DNA from: Methanocella sp. PtaU1.Bin125
GTDB taxonomy: Archaea; Halobacteriota; Methanocellia; Methanocellales; Methanocellaceae
Length of the DNA stretch: 32,921 bases
Assembly (NCBI GenBank): GCA_002067315.1
Contig: MVRA01000091.1
Span: forward strand, 1 to 32,921
Direction of reading: 5' to 3'
Part shown: positions 1-32,921 of the stretch, piece after piece
Layout of the letters: every line of letters starts with the position of its first letter
Numbering within the stretch: position 1 is the stretch's first letter
Program-made: the position numbers and the translations under genes
The notes under the pieces: model-generated
What the model was told of the DNA's origin: nothing
Seen by the model: only the letters and a program-made list of their open reading frames with translations
The model's database searches: none

Positions 1-102
1 GCGCGCAGACGCGCGAAAGGTCTACTGACGATTGACCGTCACTGTTTTTCATCATTAACACCTGACCAAAACCCCCGGTCATCCGCCGACTCTCTGCGGC
101 CT
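1..102. repeat. Dispersed intergenic repeat, partial copy
   Basis: This stretch, cut by the window edge, aligns by eye with 12366-12455. Both start with a GCGCGCAG..CGCGC block, continue with AGGTCTA.TGA.GATT, then a T-rich stretch, then CCTGACCA.AA and GTCAT. The tail CCGACTCTCTGCGGCC also resembles 12572-12590, and CTCTCTGCGGCCTTT recurs in the hairpin arm near 9083. It is non-coding and looks like one member of a degenerate family scattered between genes. Confidence 0.55.
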
Positions 103-158
103 TTGACCGCGTCTTGTCCCATGAAAATAGTCTCTGTTTATGCATGCGCAGTAGTAAA

Positions 159-270
159 GCGCGCCAGGTTCGCCAAGTACCGCCAGGTTCGCCAAGGTTT
201 GATAAATGGGGATTCACGCTTGCCATAAAAGACGTGGCGAGCCTGGCGGTACTTGGCGAGCCTGGCGCGC
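159..270. repeat. Long inverted repeat (hairpin), 36-nt arms
   Basis: Arms at 159-194 and 235-270 are reverse complements at 34 of 36 positions and enclose a 40-nt loop. Both mismatches would be U:G pairs in a plus-strand RNA but A:C mismatches in a minus-strand RNA, so the hairpin is intact only if transcribed rightwards. Each arm holds two copies of CGCCAGGTTCGCCAAG at a 19-nt period. A minus-strand open frame across it (138-320) is a by-product of the repeat and is not called. Confidence 0.85.
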
Positions 271-456
271 TGTAACGCTGCGGATAGCCTAGACAAGGCC
301 CGATTTTCATCAGCCTTCACATGATAATACCCATTTTCATTAACGAGTGTTTAATAAATCGAAAATTTATGCTATTCAAGCCCTATTATAACAAAAATTA
401 TCAGTTACAGGAAAAAACATTTATAGTTTTGTCAGTCTGTGTTATTAAGAGAATAT

Positions 457-888
457 ATGAAAAACGAGAGGCGCATTAAGGTAGACTTTCCGAACGTCGA
501 CCTTACCACCGACGACATCTCCACCGAGTACATCAGGGCAGGCAAATCCATCATCGAGGAAGGCCGGATGAAGAGCCTGGACGATTTCCTCAACCGCCTG
601 GACGAGTATAACCATCTCCAGTACCGGCTCATGGACAAGACGAAGGCCCTGTGCAAGTCTATGGAGAATATGGTAGATAATGACTTCGTCGTAGTGAACG
701 GCCTCAGCTCATTCTTCGACGAGATCGACCGGATCACGGAACGGATGGACACGATGACATACTTCGTCCCCCGGGACGAGGTGCTGCAGGTCCTCGAGGA
801 CTACCTGTCGCTGCACCAGCGGCTGTTCAACAAGCCGATGTTCTTCGTCGAGTCCGGGTATGACAACATGCAGAAGTACGAGCTCTAA
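457..888 (+). CDS. Small acidic protein of unknown function
   Basis: I do not recognise this family. The product is about 143 residues, soluble, rich in charged residues and probably mostly helical. There is no signal peptide, membrane segment or metal motif. ATG at 457 is preferred over an in-frame GTG at 439: a TATA-like stretch near 419-426 would place transcription starting close to the ATG, fitting a leaderless message, and there is no clear Shine-Dalgarno. The stop codon overlaps by a few bases the stop of the convergent pilus operon, so the two units meet tail to tail. Codon choice is GC-rich like the neighbours, which supports a real gene. No function can be assigned from sequence alone. 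Confidence 0.7.
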   Translation: MKNERRIKVDFPNVDLTTDDISTEYIRAGKSIIEEGRMKSLDDFLNRLDEYNHLQYRLMDKTKALCKSMENMVDNDFVVVNGLSSFFDEIDRITERMDTMTYFVPRDEVLQVLEDYLSLHQRLFNKPMFFVESGYDNMQKYEL

Positions 889-1379
889 GTCCACGTTTTA
901 ACCGTCGATATACAGTAACGGGACGACCCGTCTGATAGCGACATGTCATACGCGCAGCCACAAACGCTCGCGTTGTCGTTTTCTCTTTTTACCAGTACGC
1001 CGGCGACACATTCGGTATCCGGCATCGTGCCGTCGTCCAGGTAATCGATTGCCAGCGACTCGTTGAACGAGAACGAATATGCGATGCCCCGGGCAAGCAG
1101 GCTTTTCTCGATGCCCGACACCGGCAGGCCGGCCATGGATCGAAAGTCCCGGGCAAGCGAGGCCTGCTGGTCCCACGGGCACCGGCCTGCCTCGCCTGCC
1201 GCCTGGGCGAAGGCCGCGTCCTGTACCCATATGACATTATCAAGGGTTTCCCGCGTGAGCGCCGGACCGTCTGCCGAATAAGACATATTTACCGAGTGCA
1301 GGCAGACAACCAGCGCTACGATGCACGCGCATGCCGCAAGGGCCGAAAGCAGGAGGATCTGGCCCCGGTCGTCCGTCAT
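885..1379 (-). CDS. Pilin-like membrane-anchored protein, last gene of pilus operon
   Basis: About 164 residues. The N-terminus TDDRGQ followed by a hydrophobic helix (residues 7-27) resembles the RGQ-type pseudopilins found beside TadA/TadC-like genes in other archaea. The RG before the hydrophobic stretch is a plausible prepilin-peptidase site, but this is inferred. The remainder is a small extracytoplasmic domain with several cysteines (CPW, a Cys near residue 125, CGC and one near the end) that could form disulphides. The ATG at 1379 lies one base after the stop of the preceding gene, so translation is probably coupled. It likely acts as a minor pilin of the machine encoded upstream. Confidence 0.7.
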   Translation of the reverse strand: MTDDRGQILLLSALAACACIVALVVCLHSVNMSYSADGPALTRETLDNVIWVQDAAFAQAAGEAGRCPWDQQASLARDFRSMAGLPVSGIEKSLLARGIAYSFSFNESLAIDYLDDGTMPDTECVAGVLVKRENDNASVCGCAYDMSLSDGSSRYCISTVKTWT

Positions 1380-1380
1380 T

Positions 1381-1824
1381 TCAGCCCGTCCAGAGAATCA
1401 GCCTGCAGTCCATCGCCTCGTGTGTATCCATGCGGAGCCCCAGGAACGGCCTCACATACATGACGGCACCGTCAGGCGGATAACTGCCCGCCATCCCGTA
1501 AGGCGTCATCAGGCAGCTCCTGACTCCCGCGGGCAATCTGTCGCGCATATCCGACACTATGGCAGGCGATAGCTCAACCCATGCAGCCGGCGTGGAAAGC
1601 GCCTGTGCAAGCCCGGGATGCCCGGGCCGGTTTTCCCTGTACTCGAGCACGTACAACAGGTCGCCGGACATTCTCTCCAGGTCATCGGGGTTCTCCCGGG
1701 CGCTGCCGGGTGACATACCGTCCAGGCAGGCCACGCACGACAGCATCAGGAGCCCGCCTATGATAGCCTCGATGATGTGCAGCGCGCCTTCCCGGTCATC
1801 GATCAGTCGCCGTCGTCCCCGCAT
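1381..1824 (-). CDS. Pilin-like membrane-anchored protein
   Basis: A product of 147 residues starting at ATG 1824, chosen because a strong GGAGG lies directly upstream; the open frame continues to 1995 but that extension overlaps the previous gene without a ribosome site. The N-terminus is positively charged (RGRRR), followed by DDREGALHIIEAIIGGLLML. The G followed by a hydrophobic helix with an early Glu resembles a type IV prepilin cleavage region. The rest is a soluble domain of no recognised family. It overlaps the upstream gene by 29 bases. The likely role is a minor pilin or pseudopilin. Confidence 0.7.
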   Translation of the reverse strand: MRGRRRLIDDREGALHIIEAIIGGLLMLSCVACLDGMSPGSARENPDDLERMSGDLLYVLEYRENRPGHPGLAQALSTPAAWVELSPAIVSDMRDRLPAGVRSCLMTPYGMAGSYPPDGAVMYVRPFLGLRMDTHEAMDCRLILWTG

Positions 1825-2353
1825 ATTTCCTCCACAGGTATATGACCAGCGTTCCGCCTTTCTCGTCGCCTTCGGCGTCCCTGATGGCGATGATCCGGGT
1901 GCACTTACAGACGTCCATCGTGCCGTTGTCGACGATGTACCCGGAAGCCACCCTGACCGACCCGTCGTTGGCCGAGACTTCAATCCTGACGCCATAGTAT
2001 TGCTCCGAGCCGTCCAGCCCCAGGTGCCGGAACAGCTCCGAGTCGTTGAAGAATCCCAGGGCGTATACCTTCTCCTCAGACAGTATGCACGGGCGGCCGT
2101 CGGACAGCCCGATCAGAGCGGCGCCCCTCGCCAGGGCCGGGCTCATGTGCCATCCCGGCGGCGACCCGGGGCTCGTGGCCAGCAGATCGCCCACTTCCTC
2201 CGCCATCGGCCGGAGCTCGATCGCGTAGCTCCATGTAAACGCGCCCGATACCGTACTGACGGCGTAGTACATGACGATGGCCAGCAGCACGATGAATATG
2301 CCATAGCCTGCCATGAAGTCGATCGTGAATGCCCCGCCAGCGTTGTCCCTCAT
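1796..2353 (-). CDS. Pilin-like membrane-anchored protein
   Basis: About 185 residues. A short N-terminus (RDNAGGAFTIDFMAGYGIF) leads into one hydrophobic helix at roughly residues 10-34, then a soluble domain containing an acidic loop and a CKC motif. The arrangement fits an archaeal pseudopilin anchored by its N-terminal helix. ATG at 2353 overlaps the stop of the preceding gene as ATGA, typical of coupled translation inside the operon. No catalytic motif is seen. Family identity beyond pilin-like is not claimed. Confidence 0.7.
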   Translation of the reverse strand: MRDNAGGAFTIDFMAGYGIFIVLLAIVMYYAVSTVSGAFTWSYAIELRPMAEEVGDLLATSPGSPPGWHMSPALARGAALIGLSDGRPCILSEEKVYALGFFNDSELFRHLGLDGSEQYYGVRIEVSANDGSVRVASGYIVDNGTMDVCKCTRIIAIRDAEGDEKGGTLVIYLWRKYAGTTATDR

Positions 2354-2799
2354 GCAATGGTCACCGTCCTTGAAAAAGCGTCATAGGCTATCGTGTGCAC
2401 GGGCGGCGAACTGGCGATGAACCCCGCTATCTTCACGTCGTTAGCCCGAAATACGACCGGGGCATGATACAGGCGCCCGGAAACGCTGACGCAGACCTCA
2501 TGCCCGTCGGGCGACGGATATGCCAGGTACGGCATGCCGCATATCTCCCCCGGCAGATCGATTTCGCATGTGCCCGTTATGTCTCCCGGGCCCACGATTT
2601 CGCAGGATGACGCGCTAATAGCCGAGGCGACCCGGTAAGCGGCGATAGCCGTGGCATCGGCCTCCGTGGTAGACAGGAACGAGCTCATCGCGGCCGTCAG
2701 CGCCAGGAAAATGACGACGGAAACCCCGGCAAACATGAGGTACTCCACGGTGGTGGCAATCCCTTCGTCATGATCCGGGCCTGACCTGCACTGTGGCAC
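2350..2799 (-). CDS. Type IV pilin-like protein
   Basis: About 149 residues if it starts at GTG 2799; another GTG at 2823 is possible but has a GGAG directly abutting it with no spacing. Within the first 30 residues is DHDEGIATTVEYLMFAGV followed by a hydrophobic helix: charged n-region, Gly, then hydrophobic segment with an early Glu, the layout of class III (prepilin) signal peptides. The C-terminal domain is beta-rich with four cysteines. It overlaps the stop of the preceding pilin-like gene. It is probably an exported pilus subunit processed by a prepilin peptidase encoded elsewhere. Confidence 0.7.
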   Translation of the reverse strand: MPQCRSGPDHDEGIATTVEYLMFAGVSVVIFLALTAAMSSFLSTTEADATAIAAYRVASAISASSCEIVGPGDITGTCEIDLPGEICGMPYLAYPSPDGHEVCVSVSGRLYHAPVVFRANDVKIAGFIASSPPVHTIAYDAFSRTVTIA

Positions 2800-3514
2800 T
2801 GGTGACGTGGATATCGGTAACACCTCCTGCAGATGCCACTACCGTGTTGCCGCCAATCGTTACCGTGAAACCGGCGTTTTCCAGTAACGTGGCCCAGCCC
2901 TCCGGGTCCCTTGTCGAAATGGAGATGACGGCGTCGGAAGGCACCGGCACGCTACGGCTCTCCGTCCGTTGTGACGCCACTCTGATTTGCAGGACGGCGT
3001 GGGGGCCCGGGGTGATCGAGCCCGTGTCTGCCGTTATACCTACGAGGCAGACGTACAGCTCTTTTCGCCCATCGTGGCTGGCGAAAAATATCGACGGCTT
3101 TCGCACCATATCGACGATTCCGCTATCGTTGCTGACAACCGCGCCTCCCTCGAACGACACTGACCGGAAGGGCGACTGCAGCCGGAGGCTGCCGACGCGT
3201 ATGGCGGGCATCTCTTCCTCGCCAAGCTTCACGCCGATCCGGGCAATATCGTCCCGCATGTCCATAGCGAGAAGCTCATAGCCGGGAGGCAGCTGAAGCT
3301 CATATGCCACGTAGCATGTATTGTTCGCGCGTGCCGTTTCGACAGCGATGGCCGCGAAAGAGCTGATCGATGCCTTCGCCTCCGAATAGCCTATCCGCTC
3401 CGCGGAAGAGTAAATCGCCCCGGCGGCGCCGGTGGTGACACAGATCACCGCGATGGCCACCATACCGATGATGATCGCATAGCCTAGCAACTCTGAAACG
3501 CCGCTGTCATTCAA
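2768..3514 (-). CDS. Type IV pilin-like protein with VSELLGY N-terminus
   Basis: About 248 residues beginning at TTG 3514, which overlaps the stop of the preceding gene (TTGA). The N-terminus NDSGVSELLGYAIIIGM is the classic archaeal pilin pattern: short polar leader ending in Gly, then V-S-E, then a hydrophobic helix of about 20 residues. A beta-rich extracellular domain follows. Proteins with a (R/S)GVSE(V/L)xGxxxx start commonly accompany TadBC-like pairs in archaea. Being the largest pilin-like product in the operon, it could be the major subunit or a tip-associated protein; sequence does not decide. Confidence 0.75.
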   Translation of the reverse strand: MNDSGVSELLGYAIIIGMVAIAVICVTTGAAGAIYSSAERIGYSEAKASISSFAAIAVETARANNTCYVAYELQLPPGYELLAMDMRDDIARIGVKLGEEEMPAIRVGSLRLQSPFRSVSFEGGAVVSNDSGIVDMVRKPSIFFASHDGRKELYVCLVGITADTGSITPGPHAVLQIRVASQRTESRSVPVPSDAVISISTRDPEGWATLLENAGFTVTIGGNTVVASAGGVTDIHVTSATVQVRPGS

Positions 3515-4395
3515 AGCCCGATCGCCCCCATCAGGTTAACGCCCGGGAACACGATCAGCGCAAAGACGAGGAAGGCCGCCGTCGTCAGGACCGCCGCGTC
3601 CTTCATCCCTCCGAAGATAGAGTTGTCCCGCATGGCGCCGATCGTCAGTCCCGTGCAGACAGTGACGGATAACGAGAGCGCATAGTATGGCATGGCATAA
3701 TCGACGGGATTTTCCGGCGTGACCGCCCCGCCGGCCGCGAGCGCCCCGAGCTGACGGGAGACCGGGACGAACGACGAGATGCACAGCGAAACGACGATCA
3801 GGAACACGGCGGCTGTGAGGTACATGACTGTTATCGCCGGGGAGATACCCGCCCTTCTCTCCGCTTCCAGTGAACGGGACAGCCGGCCTTCCGCCGCGAC
3901 CATCTTCAGCACGCTCTCCGCGTCGGGGCTCGACGTCAGAGCCTCGTTGATGATAGTGACGGACCTGGTCACGTAGGCATTTTTAACCCTTCCGGCCATG
4001 GCCCGGAGCGACGATGCCAGGTCGAATCCCTCGTCCTCGATCTCCGACAGCACCCGCCGGACCTCGTCGGACATGGCCCCGTAATGTCCTGCTGCCGCCC
4101 GCTTCAGCGCCTTCGGCATCGAGCCGCTGGCCCGGACGTATTCCGACAGATCGTAGAACAGCTCGGGCGCCCTCCCGTTGATCTCGCTGTCGTAGGACGC
4201 CATCAGGCTATAGGCGACGGCAGCGGGTGCCAGCAGGGTCATCAAAAAGACGTATACAGCCACATAAAACGGCTGTAGCAGCATGGTTACCCCTCCCAGA
4301 CATGCCCCGGCCAGGACGGCGGCGGTCACGATGCCGGGCATTCCTGCGGCCTTAATCGTCGCCCTGAGGCCGTCTGTCTCGCCGAAAGCGATCAC
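3511..4395 (-). CDS. Type II secretion/Tad-like platform membrane protein (GspF family)
   Basis: About 294 residues with five or so membrane segments: a pair near residues 18-65, then a soluble helical domain containing DLSEYVRASGSMPKALKRAA, then two or three C-terminal helices. This is the T2SSF/TadC layout, in which the cytoplasmic helical domain contacts the assembly ATPase. The GTG start at 4395 overlaps the upstream stop (GTGA) and has GGAGG upstream. It pairs with the adjacent second platform protein, as in archaeal pilus systems that use two consecutive GspF-like proteins. Confidence 0.85.
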   Translation of the reverse strand: MIAFGETDGLRATIKAAGMPGIVTAAVLAGACLGGVTMLLQPFYVAVYVFLMTLLAPAAVAYSLMASYDSEINGRAPELFYDLSEYVRASGSMPKALKRAAAGHYGAMSDEVRRVLSEIEDEGFDLASSLRAMAGRVKNAYVTRSVTIINEALTSSPDAESVLKMVAAEGRLSRSLEAERRAGISPAITVMYLTAAVFLIVVSLCISSFVPVSRQLGALAAGGAVTPENPVDYAMPYYALSLSVTVCTGLTIGAMRDNSIFGGMKDAAVLTTAAFLVFALIVFPGVNLMGAIGL

Positions 4396-5264
4396 GGGCC
4401 CGCCTCCGGAAACGCGGCCTGCAGGTACCTGACGGCGACGAAGCTGCCCAGCGGCACGACGATCAGCGCGTCGATCCAGACCAGCGCGTCGCCGGCCAGC
4501 ATCCCCGCCATGCTGAACACGAGGTTGATGATCGCGATAAAGATGGCCGCGATGCCGATCACCGACAGGTAGATCGACGACATGCCCTGCACCTTCTCGT
4601 TATATCTCCGGACCTCGAGCGCCTTTTTCGCCGCCAGCGACTCGTACTTGCCCTGCAGGTAGTCCCGCAGGCGGCCGCCGCTGTTATAGATGGCGGCGAT
4701 CCCGATCAGCAGCTCCTGCCAGAGGGCTGACGGCGAGGACGCCTGGGCCATCCGCAGCGCCGAGATCACGTCCATGCCGTCCTCCTCGATCAGCGAAAGC
4801 GCATACGCGGCCTCCAGCGCGATGTCCTGCCCGTAGACGCTGCCGAGGTTGGAGAGGTTGCGGAGCATCCGTTTCAGGGGCACGTTATATCCGGCCATGG
4901 CCAGCATCAGCCCGACGGCATGGATAGCGTTCGCGTCAATGAGGGCAGCGCGGTAGCTCTTCAGCGACGACACATAATAAAGCCTGCCGTAAAAGACGAT
5001 GATGGCTGCCGCGATGCCTGCCGCAGGGGGACAGGCCGCTTCCGGGACCGACGTCATCTTCCCGAGAGCGAGCAGCCAGACGCCGACAACTGTCATGACA
5101 ACAACGAAACCGGCTACCGCAAGCAGTATAGAGCGATAAACGTAGTCGGCATAGTCCCGGTCCGGCCGGCACTGCCCGTACCAGACGGCAAAGCCGCCTG
5201 CCAGTCCGGAACTTGCCACATGCCTGGCCAGTGACTTAACCGCTGTCATCTCAGGGAATCGCAT
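4392..5264 (-). CDS. Type II secretion/Tad-like platform membrane protein (GspF family, first copy)
   Basis: About 290 residues. Hydrophobic helices lie near residues 45-70 and 80-95, followed by a cytoplasmic helical domain (GLMLAMAGYNVPLKRMLRNL, then EEDGMDVISALRMA) and two C-terminal membrane helices. This matches the TadB/GspF family, the inner-membrane platform onto which pilins are assembled. ATG 5264 overlaps the end of the ATPase gene by 14 bases and has a strong GGAGG. Together with the next gene it would form the membrane base of the pilus machine. Confidence 0.85.
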   Translation of the reverse strand: MRFPEMTAVKSLARHVASSGLAGGFAVWYGQCRPDRDYADYVYRSILLAVAGFVVVMTVVGVWLLALGKMTSVPEAACPPAAGIAAAIIVFYGRLYYVSSLKSYRAALIDANAIHAVGLMLAMAGYNVPLKRMLRNLSNLGSVYGQDIALEAAYALSLIEEDGMDVISALRMAQASSPSALWQELLIGIAAIYNSGGRLRDYLQGKYESLAAKKALEVRRYNEKVQGMSSIYLSVIGIAAIFIAIINLVFSMAGMLAGDALVWIDALIVVPLGSFVAVRYLQAAFPEAGP

Positions 5265-6921
5265 CGGCCGGCCGCCTCCTTACCTTTTTCATCAGCTCTG
5301 TACGGTTACGGTAAAAGCCTTCGATGATGCTGCGTACTTCGGCCTCGCCGCAGACCATGTGACCGGCCAGCCACCGCAACACTGCGGTACGGTCAGTCAT
5401 CTCCGCGATCAGGCGGCTTTCGCTCCAGCCCCGGTCCTCCATGATCTTCTCGATAACCGACGACTGCACGGGTCTCATGAGTATCGCGTCGCACGCCGGG
5501 TCCCACTCGAAGAGCGGGTTGATCTTCACCCGGCCGTTTTCAACGCCAGTGACTTCGCAGATGGACCTGCATCGCCTCACCTTCACTTCCTCTGTGCCCG
5601 ACAGTACCGTCACCATCGAGAGGCTGATACACAGGGACATGCCGGCGGCTATATGCGGCGATATGTTGAACGGCTCGTCGGTGATGCGGTTAAAAAAGCT
5701 GGCAGGGCTGTCTGCATGGAACGTCATGATCACCGTGTGGCCGGAGTTGATGCCGTGGATGGCCGCCCGGGCGCCCTCCGGCGTGCGGACTTCTCCCACG
5801 ATCACGTACTCGGGCCGCTGCCGGAACGCAGCCACGAGCAGGTCGAACTCGGTGATGGGCGCGTCGCCCGACTCCCGCACGACGAGCGGCGTCCAGTTCA
5901 GGCTGGACAGGCGCACTTCCCGCGTGTCCTCGATGGTCACCACCTTGTTCTTCTCCACGATGAAGCCGGAAACGGCGTTCAACGCCGCGGTCTTGCCGGA
6001 CGCGGTGCCGCCGATGAACGACATGCTGCAGCGGTTCTCCATCGCCAGCCAGAGGAACGCCAGCGCCTCCGGGGAGAACGTGCCGTGCCGCAGCAGCTCG
6101 GCCGCCCCTTTGGCTCGGTTGGCCAGCCTGATCGAGAACGTCGTGCCGTTCGAGCTGACCTCCCGATACAGGGTAACGTTCAGCCGGGAGCCGTCGGGCA
6201 GCGCCACGTCCTGGATCGGGTTGGCCGCACTGACCGACTTGCCGCCTTTCTGCACCAGGTACATGACGAAGTCGTCCAGCTCTTCCTCGCTCTCGAACCG
6301 GATGCCGGTCGGCACCGACTCGAAGCCGGGCAGGTACGCGTATACCGGCATATGATAGCCGTTGCAGCTGATGTCCTCGACGTTCGGGTCCAGGAGCAGG
6401 CCATGGATTTTTTTGTAGCCCCGGAAATCCCGCTCCAGGAAATACGCCATCTTCTCCCGCGCCTCCACGGCGATGCCCCGCTCGCCGCAAAGCCGCTCGA
6501 ACTGCCGGGTGATCCGCTCCCTGCCGCCGACTTTACGCATCTCTTCCAGGGCGGAGCGTGTTTTCTTATGTAGCTCGGTCACGATGGCATCGTACTGTCT
6601 CCGTTCGGCGACGGACAGCTGTGGCTCGATCAGCTCATACCTGTAATGTCCCGCCTCATTATCCCGCAGCACCTGCGCCGAGCACCAGCGGTTGATCCGG
6701 TAGCTTTTGACCACTCCCGGGCTGCTGCGCACACTGGTATCGACCTCGGCGGCGTCTGCTACGTCGGCGATTTCTCCGCTTTCCTCCACGGGCTCGTCGT
6801 CAATTTTTAGCAGTGTGTGTCTATCTAATGCCGGGCCGGCGGCCGCGGCCCTCTTGAGGGTCTTCGACGTCCGGCTTTCCTCGTCCACGGCCAGCAGCGT
6901 CTCCATTGACAGGCTATTCAT
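5251..6921 (-). CDS. Pilus assembly/secretion ATPase (GspE/TadA/PilT superfamily)
   Basis: About 556 residues. An acidic N-terminal linker is followed by a domain ending in LLLDPNVEDISCNGYHMPVY, the typical N2 region, and then the ATPase core. The Walker A motif GGTASGKT sits near residue 305, the Asp box VVTIEDTREVRL follows, and the Walker B-like stretch YVIVGEVRTPEGA lies near residue 375, with a His-box type GHTVIMTFHADS after it. It is the hexameric motor that powers pilin insertion. ATG 6921 has AGGTG five bases upstream. It leads an operon of eight tightly packed genes. No archaellum genes (flaH, flaI neighbours) are seen, favouring a pilus/secretion role over swimming. Confidence 0.9.
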   Translation of the reverse strand: MNSLSMETLLAVDEESRTSKTLKRAAAAGPALDRHTLLKIDDEPVEESGEIADVADAAEVDTSVRSSPGVVKSYRINRWCSAQVLRDNEAGHYRYELIEPQLSVAERRQYDAIVTELHKKTRSALEEMRKVGGRERITRQFERLCGERGIAVEAREKMAYFLERDFRGYKKIHGLLLDPNVEDISCNGYHMPVYAYLPGFESVPTGIRFESEEELDDFVMYLVQKGGKSVSAANPIQDVALPDGSRLNVTLYREVSSNGTTFSIRLANRAKGAAELLRHGTFSPEALAFLWLAMENRCSMSFIGGTASGKTAALNAVSGFIVEKNKVVTIEDTREVRLSSLNWTPLVVRESGDAPITEFDLLVAAFRQRPEYVIVGEVRTPEGARAAIHGINSGHTVIMTFHADSPASFFNRITDEPFNISPHIAAGMSLCISLSMVTVLSGTEEVKVRRCRSICEVTGVENGRVKINPLFEWDPACDAILMRPVQSSVIEKIMEDRGWSESRLIAEMTDRTAVLRWLAGHMVCGEAEVRSIIEGFYRNRTELMKKVRRRPADAIP

Positions 6922-7018
6922 ACGGGCACCTTACTTATTTGCATCAATAAGAAAATAATAAAGCGATATGTTATTTATAGTTTGCTGTAAAATAGCTTGA
7001 TTACCGGTGATTATTGGT
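6922..7018. promoter_or_regulatory. Divergent promoter region between pilus operon and unknown gene
   Basis: This short AT-rich gap serves two divergent genes. On the minus strand a CTTTATTATTTT stretch lies about 30-45 bases before the ATPase start. On the plus strand TTATTTATAG at 6971-6980 is a good TATA candidate for the gene at 7019. GGTGAT at 7006-7011 is a Shine-Dalgarno match seven bases before ATG 7019. Confidence 0.5.
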
Positions 7019-7552
7019 ATGAGCACATCAGGAGTTGACATCGGCAACAGCCGCCCGGGCACGGAAATTCCCGGTTTGAGAGCCATCTATTTCTCTGAGG
7101 GGGAAGATAGTCGCACAGTGCCGGATGAAGTAACGCAGGCAGTCCGTATGTGCCGGGCATTGAACGCTGACGTCATTGCTCTCGAGTCGAGTGATCGCAC
7201 GGTCGTCGCTGCCGTTAACGGCTACGACGATACTTATGCAGCGGCAGTCTACGGCCCTGGCGTTGCGCTGCCCGCGATTGCCCGGGGCCTGCAGGGACGG
7301 CTCTACGGCCACCCAATGCCTGATATCCGACCTGACATATTGCCTGCTGCGATCGTGCGTAAGGCCATTCGCCGGTGGGAGCGCAGGATCGCATTGATCT
7401 TCGGAGAGCCGTACGCAGCCGGACTCGTCGCGGCCGTGTCCCCGGCGAAATCGCCGGAAGCGGTGACGATAGAGGATCTTGAAACTATACGCAGAAAGCT
7501 GTCGGCGGCGCTGGGAGACTGTATTGATCTACCCGCAGCAGAGACCTGCTGA
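7019..7552 (+). CDS. Protein of unknown function
   Basis: I do not recognise this family. The product is about 177 residues from ATG 7019, chosen because GGTGAT precedes it at good spacing; an in-frame GTG at 7007 would add VIIG, a possible first beta strand, and cannot be excluded. The sequence alternates beta-like segments (DVIALESS, TVVAAVNG) with helices, includes a basic helix KAIRRWERRIALIF, and ends in a helical tail with Cys. There are no membrane helices and no metal motif. It is monocistronic and divergent from the pilus operon, so a role in that system is possible but unsupported. Confidence 0.65.
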   Translation: MSTSGVDIGNSRPGTEIPGLRAIYFSEGEDSRTVPDEVTQAVRMCRALNADVIALESSDRTVVAAVNGYDDTYAAAVYGPGVALPAIARGLQGRLYGHPMPDIRPDILPAAIVRKAIRRWERRIALIFGEPYAAGLVAAVSPAKSPEAVTIEDLETIRRKLSAALGDCIDLPAAETC

Positions 7553-7577
7553 TTATATATTCCTGCAGCGCTCAACC

Positions 7578-7631
7578 TCCGCCACATCCGGCACATGGCG
7601 GTGACTCCGGGCAGTCTGTCATTGTGCCGGA
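7578..7631 (+). other. Inverted repeats downstream of unknown gene
   Basis: TCCGGCACA at 7587-7595 pairs perfectly with TGTGCCGGA at 7623-7631. The smaller alternative CCGCCA/TGGCGG overlaps the left arm, so the two helices are mutually exclusive. It lies just after the stop at 7552 and may be a 3'-end structure, though no T-tract follows. Confidence 0.4.
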
Positions 7632-7761
7632 GACTGTCGGTCTATGACTTTCGGGCAGATGATATTACCAGTGCCTTGCCATCGAATTTAGAAAATCAAT
7701 GTTGCCATTTGCCCGTTTTACGGGAAAGTTGATAAATCAGTCCGGCTTATAAAGGACAGGA

Positions 7762-7889
7762 GCGCCAGGCATCGTAGTAAGCCGATTCAATCGCTAGGCT
7801 GGCGCCGCACGGCTGGCCCCGGGCGGATTCCCCTCGGCTCGGACCTCCCGTGCGCTTTAGCGATCGGCCCGCGCATGATAAAACTTATC
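7762..7889 (+). ncRNA. Candidate structured RNA or mptA leader
   Basis: A TATA-like TTATAAA near 7747-7753 would start a plus-strand transcript around 7775-7780. Downstream, three nested helices are visible: 7790-7796 with 7858-7864 (7 bp), 7806-7812 with 7848-7854 (7 bp), and 7819-7824 with 7837-7842 (6 bp, one G:U). An extra 7-bp pairing, 7762-7768 with 7799-7805, would interleave with the outer helix as a pseudoknot or a switch, but only if transcription starts further upstream than this TATA predicts. A small GATAA/TTATC hairpin at 7877-7889 follows. It does not match tRNA, 5S, SRP or RNase P RNA as I know them. It may be a leader of mptA or an independent RNA. Confidence 0.4.
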
Positions 7890-7929
7890 TTGCTTTAAGA
7901 CCTTATACACACAATCCCTGGTGAATCGC

Positions 7930-8868
7930 GTGTTACTACCGGACGTTCAGGCAAATAACCCGGCTGTCATGATCGGCCTAACGAGAGTGGGCGTCACCGA
8001 CGTCAAGAAGATGGTGGAGATCACGAGGAGCGACAAGCGACCCATCATTCTGGTCCCGACCTTTGACATTTTCGTCGACCTGCCCTCCACCCGCAAAGGC
8101 GCCAACCTGTCGCGGAACCTCGAGGCCATCGACCGCATGCTGGAAGAGGCCCTGAAGCGGCCTGTCTACAAGATCGAGGACCTCTGCGTCGACGTATGCC
8201 GGCGCCTGCTGGACGTGCACGAGTACGCGACCAACGCCGAGGTGCGCATGCGCGGCGAGTACATGATGAAAAAGCGCTCGCCGAAGACCAACCTCGAGTG
8301 CCAGGAAGTCTACGACATTTACGCCGACGCCGTCATCACCCGGGGCGGCCCCGTGCGGAAGACCATCGGCGCCCAGGTGATCGCGATGACCGCCTGTCCC
8401 TGCGCCCAGGAGATCTCCCGGGACACCGCGTTCGGTAAGCTCAAGAAGCTGGGCGTCAGCGATGAGATCATCGTGAAGTTCCTCGACGACATGCCCATGC
8501 CCACCCACAACCAGCGCGGCATCGGCACCATCCGGATCGAGTCCGGCGAGAACGGGAAGATCCCCATCGAGGCGATTATTGATATTATCGAGAACTCCAT
8601 GAGCTCCCAGATGTACGAGCTCCTGAAGCGAGAGGACGAGCGCCACGTGGTCGAGTCCGCGCACAAGCACCCCAAGTTCGTGGAAGACTGCGTCCGCACC
8701 ATGGCCAAGAACCTCGTGCAGCGGTTCCCCGACCTGCCCGACGACGCCATCGTCACCATCGAGCAGGTGAACGAGGAGAGCATCCACCGGCATAACGCGT
8801 TCGCCGAGCGGATGGCGACGTTCGGGGAGCTGAAGAAAGAAGTCAACAGCAACGGGAATAGCCACTGA
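7930..8868 (+). CDS. mptA: GTP cyclohydrolase MptA (methanopterin biosynthesis)
   Basis: The enzyme opens GTP to a 7,8-dihydroneopterin cyclic phosphate, the first step to tetrahydromethanopterin. The product is about 312 residues, the usual length of the FolE2/MptA family. N-terminal LPDVQANNPAVMIGLTRVGV and VPTFDIFVDLPSTRKGANLS are highly characteristic. Metal and substrate residues appear in CPCAQEISRDTAF and MPMPTHNQRGIGTI. GTG 7930 is favoured: GGTGA lies five bases upstream and family members begin just before the D-V-Q motif. GTG 7921 is an alternative. CTTATA near 7902-7907 would give a nearly leaderless message, while an upstream promoter would include the structured segment 7762-7889. 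The gene stands alone. Confidence 0.93.
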   Translation: MLLPDVQANNPAVMIGLTRVGVTDVKKMVEITRSDKRPIILVPTFDIFVDLPSTRKGANLSRNLEAIDRMLEEALKRPVYKIEDLCVDVCRRLLDVHEYATNAEVRMRGEYMMKKRSPKTNLECQEVYDIYADAVITRGGPVRKTIGAQVIAMTACPCAQEISRDTAFGKLKKLGVSDEIIVKFLDDMPMPTHNQRGIGTIRIESGENGKIPIEAIIDIIENSMSSQMYELLKREDERHVVESAHKHPKFVEDCVRTMAKNLVQRFPDLPDDAIVTIEQVNEESIHRHNAFAERMATFGELKKEVNSNGNSH

Positions 8869-8974
8869 AGGCAGCCCGTAATTGATTTTTGCTTTTCTGA
8901 TATCCTTCCCGGGAAGGTAATGGCAATCTCGTATCAGCCTTGGCCATAGAGATGCGTGGCGGTACACAGGGCGC

Positions 8975-9101
8975 GGTTAAAGACCGCAGAGAGCGCAGGG
9001 GAGCGCAGAGTACGCGTTCCCCTTTTAGATATCTAATAGCGTTAAACTAAAAAAGAAACTGCGTACTCTGCGCTCCCCTGCGCTCTCTGCGGCCTTTAAC
9101 C
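8975..9101. repeat. Long inverted repeat (hairpin), 41-nt arms
   Basis: Arms at 8975-9015 and 9061-9101 are reverse complements at 40 of 41 positions around an AT-rich 45-nt loop. Inside each arm GAGCGCAG is repeated at a 10-nt period. It sits between mptA and the tail of ribB, so it could be transcribed from either side. The periodic CGCAGAG units resemble the CACAGAG-type intergenic repeats seen in many environmental genomes. No gene is present in 8869-9166. Confidence 0.85.
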
Positions 9102-9166
9102 ATGCTACAGTTCCGTCACGCCTAATCTTTGAATAAAAATTTACGAATAAAATGAGGGGGAAGAGT

Positions 9167-9865
9167 TCAATTTTTCATCGTCTTGAAGTACGCTTCGACC
9201 TCTTTGCCCTCGACGAACGCGAGCCCGTACTTTTCCGCGTACTTCATCGCGTCGGCCTTGGTGAGGGCCTTGCCGGTCTCGCCGTCCAGCATCTCGCACA
9301 TGACCATGGTCGGCGTGACGTTGGCAGCCCGGGCCAGCACGATGGACAGCTCGGTCTGCCCTCTCCGGTCGTGGAGGAGGCGGGGGGCGGCACGGAGCAG
9401 CGGCACGTGGCCCGGCGCCCGGAACTCGGCGCCGAAGCTGATCTTATTCCCGTTCAGCGCGCTCTTCGTGATCGACGCGAGTTCGCGTATGGTCAGCGCG
9501 CGGTCGACGTCGGTGATGCCGGTGAACACCTTGCGGTGGTTTACCCAGAGCGAGAACGAGGATTTCGTATCGTAGGGAATGTCGCCGACCTTCTCGTAGA
9601 TCGACTCGATGGCCTTGAACCCGTTGCCGGAGTCGCCCGCGTATTTCAGGACGTCGGTGATGTATGGGATGCCCAGGTTGGTGCACGCGACCGGGTCGAT
9701 GGCCACGCACATGAGGCCTCCCGCGTCCTTCCGGAGCTGATAGACGTACTTGGGGGTGACGTACTCCGCCGCGAACACGAGATCGGTCTCGCGCTCCCGG
9801 TTGTCGTAGTCATACAGGCAGATGATCTTCCCTTCTTGCAGCGCTTTGATCGCGTCTTCTATCAT
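9167..9865 (-). CDS. ribB: 3,4-dihydroxy-2-butanone 4-phosphate synthase
   Basis: RibB converts ribulose 5-phosphate to the four-carbon unit used for the riboflavin ring. The product is about 232 residues from ATG 9865, near the normal length for archaeal RibB. Recognisable motifs are LYDYDNRERETDLVFAAEYV near the N-terminus, with the acidic cluster that binds magnesium, then LRKDAGGLMCVAI, and RRGQTELSIVLARAANVTP with the catalytic His/Arg region HDRRGQTE. The start overlaps the stop of the upstream kinase gene (ATGA), so the two are co-translated. The operon makes riboflavin precursors and FMN, needed for flavins and for F420-linked enzymes. Confidence 0.93.
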   Translation of the reverse strand: MIEDAIKALQEGKIICLYDYDNRERETDLVFAAEYVTPKYVYQLRKDAGGLMCVAIDPVACTNLGIPYITDVLKYAGDSGNGFKAIESIYEKVGDIPYDTKSSFSLWVNHRKVFTGITDVDRALTIRELASITKSALNGNKISFGAEFRAPGHVPLLRAAPRLLHDRRGQTELSIVLARAANVTPTMVMCEMLDGETGKALTKADAMKYAEKYGLAFVEGKEVEAYFKTMKN

Positions 9866-10494
9866 TCCAGCTTCACCTCTACTTCGTCTCCGTCGGCTAT
9901 GCCGAGCGTCTGTCTCATGTTCACGGGCGCGATGATCTCCAGCAGCGTCGGGGGATAGCTCGTCCGGTCCGCCCGGACGATCGCGCACCTGATGCCCCTG
10001 ATGTTGACCTTGTAGCACTTGCAGCCGCCGAACGTGCGGTTCTCGTCGCGGAACCCCTCGATCTTGATGGCGTCCTGCTCGGGCGGCGCGAACGGCTCGG
10101 CCAGCTTTAAGTTCAGCGTCCCGGGGAACGGGTCGAAGCCGAGCTTCTGGTTGAACTGTCTGCGGTAGCCGTCCAGCGAGATGTAGTACTGCCCTTCGCC
10201 GAGGCCGGTCACGACCTTGCCTTTGATCACGATCTCCGGGGCGTCCTCGAACACGTGCTTGTAGTCGAGGTACTCCGACCTCAGGCGTAGCATGCCTTTA
10301 TCCGTGATGCGCACCCGCTGGCCCTCGCTGGTCACGATACGGGTGATGAGCCCCTCGTCCTCCAGCGACGACAGCCTGCGCGCGGCGGTCTGTGTGCTCG
10401 TGCCCAGCGAGGACGCAAAGATCGAGGAGGACAGGCTGACCTGCTCCCGGTTAGCGCCCATGAGGGCGAGCCGCTTCAGCGTCTCGACTTCCAT
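9862..10494 (-). CDS. ribK: CTP-dependent riboflavin kinase with N-terminal winged helix (RbkR-like)
   Basis: About 210 residues in two parts. Residues 1-90 form a winged helix-turn-helix (LGTSTQTAARRLSSLEDEGL with the wing TSEGQRVRIT). Residues about 95-210 are the archaeal riboflavin kinase fold, with KGKVVTGLGEGQYY, FDPFPGTLNLKL and a C-terminal LEIIAPVNMRQTLGIADGDEV. The kinase domain makes FMN using CTP. In this architecture the protein is known as RbkR, a bifunctional regulator and kinase that controls riboflavin genes. ATG 10494 follows GGTGAGAT. It is the first gene of the ribK-ribB operon, and a palindrome at its promoter suggests autoregulation. Confidence 0.93.
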   Translation of the reverse strand: MEVETLKRLALMGANREQVSLSSSIFASSLGTSTQTAARRLSSLEDEGLITRIVTSEGQRVRITDKGMLRLRSEYLDYKHVFEDAPEIVIKGKVVTGLGEGQYYISLDGYRRQFNQKLGFDPFPGTLNLKLAEPFAPPEQDAIKIEGFRDENRTFGGCKCYKVNIRGIRCAIVRADRTSYPPTLLEIIAPVNMRQTLGIADGDEVEVKLE

Positions 10495-10527
10495 TCATCT
10501 CACCAGATATAGCAACTCATTTTTAAG

Positions 10528-10563
10528 ATGCATACCATGTATGATATGCCAATATATAATGTT
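10528..10563 (-). promoter_or_regulatory. ribK promoter with candidate RbkR operator
   Basis: Read on the minus strand, ATTATATATT at about 10552-10561 is a strong TATA box, placing the start of transcription near 10528. Between the two lies the palindrome CATACCATGTATG (10531-10543; arms CATAC/GTATG), well placed to block initiation. Assignment to RbkR is inferred from the neighbouring regulator domain. Confidence 0.5.
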
Positions 10564-10672
10564 TCTGACAGGAATCACTAAGATAAAAAGGGCGTGCATA
10601 TACGCAGACAGAGGGGCTTTCGTTGCATCGTGGCATGCGGCGGGCATCGCGCGCACGGTGTCGCGCGTCCCA

Positions 10673-11368
10673 TCATTCACGGTCACGGGCCAATCGGATT
10701 TCGCCGTTGCGATAAACAGGTAGTACCGGGTACTCGTTTACCGCGGTACAGACAAGGTCAACGTCCGCGCGGTAGCCGTATCGGGTCAGCTTCTCCCCCG
10801 ACCCTGAATGCCTGATGCCATCCAGCAACTGCTTTCCCTCTGCATCGGAGACAGCCGAAGCTACTGCCTCATCCACGGCCGAGCCTGCACGGATTTTCCC
10901 GGCGATGTATTCTATCATCCCGGCGGCACAGCGGTCTTCGTCGGACTTCCGGGGCGGGCCCGAGGCAAGCAGGTAGGCGTGTGGCACAAAAGCCAGCTCC
11001 TTCGCCACGACGCCCGCGTTGAGGGTGCTGGCGATGATGCCGCCCCCGGCCATGACCCGGGTGCCGTTGGTCGTGACCATGACGATGGTCTTCCCTTCCA
11101 GCGGGACCCGGGACAGCTCCGTCGGCGAGTTGCCGTGGGCAAAGCCTTCCACCCGGATGCCGTTCCTCTCCCCGACGGTCAGCGCCCCGAGGCGCCGGCC
11201 GATCGCCAGGGCTTCGTCGTAATCCTTCACCGGGATCACCTTCTCGGCCCCGCGGTACAGCGCCGTGACGATGGTCGAGGTCGCCCGGAGGACGTCGACG
11301 ATCACCGGGACGCCATCCCCTTCTTTTAAAAACGCGTCTCTCCCTTCCGGCCCCACGAAATATCTCAT
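10673..11368 (-). CDS. comB: 2-phosphosulfolactate phosphatase (coenzyme M biosynthesis)
   Basis: ComB removes phosphate from (2R)-phosphosulfolactate, the second step from phosphoenolpyruvate and sulfite to coenzyme M. The product is about 231 residues, typical for the family. Diagnostic segments include VIVDVLRATSTIVTAL near residues 22-37, the GERNGIRVEGFAHGNSP block, and TIVMVTTNGTRVMAGGG; acidic residues in these bind the magnesium. ATG 11368 has only a weak ribosome site and lies six bases after the stop of an unknown gene, so the two are probably one transcript. An imperfect GC hairpin (10648-10667) follows the stop. Confidence 0.93.
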   Translation of the reverse strand: MRYFVGPEGRDAFLKEGDGVPVIVDVLRATSTIVTALYRGAEKVIPVKDYDEALAIGRRLGALTVGERNGIRVEGFAHGNSPTELSRVPLEGKTIVMVTTNGTRVMAGGGIIASTLNAGVVAKELAFVPHAYLLASGPPRKSDEDRCAAGMIEYIAGKIRAGSAVDEAVASAVSDAEGKQLLDGIRHSGSGEKLTRYGYRADVDLVCTAVNEYPVLPVYRNGEIRLARDRE

Positions 11369-11374
11369 AAGGCT

Positions 11375-12016
11375 CTACTCGGGTTTCAGCAGCCGGACCC
11401 ACTTGAGCCTTTCGCCGCCCTTGAATCCGGTGCCCCGGATGAAGAAGCGGCCGTACAGGCGATGCAGCAGCGCCGCGTCCCCGAACTCTTCCCGGGCCGA
11501 CTGCAGCCTGCTCTCGTAAGCCTCGACCTTTTCCGCGCCGAGGACCCGGTTGGTCCATTTGTCGACGTAGTCCGGCCGGTAGTCGTTCTTATCCAGCTTC
11601 CGCAGCACCGCACGGTAATCGTTCCTAAGTTTCGGGGAGAGATCGGTCGCCAGCAGCTTCTCGATCTGCCCCCGCAGGCTCTCCACGGCTGTGACAGTCG
11701 CGCCATCGATCTCGCCCACGGCCTTGAAAAATTCGCCGTCCTCGAAAACCTTTTCCTCCGCGAGGACCTTCTCGATGGCTTTCGAGAGCTCTTTCGACGG
11801 GACAATTCCCTTCCCTGCCAGGGTGGTGAGCAGCTTCTCGTAGTAGTGGTTGCCGAAGTCGATGACGGTCACGTCGGCATTCTCCTGGTCTTTCGTGGAC
11901 AGCCTGACCTTGCCGTTATCCATGATCAGGTTGATGCGGCCCTTTTCCCGGGCCGCTTTCATGATGAGCTTCTCCTGCCGTCGGTCGAGCCTGATTTCCG
12001 TGATGTCGAGCGCCAT
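11375..12016 (-). CDS. Unknown protein co-transcribed with comB
   Basis: I do not recognise this family. The product is about 213 residues from ATG 12016. A TATA-like TTTATAT near 12052-12058 predicts a start of transcription about 12 bases before the ATG, which excludes the longer open frame to 12211. The protein is soluble and mostly helical: ITEIRLDRRQEKLIMKAA at the start, a central acidic helical region, and a conserved-looking C-terminus with LYGRFFIRGTGFKGGERLKW. There are no cysteines and no membrane segments. Its position directly before comB suggests a link to coenzyme M or sulfur metabolism, but that is only context. Confidence 0.7.
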   Translation of the reverse strand: MALDITEIRLDRRQEKLIMKAAREKGRINLIMDNGKVRLSTKDQENADVTVIDFGNHYYEKLLTTLAGKGIVPSKELSKAIEKVLAEEKVFEDGEFFKAVGEIDGATVTAVESLRGQIEKLLATDLSPKLRNDYRAVLRKLDKNDYRPDYVDKWTNRVLGAEKVEAYESRLQSAREEFGDAALLHRLYGRFFIRGTGFKGGERLKWVRLLKPE

Positions 12017-12160
12017 GGTCTCTCTAATCTCAATTTCTAAGTCACGATGAGATATAAAGCATCCGGCTGCTCCGGGGGACAAGGAGCGGCTTCCGAAGGA
12101 ACCACCGGGGTCGGCGATTGCGGCGGTCGTTGACAGGCTGTAGCGACCGGGGATAAGGGC

Positions 12161-12275
12161 AGCCTGCGCTGCGGTCGCGCGCGCGTGCACATGCTCCGGC
12201 CGGGCATACAAAGGCAGCCCTGCCCGTTTTTCGTCTTTATTACCTGACCAGAACCCCGGTCACCGACTGACTTAC
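12161..12275. repeat. Dispersed intergenic repeat, copy 2
   Basis: It begins AGCCTGCGC and continues with a run of CG steps, CATGCTC.GGCCG..CAT, CAGCCCTG, GTTT.TC.TC and CCTGACCAGAACCCCGGTCA.CGACT. It aligns with 12483-12590 about 325 bases away, and its second half aligns with 1-102. No coding frame is supported in 12037-12781, which consists mainly of these repeats. Confidence 0.5.
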
Positions 12276-12292
12276 AAGATAAACACGTTTGT

Positions 12293-12455
12293 AGCCTGCG
12301 CGCCGGCTCTCGTCGCATTCCCGCCTCCGGCAGAGGTTTCGCACTACCCGCCCTCCCTCTCCCTGGCGCGCAGGCGCGCCGCAGGTCTATTGAAGATTCA
12401 CCTGTCCTTTTTTGTCATAATGCCTGACCAGAATCCTGTCATCGATCGATGTCAT
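12293..12455. repeat. Dispersed intergenic repeat, copy 3, with terminal inverted repeat
   Basis: GCCTGCGCGCC at 12294-12304 is the perfect reverse complement of GGCGCGCAGGC at 12365-12375. Between them lie CGCCTCCGGC and ACTACCCGCCCTCCC, both also found in 31874-31956. From 12366 onward it matches 1-102, with AGGTCTATTGAAGATT, a T-rich stretch and CCTGACCAGAA. It thus joins two repeat modules seen separately elsewhere in the window. Confidence 0.6.
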
Positions 12456-12482
12456 GAAAGAGTCGGTCATTTCGACGATTGC

Positions 12483-12600
12483 GGCTGCAGCTCGCGCGTA
12501 CGTACGAATGCTCTGGCCGAACATGCGACTACAGCCCTGTTTGTTTCTCATCGTCGGAATAATGGTCATCCACCGACTCCCTGTGGCCTCTGTGACTCCA
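12483..12600. repeat. Dispersed intergenic repeat, copy 4
   Basis: GGCTGCAGCTCGCGCG, then ATGCTCTGGCCGAACATGCG, then CAGCCCTGTTTGTTTCTC and GGTCATCCACCGACTCC align in order with 12172-12275, with small gaps. This is a degenerate tandem partner of copy 2. No gene is supported. Confidence 0.45.
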
Positions 12601-12781
12601 GCGAGATCATGTCCTCTTGAGACCTGTGGAACCTTAAAGAAAATGTGATGTACGCCGCCACATGCCGGGTAATACCCTTTCAGGCCGGCACGCGCGGCAT
12701 ACCTATAATCATCGCCCGATCCGGGGGAGCGTCCATCTCGGTGATAGTTATGGTTAGAAGCCTTCGGTTGAAAACCGCTGA

Positions 12782-12979
12782 TTATTTCTTGTATTCGGTA
12801 TAGCCGCACTTGCCGCAGGACGTCCGGTCCTTGTGGCTCGCGAGGAATACGCCGTCGCCGCACCGCGGGCAGGTCTGGCCCTTCCTGACGGCCTTGCCGT
12901 CCTTGCTGACCTCGTACATCCGGCCCTTGGTGTTGTTACCGGTCTTTGCCTTCGGTTTTGCTGCTTTCTTGTCCGCCAT
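12782..12979 (-). CDS. rps27ae: Ribosomal protein S27ae (eS31)
   Basis: A 65-residue small-subunit protein. A lysine-rich N-terminal tail is followed by [20 protein letters not shown] and CGKCGYTEY, giving a CxxC-x14-CxxC zinc ribbon. This matches the archaeal S27ae, which lacks the ubiquitin fusion of eukaryotes. It starts at ATG 12979, six bases after S24e, completing the usual archaeal pair. A small CGGTT/AACCG hairpin follows its stop. Confidence 0.97.
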
Positions 12980-12984
12980 CTACA

Positions 12985-13323
12985 TCACGCCTTCTTCTCG
13001 CTAGCGGCCGCGCCTGCGGACGCCGCCTCTCCTTCCTTCTTCTCGGGCTTCTTCTCGTTCCGCTGGATGATGTGCTCGGTCTCCACGTTCTTCAGGCGGT
13101 CCATGCTCTCGTAGATCTTCGCATAGCCCCTGGTCTCGCGCTTGCCGAACTCGGATTTCATGCGCTCGATGATGACGAGCTCGGGCTTCGAGTTCAGGTA
13201 AGCTGCCAGCTTGTCCTTGATCTCCTGCCGCGACGGGGTGCCCAGGTTGTGGCTTACGCTGAACTGGACCTCGCGCCTCTGCAGGAGAGGGTTGTTCTTT
13301 TCTTCCAACACTTTTACTTCCAT
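12985..13323 (-). CDS. rps24e: Ribosomal protein S24e
   Basis: About 112 residues from ATG 13323, preceded by GGTGAT at good spacing; the open frame upstream to 13371 lacks a ribosome site. MEVKVLEEKNNPLLQRREVQ and LNSKPELVIIERMKSEFGKRETRGYA are hallmark S24e segments, the second split here only for description. The C-terminus carries an alanine- and lysine-rich extension, common in archaeal versions. It sits between the dephospho-CoA kinase and S27ae genes, a gene order kept in many archaea. Confidence 0.96.
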   Translation of the reverse strand: MEVKVLEEKNNPLLQRREVQFSVSHNLGTPSRQEIKDKLAAYLNSKPELVIIERMKSEFGKRETRGYAKIYESMDRLKNVETEHIIQRNEKKPEKKEGEAASAGAAASEKKA

Positions 13324-13348
13324 ACTTATCACCATTGGTTGATGATTG

Positions 13349-13873
13349 TTAAACTTGAGCCATTTGTTCAAGAATGGCCTGCGTCTCTTTTCGTTTCTCC
13401 TCGGTCACGCGGACCAGGACGACGCCCTCGCTGGGCTGGCCGTAGATCACGGCGGAGCCGATGGGCGCGTACAGGCACGCGGGGATGACCGCCAGGTCTT
13501 CCTCGCCGTTGACGAAGATGCGCACCGGCACCTTCGAGCTCATGTTGTCACGGATGGCGTCCATGAGCTCCTGCGTCACCAGGCCCGGCGGGTTGTCGAC
13601 GCGGACGTCCTTAAAAGACTCGTGGGCGGTGCCCTTCCTGATCTCGTGGTCGACCGGGATGCGCATCGTGATGTTGTCCACGAGGCACATGTCCGGCACG
13701 ATGCCCGCCTTGATCAGGTAGTAGGTGGTCACGTCGCCGATCGAGATGATCTTCACGGGCTTCCCGAGGCTGCGGACTACCTTCGTCAGGCAGTCGGCGC
13801 CCTTCCCCTTATACAGGGTGCCGAAGGGCGTCTTCAGCTTTTCGCGCAGCGCGTCGGTCAGCTTCAGCGCCAA
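13349..13873 (-). CDS. GTP-dependent dephospho-CoA kinase (DUF359 family)
   Basis: It performs the last step of CoA synthesis, phosphorylating dephospho-CoA with GTP rather than ATP. The product is about 174 residues starting at TTG 13873, which has AGGTG seven bases upstream and lies one base after the Spt4 stop. Family marks are the N-terminal LREKLKTPFGTLYKG, the ISIGDVTTYYLIKAGIVPDM block and VDNPPGLVTQELMDAI, followed by FVNGEEDLAVIPACLYAP, the acidic GEEDL being characteristic. It is unrelated to bacterial CoaE. Its nearness to coaBC and pantoate kinase (14834-16902) groups three CoA genes. Confidence 0.9.
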   Translation of the reverse strand: MALKLTDALREKLKTPFGTLYKGKGADCLTKVVRSLGKPVKIISIGDVTTYYLIKAGIVPDMCLVDNITMRIPVDHEIRKGTAHESFKDVRVDNPPGLVTQELMDAIRDNMSSKVPVRIFVNGEEDLAVIPACLYAPIGSAVIYGQPSEGVVLVRVTEEKRKETQAILEQMAQV

Positions 13874-13874
13874 T

Positions 13875-14102
13875 TTACCGCACCTTCAAAGCGAACTTGC
13901 CGGGCCGCTTGACGTTCATGAGGTGCGCGATCTCTGACTTGACGGGATCGATGATGACGACGTAGCCGCTCCAGTCCTCGCTCAGCGCGCTGGACTGGCA
14001 GATGGGGCACACCGTGCCCTCGAGCAGGCTGTGACACTCCCTGCAGGCCTTCAGGTTGCTGCCCGCCTTGCGGGACCGGGAGTCCGATTTAGTTTTAGCC
14101 AT
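13875..14102 (-). CDS. spt4: Transcription elongation factor Spt4
   Basis: A 75-residue zinc-ribbon protein that pairs with Spt5 to keep RNA polymerase processive. CRECHSLLEGTVCPICQ supplies the four zinc-binding cysteines (CxxC and CxxC), followed by the typical SEDWSGYVVIIDPVKSEIA. It opens the minus-strand group Spt4, dephospho-CoA kinase, S24e, S27ae. In many archaea rpoE1 lies directly upstream; here it is absent and a membrane protein gene occupies the place. ATG 14102 is preceded by an AT-rich promoter-like stretch. Confidence 0.95.
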   Translation of the reverse strand: MAKTKSDSRSRKAGSNLKACRECHSLLEGTVCPICQSSALSEDWSGYVVIIDPVKSEIAHLMNVKRPGKFALKVR

Positions 14103-14200
14103 TAAAATTACTCCGTAGGTTGATACTTTCGAGTAGTCATCTCGTCATAGTAACTTTGACTATATAAAAGTAGTGGAGTCGCTACCCGCGCCGGCCCGCC

Positions 14201-14728
14201 TCACGTTTCAGGAAACGCGTCGAGGCTGTACTCCTGCCCGGACTTCTTCCGCAGGTCGGACACGGCAATGTTCGGGTTCATGCGCTTCAGTTCCTCGATA
14301 AGCCCGTCCGCGTAGTCGTTGCTCCGCCAGACGGGCAGCTTCATGCGCTTTTTCTCTTCGCCCGCGTCGTAGATGATCACCGGCCGGGCCTTATCAAACA
14401 GCATGATCTTGTCGATCTCCATCGCGGAGAGCCGCTTGTTGAAGAAGGTCGCCTCGTAGGCCAGCCCGCCGTCGCCGACCGTCACCTTCTCGTTTATCCC
14501 CCGCCACATGAGGTAGAAGCACGCGGCGCCGCCGACGAGGAAGAGCGCGAGGAAGAAGCCGACGTTGAGGATGATATCGCCGAGCGGCGTGCCCTTGCTT
14601 GTGACGTCGCTCACCCACATGTACAGGACGATCAGCGGCACTAACATCAATACCGCCCCCAATCCTCCGATGATGACCGCCATGCCCAGGTGGTCCTTGA
14701 GGAAATCGCCCGTGTAGATTTTACCCAT
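14201..14728 (-). CDS. Membrane protein with two N-terminal helices and cytoplasmic domain
   Basis: About 175 residues, family not recognised. Two hydrophobic helices (about residues 15-37 and 50-72) are followed by a soluble region: TVGDGGLAYEATFFNKRLSA, IDKIMLFDKARPVII, then charged helices. Two helices followed by a small beta-rich domain is the layout of bacterial PH-like membrane proteins, which is my best guess only. ATG 14728 has AAGGAG directly upstream. It is divergent from coaBC, with which it shares a 105-base promoter region. Confidence 0.75.
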   Translation of the reverse strand: MGKIYTGDFLKDHLGMAVIIGGLGAVLMLVPLIVLYMWVSDVTSKGTPLGDIILNVGFFLALFLVGGAACFYLMWRGINEKVTVGDGGLAYEATFFNKRLSAMEIDKIMLFDKARPVIIYDAGEEKKRMKLPVWRSNDYADGLIEELKRMNPNIAVSDLRKKSGQEYSLDAFPET

Positions 14729-14833
14729 ACTCCTTACATCGGATTATCAGTCAAATATATTTTACCGTTCCCGCCGTGCAAACGATTTTGTATCCCCTGC
14801 GCTTATATGCTCCGTGGAGGCTCACCTTTGACC

Positions 14834-16048
14834 ATGCCCGTCTCTCACCCGACGCTCGACCTTTGCGGCACCGTCAGCCGCTCGCTGGCCGGGAAGAAGA
14901 TCGTGCTGGCCGTCACCGGCAGCATCGCGGCCGTCGAGACGATAAAGCTGGCCCGGGAGCTGATCCGGCACGGCGCGGAGGTGCAGGCGGTGATGAGCGC
15001 GGCGGCGCAGACGATCATCCACCCGTACGCCCTCCAGTACGCGACCGGCCGGGAGGTCATCACCGGGATCACCGGCGACGTGGAGCACGTGGCGTTCTGC
15101 GGCGCGCGAAAGGAAGCGTACGACCTGCTGCTGATCGCGCCCTGCACGGCGAACACCATCGGCAAGATCGCCGGGGGCGTCGACGACACGCCGGTGACGA
15201 CCTTCGCGACCACGGCGATCGGCTCGAAGATACCGGTGCTTATCGTGCCCGCCATGCACGGTTCGATGCTGGAGCACCCGATCGTGCGGGAGAACATCCG
15301 GAAGCTCGAGTCGATCGGCATCCGGTTCGTCATGCCCGTGACTGCCGAGAAGATCGCCAAGTTCCCGGACAACGCCGTCATCGTGCTCAACGCGGAACGG
15401 GCCCTCGCGGCCTCCCCGCTGAAGGGCAAGAAGGTGCTGATCACCAGCGGCCCGAACGTCGAGGAGATCGACCCGATACGGGTGCTCACCAGCCGGAGCA
15501 CCGGGAAGATGGGCGCCGAGCTGGCGCTGGAGGCCTTCCGCCGGGGGGCCGACGTGACGGTCGTTCACCGGGGCCGGATCGGCGTTCCCGGCATCCGCGA
15601 GGTCTTTGCCGAGAGCGCCGGGGACATGATGGGCGCGGTGCTGAACGAGCTGAAAGAGGGGTATGACGTTTATGTCAGCGCTGCCGCCATATCCGATTTC
15701 ACGGTGGAGAAGGCCGGAGAGAAGATCAGCTCGGCAGGGGCGGTCACCCTCGAGCTGAAGCCGACCGCAAAGATCATCGACCGGGTGAAGAGGGAGTACC
15801 CCGGCCTGTACGTCATCGCCTTCAAGGCCGACACCGTCGGCGAGGCGGAGCTCCTGAAGCGGGCGAAGCAGCGGATGGCGGACCTGGGCGCTGAAATGGT
15901 GGTCGCCAACCGGTTCGGCGGTGTCCGCGACCCGGACCAGAACGACGTCTACATCCTCCGGCCCGGCCGCAAGGCCGTTCACAGCAGCGGCAAGAAGAGC
16001 CAGGTGGCGGCCGCCATCTGGGACGCCGTCGCGGAGCGCTCCGGATGA
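14834..16048 (+). CDS. coaBC: Bifunctional phosphopantothenoylcysteine decarboxylase / phosphopantothenate-cysteine ligase
   Basis: It joins cysteine to 4'-phosphopantothenate and decarboxylates the product to 4'-phosphopantetheine. About 404 residues. The N-terminal flavoprotein half contains VLAVTGSIAAVETIKLARE, DLLLIAPCTANTIGKIAGG and VPAMHGSM (PAMH is the archaeal form of PAMN). The C-terminal ligase half begins KKVLITSGPNVEEIDPIRV and has TGKMGAELALEA and YDVYVSAAAISDF. ATG 14834 is listed; TTG 14828 lies seven bases from GGAGG and is possible. A TATA-like CTTATAT at 14803 predicts a nearly leaderless message. The stop overlaps the pantoate kinase start (ATGA), so both are coupled. Confidence 0.95.
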   Translation: MPVSHPTLDLCGTVSRSLAGKKIVLAVTGSIAAVETIKLARELIRHGAEVQAVMSAAAQTIIHPYALQYATGREVITGITGDVEHVAFCGARKEAYDLLLIAPCTANTIGKIAGGVDDTPVTTFATTAIGSKIPVLIVPAMHGSMLEHPIVRENIRKLESIGIRFVMPVTAEKIAKFPDNAVIVLNAERALAASPLKGKKVLITSGPNVEEIDPIRVLTSRSTGKMGAELALEAFRRGADVTVVHRGRIGVPGIREVFAESAGDMMGAVLNELKEGYDVYVSAAAISDFTVEKAGEKISSAGAVTLELKPTAKIIDRVKREYPGLYVIAFKADTVGEAELLKRAKQRMADLGAEMVVANRFGGVRDPDQNDVYILRPGRKAVHSSGKKSQVAAAIWDAVAERSG

Positions 16049-16902
16049 AGGCGTTCGCGCCGGCGCACATCACCGGCTTTTTTATCACGTACGACGATCT
16101 CGACCCTCTGCGGACCGGTTCCTGCGGGGCAGGGCTTTCCCTGGCGGACGGGGCGCTCACCGGGGTCTCTCTCTCCGATCAGACGGAAGTCCGGCTGAAC
16201 GGCCGGCCGGCGGAAGCGTCGACGACGGAGGCCGTCATCCGGCTGCTGACCGACCGGCCCGTGCGCGTGGAGACGAGGCTGGGCATCCCGGTGGGCGGCG
16301 GCCTCGGCGCCAGCGCCGCGGGCGCGGTCAGCACCGCCCTGGCGCTGAACGCGCGCCTCGGCCTCCGCAAGACGCTGAACGAGCTGCTGTATGCCGCCCA
16401 CGTCGCCGAGGTGACGAACGGCACCGGCCTGGGCGACGTGTCGGGCATGAGCAGCGGCGGCGTGGAGATCCGCCGGAAGCCGGGAGTCCCGTTCGACGTC
16501 GACCGTATCCCGGTCCCGCCGATGTTCGTCTATTATGTGCACTTCGGGCCCGTGTCCACGAAGGCCGTGCTGGCGGACGCCCGGGAAAAGGCGATGATTA
16601 ACGCCGCCGGCCGCAGGTGCCTGAAAGCGCTGCTGGCAAGGCCGACCTTCGCGGAGCTCATGCGTTTGTCGCGCTCCTTCGCGGTCGAGACCGGCCTGAT
16701 CAGCGCGCGGGCGCTGGACGCCGTCGAGGCCGTGGAGTCGCACGGCGGGCTGGCGTCGATGGCCATGCTGGGCGACACGGTCTTTGCGACCGTGCCCGGC
16801 GGCCTGGCGGAGTTCGGGGAAGTGCGCCGGGCGGCGGTCGACATGGCCGGTCCCCGGCTGCTGAACGATGGTCATCAGCCGGACTATTTTAACTCCAGCT
16901 AG
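16045..16902 (+). CDS. Pantoate kinase (GHMP kinase superfamily)
   Basis: In archaea, pantoate kinase plus phosphopantothenate synthetase replace bacterial PanC and CoaA. The product is 285 residues. The N-terminus KAFAPAHITGFF is the diagnostic start of this family, followed by GSCGAGLSL, and the GHMP nucleotide loop VGGGLGASAAGAVSTALAL lies near residues 86-105. A second glycine-rich stretch and GLASMAMLGDTVFA near the C-terminus complete the fold. ATG 16045 overlaps the coaBC stop. The companion phosphopantothenate synthetase is not in the window. It converges with the glucosidase gene, leaving three bases between the stops. Confidence 0.92.
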   Translation: MKAFAPAHITGFFITYDDLDPLRTGSCGAGLSLADGALTGVSLSDQTEVRLNGRPAEASTTEAVIRLLTDRPVRVETRLGIPVGGGLGASAAGAVSTALALNARLGLRKTLNELLYAAHVAEVTNGTGLGDVSGMSSGGVEIRRKPGVPFDVDRIPVPPMFVYYVHFGPVSTKAVLADAREKAMINAAGRRCLKALLARPTFAELMRLSRSFAVETGLISARALDAVEAVESHGGLASMAMLGDTVFATVPGGLAEFGEVRRAAVDMAGPRLLNDGHQPDYFNSS

Positions 16903-16905
16903 CGG

Positions 16906-19068
16906 TCAGTAGTGGACGACGACGTCGATCTCGCTGACGCCCGGCTCGTTGACCATCGTGTCGTCGCCGATGCGCCTGAACTCCAGGTCGACCGGCTTGT
17001 CCCCGACCATCAGGCTGTCGATCTTCAGGGTCTCCATCCAGCCGGGCAGCGAAGGCTTCATCAGCGTCAGCCTCCTGTCGATAGCGCGGGGAATGAACCC
17101 CAGCGCCGCCGACAGCATGTAAGGGATCGTCCCCGCCGACCATGCCTGGGGGCTGCAAGCCACGGGGTAGCGGACGGGGACGCTGTAGTCCTCCCGCCGG
17201 TAGCCCCCGAAGAGCTCGGGCAGCCGGTAACGGGGATAATGGCTGGCGGCGTCATACATGCAGGTCAGGAGCCGATCCGCCTCCTCCCTGAACCCGTACC
17301 TGCGCAGCCCGACAGCGATGATGGAGTTGTCGAACGGCCAGATCGTGCCGGTGTGGTACCCGAGGGGGCTGTAGCGCTTCTCGTCCGACGACAGCGTCCG
17401 TATGCCCCAGCCACTGAACATGTCGGGCTCGAACGCCCGCTTCACCATCGTGGCGGCCCGGTCGCTGTCGACGATCCCTGCCCACAGGCACTGCAGGGGG
17501 TTCGAGGAGATCACGTCGCAGAGGCCGTCCCGGTCGATGGCCTGGGCATAGTACCCTTTTTCGCTCATCCAGAACTCCCGGTTGAACTTTCTCTTCAGCT
17601 CGTGGGCGTCCCGTATTAGCCGGCTGGCAAGGTCCCGGTCCCCGGCCCGCTCCAGAAAAGAGGCGAGCCTTACCTTCGCCAGATAGAAGTAGCCCTGCAC
17701 CTCGGCCAGAGCCACCGGATGCGTGGCCAGCGAGCCGTCCGAACGGCTGACGCCCTCGGGTGAGTCCTTCCACCCCTGGTTCGCCAGGCCTTTTTTCGAT
17801 CGCGTCACATAGGAGGCAAACCCCGTGCCCCCCGGGTCCGCGTAGTTGTCCATCCAGTCGAGGGCTGTCCTAACGTTGCCCATCAGCTCGTGCAGCAGCC
17901 CGATCTCGCCCGTCCAGTCGAGGTAGTCCGCCAGCAGGATCAGGTACAGCGGCGTCGCGTCGACGGTGCCGTAATAGGGCGTCATGGGGATTTCACCGAG
18001 GTTCGCCTTTTCTCCGACCCGCAGCTCGTGCAGGATCTTGCCCGGCTCCTCGTCTCTCCAGTCGTCCGAGACTTTACCCTGGTAGCGTGCCAGCAGCCGC
18101 AGGGTGCTCTTCGCCTTGCTCAGCTCGTAGGGCATCGACTGGATGGCGGCGATGATGCTGTCCCGGCCGAACAGGGCGTCATACCAGGGAACGCCGGCCG
18201 AGTGGAAGATGTGGCCGCCGATGCTCATGTTCAGCAGCCTGAGATCCGCCATCGATCGCTGGAAGACCTTGTTGAAGATCAGGTTGTCGGTGCCGATTTT
18301 CCGGCAGCATTCCAGCGTGTAGGCGTACGAAGCCCTGATCAAGGCCAGGCGTTCCCTGGTGCCCGGGCCCATGCGTGGCTGCGCCTCTGCCGGCGCTCCG
18401 GTATCTTCCACGAATATCCGGAGCCTCACTGTGTGCAGGCCTGAAGGCTCGATGTGCAGGTTATGGTAGCACGTGTGGCCGTCCCTGCATTCCGGGGCCT
18501 GATCGAAGCACAGGCGGGTGTTACGCGTATGGCCGTCCTTCCCGTGATAAGAGAAGCGCAGATCCCCGTTCTCGTACACGGGCCCCGCAAGCGTGCCGTC
18601 CCGGCCCCGGGTGATGCCCCGGATCGTGAAAATATCGTTAAAGTCGGCATCGAACTCCTGCGACATGCAGACGTCGACGCCAAACTGGTTGTGGTTGATG
18701 ATCGATATGTGTTCCTCGACCAGGCCGGTAATGACCCGGTCCCGGCGGATGGTCATGGAGTTCTTGCGCACGAGGCGGCCGCAGTTATCCGTGAAGTCCC
18801 GGTTGGTCAGGACGATGGTCGACGCGTAGTCTTTCTCGTCGCTGGACAGGATGCTCGTCAGGAGCCGGCCGTTCAGCCGGATGACGTAGCCGCTCAGGAA
18901 GCGGCAGTCCCGGTGGTACAGCCCGAGCCCCTGCTCTTCCCCGAGGGGTATGTTGCCGTTCTGCTCCGTGATCAGCGACAGGTTGCCCTCCCGGATGACC
19001 AGCGAACCGGTAATATCGCTGACCTCCATAAGGGATTCGCCGTACTCGATCGCATTGTCGGGCATCAT
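16906..19068 (-). CDS. Amylo-alpha-1,6-glucosidase-type enzyme (glycogen debranching family)
   Basis: About 720 residues. The N-terminal beta-rich domain (residues about 20-260) with GLYHRDCRFLSGYVIRLNG is the GDE_N type. The C-terminal (alpha/alpha)6 barrel includes HSAGVPWYDALFGRDSIIAA, YYGTVDATPLYLILLADY, GYHTGTIWPFDNSIIAVGLR and ACSPQAWSAGTIPYMLSAAL. These segments characterise amylo-alpha-1,6-glucosidase-like proteins that act on glycogen or related glucans. There is no signal peptide, so it is cytoplasmic. ATG 19068 is listed, ATG 19065 is equally possible; a leaderless message is likely. No other glycogen genes are adjacent. The exact substrate is unproven, because the family includes trehalose- and sucrosylglycerate-type hydrolases. 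Confidence 0.85.
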   Translation of the reverse strand: MMPDNAIEYGESLMEVSDITGSLVIREGNLSLITEQNGNIPLGEEQGLGLYHRDCRFLSGYVIRLNGRLLTSILSSDEKDYASTIVLTNRDFTDNCGRLVRKNSMTIRRDRVITGLVEEHISIINHNQFGVDVCMSQEFDADFNDIFTIRGITRGRDGTLAGPVYENGDLRFSYHGKDGHTRNTRLCFDQAPECRDGHTCYHNLHIEPSGLHTVRLRIFVEDTGAPAEAQPRMGPGTRERLALIRASYAYTLECCRKIGTDNLIFNKVFQRSMADLRLLNMSIGGHIFHSAGVPWYDALFGRDSIIAAIQSMPYELSKAKSTLRLLARYQGKVSDDWRDEEPGKILHELRVGEKANLGEIPMTPYYGTVDATPLYLILLADYLDWTGEIGLLHELMGNVRTALDWMDNYADPGGTGFASYVTRSKKGLANQGWKDSPEGVSRSDGSLATHPVALAEVQGYFYLAKVRLASFLERAGDRDLASRLIRDAHELKRKFNREFWMSEKGYYAQAIDRDGLCDVISSNPLQCLWAGIVDSDRAATMVKRAFEPDMFSGWGIRTLSSDEKRYSPLGYHTGTIWPFDNSIIAVGLRRYGFREEADRLLTCMYDAASHYPRYRLPELFGGYRREDYSVPVRYPVACSPQAWSAGTIPYMLSAALGFIPRAIDRRLTLMKPSLPGWMETLKIDSLMVGDKPVDLEFRRIGDDTMVNEPGVSEIDVVVHY

Positions 19069-19310
19069 AGAAGCGTGATGCCTTTATGGTTAAATGCGTT
19101 AGCCTGATTGTCGCCGGATGGCATTGACCGGCCATGCAGACGGCATTTCTCCACTTACACACAGTGATTCCCGGCCCCTCAATAGTGCACCAGCACGTCC
19201 CGCCCGGCCTTCCCGAAAACGTTGATCATCATGCTGTTGCCTCGCGGCACAGGACAAAGAGGCAGTGCTGGCAGGGATTACCGATGTGCCCTGCCGGCTT
19301 CTCCATGACA

Positions 19311-19358
19311 TATTTTTATATTATTTTGAACATAAATTATGTTGGCAGGTGCTTTTCT
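19311..19358 (+). promoter_or_regulatory. Promoter and ribosome site deciding the ATPase start
   Basis: TTTTTATATT at 19311-19320 is a TATA candidate predicting transcription from about 19340. AGGTG at 19347-19351 lies seven bases before TTG 19359. Together these exclude the longer open frame reaching back to 19134. Confidence 0.6.
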
Positions 19359-22058
19359 TTGTACTGCGACAGGACGACTGAAGAGGTTTTCCGCGAACTA
19401 AAGACCGGACACTCGGGGCTGTCCCCCGACGAGGTCGCAAAGCGGCTGCAGGAGCATGGCCCCAACGCGCTGGAAGCCGAAAAAAGGCTGAACCTGTTCA
19501 AGCTCATCCTGGACCAGTTCACAGACCCTCTTATCTATATCCTGATCATCGCAGCCGCTATCACCGCGTTCCTGCAGGACTGGGTGGATACGGGTGTCAT
19601 ATTGCTGGTCATTGTCATCAACGGCGTCATAGGCTTCTTCCAGGAGCTTAAAGCGGAGCGGGCCATCAGCGCGCTCAAGTCGCTCGCCGCTGCAAAGGCC
19701 ACGGTCGTGCGGAACGGCCACGTGCAGGAGATCAACAGCGAGGGGCTCGTGCCGGGCGACGTCGTGCTGCTGGCCTCGGGCAGCCGGGTGCCGGCGGACC
19801 TGCGGCTGATCGAGGTGATCCGGCTGGAGGTCGACGAGTCGATGCTCACCGGCGAATCCGTGTCCGTCCGGAAGACCACGGACGTCTCGCCGAAGCCCTG
19901 CATATCCCCGGGGGACGGGGTCAACATCGCGTTCATGGGCACGCTGGCCCTCGCGGGCCGGGCGACGGGCATCGTCGTCGCGACCGGCCTCAAGACCCAG
20001 CTCGGGCAAATCTCGCACGAGGTGGCCGGCGTACGGTCGGCGGCCACGCCGCTGCAGGAAAAGCTGTCCCGCCTCAGCCGGCAGATCGGCCTGGTCATCG
20101 TGGGCATCTCCGCGCTGGTCGTCGTGCTGGGGATACTGATCGGCGAGACGCTGTACGAGATGCTCCTCACCGGGATCGCCCTGGCCGTCGGGGCCATACC
20201 CGAAGGCCTGCCCATCGTGGTCACCATCACGCTGGCCATCGGCGTGAAGCGAATGGCCGATCGCAACGCCATCGTGCGCCGGCTGCCCGCGGTGGAGACG
20301 CTCGGCAGCACCACTGTGATCGCCTCGGACAAGACGGGCACGATGACGCGCAACGAGATGACCGTCGTGCGCATCTTCGCCGGGCGGCGGTACTTCCGGC
20401 TGACTGGGACTGGATTTTCCCCTGACGGCAAGATATTGCCCGAGCAATGCGAGGGGGCCTGCCCGGCCCTGCAAATGTGCCTGCGAGCGGGGCTGCTGGC
20501 CAACGAGTCCAACCTGGAGCGGGAAGACGAAACGGACGAGTATCGCCCGGTGGGCGACCCGACCGAAGTCAGCCTCATCGTCTCGGCCATGAAGGGCGGC
20601 CTCGAAGAAGGGAAAGAGCGGGTCGACTACGAGTGGCAGGACGAGATACCGTTCGAGTCGGACCGGATGTACATGGCCACGCTGTACCGCGACGTGAACG
20701 GCGAGGGCAGCATCGCGTTCATCAAGGGGGCCCCGGACCGGGTAGCCGGGATGTGCGACCGGGAGCTCGATTCGGACAGCCGGGAGATCCCCATCGATAC
20801 GCGGGCGGTAGCTGAAGCCAACAATATCATGGGAGCCGAAGGGTTGCGGATGCTGGCAATGGCCTATAAGCGGTTTCCCCGGGGCACCGTGCATTTCGAG
20901 TCGGAAATGATCGGCAGCGGGTGCGTGTTTCTGGGCATCCAGGGCATGTACGACCCCCCGCGGGACGAGGTCTATGACGCCATCAAACAGGCCAGGACTT
21001 CGGGCATACGCGTGATCATGGTAACGGGTGATCACCGCGTGACGGCCGTCTCCATCGCCAGAAAACTGGGCATCGTCAGGAGCGACGACGACGCGGTGAT
21101 CACCGGCGAAGACATGGAGCGGCTGAACGACGATCAGCTATACGAGACTGTGGGCAGTGTCAACGTGTTCTCCCGCGTCTCCCCCCTGCATAAGCTACGG
21201 ATCGTACAGCAGCTGATCCGCCGGGGGGAAGTGGTCGCCGTCACGGGCGACGGCGTGAACGACACCCCGGCGCTCAAGGCCGCCCACATCGGCGTCGCCA
21301 TGGGCAAGAGCGGCACCGATGCGGCCAAGGAGACAGCCGAGATGGTGATCACCGACGACAACTTCGCCAGCATCTTCGCCGCGGTCAAGGAAGGCCGGGT
21401 GGTGTTCGCGAACATCCGCAAGGTCGTGCTGTTCCTGCTCGCGGGCGGCTTCGGGCAGGTGGCCCTGATCCTGCTGACCATCGTGCTGCGGCTGCCACTG
21501 CCGTTGCTCCCCGCGCAGATCATCTGGATGAACCTGGTGACCAACGGCCTGCAGGACGTGGCCATGGCCTTCGAGCCGGCAGAAAAAGGCATCGAGTACC
21601 AGCCTCCCCGGCCGAGAACCGAGCCGGTCATCTCCCGCCTGATCATGGAGCGCATCGTCATCATGGGAACTGTCCTTGCGCTGGGTACGCTCGGCGTTTT
21701 TTACTGGCAGATCAGTCAGGGGTCGGGCATCGATCATGCCCGTACCATGGCCCTGACCACGCTGGTGCTGTTCCAGCTGTTCAACATCTTCAACGCCCGT
21801 TCTGAGACGCGGTCCGCCTTCAAGATGAACCCGCTGACCAACCCGTTCCTGTTCTTCAGCATCGTGGCCTCTATCGTCGTCCAGGTGATCGCGATATACT
21901 GGCCGCCACTGGAGGCGATCTTCCGCCTGGTGCCCCTGAGCCTGAACGACTGGATGATCATCGTGCCGGTCTCTGTGTCGGTCATCGTCGTCGTCGAGAT
22001 CGAGAAGGCCGTCCGGAGAGCGCTGGGGCAGAGGGCTGCGAAGCCGGAGGCGGGCTAG
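19359..22058 (+). CDS. P-type cation-transporting ATPase (P2-like)
   Basis: About 899 residues from TTG 19359. The N-terminal cation-ATPase domain starts CDRTTEEVFRELKTGHSGLS. Canonical marks follow: actuator loop MLTGES, phosphorylation site SDKTGTMT near residue 324, VTGDHRVTAVSIA and hinge GDGVNDTPALKAAHIGVAMG. About ten membrane helices are present. In helix 4 VGAIPEGLP keeps the Glu of calcium pumps. In helices 5-6, AGGFGQV and NLVTNGLQD replace the SERCA Asn, Glu and Asp ligands (N768, E771, D800 from memory) with Gly, Gln and Asn, so calcium specificity is doubtful. The stop overlaps the convergent methyltransferase gene. It lies in the plasma membrane; the ion moved is unknown. Confidence 0.9.
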   Translation: MYCDRTTEEVFRELKTGHSGLSPDEVAKRLQEHGPNALEAEKRLNLFKLILDQFTDPLIYILIIAAAITAFLQDWVDTGVILLVIVINGVIGFFQELKAERAISALKSLAAAKATVVRNGHVQEINSEGLVPGDVVLLASGSRVPADLRLIEVIRLEVDESMLTGESVSVRKTTDVSPKPCISPGDGVNIAFMGTLALAGRATGIVVATGLKTQLGQISHEVAGVRSAATPLQEKLSRLSRQIGLVIVGISALVVVLGILIGETLYEMLLTGIALAVGAIPEGLPIVVTITLAIGVKRMADRNAIVRRLPAVETLGSTTVIASDKTGTMTRNEMTVVRIFAGRRYFRLTGTGFSPDGKILPEQCEGACPALQMCLRAGLLANESNLEREDETDEYRPVGDPTEVSLIVSAMKGGLEEGKERVDYEWQDEIPFESDRMYMATLYRDVNGEGSIAFIKGAPDRVAGMCDRELDSDSREIPIDTRAVAEANNIMGAEGLRMLAMAYKRFPRGTVHFESEMIGSGCVFLGIQGMYDPPRDEVYDAIKQARTSGIRVIMVTGDHRVTAVSIARKLGIVRSDDDAVITGEDMERLNDDQLYETVGSVNVFSRVSPLHKLRIVQQLIRRGEVVAVTGDGVNDTPALKAAHIGVAMGKSGTDAAKETAEMVITDDNFASIFAAVKEGRVVFANIRKVVLFLLAGGFGQVALILLTIVLRLPLPLLPAQIIWMNLVTNGLQDVAMAFEPAEKGIEYQPPRPRTEPVISRLIMERIVIMGTVLALGTLGVFYWQISQGSGIDHARTMALTTLVLFQLFNIFNARSETRSAFKMNPLTNPFLFFSIVASIVVQVIAIYWPPLEAIFRLVPLSLNDWMIIVPVSVSVIVVVEIEKAVRRALGQRAAKPEAG

Positions 22059-24034
22059 CGCCGGGCACTGTCCCGGGGCGGTACGGCGCCGCCGATGATA
22101 GATCGCTGCTCGTCGCCGATACCGTAGACACGGTAAACGATCTCGTCGGCCTCCCGCATCGACCGGAGCCTGGCCGCCGGGCCGGTGGCCGAGATCATTT
22201 CATCGGCAAGCTGCTCGACCTTGTAGATATCCCGGCGCCGGGGCTCGATCACCGGGAGGATGTCGAGCCACGTGGGCAGGTAGTGGTAATAGCCGCCCCC
22301 GATCTGTACGCCTTTGTATACGATGCTGTAGAGGAACGACATGAGATCGGAGTTCAGCAGCACGGTGAAATACTTCAGCGAAAAAGGCGAGCCATCCAGG
22401 CCTGGCGCGGCGATGCCGATAGGGTATACGTCCTTCGTCACGTACTCGCCTCTGCCGTCGTAAGCAGCGGTGATCCGGGGGGCGTGCTGGCAGAGGACGA
22501 TCTTCTCCTGCGTGAAATTAGACAGCGGCGGCAGCACGTTATGATGCGCCTTCAGCCGTGCCCGGTCATAGTCGATGTAGTACCCTTCCCATCGGAACCG
22601 GAACAGGCCGACCTCGTTCCTTTTCGCGTAGCTCCGGCCGCCCAGGTACTTCAGGACCGGCCCGGTCTCACCGTCGAACGACTGACGGACGAACCGTTCC
22701 CGCAGCCCTTTTTTATGAAAGGACACCGCCGACCGGAAGGCGACATAGCTGCCTATGGGCTTCCCCTGGCGGAAAAGGCGTTCGAGCAGGCCGGCGATGT
22801 CCCCTTTATCCGGCAGGCAGAACAATGTATGGTTATGCCCGACTGACCGGTACAGGCCCTGCGGGACTGCCGCCACGCTCCCGTTACCGGCCAGCCCTTC
22901 CAGGCTCGCGACCGAGTATCGGGTCTTTACCGTATGCCCCTTCGCGGGCGGGCGGTTATCGTACGCGAGCACCACCGGGTACACCATCGCCCGGTCGAAC
23001 ACGTCCATGCCCGAGAGGTCGGCCAGCTCTATCAGCGAGTAGTCGCGCAGAAGGGTGTCCCGCAGGGGCAGCGCGTACCTGGCCACGGTGAACTTATCGG
23101 GCAGAATCAGGCACACCCTGCCGCCTTCCGATACTAGGCGGTTACACTGGAGGATGAACGGGATGTACAGGTCGAAAGCGCCCTTGATCTCCGGCCAGCT
23201 GGCGAGGCACTTCTCTTTCATCCGGGCGGGCATCTTTTTCGCTTCCAGGTACGGGGGATTGCCGACCACGTAGTCGAAGCCGCTCCGGTATGCGCCCAGC
23301 CTGCGCTTGATGCAGGCCGCCGCGTCCACGCCCGGTTCCCCGCCACAATCGATCGAGTCGGCCTGAAAAACGTTGAACCGGATATCCCCCGTTCCGGCCA
23401 GGGCTTCCGGCCCGAGCTCGTTGAGCAGGGTGACGTACATGTTGATCCGGCAGATATCGCCTGCGACCCGGCTGATGTCCAGGCCATAGAAGCGGTCGAT
23501 GGCCTGCCGGAGCGACCTCACGTCGACCCCGCCCCGGGCGTTCAATTCCCTCACCACCTTCCGCATTCCCGCGACCAGGAACGCGCCCGTGCCGCAGGCG
23601 ATATCGATGAGCTTCCTGTCCGGGAGGCCTGTGCCCTTTTCGAGCTCCAGCAGGCCGATCATATAGTCGGCCACCGGCGGCGGGGTGTAGAACTCGCCCG
23701 CCCCTTTCCGGGTGCCGTTCGCACGGGCGGCGTCCTCGTAGAGGCGGCCCAGCACGTCGAACCGGCCCGGGTCGATCACGGCCCCGGGCGCGAGATGGCA
23801 GCGCCCGTCGATCCTGGCTCCCAGCATCCGCTCGTATTGCCGCCGGATGGCCTTGAGCGAGTAATCCCGGTGCTGTATGGCCAGGTTATTTTTAACGATA
23901 GCGAAACCGAGCTCGTGGAACCGGCGTGGAGCAAGGCCGTCCCCGGCCAGGCCTGTATAGCCCTCGCTACCTGTGTGTTTCAGGATTTCGAGCGTCGACG
24001 GGGGGCGGGCGGAAGACATGGCAGTCGCTGGCAT
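22055..24034 (-). CDS. Solitary N6-adenine DNA methyltransferase with TaqI-like specificity domain
   Basis: About 659 residues. The N-terminal half is an N6-adenine methyltransferase: GEFYTPPPVADYMI (motif X region), SAM-binding motif I DIACGTGAFL at about residues 144-153, FYGLDI, and catalytic NPPY at about 259-262. The C-terminal half, with YLGGRSYAKRN, KIVLCQHAPRI and YFTVLLNSDLMSFLYSI, resembles the TaqI-like target-recognition domain of type IIG and related enzymes. No PD-(D/E)xK motif is obvious at the N-terminus and no endonuclease gene is adjacent. It is therefore more likely an orphan methylase, or half of a split system, than a complete restriction enzyme. ATG 24034 sits about 20 bases from a TATATC-type box, implying a leaderless message. 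Confidence 0.88.
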   Translation of the reverse strand: MPATAMSSARPPSTLEILKHTGSEGYTGLAGDGLAPRRFHELGFAIVKNNLAIQHRDYSLKAIRRQYERMLGARIDGRCHLAPGAVIDPGRFDVLGRLYEDAARANGTRKGAGEFYTPPPVADYMIGLLELEKGTGLPDRKLIDIACGTGAFLVAGMRKVVRELNARGGVDVRSLRQAIDRFYGLDISRVAGDICRINMYVTLLNELGPEALAGTGDIRFNVFQADSIDCGGEPGVDAAACIKRRLGAYRSGFDYVVGNPPYLEAKKMPARMKEKCLASWPEIKGAFDLYIPFILQCNRLVSEGGRVCLILPDKFTVARYALPLRDTLLRDYSLIELADLSGMDVFDRAMVYPVVLAYDNRPPAKGHTVKTRYSVASLEGLAGNGSVAAVPQGLYRSVGHNHTLFCLPDKGDIAGLLERLFRQGKPIGSYVAFRSAVSFHKKGLRERFVRQSFDGETGPVLKYLGGRSYAKRNEVGLFRFRWEGYYIDYDRARLKAHHNVLPPLSNFTQEKIVLCQHAPRITAAYDGRGEYVTKDVYPIGIAAPGLDGSPFSLKYFTVLLNSDLMSFLYSIVYKGVQIGGGYYHYLPTWLDILPVIEPRRRDIYKVEQLADEMISATGPAARLRSMREADEIVYRVYGIGDEQRSIIGGAVPPRDSARR

Positions 24035-24084
24035 TTTAACTTGTGCCGTTTGAGATATAAAAGTCGTGTGCCTATTGCAAGCCT

Positions 24085-24279
24085 TTACAGTAAAAAGATA
24101 AAGACGGCGATTGCGATCAAGATCACGACGAAGATCCCGATACAGGTCAATATGCCCGCGGCCAGCATTTTCATCGTCTGGACGAGGCGCTTGAAGAGGG
24201 CATATGATACAGTGATCAATATGATCGCCGCCAGTACTAAAACGGCCAGGATGACCTCGCCGCTCGATATGTCCACCAT
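24085..24279 (-). CDS. Small two-helix membrane protein
   Basis: A product of 64 residues with two hydrophobic helices (EVILAVLVLAAIILITVSYA and a C-terminal one ending FVVILIAIAVFIFLL) joined by a short basic loop KRLVQTMK. ATG 24279 is chosen because AGGTG lies six bases upstream; GTG 24288 is in frame too. It lies directly upstream of the methyltransferase on the same strand, about 50 bases apart. The methyltransferase has its own TATA box in the gap. Family and function are unknown. Confidence 0.6.
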   Translation of the reverse strand: MVDISSGEVILAVLVLAAIILITVSYALFKRLVQTMKMLAAGILTCIGIFVVILIAIAVFIFLL

Positions 24280-24469
24280 CAACGACACCTGTAGCGCTTG
24301 AAGATTATTTGGCTGACAGGGTATTTACCATTTGTCGTCTCGTCAGACGAGGAGGGGGGTGTGTGACAGGCCGGGCCTTTGATCGCGGGGGGCATGCCGG
24401 GCTCCCGATAAGTGACAATTCCGGGTCGATCTAAGAAGCCCCTCCGGGTCAGTCATGCGCTTGTGACCG

Positions 24470-24553
24470 CGACGGAGGTCGCTCGTGTTTCGACGGAGGT
24501 CGCTCGTGTTTCGACGGAGGTCGCTCGTGTTTCGACGGAGGTCGCTCGTATTA
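24470..24553. repeat. 21-bp tandem repeat, four copies
   Basis: The unit CGACGGAGGTCGCTCGTGTTT occurs at 24470, 24491, 24512 and 24533; the first three are identical and the last differs only at the end. Period 21 leaves frames open on both strands, giving heptad-like peptides (TEVARVS or NTSDLRR), but no start signal or family supports a gene. It lies in the gene-free stretch 24301-24756. Confidence 0.9.
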
Positions 24554-24615
24554 AAAGCCGCCGGATGCTCCTGGGGCCATTCAGAACCTTTTAGATTACT
24601 CAATAAAAGCGTACA

Positions 24616-24736
24616 GGGGAACCTTTTGGTAAAAGGTTCCCCTTGCACCCCTCCCAAACGGTCCTTTCTTTTGGTGCCTTCGGCACTTGTGTTTCAGGTC
24701 GCGAGTCGGGAAAACCTTTTCCAAAAGGTTTTCCCG
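24616..24736. other. Cluster of perfect stem-loops downstream of tRNA-Arg
   Basis: Two strong hairpins are visible: 24616-24642 (12-bp stem GGGGAACCTTTT/AAAAGGTTCCCC, 3-nt loop) and 24707-24736 (14-bp stem, arms CGGGAAAACCTTTT and AAAAGGTTTTCCCG). Between them is the small GTGCC-TTC-GGCAC hairpin. The two large stems share the AACCTTTT core, so they could also pair across. They lie just past the 3' end of the tRNA gene and may process or terminate its transcript, or be mobile-repeat remnants. Confidence 0.6.
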
Positions 24737-24756
24737 ACACCTTTTCTAAAACTGGA

Positions 24757-24830
24757 CGGACTCGCCGCGATTTGAACGCGGGTCGCCGGGTCCGAAGCCC
24801 GGTAGGATGTCCTGGCTACCCCACGAGTCC
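24757..24830 (-). tRNA. tRNA-Arg (anticodon TCG)
   Basis: Reading the minus strand gives a complete cloverleaf. The 7-bp acceptor stem is GGACTCG/CGAGTCC with discriminator G. The D arm has AGCCAGGACA. The anticodon stem CCGGG/CCCGG encloses loop CTTCGGA with anticodon TCG, which reads CGA and possibly other CGN codons. The T arm is CCGCG-TTCAAAT-CGCGG. The variable loop is four bases. There is no intron, and CCA is not encoded. An AT-rich box (TTTTAATAC, minus strand) lies about 30-40 bases upstream. Confidence 0.95.
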
Positions 24831-24897
24831 AACGGCGGACTCATGTAATCTACCCACGTATTAAAACTTTCGTATTCACCGGACGCTGGATACGGGG

Positions 24898-24940
24898 CCG
24901 GTACGTGATGGTGGCATGTAGCCACAATCGTCTGTACCGG
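24898..24940. other. Stem-loop in the glnA upstream region
   Basis: CCGGTAC at 24898-24904 pairs with GTACCGG at 24934-24940, enclosing a second hairpin GTGGC-ATGTA-GCCAC at 24911-24925. It lies 190 bases before the glnA operator in the otherwise gene-free 24841-25126, which also has an AT-rich TATA-like run at about 24958-24975. Confidence 0.45.
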
Positions 24941-25126
24941 ACGGGTTTCATCGAAATTTATATATTATAGTATAGCTGGCGTTTTCCCGGTTTTATTATG
25001 AAATTCGCCCCTGTCTGTACGGATCCCGGGCCTGGAACAGGCTTACGCCGGCCGCGACTATAGGTTCATACAGCAAGAAGGAGCGTTAGAAAGATTTAAA
25101 TATGTGCAGTAGGTATTGTATTTCAC

Positions 25127-25148
25127 AGTAGGAAGTATACTTCCTACT
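25127..25148. promoter_or_regulatory. NrpR-type nitrogen operator in front of glnA
   Basis: A perfect 22-bp palindrome whose core is GGAAGTATACTTCC, exactly the GGAA-N6-TTCC operator of the archaeal nitrogen repressor NrpR. A TATA box TTTAAATA at 25095-25102 predicts transcription starting near 25123, so bound repressor would block initiation. A degenerate second site, GGTA-N6-TTCA at 25112-25125, lies 19 bp upstream. Confidence 0.85.
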
Positions 25149-25182
25149 TTGCAATGAGTGAACCATTGGTGGAGGAAAGCAA

Positions 25183-26628
25183 ATGCCTTCTGATAAACTC
25201 AAAGAGATCACCGATCTCGTGAAGAAGCATAAGATCAAGTACGTTGACTACAAGTTCATCGACGTCCCGGGCACCTGGCAGCACAAGACGCACCCGATCG
25301 CCGAGCTCGACGAGGACGTGTTCAGGTACGGCACGGGCTTCGACGGGTCGAGCATCCGCGGGTTCCAGGGCATCGAGGAGAGCGACATGCTCCTGATGCC
25401 GGACGCAGAGACCGCCTTCGTGGACCCGTTCATCAGGGAGCCGACGCTGTCGCTGACGTGTGACGTCGCCGATCCGGACGGCATGAAGCCTTACCAGAAC
25501 GACCCCCGGTACATCGCGAAGAAAGCGGAGAAGTACCTGGCCGACTCGGGCATCGCCGACACCAGCTTCATGGGGCCGGAACTGGAGTTCTTCATCTTCG
25601 ACAACGTCTCGTTCGACGTCCTGAACCCGCACAAGGGCATGGGTTATTCCATCGACTCCAACGAAGGCATCTGGAACTGCAGCCAGAACAACGGCGTACC
25701 CAACCTCGGCCACCGGCCGCGGTTCAAGGAGGGCTATTTCCCGGTCTCTCCCACAGATACGCAAACGGACATCCGGAACGAGATGGTCGGCGTCATGAGC
25801 GACATCGGCATGAAGATCGAGCTGCACCACCACGAGGTCGCGACCGCCGGCCAGGCCGAGATCGGCATGCGGTTCGACCGGCTGCTGAAGATAGCCGACA
25901 ACACCATGAAGTACAAGTACGTCGTCAAGAACGTCGCCCACCGGAACGGGAAGACGGCCACGTTCATGCCGAAGCCCATGTTCGGCGACAACGGCAGCGG
26001 CATGCACACGCACCAGAGCCTGTGGAAGAATGGCAAGCCACTGTTCTTCGATAAGGACGGATACGGCCTGCTCAGCCAGACCGCGCTGTACTATATCGGC
26101 GGCCTGCTGATCCATGCTCCCGCGTTGCTCGCGATCTGCGCGCCGAGCACCAACTCCTACAAGCGGCTCGTGCCCGGTTACGAGGCGCCGGTGAACCTGG
26201 TGTTCTCCTGCCGGAACCGGAGTGCCGCCATCCGCATCCCGATGTACTCGGATAATCCGAAGACCAAGCGGATCGAGTTCCGGCCGCCCGACGCGACCTG
26301 CAACCCGTACCTGGCGTTCTCCGCCATGCTCATGGCCGGCCTCGACGGCATCAAGAACAAGATCGACCCGACGAAGAACGGCTTCGGCCCGATCAACAAA
26401 AACATCTACCACCTGCCGGATGCCGAGAAGGCGAAGATCAGGTCCGTGCCGTCCTCGCTCGACGAGTCGCTCGAAGCCCTCGAGAACGACCACAAGTTCC
26501 TCACCCAGGGCAAGGTGTTCACCGACAGCTTCATCGAGAACTGGATTGCCTACAAGCGGACGAACGAGGTCGACCCGGTCCGCATCAGGACGCACCCGTA
26601 CGAGATGTTCCTGTACTACGACGCGTAA
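25183..26628 (+). CDS. glnA: Glutamine synthetase type I
   Basis: It makes glutamine from glutamate, ammonia and ATP, the central nitrogen-assimilation step. The product is 481 residues, longer than the roughly 440 of most archaeal GSI-alpha enzymes. Motifs include FDGSSIRGFQGIEESDM, MGPELEFFIFD, the HHHEVATAGQAE block, FGDNGSGMHTHQSLW, NSYKRLVPGYEAPVNLVFS and NRSAAIRIP. NKNIYHLPDAEK places a Tyr at residue 409, matching the tyrosine that is adenylylated in bacterial GSI-beta enzymes. The overall sequence recalls cyanobacterial and proteobacterial GSI-beta, suggesting past transfer (inference). ATG 25183 follows GGAGG at 25171. It is monocistronic and controlled by the palindrome upstream. 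Confidence 0.97.
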   Translation: MPSDKLKEITDLVKKHKIKYVDYKFIDVPGTWQHKTHPIAELDEDVFRYGTGFDGSSIRGFQGIEESDMLLMPDAETAFVDPFIREPTLSLTCDVADPDGMKPYQNDPRYIAKKAEKYLADSGIADTSFMGPELEFFIFDNVSFDVLNPHKGMGYSIDSNEGIWNCSQNNGVPNLGHRPRFKEGYFPVSPTDTQTDIRNEMVGVMSDIGMKIELHHHEVATAGQAEIGMRFDRLLKIADNTMKYKYVVKNVAHRNGKTATFMPKPMFGDNGSGMHTHQSLWKNGKPLFFDKDGYGLLSQTALYYIGGLLIHAPALLAICAPSTNSYKRLVPGYEAPVNLVFSCRNRSAAIRIPMYSDNPKTKRIEFRPPDATCNPYLAFSAMLMAGLDGIKNKIDPTKNGFGPINKNIYHLPDAEKAKIRSVPSSLDESLEALENDHKFLTQGKVFTDSFIENWIAYKRTNEVDPVRIRTHPYEMFLYYDA

Positions 26629-26673
26629 AGTGGCAGACCATATCCTCCACCACTTTACTCTTTTTTTAATGTC
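26629..26673 (+). terminator. Probable glnA transcript end
   Basis: AGTGG just after the stop pairs with CCACT, followed by the T-run CTCTTTTTTTAA. The stem is short (5 bp), so the T-run is the main evidence, as archaeal termination often relies on T-tracts alone. Confidence 0.5.
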
Positions 26674-27079
26674 CGATAACCGTCGATACGTGTACGCTAT
26701 CTCCGTCGATATGGAGCATGCAATAGTGAAGAAATCTCAACCGACGACGTTTAAAGGTCATTTTTAGCGAACACAGGCCCGGCTGGCCCCGTAAAGAAGC
26801 CGGCATTGTCCAAATAAGCACTGGGGGAATGAACCTTTGCCTGCCGGACCTATAGTCGCATTTAAGGTCCGACGTAAGCCGAACCTAGCTATATACCCTG
26901 GTTTTGTGGAAATATTTGGGCAAGCGCTCACAATGGTGCCGCTTACAAAAATGTAATTACAGATTCCTAGGTAATAAAGTTTTTCACAATTTTTTCAAAT
27001 AAATTCATTTTAGTCCAAATAAAAATAGATTAATTATTAGATCACGGGCTCCCGGCCTAATATACTGGCAATATTAATA
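26674..27079. other. Gene-free, partly AT-rich region
   Basis: No coding frame is supported here. A CGGACC/GGTCCG hairpin lies at 26845-26871 and a GCCGGC-rich segment at about 26773-26802. From about 26925 to 27100 the base composition falls sharply to AT, unlike the rest of the window, with many A/T runs. Confidence 0.5.
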
Positions 27080-27088
27080 AAAGACAAA

Positions 27089-27112
27089 AATAAATTTGCC
27101 GCCTTAGCGGCA
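27089..27112 (-). terminator. Terminator for the IscA/HesB-like gene and hairpin array
   Basis: On the minus strand a 6-bp stem TGCCGC-TAAG-GCGGCA is followed by AAATTTATTTTTG, a T-rich tract. It lies past the tandem hairpin array and would end the transcript carrying it. Confidence 0.6.
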
Positions 27113-27132
27113 GCTTTCGGATTTCCTCAATA

Positions 27133-27258
27133 ACATCCTTTCGGATGCCCTTAGTGACATCCTTTCGGATGCCTTTAGTGACATCCTTTCGGATGCCTTT
27201 AGTGGCATCCTTTCGGATGCCTTTAGTGGCATCTTTTCGGATGCCTTTAGTGGCATCC
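27133..27258 (-). repeat. 24-bp tandem repeat forming an array of GAAA-tetraloop hairpins
   Basis: Units begin at 27133, 27157, 27181, 27205, 27229 and (partial) 27253, each 24 bp. In minus-strand RNA each full unit folds as GGCATCC-GAAA-GGATGCC, a 7-bp stem closed by a GNRA tetraloop, with ACTAAA between hairpins. In some copies GGATGTC replaces GGATGCC, turning G-C into G:U and keeping the stem. The alternative GGATGCC-ACTAAA-GGCATCC is also possible. The last copy overlaps the final codons and stop of the IscA/HesB-like gene. Confidence 0.9.
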
Positions 27259-27561
27259 GCTGCAGCCGGGGCCGCAGACCGCGTTCGGGTTCCGGACTGT
27301 AAAGCCGGCCCCGTAAGGCGTCTCGATGTAGTCCAGCTGGTAGTCCTTAAGCTCGCCCTCGAGGTCTTTGCTGTACACGAGGTTGATGCCGTTCGAGCTC
27401 ATCGTAACGTCGTCTTCGTTCTTCTTCATGTCAAGCGCCGGGGCGAACTGAGGCCCGGAGCATCCGGCACCGGCAAAATAGATACGAATCATGCAATCGG
27501 TCTTTTCCTCTTTAGCCAGTAAGGTTTTCAGCTCTGAGGCCGCCCTGTCAGTTACAGTCAC
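27247..27561 (-). CDS. IscA/HesB-like iron-sulfur carrier protein
   Basis: About 104 residues. VTVTDRAASELKTLLAKEE, the central YFAGAGCSGPQFAPALD with the first conserved Cys, and a C-terminal CGPGCSGCH supply the cysteines expected of an A-type Fe-S carrier, though the tail spacing (CxxxCxxC) differs from the classic CxC of IscA. GTG 27561 (or TTG 27564) is preferred over TTG 27570, because AGGTGAT lies directly before 27570 and fits the later starts. It acts in the cytoplasm, delivering or sensing Fe-S clusters. The stop codon lies inside the last unit of the 24-bp repeat, so the array probably grew from the gene's 3' end. Confidence 0.88.
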   Translation of the reverse strand: MTVTDRAASELKTLLAKEEKTDCMIRIYFAGAGCSGPQFAPALDMKKNEDDVTMSSNGINLVYSKDLEGELKDYQLDYIETPYGAGFTVRNPNAVCGPGCSGCH

Positions 27562-27790
27562 CAAGTTCAATCACCTGAATCTCTACTCTTGATCGTGAAG
27601 TTAAATACAAATACCTTTTGATCGTGATCGGCATAAGATTAATCCGGCCAAAGCACGGCGATTGATACGGCTTCCGCCTGCGAATGGCCGGAAAATAAGA
27701 TAAAGGAGTTACGTGCCTTGCCACTGTATGCAGGCATAGCCGTCTGGCGCTGCCATACAGAGGCTCAGGGAGAGGCACTCCCCCGCGGTT

Positions 27791-28891
27791 TTACAATATC
27801 TCGGCGCCGTCGTCGATGGGCGCCTGGGTCGGCTTGCCGTCGTATGCGTTGATCTCCATGTAGCCCTTATGGCTCCGCACCGTCCAGAACGGCATATATA
27901 TCATTTCCATCGTCATGTTGATGTCGGAGTTCTTCGGGGTAAACCGCTTGTGCTCCACGAAGGCAGCCTCGCCCTGGGTGCCCTTGAAGCGGACCTCCTT
28001 GCTGTGGTCCTGGATGATCGCCTTCAGGGCCATGGCCTTCGCCTCGTCTTCAGTGAGGACGGCCTGCTGGATGTTATAGGGCGTCTCCGGGATCTCCACG
28101 CCGTCGACCGGCTTGACTGTAGGCGCGTTGTCCACGTTCTTGTTGATGGCGTTGATCATCTTCGAGCCCTTGCCCGATAAGGGCACCGAGACATCCTTGT
28201 ACCTGGAGATGACGTCCAGCGAGTAGTTGTATTTCCAGTAAGGTATGAACGCGATCGCGACCTCCACGTCTTCCGCGCGGGCGATGTTCCCGGCGATCTT
28301 GAGGGCGTCGGAGCTCTTGACTTTCGCGGGTATTGCACGGATCGGCAGCTTGATTTGCTCGTCCTGCTCTGCGGCTTCGGCGATGAGGGGCCCCTCTTCC
28401 GGCTCGACAATCTTCTGCTGGGGCTCGGCCTTCGCCGCCTTTGCCGTGGCGGGGGCTGCTTTATTCTCCTCGGCCGGGGCGCCGCCATACAGGTCCTGCG
28501 TCAGCGCGGAGATGTCCTTCTTCTGGGGCACAGGGGCGGGCTCAGACGAGAACGGGTCGTGGATGATATCCAGCCGCATGAGCACAGCCTTGCCGATCTG
28601 CTTCTCCAGCTCGGGCCTGTCCCAGATCATGATGTCTTTCTGTTTGGCCGCTTTCTTAACGTCCTCCGGGAAGAAGGCCATGGAGACGATAAGGCCCTTG
28701 GCGCCGCCATCATTGCTGATCCCGTCGGCGATCGCCTTGATGTCGTCGGTCGAGGGAGTGTCCAGTACCTTGATGGCCACGCAATTGTTCGGCTTTTCCG
28801 CGAAAAGGTCGAAATTTTTCTTTTTAGCACTTACCGAATAGTTATAAGTGCTAAAAATCTCGGCTATGACATCTAATAGATTATTTGACAT
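27791..28891 (-). CDS. Protein with restriction-endonuclease-like N-terminal domain, unknown function
   Basis: About 366 residues in three parts. Residues 1-100 look like a restriction-endonuclease-like (Mrr-type) fold: YNYSVSAKKKNFDLFAEKPN then CVAIKVLDTPSTDDIKAI, with GGAKGLIVSMAFFPEDVKKA after it. The D-x(n)-xxK pattern is incomplete, so nuclease activity is uncertain. A low-complexity Ala/Pro/Glu linker (about 120-180) follows, then a C-terminal domain with FIPYWKYNYSLDVISRYKD and MIYMPFWTVRSHKGYMEINA, two similar aromatic segments suggesting an internal duplication. ATG 28891 has GGAG upstream. It is divergent from the NrpR-like gene across a 73-base promoter region. Confidence 0.7.
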   Translation of the reverse strand: MSNNLLDVIAEIFSTYNYSVSAKKKNFDLFAEKPNNCVAIKVLDTPSTDDIKAIADGISNDGGAKGLIVSMAFFPEDVKKAAKQKDIMIWDRPELEKQIGKAVLMRLDIIHDPFSSEPAPVPQKKDISALTQDLYGGAPAEENKAAPATAKAAKAEPQQKIVEPEEGPLIAEAAEQDEQIKLPIRAIPAKVKSSDALKIAGNIARAEDVEVAIAFIPYWKYNYSLDVISRYKDVSVPLSGKGSKMINAINKNVDNAPTVKPVDGVEIPETPYNIQQAVLTEDEAKAMALKAIIQDHSKEVRFKGTQGEAAFVEHKRFTPKNSDINMTMEMIYMPFWTVRSHKGYMEINAYDGKPTQAPIDDGAEIL

Positions 28892-28964
28892 CGTAACTCC
28901 TTTTTTGATTGTTTATTAATGAAAAAATAGATAACCTTTTGACATAAATAAATTGTCGTGTTCT

Positions 28965-29714
28965 ATGATATCGACAGATGAAGAAATGATGTTTACCAAC
29001 GCCAGAATCGAGTCGATCATGTACCAGGTCACCTTCAATCCCAAGACACGCGAAGGCGACATAATCGTGAACCTCTGCCTCGTCGACAAGAAAGACCTGG
29101 AGGAGACCCTGGAGATCTTCCGCCAGGTCATGTACAGCGGCCTGTCCGTGTGCAGCTACGTCCGCATGTTCGACGAGGGCGAGACCTTCTCCGGCCTGGA
29201 AATCCCGCAGGGCAAGACGGGCATCGCGACGGCCTGCAGCATCACGATCGACGGCGTGCTCCTGAAGCACGGCATTCCGGTGAAGCCAAAGTTTGGCGGC
29301 ATCGTGCAGGTCCGGGACCGGGTGCCGCTGCGGTTTACCGATCTGATCAGCTACGACTGCACGACCATCGATCCGCTGGAGGTGCTCATGTCGCAGGAGC
29401 TGACCTCCGTCAGGGAAATGATGCGCACCGGCTCCGGCAAGATACTGGCCAACTTCCGCGAGGTGCCCATGAGCGCCAAAGACGACGTCGACCACCTGCT
29501 GAACCGGCTGCTGACCGCGGGATTTTACGGCATCCTCGAGGTCGGCGAGCCCAACTCGCCCGCGCTGGGCGCCCGCGTCGACCGGGACCACATGGGGATC
29601 ATCATCACCGGCGGCACGAATCCCATGGCGGCGGTGCAGGAATCGGGGATCCCCATCGTGACCAAGGCCATCAAAGGCGTCATGGAATTCCACGACATGA
29701 AGAAGCTTGTGTAA
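28965..29714 (+). CDS. nrpRII: NrpR-type nitrogen regulatory protein lacking a DNA-binding domain (NrpRII-like)
   Basis: About 249 residues making a single DUF128/NrpR regulatory domain, which senses 2-oxoglutarate. Family marks include DIIVNLCLVDKKDLEETLEI, GKTGIATACSITIDGVLLKH, GIPVKPKFGGIVQVRD, RFTDLISYDCTTIDPLEVLM, GSGKILANFREVPM and GGTNPMAAVQESGIP. No helix-turn-helix precedes it, unlike single-protein NrpR, so it matches NrpRII of Methanosarcina, which works with a DNA-binding NrpRI. Several starts are possible (TTG 28953, ATG 28965, ATG 28986); ATG 28965 is used, with CATAAATAA at about 28942 as promoter. The glnA operator lies about 3.8 kb away. Confidence 0.85.
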   Translation: MISTDEEMMFTNARIESIMYQVTFNPKTREGDIIVNLCLVDKKDLEETLEIFRQVMYSGLSVCSYVRMFDEGETFSGLEIPQGKTGIATACSITIDGVLLKHGIPVKPKFGGIVQVRDRVPLRFTDLISYDCTTIDPLEVLMSQELTSVREMMRTGSGKILANFREVPMSAKDDVDHLLNRLLTAGFYGILEVGEPNSPALGARVDRDHMGIIITGGTNPMAAVQESGIPIVTKAIKGVMEFHDMKKLV

Positions 29715-29727
29715 CAAGCTTGCGCTT

Positions 29728-29765
29728 GTATGAGGCGCCGGGGCCTCATACGATCCCCTTTTTCC
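29728..29765 (+). terminator. Terminator of the NrpR-like gene
   Basis: A perfect 9-bp stem GTATGAGGC/GCCTCATAC (29728-29736 and 29743-29751) with a 6-nt loop is followed by CCCCTTTTTCC. A smaller ACAAGC-TTGC-GCTTGT hairpin at 29714-29729 precedes it and shares bases, so only one forms fully. Confidence 0.7.
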
Positions 29766-29847
29766 ACCGCCCCCGAAATCGGCGTACACCCCCCTTTAAA
29801 AAACTTTATATCCTAATAAAAAGTGTTATGCACAAGAGGGTAAAGTG

Positions 29848-30966
29848 ATGGCCAAGAGCAAATTCTTGCAGAGGCAGACCGTACCGGTACAGGTGACTGA
29901 AAAGTCTGTCTCGGAGCTGACCGACGCCATGGCGCTGACGGGCTTCCAGGGCAGGAAGCTGGGCGAATCGGTCCAGACGTGGGCGGAAATGCTGAAGCAG
30001 AAGAACCTGACGATCATGATGGGCTACACCGGCGCGATGTCCCCGGCGGGCATGCGCAAGATCGTCGCTTACCTGATCCAGCACCGCATGATCGACTGCC
30101 TGGTATCGACCGGCGCCAACATGTTCCACGACATCTTCGAGTCCACCGGCGGCAAGCACTACGTGGGTACCCACTGCGCCAACGACGAGGCGCTGTTCAA
30201 GGAAGGCGTGGACCGGATATACGACGTCTTCGCAGTCGAGAAGGAGTTCCGCGGCACCGACTACATGGTCATGGACTGGGCCCGGAAAAACCTCGAGCCC
30301 GACAAGCCCTATTCCACGAGGGAGTTCTTCCACCTGCTCGGCAAGCACATCGTGGAGAACCTGGACGCCGACCGGGACGGCATTGTCGCCAGCGCCTACC
30401 GCCACAACGTGCCCATCTTCGTCCCGGCGCTCGCCGATAGCTCCATCGGCATCGCACTGATGGTAGCCAGGCGCGCAGGCCACCCCGTCAACATCGACCA
30501 GATGAAGGACGTCGACGAGATCACCCAGATCGTCGAGAACACGAAGAAGACCGGCGTCATCTACGTGGGCGGCGGCGTGCCCAAGAACTTCATCCAGCAG
30601 ACCGAGGTCATCATGTCGATGCTGGAACTGCCCGTCGAGGGCCACAGCTACGCCCTGCAATATACGACGGATGCCCCGCACTGGGGCGGCCTCTCCGGCT
30701 GCACCTTCGAGGAAGCGGTCTCGTGGGGCAAGATCGCGGGCGTGGCGCCCAAGGTACAGGTGTTCGCGGACGCGACCATCTCGCTGCCCATCGTATCCCA
30801 GGCGCTTATGGAGAAGACGAAGGCATACATCGATCAGCGCAAGTCGCCCCGGTACGACTGGTCGGGGCCGAAGCTCAAGGTGAAGTTCGCCCCGCAGCCG
30901 GCGCCGATCGCCCCCGCGAAGAAGCCCTCGAAGCAGGGGAAGAAGGCGGCGAAGGCTAAGAAGTAG
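29848..30966 (+). CDS. dys: Deoxyhypusine synthase
   Basis: It transfers an aminobutyl group from spermidine to a lysine of translation factor aIF5A. The product is about 372 residues from ATG 29848, which follows GAGGG at seven-base spacing. Hallmarks include IMMGYTGAMSPAGMRKIVAY, LVSTGANMFHDIFES, VPIFVPALADSSIG and VIYVGGGVPKNFIQQ, in which K246 matches the catalytic lysine forming the enzyme-imine. A substrate segment follows in YALQYTTDAPHWGGLSGCT. A lysine- and alanine-rich tail (last 25 residues) is unusual. Some archaeal paralogs act on other polyamines, so function is probable rather than certain. It is 10 bases from the deaminase gene and likely co-transcribed. Confidence 0.9.
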   Translation: MAKSKFLQRQTVPVQVTEKSVSELTDAMALTGFQGRKLGESVQTWAEMLKQKNLTIMMGYTGAMSPAGMRKIVAYLIQHRMIDCLVSTGANMFHDIFESTGGKHYVGTHCANDEALFKEGVDRIYDVFAVEKEFRGTDYMVMDWARKNLEPDKPYSTREFFHLLGKHIVENLDADRDGIVASAYRHNVPIFVPALADSSIGIALMVARRAGHPVNIDQMKDVDEITQIVENTKKTGVIYVGGGVPKNFIQQTEVIMSMLELPVEGHSYALQYTTDAPHWGGLSGCTFEEAVSWGKIAGVAPKVQVFADATISLPIVSQALMEKTKAYIDQRKSPRYDWSGPKLKVKFAPQPAPIAPAKKPSKQGKKAAKAKK

Positions 30967-30976
30967 GGAGATTCGC

Positions 30977-31483
30977 ATGAGGCCATCGAAGGACGAGTAT
31001 TTCATGGAGATCGCGAGCGTGGTGGCGAAACGCTCCACCTGCCTGCGCATCCACGTCGGCGCGGTCATCGTCAAGAACGGGCAGATCCTCTCGACCGGCT
31101 ACAACGGCGCTCCGCATGGCTTCGAGCACTGCCTGGACATCGGCTGCATCCGGGAGAAGCAGCACATCGCCCACGGGACGCGGCACGAGATCTGCCGGGC
31201 GGTGCACGCGGAGCAGAACGCCATCATCCAGGCAGCCATCCACGGCGTCTCCATCGAGGATGCGACCATCTACTGTACCCACCAGCCCTGCATCCTCTGC
31301 ACCAAGATGATTATCAACAGCAAGATCAAGCGTGTCGTCTACCTGAACGAGTACCCGGACCGCTCGTCCCTCGACTTTTTCAAACAGGCTGGCCTCGAGG
31401 TCACCAAAATGCCCGGCGGCCGGGACGAGTTGAGCGACATCCCCGATCAGGTTTCCGACGAGGAAAAACAGCTGAGCGGTTAA
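30977..31483 (+). CDS. dCMP/cytidine deaminase-like zinc enzyme (ComE-type)
   Basis: About 168 residues. CRAVHAEQNAIIQAA provides the zinc-binding His and catalytic Glu of the HAE motif, and THQPCILCTKMIINS provides the PCxxC zinc cysteines. GYNGAPHGFEHCLDIGC is typical of the dCMP deaminase/ComEB group rather than of tRNA deaminases. It would convert dCMP to dUMP for dTTP synthesis. ATG 30977 has GGGAG nine bases upstream and follows dys closely. The acidic C-terminal tail (about 20 residues) is not part of the core fold. Confidence 0.9.
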   Translation: MRPSKDEYFMEIASVVAKRSTCLRIHVGAVIVKNGQILSTGYNGAPHGFEHCLDIGCIREKQHIAHGTRHEICRAVHAEQNAIIQAAIHGVSIEDATIYCTHQPCILCTKMIINSKIKRVVYLNEYPDRSSLDFFKQAGLEVTKMPGGRDELSDIPDQVSDEEKQLSG

Positions 31484-31560
31484 TCATTTTGGTTCTTTTG
31501 CGTTTTTCGGAACTGCCGATTCGATGAAATGGGCTTTGTTTCGGGGGCCTGTCGTACCAG

Positions 31561-31756
31561 TACTCGCGACGACCGCAACGAAACGCTACGGGCGCGACGT
31601 TTCTCTAAGTTCTCGCGACGATCGCAACGAAACGCGGCGGGCGCGACGACGGTTAACGGATAATCCGCTATATTATCATTCTTAGAAACGTCGCGCCCGT
31701 TGCGTTTCGTCGCGTCGTCGCGAGAACTTAGAGAAACGTTGCGGTCGTCGCGAGTA
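31561..31756. repeat. Long inverted repeat with internal duplication
   Basis: The left arm 31561-31648 holds two 39-nt direct copies (31561-31599 and 31610-31648, four differences). The right arm 31689-31756 is the reverse complement of the left, but lacks about 20 bases corresponding to the end of one copy. A stretch of 23 bp pairs perfectly (31597-31619 with 31717-31739). The loop 31649-31688 is 40 nt and AT-rich. It lies in gene-free DNA downstream of the deaminase. Confidence 0.85.
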
Positions 31757-31873
31757 TGCAGTCCCGCGCCCTTGCGTACTCATCACAGGACGCCTGAACG
31801 GCAAACAATCAGAGACATCCGGCCGCCGCCCTTCGTTCACAACAATGCAGATGAGTCATAAAAATATTCCAAC

Positions 31874-31956
31874 AGCCTGCGCGCCTGCACATGTGGTATG
31901 CCGCCTCCGGCGGATCACCTGTACTACCCGCCCTCCCGCCCGTGGCGCGCTGCGCC
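31874..31956. repeat. Dispersed intergenic repeat, copy 5
   Basis: It matches 12293-12375: AGCCTGCGCGCC at the left, CGCCTCCGGC, an identical ACTACCCGCCCTCCC, and GGCGCGC at the right, which pairs with the left end. The remaining gene-free DNA of 31484-32087 shows only T-rich stretches and no supported gene. Confidence 0.6.
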
Positions 31957-32087
31957 GGTGTTGCTTTTAGCGATCTGGCAGGTGGTAAACCCGGGAAAGA
32001 AATAAGCATTATTCCCCGGGCCGCTAACATGCGACGATGTCCGGCGGATCACGCATACGCGCGCGAGCGGTCGCCCGAAAGCCCGCT

Positions 32088-32921
32088 TCAGGCCCCCGGC
32101 GTCACCCGGATATCCTTCACCCTCACCGTAGGCGACACGACGGACCCGACGGCCTTGTTGTCCCGGCCCATGCCGTCCACCTTCTTCAGCAGGTCGAACA
32201 CGTTGCCGCTGATCATCATGGACTTGATCGGCTTCGTCATCACGCCGTTCTCGATCACGAAGGCGTTGCGGCATTCCACCGAGAAGTCGCCGCTGATCGG
32301 GTTCGCGGTGTGGGCGCCGATGACGGAGTTCACGTAGATGCCCCGGTCGGTCTCCTTCACCACGTCGCTCCGGGGGTACTCGAAGCAAATGTTGCGGGGC
32401 CCTACTGCCGGCAGCGTCGCGTACGAGCCGCGGACGGCGTTGCCGGTGGAGGCCCTGTTCTCCTTGCCGGCCGTGTACGTGTCGTACAGGAATGTCTTCA
32501 GCACGCCGTCGTCCAGGATGACGGTCTTCTGGGAAGGCACGCCCTCGTCGTCAGACCGCGTGGTGCCCAGGCCGCCGTCGAGGAGGCCGTCGTCGACGAT
32601 GGTGAGCCCTTCCGCGGCGACGCGCTGGCCGATCTTGCCGGCCAGGCCGGAGCGGCCTTTCTGGACGTTCTCTGAGTTGACGGACGAGAGGAAGGTCGAC
32701 TCGAGCAGGTCCCCAAACGCGTTGGGGCCCAGCAGGACGTCGGCGGTCTGCTCGTACGTCGGCTCGGACTCCAGCGAGCTGCGGGCGAGCTTCGCGGCGT
32801 TGCGGCCTACGGCCTGCATGTCCAGGTCCATCGACCGGGCGACGTCGTAGTCGTAGGCCGTGGACACCTTGCCGCCCTCCTTCATGATCACGTCGACGTA
32901 GCCCATGAACACGGTCTCCCG
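32088..32921 (-). CDS. TldE/PmbA-type peptidase-family protein (N-terminus outside window)
   Basis: The last 278 or so residues of a TldD/PmbA family protein; the frame runs open through the window end. C-terminal domain motifs are GRSGLAGKIGQRVAAEGLTI, SDDEGVPSQKTVILDDGVL, the D-TYTAGKENRASTGNAVRG region, and GDFSVECRNAFVIENGVM followed by MMISGNVFDLL. In TldD the zinc-binding HExxxH lies just before the GRS segment; here the equivalent stretch FLSSVNSENVQKGRS has no such motif, so this is the inactive TldE/PmbA partner. TldE works with TldD to degrade unfolded peptides. A TldD gene would be expected next to it, outside the window. Confidence 0.9.
   Translation of the reverse strand, partial: RETVFMGYVDVIMKEGGKVSTAYDYDVARSMDLDMQAVGRNAAKLARSSLESEPTYEQTADVLLGPNAFGDLLESTFLSSVNSENVQKGRSGLAGKIGQRVAAEGLTIVDDGLLDGGLGTTRSDDEGVPSQKTVILDDGVLKTFLYDTYTAGKENRASTGNAVRGSYATLPAVGPRNICFEYPRSDVVKETDRGIYVNSVIGAHTANPISGDFSVECRNAFVIENGVMTKPIKSMMISGNVFDLLKKVDGMGRDNKAVGSVVSPTVRVKDIRVTPGA

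Follow-up and report, generated by a model that had tools for sequence, protein, structure and literature searches.

Palindromic units of the REP/BIME kind lie behind genes and could shield mRNA 3' ends. In archaea, transcription terminates at a U-tract with the factor aCPSF1, and a hairpin is not strictly required (PMC8716108). In Haloferax volcanii, some of the termination sites have a hairpin immediately upstream, and one such hairpin terminated transcription in a reporter (59%) (PMC7237163). We analyzed a 32,921-nucleotide stretch of Methanocella sp. PtaU1.Bin125 DNA (the window; contig MVRA01000091.1), in which tandem hairpin units follow the end of a minus-strand gene for an IscA/HesB-like protein. 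Comparison with related genomes suggests, at somewhat better than even confidence, that this array is a young, lineage-specific minisatellite, formed by tandem duplication of a stop-spanning 3'-end hairpin and serving as a structured 3' UTR.

The array and the gene end

TRF reported a repeat of period 24 at 27114-27258, with 6.0 copies and 92% matches, and alignment resolved six units (Table 1), in keeping with the original prediction of 24-bp units carrying a GAAA loop and an ACTAAA linker. U1 and U3 have the consensus GGATGCC ACTAAA GGCATCC GAAA; U2 carries G1A, U4 carries C6T, U5 carries C6T and A13G, and U6 is the most diverged, with seven changes. Gene-proximal units are near identical to one another and nearly match the coding copy, and gene-distal units are more diverged, a gradient that is expected if new copies arise beside the constrained coding copy and that favors tandem duplication. 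Arranged head to tail at one locus, with a unit in the 10-60 bp range, the array is a minisatellite. Its unit, which had been proposed for a search elsewhere in the genome, occurs at this single locus in the 3.24-Mb assembly, and none was found in viral contigs.

The IscA/HesB-like gene, the only PF01521 gene detected in the assembly, ends in ...GGC TGC AGC GGA TGC CAC TAA. The last 12 nt, GGA TGC CAC TAA (Gly-Cys-His-stop), constitute the first arm and loop of the unit, and a complementary 3' arm after the stop, followed by a GAAA spacer, completes the 24 bp; the first transcribed unit overlaps the last codons and the stop, just as had been claimed. The description of the array as growing out of this gene is likewise upheld, both by this composition of the unit, gene end plus complementary arm, and by the single-hairpin state of a relative described below. 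The hairpin at 27259-27238, which has its 5' arm in the last codons, its 3' arm past the stop and a stem of 8 bp, is a stop-spanning hairpin and the presumed seed of the array.

The T-rich tract expected beyond the array is present and is a candidate terminator: transcripts that end at archaeal U-tract terminators finish in a run of 4-7 U, and the tract holds the run TTTATTTTTGTCTTTT (written as DNA). The last hairpin before it is probably a relic unit, its homology to the unit being weak. AAATTTATTTTT comes after this terminal 6-bp hairpin, and the array comes after the stop-spanning one, so neither shows the bacterial-type order of a hairpin directly followed by a U-run. The convergent downstream neighbor, identified by Pfam as glutamine synthetase (glnA), has a stop-spanning hairpin of its own, so that the two genes have the same kind of 3' end within one shared intergenic region.

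Table 1 Features of the locus and of an unrelated dispersed element (window positions unless a locus is named)
Feature	Position	Strand	Basis
IscA/HesB-like A-type Fe-S carrier gene, 107 aa	27247..27570	-	Pfam PF01521 E=7e-11; translation
Gene-proximal stop-spanning hairpin CGGATGCC-ACTAAA-GGCATCCG, 8 bp, TAA in loop	27238..27259	-	Sequence; fold -14.1 kcal/mol
Six-unit array GGATGCC-ACTAAA-GGCATCC-GAAA	27115..27258	-	TRF; unit alignment
Units of the array	U1 27258-27235, U2 to 27211, U3 to 27187, U4 to 27163, U5 to 27139, U6 to 27115	-	
Diverged seventh hairpin GCTGCC-GCTAA-GGCGGC, 6 bp, last before U-tract	27098..27114	-	Sequence; fold
U-rich tract AAATTTATTTTTGTCTTTTATT, candidate archaeal terminator	27076..27097	-	Sequence; archaeal U-tract terminators (PMC8716108)
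glnA stop-spanning hairpin GTAAAGTGG...CCACTTTAC, then TCTTTTTTT	26625..26658	+	Sequence; fold
Glutamine synthetase gene (glnA)	25183-26628		Pfam
tRNA gene	24757-24830	-	
Eco57I/TaqI-like restriction-modification methylase gene	22055-24034	-	
Dispersed leader + hairpin-unit element	24425-24608	+	
Dispersed leader + hairpin-unit element, one unit	~12160-12180	-	
Dispersed leader + hairpin-unit element, other loci	L087:17344-17552, L115:3281-3511, L189, L190, L191, L192, L193		

Relatives, gene ends and other repeats

The array is absent from the orthologous place in all three other family members compared (G001, G002 and G003), orthology being supported by conserved neighbors: G001 shares glnA on the downstream side, whereas G002 and G003 share three genes on the upstream side. 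In the G003 ortholog (L012), a single, unrepeated 8-bp hairpin, CGGATGCC-ACTAGGCG-GGCATCCG, occupies the same place, with the stop codon in its loop and the U-run TAACTCCTTTTT after it. By our rough estimate, an 8-nt complement so near a stop would arise by chance at about 10 x 4^-8 per gene, which makes an accidental origin of the G003 hairpin unlikely, with the caveat that the coding arm is itself conserved. G001, of the same genus, is without a stop-spanning hairpin and has a different hairpin ~30 nt past the stop; G002 is without any clear stop-spanning hairpin. These two genomes speak against the reading, since they require that the seed was either ancestral, with two losses, or acquired on two occasions. 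The simplest history would be a single stop-spanning hairpin, followed by tandem duplication of the 24-bp unit containing it. The single-hairpin state in G003, the relatives without an array and the enrichment of such hairpins described next point to lineage-specific amplification of one stop-spanning hairpin.

As a separate observation, the G001 ortholog (L010) has a short tandem repeat right past its stop, just after 1815 (GTAAA, ~4 copies), and beyond it the hairpin GCAACTCC-GAA-GGAGTTGC, then T-rich sequence.

Gene ends were surveyed in samples of ~0.7 Mb of G000, the genome of the window, and ~0.4 Mb from each of the three relatives (G001-G003), with a downstream-swap null that replaced an earlier hairpin survey (loop of at most 16, within-gene control) judged too weak. 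Genes were called as greedy longest ORFs, so some coding and intergenic labels are wrong, and both arrays in the window were mislabeled coding. Among 966 gene ends of these four Methanocellaceae genomes, 37 had stop-spanning hairpins of at least 8 bp, as against 14.3 under the null. Such hairpins had TTTT close behind in 18 of the 966, as against a null mean of 3.2 and a maximum of 9 in 60 swaps. Furthermore, hairpins of at least 8 bp directly before T5 runs after genes numbered 17, summed over the four genomes, where ~2.7 were expected. The stop-spanning hairpin with a U-tract is a real minority class in Methanocellaceae, and this excess is unexpected for archaea. Among the orthologs L020-L023, which belong to a distant family within the phylum, some have hairpins near or across the stop, then long U-runs, as judged by eye and folding only.

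Short tandem arrays abound in G000, which favors tandem duplication as the origin of the gene-end array. They include an unrelated dispersed element, in which a G+C-rich leader ending in GCGCGCGTGTGACC (GTGACC) is followed by one to seven tandem 21-22 bp hairpin units of the form CNNC-GCAG-GNNG-CYCGTRTGTA; tandem amplification of short units thus appears to be a habit of this genome. From one locus of the dispersed element to another, both sides of the 4-bp stem change together (CAGC/GCTG, CAAC/GTTG, CGAC/GTCG); the leader pattern of the element matches 18 times in G000 but not at all in G001-G003. One copy lies in the window between the tRNA gene and the methylase gene, and its leader adjoins a copy, abutting 24425, of a second tandem family with a 23-bp unit (near GGGTCGATCTAAGGGACCCCTCC), which also occurs at L087:3951-4055 and L117:1-98. 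The dispersed element is perhaps more interesting than the gene-end array. We rejected the idea that hairpin minisatellites form one selected class genome-wide, since the consensus units of the many tandem arrays in G000 do not exceed shuffles in self-complementarity (Fisher p=0.18; p=0.013 in G001).

Folding and rival explanations

A 7-bp stem arose in 312 of 200,000 shuffles of the 24-nt unit. For the array as a whole, the folding energy is -65.4 kcal/mol, compared with -28.8 +/- 8.1 kcal/mol for column-permuted arrays, of which 0 of 300 folded as well, and the hairpins are therefore not a by-product of repetition. Each unit can form hairpins in two mutually exclusive registers, with an ACUAAA or a GAAA loop. 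With every local hairpin in place, the energy is -73.1 kcal/mol for the ACUAAA-loop register and -66.3 kcal/mol for the GAAA-loop register; longer-range pairings are mixed into the global minimum fold (-83.3 kcal/mol), and the favored register varies with the allowed span. The alternative GGATGCC-ACTAAA-GGCATCC fold foreseen in the original prediction is thus available to the RNA. The emphasis placed there on a GNRA tetraloop fared less well: the GAAA loop is present, but probably marks the wrong register, because the ACUAAA-loop register, with the stop codon in its loop, is the one shared with the G003 ortholog and is slightly more stable. For the same reasons the tetraloop more likely results from the tandem arrangement than from design. 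Any tandem row of this unit can pair in the GAAA-loop register as well, with no further change, and the "tetraloop" and the ACTAAA "linker" are probably a mere spacer and a copied stop codon, respectively.

Most likely, the array would act as a structured 3' UTR that leads into a U-tract terminator. The iscA-like mRNA would include it as its 3' UTR, with transcription ending in the U-tract, as is usual in archaea. This would place the hairpins at the mRNA 3' end, where one might suffice to define it or shield it against 3' exonucleases. Most published archaeal terminators need nothing beyond a U-tract, so that the hairpin may have no part in termination itself. Slippage or unequal exchange, which the hairpin would have promoted, may have produced the extra copies; these would be neutral or only mildly stabilizing.

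A multi-hairpin 3' UTR kept by selection, whether for mRNA stability, for insulation of the convergent glnA or for repeated protein binding, would fit a folding stronger than repetition alone explains, the 3' UTR position between convergent genes and the 94-96% of cells paired among array units. Changes between copies had been said to keep pairing, and their shift from G-C to G:U to argue for selection. The stem changes C6T and C7T indeed keep pairing as G:U (in U6, where G15A has also changed, C6T gives U-A), but G1A in U2 breaks the outer, closing pair in both registers and C16A in U6 breaks a further one. Moreover, covariation among units was no higher than in shuffles, 300 of 500 and 500 of 500 of which equaled or exceeded the observed value in the two registers, a comparison of low power with few independent changes, and the array is missing from the three relatives. 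At this power, selection on array structure is neither shown nor excluded; we consider the selected 3' UTR unlikely, and the array is a tidy case of a gene-end signal giving rise to a young repeat, and no evidence that an RNA device has been selected. Among the roles first suggested, a structured 3' UTR before the terminator is plausible, but repeated protein binding or a decoy found no evidence in their favor. The two registers, mutually exclusive and near in energy, with local folding choosing either by the allowed span, could also serve a ribosome-sensitive switch: a terminating ribosome would cover the first 5' arm, and the 3' arm thus released would find its partner in the following unit, in the GAAA-loop register, so that the whole array refolds. 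However, any tandem palindromic array has two registers without special design, the first GAAA-register hairpin is the very one broken by G1A, and no outcome is tied to the register change, all of which makes such a switch very improbable. Quite improbable, too, is the broader proposal that a class of Methanocellaceae genes uses hairpins of their own codons and stop, with U-tracts, as 3' ends, multiplied here so that two exclusive folds report translation termination and set mRNA stability.

At the other extreme, the array could be an untranscribed, purely neutral DNA repeat without an RNA-level role, as the numerous intergenic tandem arrays of the genome and the relatives without an array might suggest. 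We judge this improbable: the array starts inside the last codons, so that at least its first unit must be transcribed, and the orthologous single hairpin with its U-tract resembles a 3' end. That a known RNA element is present in disguise is hardly credible. HesB-like proteins are a known archaeal selenoprotein family and the archaeal SECIS sits in the 3' UTR (PMC9499178), but the gene has no in-frame UGA or internal stop, and a SECIS was rejected. An Rfam search near the array gave nothing above cut-off; a weak RsmY match over part of the array scored 18.7 bits against a gathering cut-off of 57, with the GGA triplets in stems, not loops, which disposes of a CsrA/Rsm-type sponge, and a CRISPR-like array was rejected as there are no spacers.

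Comparison with described systems

The array resembles REP/BIME elements in having palindromic units behind a gene, but its unit occupies one locus and is not dispersed over many intergenic regions, and REP/BIME identity was rejected. With prokaryotic minisatellites (VNTR) it shares head-to-tail 24-bp units of high identity, lineage specificity and a divergence gradient; unlike them, its unit is palindromic and contains a gene end and stop. Together with the single hairpin of G003, it illustrates that a tandem repeat in a 3' UTR can start from a gene-end signal of which coding sequence and the stop are part.

Bacterial intrinsic terminators likewise have a G+C-rich 7-8 bp hairpin near the stop, with a U-run after it as in L012; here, in contrast, the polymerase is archaeal and, in the window, ~140 nt of further hairpins separate the stop-spanning hairpin from the U-tract. 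The aCPSF1/FttA-dependent archaeal terminators have a similar U-rich tract downstream of the gene (PMC8716108), and a minority of 3' ends in Haloferax volcanii is likewise preceded by a hairpin (PMC7237163). Unlike in either, the hairpin of the array straddles the stop and is tandemly multiplied, and the terminator here is a candidate known from sequence. The wider and more useful point is that stop-spanning hairpins before U-tracts are significantly over-represented in Methanocellaceae, although archaeal terminators have been described as hairpin-independent.
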